From Streptomyces sp. WM6386 (GTDB lineage: Bacteria; Actinomycetota; Actinomycetes; Streptomycetales; Streptomycetaceae), in the NCBI RefSeq assembly GCF_000972385.1, contig NZ_JXTE01000115.1, forward strand, positions 1 to 15,062: a stretch of DNA of 15,062 nt. The letters are read 5' to 3'. Below are positions 1-15,062 of the stretch, in pieces. Both the position numbers and the translations under genes were made by a program. Positions within the stretch are counted from its first letter, which is position 1. Every line of letters begins with the position of its first letter. Below the pieces are notes generated by a model, which saw only the letters and a list, made by a program, of their open reading frames with translations, did not search any database and was not told the origin of the DNA.

Positions 1-72
1 GCCGCCCACGGCCGGCGGTCTGCCGCCCACGGCCGGCGGTCTGCCGCCCACGGCCGGCGGTCTGCCGCCCAC
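1..72. repeat. 21-bp perfect tandem repeat at the 3' end of psuK
   Basis: Three identical 21-bp units (1-21, 22-42, 43-63) are followed by the first 9 bp of a fourth (64-72). On the psuK strand each unit encodes the heptad VGGRPPA, in frame. Each unit also contains the inverted repeat GGCGG-tctg-CCGCC, so it can fold into a small hairpin. The array reaches the left edge, so the copy number is unknown. Perfect identity suggests recent slippage or unequal exchange. An assembly artefact at the contig end is possible. Confidence 0.95.
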
Positions 73-984
73 GCGCTCGACCGCCATCGCCCCCGCCCGG
101 CACCCCTCCCGCGCCGCCTCCTCGGGCTCGGCACCCGTGAGGAGAGCGGCGAGGAACGCGCCCGTGAACGCGTCGCCCGCGCCCGTGGTGTCCCTGGGGG
201 TCGCCGGTACGGACGGGACCTGGGCGAGCACCGTGCCCGAGCGGGCCACCAGCGCACCGTCCGCCCCCTGTTTGGCGACCACCAGCGGGACGTGGTGGCT
301 CAGCTTGGCCGCCGCGTCCGCCGGGTCGGGCAGCCCTGTCAGCAGACACGCCTCGTCACGGCTGGGCAGCAGGACGTCGATCCCCTCCGTCAGCGTCAGG
401 AAACGGTCGACACCGAGTTCGACGAGGAATCCTGTCGACGCCGGATCCAGGCTCACCGGCACACCACGCGCGCGTGCGGCGGCCAAGGCCACGTCCACCA
501 ACGCGCGGCTCGGCTCCGAGAACAGCAGATAGCCCGACAGATGCAGGCGCGCCACCCCGTCGAGCAGTGCGTCCGACCAGTCGTCCGGATCGAACCGCAG
601 GGCCGCGCCGCTGTCCGTGAGGAACGTCCGCTCGGCCGCGGCGCCCGTGTCGACGAGGCAGATCACCGTCCCGGTCGGCGCCTGCGCATCGACGACGAGA
701 CGGGGCCGTACCCCGCAGGCCACCAGCTCCCGCTCGTGCCATGCGGCCGCGTCCGCACCCACCCGCCCGAGCAGCCGCACCTCGACGCCGCCCCGGCGGG
801 CCGCCCAGCAGGCCACGTTGGCCCCCGCCCCGCCCGGCAGCGTCCGGATCGCCGCAGCCGTGTCGGTGCTCGGCGCGAGTGGCCCCCGGTGCCGGGCCAC
901 GATGTCGGTGACGACGTCACCGACGACCAACAGCGCACCACCCGGAGCCGGTTCGGCCCCGGAACCGTCCGCCGCGACCGTCAC
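1..984 (-). CDS. psuK: PfkB-family sugar kinase, probable pseudouridine kinase (3' end outside window)
   Basis: Probable ribokinase-fold kinase converting pseudouridine to pseudouridine 5'-phosphate, the substrate of the PsuG glycosidase encoded just upstream. The reading frame is open from a GTG at 984 to the left edge (328 residues, no stop). The N-terminal PfkB signature GGAGAN is at residues 51-56 and the C-terminal signature DTTGAGDAF at 265-273, where D271 is the expected catalytic base. The start is set by a 4-bp overlap with the psuG stop (GTGA); the upstream Shine-Dalgarno is weak, so translational coupling is likely. The substrate is inferred from the psuG linkage; by sequence alone it could be another nucleoside or sugar kinase. 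The natural C-terminus seems to come near residue 304, after which the frame enters a perfect heptapeptide repeat (VGGRPPA) that continues out of the window. Confidence 0.85.
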   Translation of the reverse strand, partial: MTVAADGSGAEPAPGGALLVVGDVVTDIVARHRGPLAPSTDTAAAIRTLPGGAGANVACWAARRGGVEVRLLGRVGADAAAWHERELVACGVRPRLVVDAQAPTGTVICLVDTGAAAERTFLTDSGAALRFDPDDWSDALLDGVARLHLSGYLLFSEPSRALVDVALAAARARGVPVSLDPASTGFLVELGVDRFLTLTEGIDVLLPSRDEACLLTGLPDPADAAAKLSHHVPLVVAKQGADGALVARSGTVLAQVPSVPATPRDTTGAGDAFTGAFLAALLTGAEPEEAAREGCRAGAMAVERVGGRPPAVGGRPPAVGGRPPAVGG

Positions 985-1889
985 GCCCCGGCCCAGGCCG
1001 CCGCGATCCGCCCCGCCAGTCGGACGTTGCCCCGCACCGCCGCCAGATTGGCGCTCAGGGAGGCGCCGTCGGTGTGCCGCACGAGGTAGGAGAGGAGGAA
1101 CGGCGTGACCCCCTGACCGGTGGCCCCCGCCTCCTCGGCGGCCCGCAACGCGTCCGCGAGCACGCGCGCGTGGAGTTCCGGGTCCAACTGCTCCGCCTCG
1201 GGGACCGGGTTGGCGACGATCAGCGCCGACCCGGCTCCGTCCAGGGCGTCCTGAGCCCGCATCACCTCCGCCACCCGCTGCGGGGAGTCCAGCGTCCAGT
1301 CCACCGGATGCCCCGAATCGGACAGGTAGAAGCCGGGGAAGCGGTCCGTGCCGTACCCGGCCACGGCCACGCCCAGTGTCTCCAGACGCTGCAAGGTCGC
1401 CGGCACGTCGAGGATCGACTTCACGCCCGCGCAGACCACCGTGATCCGCGTGCGCGCCAGCAGCCCCAGGTCCGCCGACTCGTCCTGCGTCACCGTCCAC
1501 TCCCGGTGCACCCCGCCGAGCCCACCGGTCGCGAACACCCGCACACCCGCCAGCGCCGCCAGCTGTGCCGTCGCCGACACCGTGGTCGCCCCGCTGGCCC
1601 CGGCGGCCACCGCGAGCGGCAGGTCACGATGGCCCAGTTTGCGGATCCCGTCCTCGTTGGCGACCCGCTCCAACTGCTGTTTGTCCAGGCCGACATGGGG
1701 ACGCCCGTCCAGCACCGCGATCGTCGCGGGAACGGCACCCTCCTGCCGTACGACGTCCTCCAACTCCAGCGCCACCTGCAGGTTCCGCGGCCGCGGCAAC
1801 CCGTGGGCGATGATCGTGGACTCCAGGGCCACCACGGGTCGACGCGCGTCGACCGCCTCGCGCACTTCCTCCGACAACACCAGCACCAC
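981..1889 (-). CDS. psuG: Pseudouridine-5'-phosphate glycosidase
   Basis: Cleaves the C-C glycosidic bond of pseudouridine 5'-phosphate to give uracil and ribose 5-phosphate, the second step of pseudouridine catabolism, in the cytoplasm. The 302-aa product is close in length to E. coli PsuG (312 aa) and aligns throughout. VVALESTIIAHG carries the equivalent of E. coli E31 (here E23). The ATGGLGGVHR segment is at 120-129. D140, in SADL, matches metal ligand D149, and K157 in CAGVKSILD matches catalytic K166. The start is GTG 1889, because AGGAGG lies 7 nt upstream and the longer open frame beyond it has no family similarity. GTG 1886 is the alternative. It is the first gene of a psuG-psuK operon and overlaps psuK by 4 bp. 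No pseudouridine transporter gene is visible, though it could lie left of the window. Confidence 0.93.
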   Translation of the reverse strand: MVLVLSEEVREAVDARRPVVALESTIIAHGLPRPRNLQVALELEDVVRQEGAVPATIAVLDGRPHVGLDKQQLERVANEDGIRKLGHRDLPLAVAAGASGATTVSATAQLAALAGVRVFATGGLGGVHREWTVTQDESADLGLLARTRITVVCAGVKSILDVPATLQRLETLGVAVAGYGTDRFPGFYLSDSGHPVDWTLDSPQRVAEVMRAQDALDGAGSALIVANPVPEAEQLDPELHARVLADALRAAEEAGATGQGVTPFLLSYLVRHTDGASLSANLAAVRGNVRLAGRIAAAWAGA

Positions 1890-1896
1890 GCGCCTG

Positions 1897-1902
1897 CCTC
1901 CT
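1897..1902 (-). promoter_or_regulatory. Ribosome-binding site of psuG
   Basis: AGGAGG on the minus strand, 7 nt before the GTG at 1889. It decides the start codon over the upstream in-frame extension. Confidence 0.8.
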
Positions 1903-1987
1903 GTCGATGGGTCCTCCCTGATCTCTGGCGGGCAGCACACCCGGCCAAACCCTTGCGGGCTGTGGGGGACGACATCAGCCTGGGGAC

Positions 1988-2416
1988 ATGACGGACAACG
2001 CCACACGTCTCGACCATGTCGTCCTCTGGGTGCACGACCCGGTGGCGTCGGCCGACTTCTACGAGAAGGCAGTCGGCATGGCACCCCTGAGGATCACCGA
2101 CTACGCCGCGGGAGCGGTGTCCTTCCCCTCCGTACGACTCAATGACGAGACCATCTTCGACCTGATGCCGCTCACCATGACGGAACGCATGACGATGCTC
2201 CCCGGCGCCACCGAGAGCTCGGGACATCCCGTCAACCATGTCTGCCTGGCCCTGCCCGGCGACGACTTCCAGGCACTCCGCGTCCGACTGGAGGAACAGT
2301 CGGTACCCGTCTCGGACTTCTCCTACGACTCCTTCGGCGCCCGGGGCATGGCCCGCCGCAGCTTCTACTTCCGCGACCCCGACGGGAACGTCTTCGAGGC
2401 CCGCCACTACGAGTAG
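1988..2416 (+). CDS. VOC-superfamily (glyoxalase/bleomycin-resistance fold) protein
   Basis: A 142-aa protein with the paired beta-alpha-beta-beta-beta modules of the vicinal oxygen chelate fold. Module one begins LDHVVLWVHDP with a candidate metal ligand H10. Module two begins with H84 (NHVCLAL) and ends YFRDPDGNVFEARHYE with candidate ligand E137. The RDPDGN-h-E ending is typical of the family. These residues suggest a divalent-metal enzyme such as a glyoxalase, dioxygenase or fosfomycin/bleomycin-resistance type, but the substrate cannot be read from the sequence. ATG 1988 is the natural start; no good Shine-Dalgarno is at the usual distance, with G-rich runs only about 19 nt away and immediately adjacent. 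It diverges from psuG (98 bp between starts, no convincing promoter identified) and converges on fdhA. Confidence 0.8.
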   Translation: MTDNATRLDHVVLWVHDPVASADFYEKAVGMAPLRITDYAAGAVSFPSVRLNDETIFDLMPLTMTERMTMLPGATESSGHPVNHVCLALPGDDFQALRVRLEEQSVPVSDFSYDSFGARGMARRSFYFRDPDGNVFEARHYE

Positions 2417-2431
2417 GGGGCGCGGCGCGGC

Positions 2432-2459
2432 GAGGGGGCCACACATGCGCGGCCCCCTC
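2432..2459. terminator. Probable bidirectional terminator between the VOC gene and fdhA
   Basis: Perfect 9-bp inverted repeat GAGGGGGCC / GGCCCCCTC with a 10-nt loop, centred in the 51-bp gap between two converging stop codons. There is no U-tract, as is common in Streptomyces. Confidence 0.75.
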
Positions 2460-2467
2460 CAGAGGTG

Positions 2468-3700
2468 TCAGACCGGCCGCACGCCGTCCAGCGCCCCATG
2501 CGGGTCGAGCACATACTTGCGGCTGGCGCCCTGGTCGAACTCGGCGTAGCCGCGTGGTGCGTCCTCGATGCCGATCACGGTCGCGTTGACCGCCTTGGCG
2601 ATGTGCACGCGCCCGTGCAGGATCGCCCGCATCAGGTTCCGGTGGTACTGCATCACCGGGCACTGACCGGTGGTGAAGCGGTGACTCTTGGCCCAGCCGA
2701 GCCCGAGCCGCACCTTCAGCGTCCCGGACTTCGCGTCCGCGTCGACCCCGCCCGGGTCGTCCGTGACGTAGAGACCGGGAATGCCCAGAGCGCCGCCCGC
2801 GCGCGTGATGCCCATCAGCGAGTTGAGGACCGTCGCGGGCGCCTCCGGGGCCTGTGGGCCGTGGGCCCGTGCCTCGAAGCCGACCGCGTCGACCGCGGCG
2901 TCCACCTCGGGTTCCCCGAGGATCTGCGCGATCTGCTCGCCCACGCTGCCCCGCGAGACGTCGACGGTCTCGCAGCCGAAGCTCCGCGCCTGGGCGAGCC
3001 GCTCGGCGTTGAGGTCGCCGACGATGACGACCGCGGCGCCCAGCAACTGCGCGGACGCGGCCGCCGCCAGGCCCACCGGCCCCGCTCCCGCGACGTACAC
3101 CGTCGAGCCGACGCCGGCACCCGAGCTCACCACGCCGTGGAAGCCGGTCGGGAAGATGTCCGACAGCATGGTCAGGTCGAGCAGCTTCTCGCGGGCCTGG
3201 TCCCGGTCCGGGAACTTCAGCAGGTTGAAGTCCGCGTACGGCACCATGGCGTACTCGGCCTGGCCACCGACCCAGCCGCCCATGTCGACATATCCGTAGG
3301 CTGCCCCGGGTCGTGCCGGGTTGACGTTCAGGCAGATGCCGGTCTTGCGTTCCTTGCAGTTGCGGCATCGCCCGCAGGCGATGTTGAACGGCACGGAGAC
3401 GATGTCGCCGACGTCGAGGGTCTCGACGTCCGGTCCCCGTTCGACGACCTCTCCGGTGATCTCGTGTCCGAGGACCAGCCCCTCGGGCGCGGTCGTCCGC
3501 CCGCGCACCATGTGCTGGTCGCTGCCGCAGATGTTGCTGGCGAGCACCTTGAGGATCACGCCGTGCCGGCACTTGCGGCCGACGTTGGCGGCTGCGACCC
3601 CCGGCCCGTCCTGGAGCTCGAGCGTCGGGTAGTCGATGGTCCTGACCTCCACCGCGCCCGGCTTGAGATACGCGACTGCCCTGTTTCCGGTTGCGCTCAT
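2468..3700 (-). CDS. fdhA: Glutathione-independent, NAD-dependent formaldehyde dehydrogenase
   Basis: Zinc-dependent medium-chain dehydrogenase that oxidises formaldehyde to formate with NAD+, needing no glutathione or mycothiol. The 410-aa protein aligns along its length with Pseudomonas putida FdhA as I recall it, sharing blocks such as ICGSDQHMVRGRTT, YGYVDMG and TVYVAGAGPVGLAAAAS. Catalytic-zinc residues are visible as C58, H79/E80 and D181. The structural-zinc cysteines are C109, C112, C115 and C123. The dinucleotide motif GAGPVG is at 205-210 with D229 at the end of the second strand. Residues about 28-44 look longer than in the Pseudomonas enzyme. The start is ATG 3700; a GAAGGGA Shine-Dalgarno sits 12 nt upstream, slightly far. 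It is transcribed away from ogt, 129 bp downstream of the ogt stop, and a set of inverted half-sites lies in its leader. Confidence 0.92.
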   Translation of the reverse strand: MSATGNRAVAYLKPGAVEVRTIDYPTLELQDGPGVAAANVGRKCRHGVILKVLASNICGSDQHMVRGRTTAPEGLVLGHEITGEVVERGPDVETLDVGDIVSVPFNIACGRCRNCKERKTGICLNVNPARPGAAYGYVDMGGWVGGQAEYAMVPYADFNLLKFPDRDQAREKLLDLTMLSDIFPTGFHGVVSSGAGVGSTVYVAGAGPVGLAAAASAQLLGAAVVIVGDLNAERLAQARSFGCETVDVSRGSVGEQIAQILGEPEVDAAVDAVGFEARAHGPQAPEAPATVLNSLMGITRAGGALGIPGLYVTDDPGGVDADAKSGTLKVRLGLGWAKSHRFTTGQCPVMQYHRNLMRAILHGRVHIAKAVNATVIGIEDAPRGYAEFDQGASRKYVLDPHGALDGVRPV

Positions 3701-3715
3701 GCGTGATCGCCGTCC

Positions 3716-3736
3716 CTTCGGCTCCGAAGTCTTCGG
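3716..3736 (-). promoter_or_regulatory. Three alternating CTTCGG/CCGAAG half-sites in the fdhA leader
   Basis: Reading the plus strand: CTTCGG (3716-3721), ct, CCGAAG (3724-3729), t, CTTCGG (3731-3736). In the fdhA transcript the middle arm can pair with either neighbour, and the start-proximal arm overlaps the GAAGGGA Shine-Dalgarno (3713-3719). It could be a repressor operator or a small RNA switch that masks the ribosome-binding site. The pattern is seen directly; the function is inference. Confidence 0.45.
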
Positions 3737-3829
3737 ATGCCAGTGGCTGTGCGCATGGCGGAGTCTGCTACCGCCGCAGCCTTCCGGCCAGCCCTCGCGC
3801 GGGGGCGGATCCGGCCCGCTCTGCGGCCC

Positions 3830-4384
3830 TCAGAACAGCGGTTCCGGAAGCACTCCCTCCAGGGCGAGCAGCTTCCGCTTGGTCTCCAGACCGCCCCCGA
3901 ACCCGCCGATGCCGCCGCCGCTCTCGACGACCCGGTGGCAGGGCACGACCACCGGCAGGGGATTGGCGCCCATCGCCGCCCCCACCGCCTGGGCCGCCCC
4001 CGGCTGGCCGACCCGTCCGGCCAGGTCGCCGTATCCCACGACGCTGCCGAACGGCACTCCGGACGCCAGCTCGCGCAGCACCTCACGGTTGAAGCCGGAG
4101 ATCAGCGACCAGTCCAGCGGTAGCTCGAAGTCCTGCCGCGCGCCCGCGAAGTACGCCTCCACCTGGCGTATCGCCTCGGCCAGCAGCGGGGAGGCGGGTG
4201 CTTCCACGGGCTCGGTGCCCAGCCGGGACGCCAGCCGGTCGAGCGCGTGGTCGCGCACCGCCTCGGTGGCGTGGAACACGACGTTGACCAGGCCCTCGCG
4301 GGTCGCGGCCAGCAGCAGCGGACCGATGCCGGTGCCCACCACGGCCCACACGACCTGCTGCTCGTACTGCCCATGGCTGTTCAT
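3830..4384 (-). CDS. ogt: Methylated-DNA--protein-cysteine S-methyltransferase
   Basis: Suicide DNA-repair protein that moves the alkyl group from O6-alkylguanine or O4-alkylthymine to its own cysteine. The 184-aa product has the active-site motif PCHRV at 148-152 with acceptor C149. The preceding helix-turn-helix and asparagine hinge (AMGANP) are in place, as is the C-terminal GGFGGGLETKRKLLALEG block. The start is ATG 4384 rather than TTG 4414, because the extra 10 codons lie inside the promoter; the mRNA is probably leaderless. One oddity is that the position of the DNA-intercalating arginine finger (AARAVG in human, E. coli Ada and mycobacterial proteins) is glutamine here (AAQAVG, Q132). 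The gene lies between the glycerophosphodiesterase and fdhA on the same strand, but its own promoter and the terminator before it make it a separate unit. Confidence 0.93.
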   Translation of the reverse strand: MNSHGQYEQQVVWAVVGTGIGPLLLAATREGLVNVVFHATEAVRDHALDRLASRLGTEPVEAPASPLLAEAIRQVEAYFAGARQDFELPLDWSLISGFNREVLRELASGVPFGSVVGYGDLAGRVGQPGAAQAVGAAMGANPLPVVVPCHRVVESGGGIGGFGGGLETKRKLLALEGVLPEPLF

Positions 4385-4391
4385 GCGACCC

Positions 4392-4414
4392 ACCGTACGG
4401 CCCGCCACTGACAA
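4392..4414 (-). promoter_or_regulatory. RecA-NDp/PafBC-type DNA-damage promoter of ogt
   Basis: On the minus strand: TTGTCAGTG (4414-4406), an 8-nt spacer, then TACGGT (4397-4392). This fits the actinobacterial RecA-independent damage promoter TTGTCRGTG-N8-TAnnnT exactly. Seven nucleotides separate the -10 from the ATG, so transcription should begin at or next to the start codon. Confidence 0.85.
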
Positions 4415-4453
4415 CGCCCGGGGTGCGGCCGGAGTACGGAAGCTCCCCGGGCG
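4415..4453 (-). terminator. Probable terminator of the glycerophosphodiesterase gene
   Basis: Inverted repeat CGCCCGGGG / CCCCGGGCG (9 bp) around a 21-nt loop that itself contains GGAG...CTCC. It begins 10 bp beyond the upstream gene's stop and abuts the ogt promoter (4414) with no gap, which insulates ogt from read-through. Confidence 0.7.
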
Positions 4454-4463
4454 GGGCGGCCTC

Positions 4464-5336
4464 TCAGGGCGCTCCCACCGCGTCCCGCACCACGTCCGGC
4501 GTGTTGGTGATGATGCCGTCGACGCCGTACCTCGCGACCCGCCTCGCCGTCGCGGCGTCGTTGACGGTCCAGGCGAAGACCTCCAGCGGCTTGCCGTGCG
4601 CCCCCGTGAACGCCTGTACGGCGGAGACGTACCCGGTCGAGATGGTGCTGTGTGACGGGTTGATCTGGTCGGTGAACTGCGCGTAGACGGTCAGGTCCGC
4701 CACCTTCGGCGTGCCGAGCAGACCGGTCTTGACGTCGGGCTTCAGCTTGTGGACGGTCCGCACGGTGTCCGCGCTGAAGCTCTGCACGATCAGCTGGGAC
4801 CGGTGCTGCTGGTCGAGCCAGTTCTCGTTGGCGAGGACCTTGAGGGTCTGCTGCTCGATGCCCGGATAGAGCTCGGGGTTCTTGATCTCCAGCAGCAGTT
4901 TCTGGTGGTTGCGGTCGACACGGTGCACGTACTGCTCCAGGGTCGGCACACGCGCGCCCGCGTACGCGGGGCCGAACCAGCTTCCCGCGTCGAGGCGCGC
5001 GATCTCGGCCGCCGTGAAGTCCTTCACCTTCCAGGGCGCCCGGTCGGGGAAGACCTCCTCGACGTCGGTGGTGCGCCGCAGGTTGTCGTCGTGCAGGACG
5101 ACGAGCTCGCCGTCCTGAGTGCGCTGGACGTCGTTCTCGACCCAGCGGATGCCCAGCTCGGCCGCCTTGTCGACGGCGGCCAGGGTGTTCTCGGGGGCAT
5201 AGGCGGACGCGCCCCGGTGGGCGATGACCGTCGGCGGCTCGCCGACCTCGACGGCGCGGACGTCGGAGGCGGGGAGCAGGAGGGTGGCAGCCCCCAGGAG
5301 CGCGGAGGTCGTGGCGGCAACTGCGCGCGCGTGCAT
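4464..5336 (-). CDS. Secreted glycerophosphodiester phosphodiesterase
   Basis: Hydrolyses glycerophosphodiesters, such as deacylated phospholipids or teichoic-acid fragments, to glycerol 3-phosphate and an alcohol, outside the cytoplasmic membrane. The 290-aa protein starts with a Sec-type signal peptide: a short MHAR n-region, a hydrophobic stretch to about residue 22, and probable cleavage after VRA at residue 28. The GDPD catalytic set follows: H40-R41-G42 in VIAHRGASAYAPENT, metal ligands E67 and D69 in VENDVQ, and general base H82 in VVLHDD. LLLEIKNP and the FAWTVND / GVDGIITNTPD ending complete the TIM barrel. ATG 5336 is supported by AAGGAG with a 5-nt spacer. It stands alone, diverging from the MHYT gene. 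GDPD genes are often phosphate-regulated in Streptomyces, but I found no clear PHO box. Confidence 0.92.
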   Translation of the reverse strand: MHARAVAATTSALLGAATLLLPASDVRAVEVGEPPTVIAHRGASAYAPENTLAAVDKAAELGIRWVENDVQRTQDGELVVLHDDNLRRTTDVEEVFPDRAPWKVKDFTAAEIARLDAGSWFGPAYAGARVPTLEQYVHRVDRNHQKLLLEIKNPELYPGIEQQTLKVLANENWLDQQHRSQLIVQSFSADTVRTVHKLKPDVKTGLLGTPKVADLTVYAQFTDQINPSHSTISTGYVSAVQAFTGAHGKPLEVFAWTVNDAATARRVARYGVDGIITNTPDVVRDAVGAP

Positions 5337-5497
5337 GCTGACTCCTTGCGTCGAGCGATCACGGACAGCTCAACTGTGACAGCAGAGGGTCAACAGCAGG
5401 GGGGTACAGAATGACCACAGATTGAATGGGGTTGCCCAACTCCGCTCACTGGTGCCGCACAACTGGGGCAAGGGCGTGTTTCTTTGCCGGAAAATCG

Positions 5498-5526
5498 TTC
5501 GACCATTCCGGTGGGAGTCATACTCT
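5498..5526 (+). promoter_or_regulatory. Candidate promoter of the MHYT gene
   Basis: TTCGAC (5498-5503), 17-bp spacer, TACTCT (5521-5526), in the 280-bp divergent region, predicting a leader of about 84 nt. The -35 differs from TTGACN by one base. Pattern only; no experimental support. Confidence 0.35.
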
Positions 5527-5539
5527 CTGCCTCAACCCT

Positions 5540-5555
5540 GACCGCTCGGGCGGTC
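5540..5555. other. Small perfect hairpin in the MHYT-gene leader
   Basis: GACCGC-tcgg-GCGGTC, a 6-bp stem with a tetraloop, just downstream of the candidate promoter and about 60 nt before the start codon. Role unknown; it may be an RNA stabiliser or an operator. Confidence 0.3.
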
Positions 5556-5616
5556 CTGGGAGGGGGCGTATTTCAGCACATTCCGGGACGTAAGAGGGCG
5601 GGAAGGACAGCCGCGC

Positions 5617-6486
5617 ATGCAAGGCACGGTCGACGGATTCAGCTACGGACTCGTCACACCGCTGGTGGCCTACCTCATGGCTTGCCTGGGAGGTGCCCTC
5701 GGCCTGCGCTGCACCACCCGGTCCATGCTGGTCTCGAACTCCTGGAGACCCGGCTGGCTCGCCCTCGGATCCGCGGCCATCGGTTCCGGCATCTGGACCA
5801 TGCACTTCGTCGCCATGATGGGCTTCACGGTCAAGGGTGCTCCGATCCACTATGACAAGCCGACGACCTTTGCGAGTCTGGGCGTCGCCATCGTCATGGT
5901 GGGCATCGGGATCTTCATAGTCGGCTACCGGGGCGCGAGCGGAACGGCCCTGTTCACCGGCGGCACCATCACCGGCCTCGGCGTCGCCTCCATGCACTAT
6001 CTCGGCATGGCCGGAATGCGGTTCAACGGAAAACTGGAATACAACACGCTCACCGTGGCCGCCTCCGTCGTCATAGCCATGTGCGCCGCCACCGCGGCGC
6101 TGTGGGCGGCCGGCCAGGTCAGAGGCTTCCTGTGGAGTGTCGGCGCGAGTCTCGTCATGGGGCTCGCCGTCAGCGGTATGCACTACACCGGCATGGCAGC
6201 CCTCAGCGTCCACCTGCACGGCGCCGCCGGCGCCCCCTCCTCGGGCGACTCGCCGGCCGAGCTGCTCGCGCCCATGCTGGTCGGCCCCCTGGCCTTCCTG
6301 CTGATCGCCGGCGTCGTCGTGATGTTCGACCCGCTGATGGTCATGGGCAAGCCCGACTGGACCCCCGCCGAGAACAAGCCCGGCATCCCGGCCCACGCCG
6401 GCGCCCCGCACACCCCGCGCCGCTCCTCGATCCGCCCCCGCCGAGGCGCCGGCCACCGCAGCTCCCGCACCCCGCAGAACCGGTGA
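5617..6486 (+). CDS. MHYT-domain integral membrane sensor protein
   Basis: The 289-aa protein is almost wholly hydrophobic up to about residue 245, with about seven predicted transmembrane helices. It carries the three diagnostic MHYT-type repeats: MHFVAM (H63), MHYLGM (H127) and MHYTGM (H189). The domain is proposed to bind a metal, probably copper, and sense a diatomic gas at the outer face of the membrane. In most bacteria it is fused to GGDEF/EAL or kinase domains. Here no output domain follows, only a basic, Pro/Arg-rich cytoplasmic tail (about 250-289), so any signal must pass to a separate partner or the tail itself. ATG 5617 has GGAAGGA about 10 nt upstream. uvrB begins 40 bp downstream but has its own promoter, so adjacency need not mean shared function. 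Confidence 0.88.
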
Positions 6487-6496
6487 TCGGACCGCG

Positions 6497-6519
6497 TTGT
6501 CAGTGGGGGGTCGTACGGT
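6497..6519 (+). promoter_or_regulatory. RecA-NDp/PafBC-type DNA-damage promoter of uvrB
   Basis: TTGTCAGTG (6497-6505), 8-nt spacer, TACGGT (6514-6519): the same motif and the same -10 hexamer as at ogt. The -10 ends 7 nt before ATG 6527, again predicting a leaderless transcript. It excludes the TTG at 6497 as the start codon. Confidence 0.87.
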
Positions 6520-6526
6520 GGACTCC

Positions 6527-8656
6527 ATGCGGCCCGTTTCCCAGATCGAACGCACGGTGGCGCCCTTCGAGGTCGTCAGTCCCTACCAGCCCAGCGGCGA
6601 CCAGCCGGCGGCCATCGCCGACCTGGCCAAGCGCATCGAGGCCGGTGAGAAGGACGTCGTCCTCCTCGGTGCGACCGGCACCGGCAAGTCCGCCACCACC
6701 GCGTGGATGATCGAGAAGCTCCAGCGGCCCACCCTGGTGATGGCCCCGAACAAGACCCTGGCCGCCCAGCTGGCGAACGAGTTCCGGGAGCTGCTGCCGA
6801 ACAACGCGGTCGAGTACTTCGTCTCGTACTACGACTACTACCAGCCCGAGGCCTACGTCCCGCAGTCGGACACCTACATCGAGAAGGACTCCTCGGTCAA
6901 CGAGGAGGTCGAGCGCCTGCGCCACTCCGCGACCAACTCGCTGCTCACCCGCCGTGACGTCATCGTGGTCGCCTCGGTCTCCTGCATCTACGGCCTCGGC
7001 ACCCCGCAGGAGTACGTGGACCGCATGGTCCCCCTCAGGGTCGGCGACGAGATCGACCGCGACCAGCTGCTGCGCCGCTTCGTGGACATCCAGTACACGC
7101 GCAACGACCTGGCCTTCAGCCGCGGCACCTTCCGCGTCCGCGGCGACACCATCGAGATCTTCCCGGTCTACGAGGAACTCGCCGTCCGCATCGAGATGTT
7201 CGGTGACGAGATCGAGGCCCTGTCCACCCTCCACCCGCTCACCGGCGAGATCATCAGCGACGACCGCCAGCTGTACGTCTTCCCGGCCTCCCACTACGTC
7301 GCCGGCCCCGAGCGTCTGGAGCGGGCCGCCAACGACATCGAGAAGGAGCTGGGCGAGCGCCTCACCGAGCTGGAGAAGCAGGGCAAGCTCCTGGAGGCCC
7401 AGCGTCTGCGCATGCGAACGACGTACGACCTCGAGATGCTCCGCCAGATCGGCTCCTGCTCGGGCGTCGAGAACTACTCGATGCACTTCGACGGCCGCGA
7501 GCCCGGCTCCCCGCCGAACACCCTGCTGGACTACTTCCCGGACGACTTCCTGCTCGTCATCGACGAGTCGCATGTCACGGTCCCGCAGATCGGCGCCATG
7601 TACGAGGGCGACGCGTCCCGCAAGCGCACCCTCGTCGACCACGGTTTCCGGCTGCCCTCCGCCCTCGACAACCGCCCCCTGAAGTGGGAGGAGTTCCAGG
7701 AGCGGATCGGACAGACCGTCTACCTGTCCGCGACACCGGGCAACTACGAGCTCTCCCGCGGGGACGGCGTCGTCGAGCAGATCATCCGCCCCACGGGCCT
7801 CATCGACCCGGAGGTCGTGGTCAAGCCCACCGAGGGCCAGATCGACGACCTGGTGCACGAGATTCGCAAGCGCACCGAGAAGGACGAGCGTGTCCTGGTC
7901 ACCACGCTCACCAAGAAGATGTCCGAGGACCTCACCGACTACTTCCTGGAGCTCGGCATCCAGGTCCGCTATCTGCACAGCGACGTCGACACCCTGCGCC
8001 GCGTCGAACTGCTGCGGGAGCTGCGCTCCGGCGAGTACGACGTCCTGGTCGGCATCAACCTCCTGCGCGAGGGCCTCGACCTGCCCGAGGTGTCCCTGGT
8101 GGCCATCCTCGACGCCGACAAGGAGGGCTTCCTGCGCTCCGGCACCTCCCTGATCCAGACCATCGGCCGCGCGGCGCGCAATGTCTCCGGTCAGGTCCAC
8201 ATGTACGCCGACAAGATCACCCCGGCGATGGCGAAGGCCATCGACGAGACCAACCGGCGTCGGGAGAAGCAGGTCGCGTACAACACGGCGCACGGCATCG
8301 ACCCCCAGCCGCTCCGCAAGAAGATCAACGACATCGTGGCGCAGATCGCCCGCGAGGACATCGACACCGAGCAGTTGCTCGGCTCCGGGTACCGCAAGCA
8401 GAAGGACGGCAAGGCCGCCAAGGCCCCCGTGCCCTCTCTCGGCGGCAAGGCGGCCAAGGGCGCCAAGGGCAAGGCCAAGGAGACCGTGCCCACCGACCGG
8501 CCCGCTGCCGAGCTCGCGGGGCAGATCGAGGAGATGACCGAGCGCATGCGCGCCGCCGCCGCCGACCTCCAGTTCGAGATCGCGGCCCGGCTGCGTGACG
8601 AGGTCTCCGAGATGAAGAAGGAACTGCGTCAGATGAGGGAGGCCGGCCTGGCCTGA
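6527..8656 (+). CDS. uvrB: Excinuclease ABC subunit B
   Basis: Damage-verification helicase of nucleotide excision repair, loaded by UvrA and partnering UvrC for incision. The 709-aa product is full length. Walker A GATGTGKS is at 48-55, and the beta-hairpin that threads behind the lesion is at about 101-112 ([12 protein letters not shown]). The DEAD-like motif DESH is at 346-349 and helicase motif [11 protein letters not shown] starts at 544. A C-terminal UVR domain (about 671-709) contacts UvrC. Between helicase core and UVR domain lies an Ala/Lys/Gly-rich linker (about 624-660), low in complexity. ATG 6527 is chosen because homologues begin MRPVS and the preceding codons form the promoter. 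No Shine-Dalgarno is needed for a leaderless message. It is expected to be induced by DNA damage. Confidence 0.97.
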
Positions 8657-8727
8657 CGGGCGCCCACCCCCGCTGCGAACGCGCTGTGTTGCAAGACCGA
8701 CACAAAGTGCGGACCTGGGTAGCGGCA

Positions 8728-8750
8728 CTGTCAGTGCCACTGCGTAGGGT
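8728..8750 (+). promoter_or_regulatory. RecA-NDp/PafBC-like promoter of the TerD gene
   Basis: CTGTCAGTG (8728-8736), 8-nt spacer, TAGGGT (8745-8750). It matches TTGTCRGTG-N8-TAnnnT at all but the first base. Unlike ogt and uvrB it leaves a leader of about 50 nt holding a GAGAGGGGAA Shine-Dalgarno before GTG 8808. Confidence 0.75.
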
Positions 8751-8807
8751 TCTGGTCAACCGCGGAGCCCGCGGTAACAGGGGACAGTTCGAGAGGGGAA
8801 TCAGCGC

Positions 8808-9386
8808 GTGACCGTCAACATGACCAAGGGTCAGGCCATCAGTCTGCAGAAGAACGATGGCGGCAGCCTGACTTCGGTGCGCATGGGTCTCGGCTGGCAG
8901 GCGGCTCCCCGTCGCGGCCTGTTCGGCTCGCGCACCCGGGAGATCGACCTCGACGCCTCCGCTGTCCTGTTCGCGGACAAGCAGCCGGTCGACGTCGTCT
9001 TCTTCCGCCACCTGGTGAGCGACGACGGCTCGGTGCGCCACACCGGCGACAACCTCGTCGGCGGTGTCGGCCAGGGTGGCGACGACGAGGCGATCCTCGT
9101 CGACCTGGCGCGCATCCCGGTCCACATCGACCAGATCGTCTTCACCGTGAACTCCTTCACGGGCCAGACCTTCCAGGAGGTGCAGAACGCGTTCTGCCGC
9201 CTGGTCGACGAGACCAACGGCCAGGAGCTGGCCCGCTACACGCTCGCGGGCGGTGGCGCCTACACGGCCCAGATCATGGCGAAGGTGCACCGCACGGGCC
9301 CCGGCTGGACGATGACGGCCCTGGGTACTCCGGCCAACGGCCGCACCTTCCAGGACCTGATGCCCGCGATCCTGCCGCACCTGTAA
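8808..9386 (+). CDS. TerD-family calcium-binding stress protein
   Basis: A 192-aa single-domain TerD protein. The family binds Ca2+ and supports resistance to tellurite, colicins, oxidative stress and other damage; in Streptomyces it has also been tied to differentiation. The canonical acidic motifs are present: DLDAS at 47-51, HTGDNLVG at 78-85 and GDDE at 91-94. The typical RIPVHIDQIVFTVN and FQEVQNAFCRLVD strands follow. GTG 8808 is preferred to ATG 8820, since AGGGGA lies about 8 nt upstream of the GTG. A 50-bp gap separates it from the larger TerD-domain gene, so the two are probably cotranscribed from the damage-type promoter. No TerB, TerZ or TerA gene is seen, so this is a reduced Ter module. 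It is predicted to be cytoplasmic, possibly membrane-associated through partners. Confidence 0.93.
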   Translation: MTVNMTKGQAISLQKNDGGSLTSVRMGLGWQAAPRRGLFGSRTREIDLDASAVLFADKQPVDVVFFRHLVSDDGSVRHTGDNLVGGVGQGGDDEAILVDLARIPVHIDQIVFTVNSFTGQTFQEVQNAFCRLVDETNGQELARYTLAGGGAYTAQIMAKVHRTGPGWTMTALGTPANGRTFQDLMPAILPHL

Positions 9387-9436
9387 GCCGCGCCAGCGGT
9401 ACCCGACACCGAACAGCGACACAGGGGGACGAAGGC

Positions 9437-11455
9437 ATGACGGCCGAGCTGGTGCGGGGGCAGAACCACCCGCTCTCCCAGGCCCGTCTCGAGATCCGGG
9501 TCTCGGCCGGCAAGCCGATCGTGGCCGGAGCCGCGTTGAGCGACGAGCACGGCAAGATCCACGGCGTGGAGTGGGTGGCCCATCCGGGCGCACCCACCCT
9601 GCCGGGCCTGGAGGTCTCCCGGCAGGCAGCCGCCGACCACCGTCTCGCGGTGGACCTCGGCGCCATGCCGGAGGCGGTGCACCGGATCAGTGTGCTGCTC
9701 GCCCTGCCCACGGGAGTGGCGGGCCCGGTCCGCTTCGGCGGTCTGGCCGCCCCCTTCGTCGCGGTCACCGGCCTGGACGGCAGCGAGGTCGCCAGCTACA
9801 CCATCACCGGCCTGGAGGCCGAGTCCGCCGTCGTCGCCCTGGAGCTCTACCGCCGTCAGGGCGCCTGGAAGGTGCGCGCCGTCGGCCAGGGGTATGCCGG
9901 CGGCCTCGCCGAACTTCTGGCGGACCAGGGCATGCCGGAGGCCCACACGCTCGCCGGCAGCATCAACGAGGCCGTGGCCCAGGGCCTGGCCCGCTCCGTA
10001 CCGGCCCCGCCGCGCACCGCCGACAGCGACCGCACCCGGCAGACGGCCACACCGGCACTCGGCCCGGACCAGGGCGGTACGGCACCTCAGGGCGCCGAAC
10101 CACCGCAGCCGCCGACGTCGCCCTACGGCGCCCAGACGTCCGGCCAGCCCACGTCTCCCTACGGCGCACAGGGCGCCCAGCAGGGCTCCACGGGCCCCTC
10201 CGCGGCCACCCAGCCGTCCGCGCCCGCCGCGGGAGGCCCGGTCGACTACAGCCACCCGCGCCGGCAGACCACGGCACCGCCGCCGCCCCCGCCGACCGCG
10301 CCCCCGGCCCAGCCCGGACAGCCGCAGCAGCCCGTCGCGGGCGACGCGACCGGCTGGTCCATGGACGAGCGGCTCTACAACCAGGTGTGGGGCATGTTCG
10401 AGGATCTGGCCCGCTCCATGGCCGCGTACCGCAGTGCCGTCGACTTCGCCGAGTCGCGCATGGAGAAGGAGCTCGACCAGGTCCTTTCCGACCCGCGCAG
10501 CCGGATCGGGGGCCAGGGCGACGCCGCGCGCGAGGCGGCCCGCGCCAAGCACGCCCAGCTCGTCGACCAGGCCCAGGCGGCCCTCGACCGGGACCTCTCG
10601 CAGCTCGCCGCCGAGGCCGATGTCGTGGAACCCGCACTGCCGCCGGCGTACGCCCGCTGGGACAACCCCGTCTGGCACGGCTACCGGGTGCCGATGGAGA
10701 TCCCCATGGCCCTGCGCCTGGGCGACCTCCACCTTCCCGAGGCCCCGCAGGTGAGCATCCCGATGCTGGTCAGGCTCCCGCTGGAGCGTGGGCTGTGGGT
10801 CGACAGCGGGCGGGCCGGCACGATCGACGGCTCGTACACCGACTCCCACGAAGTGAAGCGTCTGGCCATGGACACCGCGGTGGCGGTCGCGGCCCGGCTG
10901 CTCGCCGTCTATCCCGCGCGCGAGTTCACCGTGCACGTCATCGACCCGGCGGGCTCGGGCGGACAGGCGCTGGTGCCGCTGGTGCAGAGCGGCGTGCTCG
11001 CGGCCCCGCCCGCCGTCGGCGCGGCGGGTGTGACGGACGTTCTGGCCCGGCTCACCCAGCGGGTCGACCTGGTGCAGATGGCGGTGCGCGGCGGTGCGCC
11101 CGACGCGCTCCCGCCCGGCTTCGACACCGCCGAGCAGCTCCTGATCGTCAACGACTTCCCGCACGGCTTCGACGACCGCGCCGTGACCCAGCTGCGGTAC
11201 CTCGCCGACGAGGGCCCGGCGGTCGGTGTCCACCTGATGATGGTCGCGGACCGCGAGGAGGCCTCCGGGTACGGCCCGTTGCTCGACCCGCTGTGGCGTT
11301 CGCTGATGCGACTCACCCCGGTTCCCGACGACCATCTCGCCGACCCGTGGGTGGGGCATGCCTGGACGTACGAGCCCTCGCTCGTGCCGGCGGGCAGCCA
11401 GGTGCTCCAGCAGGTGCTCCAGCAGGTGGCGACGGCTCGCACCAAGCACACGTAA
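9437..11455 (+). CDS. TerD-domain protein fused to a degenerate FtsK/HerA-like domain
   Basis: A 672-aa multidomain protein. Residues 1-185 are a TerD domain, clearest at its end (ELYRRQGAWKVRAVGQGYAGGLA), but the DxD and GDN calcium motifs of its small neighbour are missing. Residues about 190-303 are a Pro/Ala/Gln-rich disordered linker with two PTSPYGAQ copies and an oligoproline run. A helical, possibly coiled-coil segment follows to about 400. From about 405 the chain resembles an FtsK/HerA-type ATPase core. There, where Walker A should be, it reads VDSGRAGTIDGSY (455-467) with no GKS/T. Walker B is LLIVNDF (569-574) instead of hhhhDEF; a typical GVHLMMVAD strand follows. It is therefore probably a pseudo-ATPase scaffold; the fold assignment is inference. 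AGGGGGA lies 7 nt before ATG 9437. It is the second gene after the TerD protein. Confidence 0.85.
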   Translation: MTAELVRGQNHPLSQARLEIRVSAGKPIVAGAALSDEHGKIHGVEWVAHPGAPTLPGLEVSRQAAADHRLAVDLGAMPEAVHRISVLLALPTGVAGPVRFGGLAAPFVAVTGLDGSEVASYTITGLEAESAVVALELYRRQGAWKVRAVGQGYAGGLAELLADQGMPEAHTLAGSINEAVAQGLARSVPAPPRTADSDRTRQTATPALGPDQGGTAPQGAEPPQPPTSPYGAQTSGQPTSPYGAQGAQQGSTGPSAATQPSAPAAGGPVDYSHPRRQTTAPPPPPPTAPPAQPGQPQQPVAGDATGWSMDERLYNQVWGMFEDLARSMAAYRSAVDFAESRMEKELDQVLSDPRSRIGGQGDAAREAARAKHAQLVDQAQAALDRDLSQLAAEADVVEPALPPAYARWDNPVWHGYRVPMEIPMALRLGDLHLPEAPQVSIPMLVRLPLERGLWVDSGRAGTIDGSYTDSHEVKRLAMDTAVAVAARLLAVYPAREFTVHVIDPAGSGGQALVPLVQSGVLAAPPAVGAAGVTDVLARLTQRVDLVQMAVRGGAPDALPPGFDTAEQLLIVNDFPHGFDDRAVTQLRYLADEGPAVGVHLMMVADREEASGYGPLLDPLWRSLMRLTPVPDDHLADPWVGHAWTYEPSLVPAGSQVLQQVLQQVATARTKHT

Positions 11456-11474
11456 AGTCACCTGAGCAGGCACT

Positions 11475-11527
11475 TTGACCTTCCTTTTGCCAATCGCTTT
11501 ACCTTTCCTTGGTGATTGGGGTACCGT
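11475..11527 (+). promoter_or_regulatory. Candidate terC promoter region
   Basis: An AT-richer patch with two overlapping options. One is TTGACC (11475-11480) with a -10 near 11499-11505. The other is TTTACC (11498-11503), 18-bp spacer, TACCGT (11522-11527). The second would start RNA at about 11534, right before the riboswitch P1 stem. The related strings TTGACCTTCCTTT and TTTACCTTTCCTT form an imperfect direct repeat about 25 bp apart. Confidence 0.35.
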
Positions 11528-11535
11528 TTTCCTCA

Positions 11536-11631
11536 CGGAGGGGAGTACTCCCTGTCGATGCGGCGTACCCGTCAATACGGATCGGATCCGATCCCGGGGC
11601 GTCGGCCCACCTTGGGTGGAAGAGACCTCCG
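11536..11631 (+). promoter_or_regulatory. yybP-ykoY (Mn2+) riboswitch aptamer upstream of terC
   Basis: The leader shows both conserved ends of the manganese riboswitch: GGGGAGTA (11540-11547) on the 5' side, and a CCTTGGG-type loop (11610-11616) followed by GAGACC (11622-11627) on the 3' side. P1 closes perfectly with CGGAGG (11536-11541) against CCTCCG (11626-11631). Position in front of a TerC-family gene matches the known distribution of this riboswitch, for example ykoY in Bacillus and alx in E. coli. The middle arm (about 11548-11600) was not folded in detail. Confidence 0.9.
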
Positions 11632-11676
11632 GCAGCGCGACGACGCTGGTTATTTGCCGTTACGTAATGCCGGAGG
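11626..11676 (+). promoter_or_regulatory. Expression platform: P1 strand / anti-Shine-Dalgarno switch
   Basis: CCTCCGGC (11626-11633), the 3' strand of P1, is an exact 8-nt complement of GCCGGAGG (11669-11676), which contains the terC Shine-Dalgarno GGAGG. The two pairings exclude each other. Aptamer formation with Mn2+ would free the ribosome-binding site; without ligand it would be masked. This predicts a Mn2+-induced translational ON switch. Confidence 0.7.
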
Positions 11677-11683
11677 CGCAGCA

Positions 11684-12685
11684 ATGGATGTTTCCGTGAC
11701 CCTGTGGGTCCTGACGATCGTGGGCCTCGCAGCCCTGATCGCGGTCGACTTCTTCATCGGCCGCAAGCCGCACGACGTGTCCATCAAGGAAGCCGGAATC
11801 TGGACCGTCGTCTGGATCGCCCTGGCCGGCCTCTTCGGCCTCGGCCTCCTCATCTTCGGCGGTGGCCAGGCCGGCGGAGAGTTCTTCGCGGGCTTCATCA
11901 CCGAGAAGTCGCTGAGTGTCGACAACCTCTTCGTCTTCGTCCTGATCATGGCGAAGTTCGCGGTCCCGTCGCAGTACCAGCAGCGGGTCCTGCTCGTCGG
12001 TGTCCTCATAGCCCTGGTGCTGAGGGCCATCTTCATCGCCGCGGGCGCCGCGATCCTCGCCAGCTTCGCCTGGGTGTTCTACATCTTCGGTGCCTTCCTG
12101 ATCTGGACCGCCTGGAAGCTCATCCAGGAAGCCCGGGCCGACGAGGACGAAGAGGAGTTCGAGGAGAACAAGCTGCTCAAGGCCGCCGAGCGCCGCTTCG
12201 GTGTCGCCGACCGGTACCACGGCACCAAGCTGTGGATCGAGGAGAACGGCAAGCGGGTCATGACCCCGATGCTGGTCGTCATGCTCGCGATCGGCACCAC
12301 CGATGTGCTCTTCGCCCTGGACTCGATCCCCGCGATCTTCGGCCTGACCCAGGACCCGTACATCGTGTTCACGGCCAACGCGTTCGCCCTGATGGGTCTG
12401 CGCCAGCTGTACTTCCTCATCGGCGGTCTGCTGAAGAAGCTGGTCCACCTCAGCTACGGCCTGTCGATCATCCTCGGCTTCATCGGCGTCAAGCTGGTGC
12501 TGCACGCGCTCCACGAGTCCGGGGTCCATGTCCCGGAGATCTCCATCCCGGTCTCCCTCGGCGTGATCTGCGCGGTCCTGATCGTCACCACGATCACCAG
12601 CCTCCATGCCTCCAAGAAGCAGGCGGCGGCCGAGGCGGCGCAGGCGCAGAGCGATGGCGCTCCGAAGGACAGCATCGACGTCTGA
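11684..12685 (+). CDS. TerC-family integral membrane protein, probable manganese exporter
   Basis: A 333-aa polytopic membrane protein of the TerC family. Some members (Alx, and the Bacillus YceF/YkoY pair) act in Mn2+ export or metallation of secreted enzymes; others were named for tellurite resistance. Conserved intramembrane acids are present: D22 in LIAVDFFIG, D80 in SLSVDNLFVF, and D207/D213 in TTDVLFALDSIPAIF. An acidic cytoplasmic loop (ADEDEEEFEEN, about 151-161) splits the two helix bundles and could bind cations. The C-terminal tail (about 310-333) is soluble. ATG 11684 is set by GGAGG with a 7-nt spacer; the longer in-frame ORF from 11516 is riboswitch, not protein. It follows the TerD pair by 228 bp but has its own regulated leader. 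Manganese as substrate is inferred from the riboswitch. Confidence 0.93.
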   Translation: MDVSVTLWVLTIVGLAALIAVDFFIGRKPHDVSIKEAGIWTVVWIALAGLFGLGLLIFGGGQAGGEFFAGFITEKSLSVDNLFVFVLIMAKFAVPSQYQQRVLLVGVLIALVLRAIFIAAGAAILASFAWVFYIFGAFLIWTAWKLIQEARADEDEEEFEENKLLKAAERRFGVADRYHGTKLWIEENGKRVMTPMLVVMLAIGTTDVLFALDSIPAIFGLTQDPYIVFTANAFALMGLRQLYFLIGGLLKKLVHLSYGLSIILGFIGVKLVLHALHESGVHVPEISIPVSLGVICAVLIVTTITSLHASKKQAAAEAAQAQSDGAPKDSIDV

Positions 12686-12708
12686 CCATGTCGGACGTAG
12701 GAACAACC

Positions 12709-12757
12709 AGCACCGGGAGCGCCGTGCGGCCAATTGCCGCCCACCGCTTCCGGTGCT
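12709..12757 (+). terminator. Long stem-loop after terC
   Basis: A 13-bp stem, 12709-12721 with 12745-12757, with one G-U pair. It continues through an inner stem GTG-CGGC / GCCG-CC-CAC to a CAATT loop, giving about 20 pairs with two small bulges. It starts 24 bp after the terC stop, so it probably ends or protects the terC mRNA. There is no U-tract. Confidence 0.6.
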
Positions 12758-12772
12758 GCCGTTGTGTGCGGA

Positions 12773-12793
12773 GCGTCTCCCGCCCGGAGACGC
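12773..12793 (+). terminator. Second perfect hairpin between terC and the small gene
   Basis: GCGTCTCC-cgccc-GGAGACGC, 8 bp with a 5-nt loop, 15 nt after the long stem-loop and 11 nt before the GGAGG ahead of the next gene. It may be a tandem terminator or a leader element of the following gene. Confidence 0.5.
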
Positions 12794-12825
12794 CACGGCC
12801 GGGTGGAGGCACCGTGGACGCACCC

Positions 12826-13128
12826 ATGAAGTTCGTGCAGATCATCGACTACGAGACCGACCGCATCGAAGAGATGCAGGCATTGGGCCGGCAGGCGGAG
12901 GAACAGTTCGCCGGCCGCACCGACGGCCCCACCCACCGCATGGTGCTGAGGGACCGCAGCAATCCCGACCGCTATCTCGTCGTGATCGAGTTCGACTCCT
13001 ACGAGGAGGCCATGCGCAACAGCGGCGACCCGGAGACGGGCAAGTTCGCGGAGCAGATGGCCGCGTTGTGCACCAAGGCGCCGACCTTCACGGACTGCGA
13101 TCTGGTGGACGTCACCGAGCTCAAGTGA
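12826..13128 (+). CDS. Small conserved hypothetical protein, possible dimeric alpha-beta barrel
   Basis: A 100-aa protein with no recognised catalytic motif. The pattern MKFVQIIDYET, then a helix, then RYLVVIEFDSYEEAMRNSGDPET, a second helix and a final acidic strand, resembles small ferredoxin-like (ABM/Dabb-type) barrels. That is a fold guess, not an assignment. It has two cysteines (LCTKAP and TDCDL). Start choice is uncertain: ATG 12826 begins the folded part, but GGAGG (12805-12809) is 16 nt away. It is only 4 nt from an in-frame GTG at 12814, which would add VDAP (104 aa). It lies between terC and the Ca2+/H+ antiporter, flanked by hairpins, so it is probably a single-gene unit. Function unknown. 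Confidence 0.75.
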   Translation: MKFVQIIDYETDRIEEMQALGRQAEEQFAGRTDGPTHRMVLRDRSNPDRYLVVIEFDSYEEAMRNSGDPETGKFAEQMAALCTKAPTFTDCDLVDVTELK

Positions 13129-13132
13129 GGCC

Positions 13133-13167
13133 GCGGGGCCCCGTCCCGCCAGGGTGCGGGGCCCCGC
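13133..13167 (+). terminator. Strong GC hairpin after the small hypothetical gene
   Basis: Two copies of the self-complementary decamer CGGGGCCCCG (13134-13143 and 13157-13166) pair as a stem of 10-11 bp around a 13-nt loop, 4 nt after the stop codon. Each copy is itself a palindrome. It is followed by CCCCTCT rather than a U-tract. Confidence 0.75.
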
Positions 13168-13188
13168 CCCCTCTGCCACGATCGCTGC

Positions 13189-14289
13189 ATGATCACTCGG
13201 CTCAGGTCGCTCACCACCCAGTGGACGATCCTCGTGCCGGTGCTCGCCGTCGTCCTCCTGGCCCTCACCTGGGGGCGGGATCTGTCGGGCGTGATCGTCG
13301 CCCTGGTGACCCTGGTCCTCGCGGGCGCCGTCCTGGCCGCCGTGCACCATGCCGAAGTGGTCGCGCACCGGGTCGGCGAACCCTTCGGCTCCCTCGTTCT
13401 CGCCGTCGCCGTCACCATCATCGAAGTCGCCCTCATCGTCACCCTGATGGCCGACGGCGGTGGCAAAAGTTCGACTCTCGCCCGGGACACGGTCTTCGCG
13501 GCCGTGATGATCACCTGCAACGGCATCGTCGGCATCTGCCTCCTGGTCGCTTCGCTGCGCCACGGCATCGCCGTCTTCAACCCCGAGGGCACCGGCGCCG
13601 CCCTCGCGACCGTCGCCACCCTGGCCACTCTCAGCCTGGTCCTGCCGACGTTCACGACGAGCAAGCCGGGCCCGGAGTTCTCCGGCGTCCAGCTGACCTT
13701 CGCCGCGCTCTCCTCGCTGGTCCTGTACGGCCTGTTCGTGGCGACCCAGACCGTGCGGCACCGCGACTACTTCCTCCCGATCACCCGCCAGGGCGTGGTC
13801 GTCACCGTCGACGACCACGCCGACGCGCCGTCCTCCCGCGCCGCCCGGATCAGCCTCGGGCTGCTGGGACTGGCCCTGATCGGCGTCGTCGGCCTGGCCA
13901 AGGGTGTGTCGCCCACCATCGAGTCCGGGGTGTCCGCCGCCGGACTGCCGCATGCCGTCGTCGGCGTGATCATCGCCCTGCTGGTGCTCCTCCCCGAGAC
14001 CATCGCCGCACTGCGCTCCGCGCGCCGCGACCGCGTGCAGACCAGCCTCAACCTCGCGCTCGGCTCCGCGATGGCCAGCATCGGCCTCACCATTCCCGCC
14101 GTCGCCCTGGCCTCCATCTGGCTCGACGGCCCGCTCGTCCTGGGCCTGGGCGCCACCCACATGGTGCTGCTCGCCCTGACCGTGGTGGTCAGCTCCCTGA
14201 CGGTGGTGCCGGGCCGGGCCACCCCGCTCCAGGGCGGCGTACACCTGGTGCTGTTCGCGGCCTACCTGGAGCTGGCGATCAATCCATAG
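13189..14289 (+). CDS. chaA: ChaA-type Ca2+/H+ (cation/proton) antiporter
   Basis: A 366-aa CaCA-superfamily antiporter that exports Ca2+ (possibly Na+ or K+) from the cytoplasm in exchange for protons. About 11 hydrophobic helices form two inverted halves, each with the family alpha-repeat. The first is GEPFGSLVLAVAVTIIE at 63-79 with cation-binding E79. The second starts LLPETIAALR with E270 and continues to LGSAMASIGLTIP (291-303). The short acidic-histidine loop VDDHADAPSS separates the halves. Length agrees with E. coli ChaA (366 aa). ATG 13189 fits the family N-terminus, but I see no Shine-Dalgarno in the G+C-rich leader; the message may be leaderless. The gene is bounded by a hairpin on each side, so it is probably monocistronic. 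Confidence 0.92.
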   Translation: MITRLRSLTTQWTILVPVLAVVLLALTWGRDLSGVIVALVTLVLAGAVLAAVHHAEVVAHRVGEPFGSLVLAVAVTIIEVALIVTLMADGGGKSSTLARDTVFAAVMITCNGIVGICLLVASLRHGIAVFNPEGTGAALATVATLATLSLVLPTFTTSKPGPEFSGVQLTFAALSSLVLYGLFVATQTVRHRDYFLPITRQGVVVTVDDHADAPSSRAARISLGLLGLALIGVVGLAKGVSPTIESGVSAAGLPHAVVGVIIALLVLLPETIAALRSARRDRVQTSLNLALGSAMASIGLTIPAVALASIWLDGPLVLGLGATHMVLLALTVVVSSLTVVPGRATPLQGGVHLVLFAAYLELAINP

Positions 14290-14307
14290 ACCGACCTGTT
14301 GACCGAC

Positions 14308-14338
14308 CCATGGACCGATTCCCTGGATCAGTCCATGG
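14308..14338. terminator. Probable bidirectional terminator between chaA and the MFS gene
   Basis: Inverted repeat CCATGGAC / GTCCATGG (8 bp), continuing after one mismatch with GAT / ATC around a 7-nt loop. It lies between converging genes and covers the last codons and stop of the minus-strand transporter. Confidence 0.7.
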
Positions 14339-15062
14339 CCGGCTCCGCAGGGACAGCCACCGGCACCGGACGAGTCTCCGGCAGCAGCGCGAAGCACCCC
14401 AGGCTCAGCAGCGCGATCCCCGTCAGATAGGCCCCCACGCCCCACGGCACCCGTCCGCCCCGCTCGGCGAGCGCCGTCGCCACGATCGGCGTGAGCGCGC
14501 CCCCGAGGACACCACCGAGGTTGTAGCCGACCGCGGCGCCCGTGCAGCGCACCCTCGGCTCGTACAGCTCCGGCAGATACGCGGCGATCACGGCGAACAT
14601 CGTGATGAACGCGAGCATCGCGCCCAGGAACCCCAGGAACATCAGCAGCGGTTCGCCGGTCGAGAGCAGCGCGACCATCGGGAACATCCATACGGCCGCC
14701 GCCGCACACCCCGTCAGACACAGCGGCCGCCGCCCGTAGCGGTCGCCGAGCAACGCCACCACCGGTGTGAGCGATCCCTTCACCACGACCGCGGCCATGA
14801 TGCAGGCCAGCATGACCGTACGGCCCACGCCCAGCCGCTCCGTCGCATACGCGAGGGACCAGGTCGTGACGGCGTAGAAGATCGCGTACCCGACCGCGAG
14901 CGCCCCGGCCGTCAGCAGGACGAGCCGCCAGTGGTCGCGCACGACCTCGACGAACGGCACACGCGCGTGGTCGCCGATCTCCAGGAAGCTGGGACTCTCG
15001 GCGAGCGACGACCGCAGCCACAGCCCCGCCACGGCCAGCACCCCCGCCGCCCAGAACGGCAC
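14328..15062 (-). CDS. MFS transporter, metabolite:H+ symporter (MHS) type, C-terminal part
   Basis: The last 244 residues of a major facilitator permease; the 5' part lies beyond the right edge, so the first in-window codon (GTG at 15062) is not a start. Six to seven hydrophobic helices are visible. The mid-protein loop signature of the second half, GDRYGRRP, is present. So are segments typical of the MHS group (KgtP/ShiA/ProP-like): LAESPSFLEI before the central loop and PELYEPRVRCTGAAVGYNLGG after it. These transporters carry organic acids, shikimate or betaines with protons; the substrate cannot be told. It converges on chaA. The short tail (LLPETRPVPVAVPAEPAMD) is unremarkable. Confidence 0.85.
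   Translation of the reverse strand: MPFWAAGVLAVAGLWLRSSLAESPSFLEIGDHARVPFVEVVRDHWRLVLLTAGALAVGYAIFYAVTTWSLAYATERLGVGRTVMLACIMAAVVVKGSLTPVVALLGDRYGRRPLCLTGCAAAAVWMFPMVALLSTGEPLLMFLGFLGAMLAFITMFAVIAAYLPELYEPRVRCTGAAVGYNLGGVLGGALTPIVATALAERGGRVPWGVGAYLTGIALLSLGCFALLPETRPVPVAVPAEPAMD

Follow-up and report, generated by a model that had tools for sequence, protein, structure and literature searches.

Results

A gene of Streptomyces sp. WM6386 joins a TerD domain to a degenerate FtsK/EccC-type ATPase core, and we propose, at a probability of about 0.5, that its product serves, without catalysis, as an adaptor subunit in a TerD/TerC-type complex for metal and stress homeostasis in actinobacteria. 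The protein is probably a scaffold rather than an enzyme, because it has neither the acidic loop of TerD nor an ATP-binding loop and is encoded after a TerD that keeps its loop. The window (the whole 15,062-nucleotide stretch that was analyzed) is one complete contig of a 9.2 Mb genome, and the fusion protein that it encodes is 98–99% identical to Streptomyces proteins. Its features are collected in Table 1; for the TerC gene, the likely start is the ATG at 11684, downstream of the first listed start at 11516. A second DNA-repair gene of the window, encoding an O6-methylguanine-DNA methyltransferase (3833–4414, minus strand), lies upstream of the uvrB block.

Table 1. Genes and protein regions of the TerD fusion locus, in window coordinates
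Feature	Position	Strand	Basis and remarks
uvrB	6497–8656	+	Pfam UvrB domains; first gene of conserved Streptomyces block
Small TerD, 192 aa	8808–9386	+	PF02342, 143 bits; acidic loop GDNLVGGVGQGGDDE; adjoins fusion upstream
TerD fusion gene	9437–11455	+	672 residues
Fusion residues 1–167, TerD fold without acidic loop	9437–9937	+	
Fusion residues 168–308, low-complexity linker	9938–10360	+	Composition
Fusion residues 309–400, antiparallel helical hairpin	10361–10636	+	Structure model; conservation
Fusion residues 401–672, FtsK/EccC-type pseudo-ATPase core	10637–11452	+	
Walker A equivalent, residues 457–469	10805–10843	+	No GK[S/T]
Walker B equivalent NDF, residues 572–574	11150–11158	+	
TerC/Alx-family metal-homeostasis membrane protein	11516–12685	+	TIGR03718, 384.5 bits; PF03741
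Na/Ca exchanger-type antiporter	13189–14289	+	PF01699; looser neighbor

The fusion carries a TerD domain without the acidic loop and is paired with a TerD that has it

The N-terminal part of the fusion matches Pfam PF02342 above the cut-off and adopts the TerD fold; TerD was the only Pfam match in the fusion, and NCBIfam returned nothing of weight. Members of the TerD family have an acidic GDNxxG..DDE loop, which we take to be the Ca2+ loop. The fusion domain differs from that family (PF02342; 3ibz, 2kxt, and SCP2 9a6r_B, the last of which is itself an integrative model) in lacking this loop, and the motif was found in none of 237 fusions, a test that says nothing on metal binding. The preliminary description of this DNA, which held that the TerD domain had lost its Ca2+ motifs and was paired with an intact TerD gene, agrees with these results on both points: a TerD gene lies directly upstream of the fusion in all Streptomyces (23/23), Nocardia (43/43), and other loci (5/5), which makes 71 loci, or 69 distinct ones, as two contigs occur twice (L040/L073 and L041/L094). 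The acidic loop is present in this adjoining TerD in 21 of the 23 Streptomyces loci, in all 42 Nocardia loci that were scored, and in the five others; in the two Streptomyces loci that miss it (L022 and L028), the sequence begins inside the TerD gene. The loop of the small Streptomyces TerD (9045–9089 in the window) is the longer form, mostly GDNLVGG[VA]GxGGDDE; in the other loci, the TerD loop is mostly GDNLTGEGxGDDE.

The two folded parts of the fusion are separated by a long linker, as had been described, which is of low complexity by composition (79% P/Q/T/S/G/A and 9% V/I/L/M/F/W/Y). The helical hairpin that follows has conserved positions at D323, R326, S333, A338, R365, A379, L390, and E393.

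The motor core has no P-loop in any fusion tested

Structure prediction and a fold search of the C-terminal region returned a core of FtsK/EccC type, resembling P-loop ATPases, with an FtsK-type RecA-like fold. A profile built from six diverse fusions matched 412 sequences (334 proteins and 78 locus ORFs), the aligned rows of which are redundant and form 24 clusters at 70% identity. GK[S/T] occurs in none of the 406 rows of this alignment that have at least 250 aligned residues. Among the 410 rows with at least 180 aligned residues, 406 have D at position 573, and no DE pair is found at Walker B, where D573 is preceded by N, L, A, H, or M and followed by F or A. The earlier reading of an FtsK-like core without GKS/T and with NDF at Walker B therefore holds across the family.

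In conservation, the Walker A equivalent ranks among the lowest two elements. When gaps count, it is the lowest of 14 elements (1.11 bits); on its seven well-filled columns it scores 1.95 bits, and alpha-5 scores 1.92. The hairpin (2.65–2.77 bits) and the Walker B strand (2.63 bits) stay conserved. A variable Walker A region beside a retained hairpin and Walker B strand is the pattern expected if contacts, and not hydrolysis, have been selected.

The nearest relatives are the first units of multi-unit ATPases

The fusion profile also found the first unit of EccC-like multi-unit FtsK/SpoIIIE ATPases in six loci (L044, L045, L046, L048, L069, and L070). Like the fusion core, this unit is FtsK-like and lacks GK[S/T], and it shares RLG and GPxxG in 6/6 cases and D[FY]P in 5/6. 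In contrast to the fusion, further units come after it, and a later one carries GKS/T in five of the six. The L069 protein (6945–10244, minus strand) has GK[S/T] nowhere and is apparently a fully dead motor chain. Neither TerD nor TerC was found beside the multi-unit ATPases in a single-sequence search.

With hhalign, the fusion domain matched the first unit at E 4.3e-27 and 1.2e-25 in two runs, the first unit matched the active unit of the same ATPases at E 5.7e-8, and the fusion domain matched the active unit weakly (E 9.4e-4, probability 22). Comparison with FtsK and EccC profiles, part of the check suggested in the preliminary description, bore out the kinship in part: the first unit matched strongly, whereas PF01580 gave no match on the fusion at E up to 1 and none of the EccC domains (DUF, D1, D2, and D3) was matched by hhalign (DUF probability 0.3, E 0.23). 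One of the six multi-unit relatives, L048, can be aligned with the EccC model TIGR03924 starting with its first unit. Because the EccC domains are not matched by sequence profile and the active unit is matched weakly, the comparison with EccC rests on the fold. In the structure model, a helical stalk precedes the degenerate ATPase fold, as in the stalk and DUF pseudo-ATPase of EccC from type VII secretion complexes (for example 8rin, 7b9s, and 6umm). It differs from the EccC stalk-DUF in structure (rmsd 5.5–7.3 for the complexes, with one value of 19.1), and the fusion chain has no transmembrane helices and no D1–D3 motor. Compared with ATPases 2 and 3 of EccC/EssC and the FtsK motor, it has no Walker A in any row tested and no extra domain after the core; the modeled chain has a single core and ends with it.

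As the P-loop is absent from both the fusion domain and its nearest relatives, the simplest reading of the alignments is that it was lost before the fusion to TerD.

TerD is the constant neighbor of the fusion, and TerC is a Streptomyces neighbor

TerC adjoins the fusion downstream in all 23 Streptomyces loci, so TerD and TerC are encoded together there, as is typical of Ter systems. The order uvrB–TerD–fusion–TerC was found in each of the 12 longer Streptomyces loci (a subset of the same genomes as the 23), and the antiporter in 6/12. In the five distant loci L039–L043, the TerD directly upstream is double in four. No TerC turned up in the flanking DNA fetched for the 43 Nocardia loci or for the five other distant loci, which argues that the TerC link is lineage-specific. 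Three AIM24-like genes (identified by Pfam in L041 only) stand beside TerD–TerD and the fusion in 37 of the 38 informative Nocardia loci, the exception being N. panacis (L108); L077, L084, L086, L100, and L103 have too little upstream DNA. AIM24 genes have been reported as TerD neighbors (PMC5822837). On the other side, most of the Nocardia loci (L073–L115) have GT87-type and penicillin-binding-protein genes.

In a sample of 296 genomes from the class, at least 35 gave a match: 24 of the 28 genomes listed for the same genus (counting its own), five with distant fusions, and six with weaker matches, some of them to multi-unit ATPases. In the phylum, at least 19 of 396 genomes did so. Both counts are lower bounds, as scoring was limited to the top five or six candidates of each genome. 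By their names, the carriers that lie farther off belong to Actinomadura, Spirillospora, Thermomonospora, and Nocardioides. A fragment named Mycobacterium tuberculosis (P0297) groups among the Actinomadura fusions and is possibly mislabeled or from a contaminant contig. In the four Streptomyces genomes with no match, the first-unit profile also found nothing when all candidates were scored. In all four, uvrB and the small TerD are retained; TerC comes right after TerD in two of them and is absent there in the other two. The fusion is thus an add-on to TerD that can be lost. The two genomes with TerC next to TerD fit an addition to a TerD/TerC core, and the two without it speak against the adaptor reading.

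Discussion

If the fusion is an adaptor, its loop-less TerD domain would pair with the loop-bearing TerD from the upstream gene, and the hairpin and dead core would form a docking or ring-forming surface, by analogy with what has been proposed for the degenerate DUF of EccC. This surface may bind a further partner, a membrane protein that in Streptomyces is probably TerC. Through such an assembly, the sensing of Ca2+ (or another ligand) by TerD would be linked to the action of TerC, either metal export or metalation. The EccC5 DUF is described as a degenerate ATPase and hypothesized to act through inter-protomer contacts (PMC11154593). TerC proteins have Mn efflux activity, and it has been proposed that they supply metal to secreted enzymes at the Sec translocon (PMC10550928); an interaction between TerC and TerD has also been reported (PMC5822837).

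Bacillus subtilis offers a comparison. There, we take the yceCDE products to be TerD-type. The TerC gene meeF sits in a yceCDE–meeF operon, and in this and in the ter operons, as in the Streptomyces locus, a TerC gene is in an operon with others; in contrast to that locus, the text covered of PMC10550928 describes no pseudo-ATPase fusion in them (PMC10550928).

An unlikely alternative is that the fusion is a regulatory subunit, the dead core of which inserts into active FtsK/EccC-family rings, brings TerD, and poisons or gates the motor. Such a role would fit the multi-unit ATPases, in which a homologous dead first unit shares a chain with a GKS/T-bearing unit in 5/6 cases, and candidate rings are at hand: EccC was found above the curated cut-off in 10 of the 12 genomes searched, and FtsK is presumably also present in genomes with the fusion. 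However, when the first-unit profile was run in 15 genomes, the strong matches were fusions only and three further matches were weak (E 9e-4 to 6e-3), in a search that was not exhaustive, since it missed the known fusion of G078. Moreover, Pfam identified no FtsK/EccC-type gene among the neighbors in the window (other loci were partly surveyed).

We regard as quite improbable a bolder form of the adaptor reading, in which a dead EccC-type secretion-motor module moved onto TerD in Actinobacteria and became a collar in the cytosol, perhaps in the form of a ring, by which Ca2+-loaded TerD is brought to TerC or another membrane transporter. If true, it would be a motor-free "secretion collar" turned to metal homeostasis.

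It is doubtful that the fusion is instead a ligand sensor of a conflict or stress-signaling system, in which the TerD domain would bind a nucleotide-like metabolite rather than Ca2+ and the dead core would serve as an oligomerization platform only. TerD domains have been suggested to recognize specialized nucleotide derivatives, and FtsK domains predicted to be inactive occur in conflict systems (PMC7159879). Against this, neither the fusion nor the small TerD matched a PADLOC model at E 0.01, and in Streptomyces the arrangement with uvrB and TerC is stable, being present in 12/12 longer loci.

The role in DNA or membrane tethering raised in the preliminary description has very little probability: FtsK kinship and the nearby uvrB in Streptomyces favor it, but all 331 C-terminal regions tested are acidic (net charge −23 to −4), the fusion in the window has no transmembrane segment (highest KD19 mean 1.44) and ends with its core, and the Nocardia flanks that were fetched showed no uvrB. 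The interpretation in that description is supported in part: what may stand of it is membership in a Ter complex, with which the loop-less TerD domain, the dead core, and the constant pairing with TerD are all consistent.

Taken singly, TerD, TerC, AIM24, and dead EccC domains are already known. We found no description of one paired subunit that combines them in the portions of the literature searched, a scope outside which the main 2012 survey of Ter systems falls. How the widespread Ter proteins work has long been unsettled. A conserved subunit that has neither the TerD loop nor a motor site and is encoded beside a loop-bearing TerD offers a concrete way into the physical complex; it points to a candidate scaffold part and to a TerD–adaptor–TerC assembly, and it shows a dead FtsK/EccC unit in use outside a motor chain.
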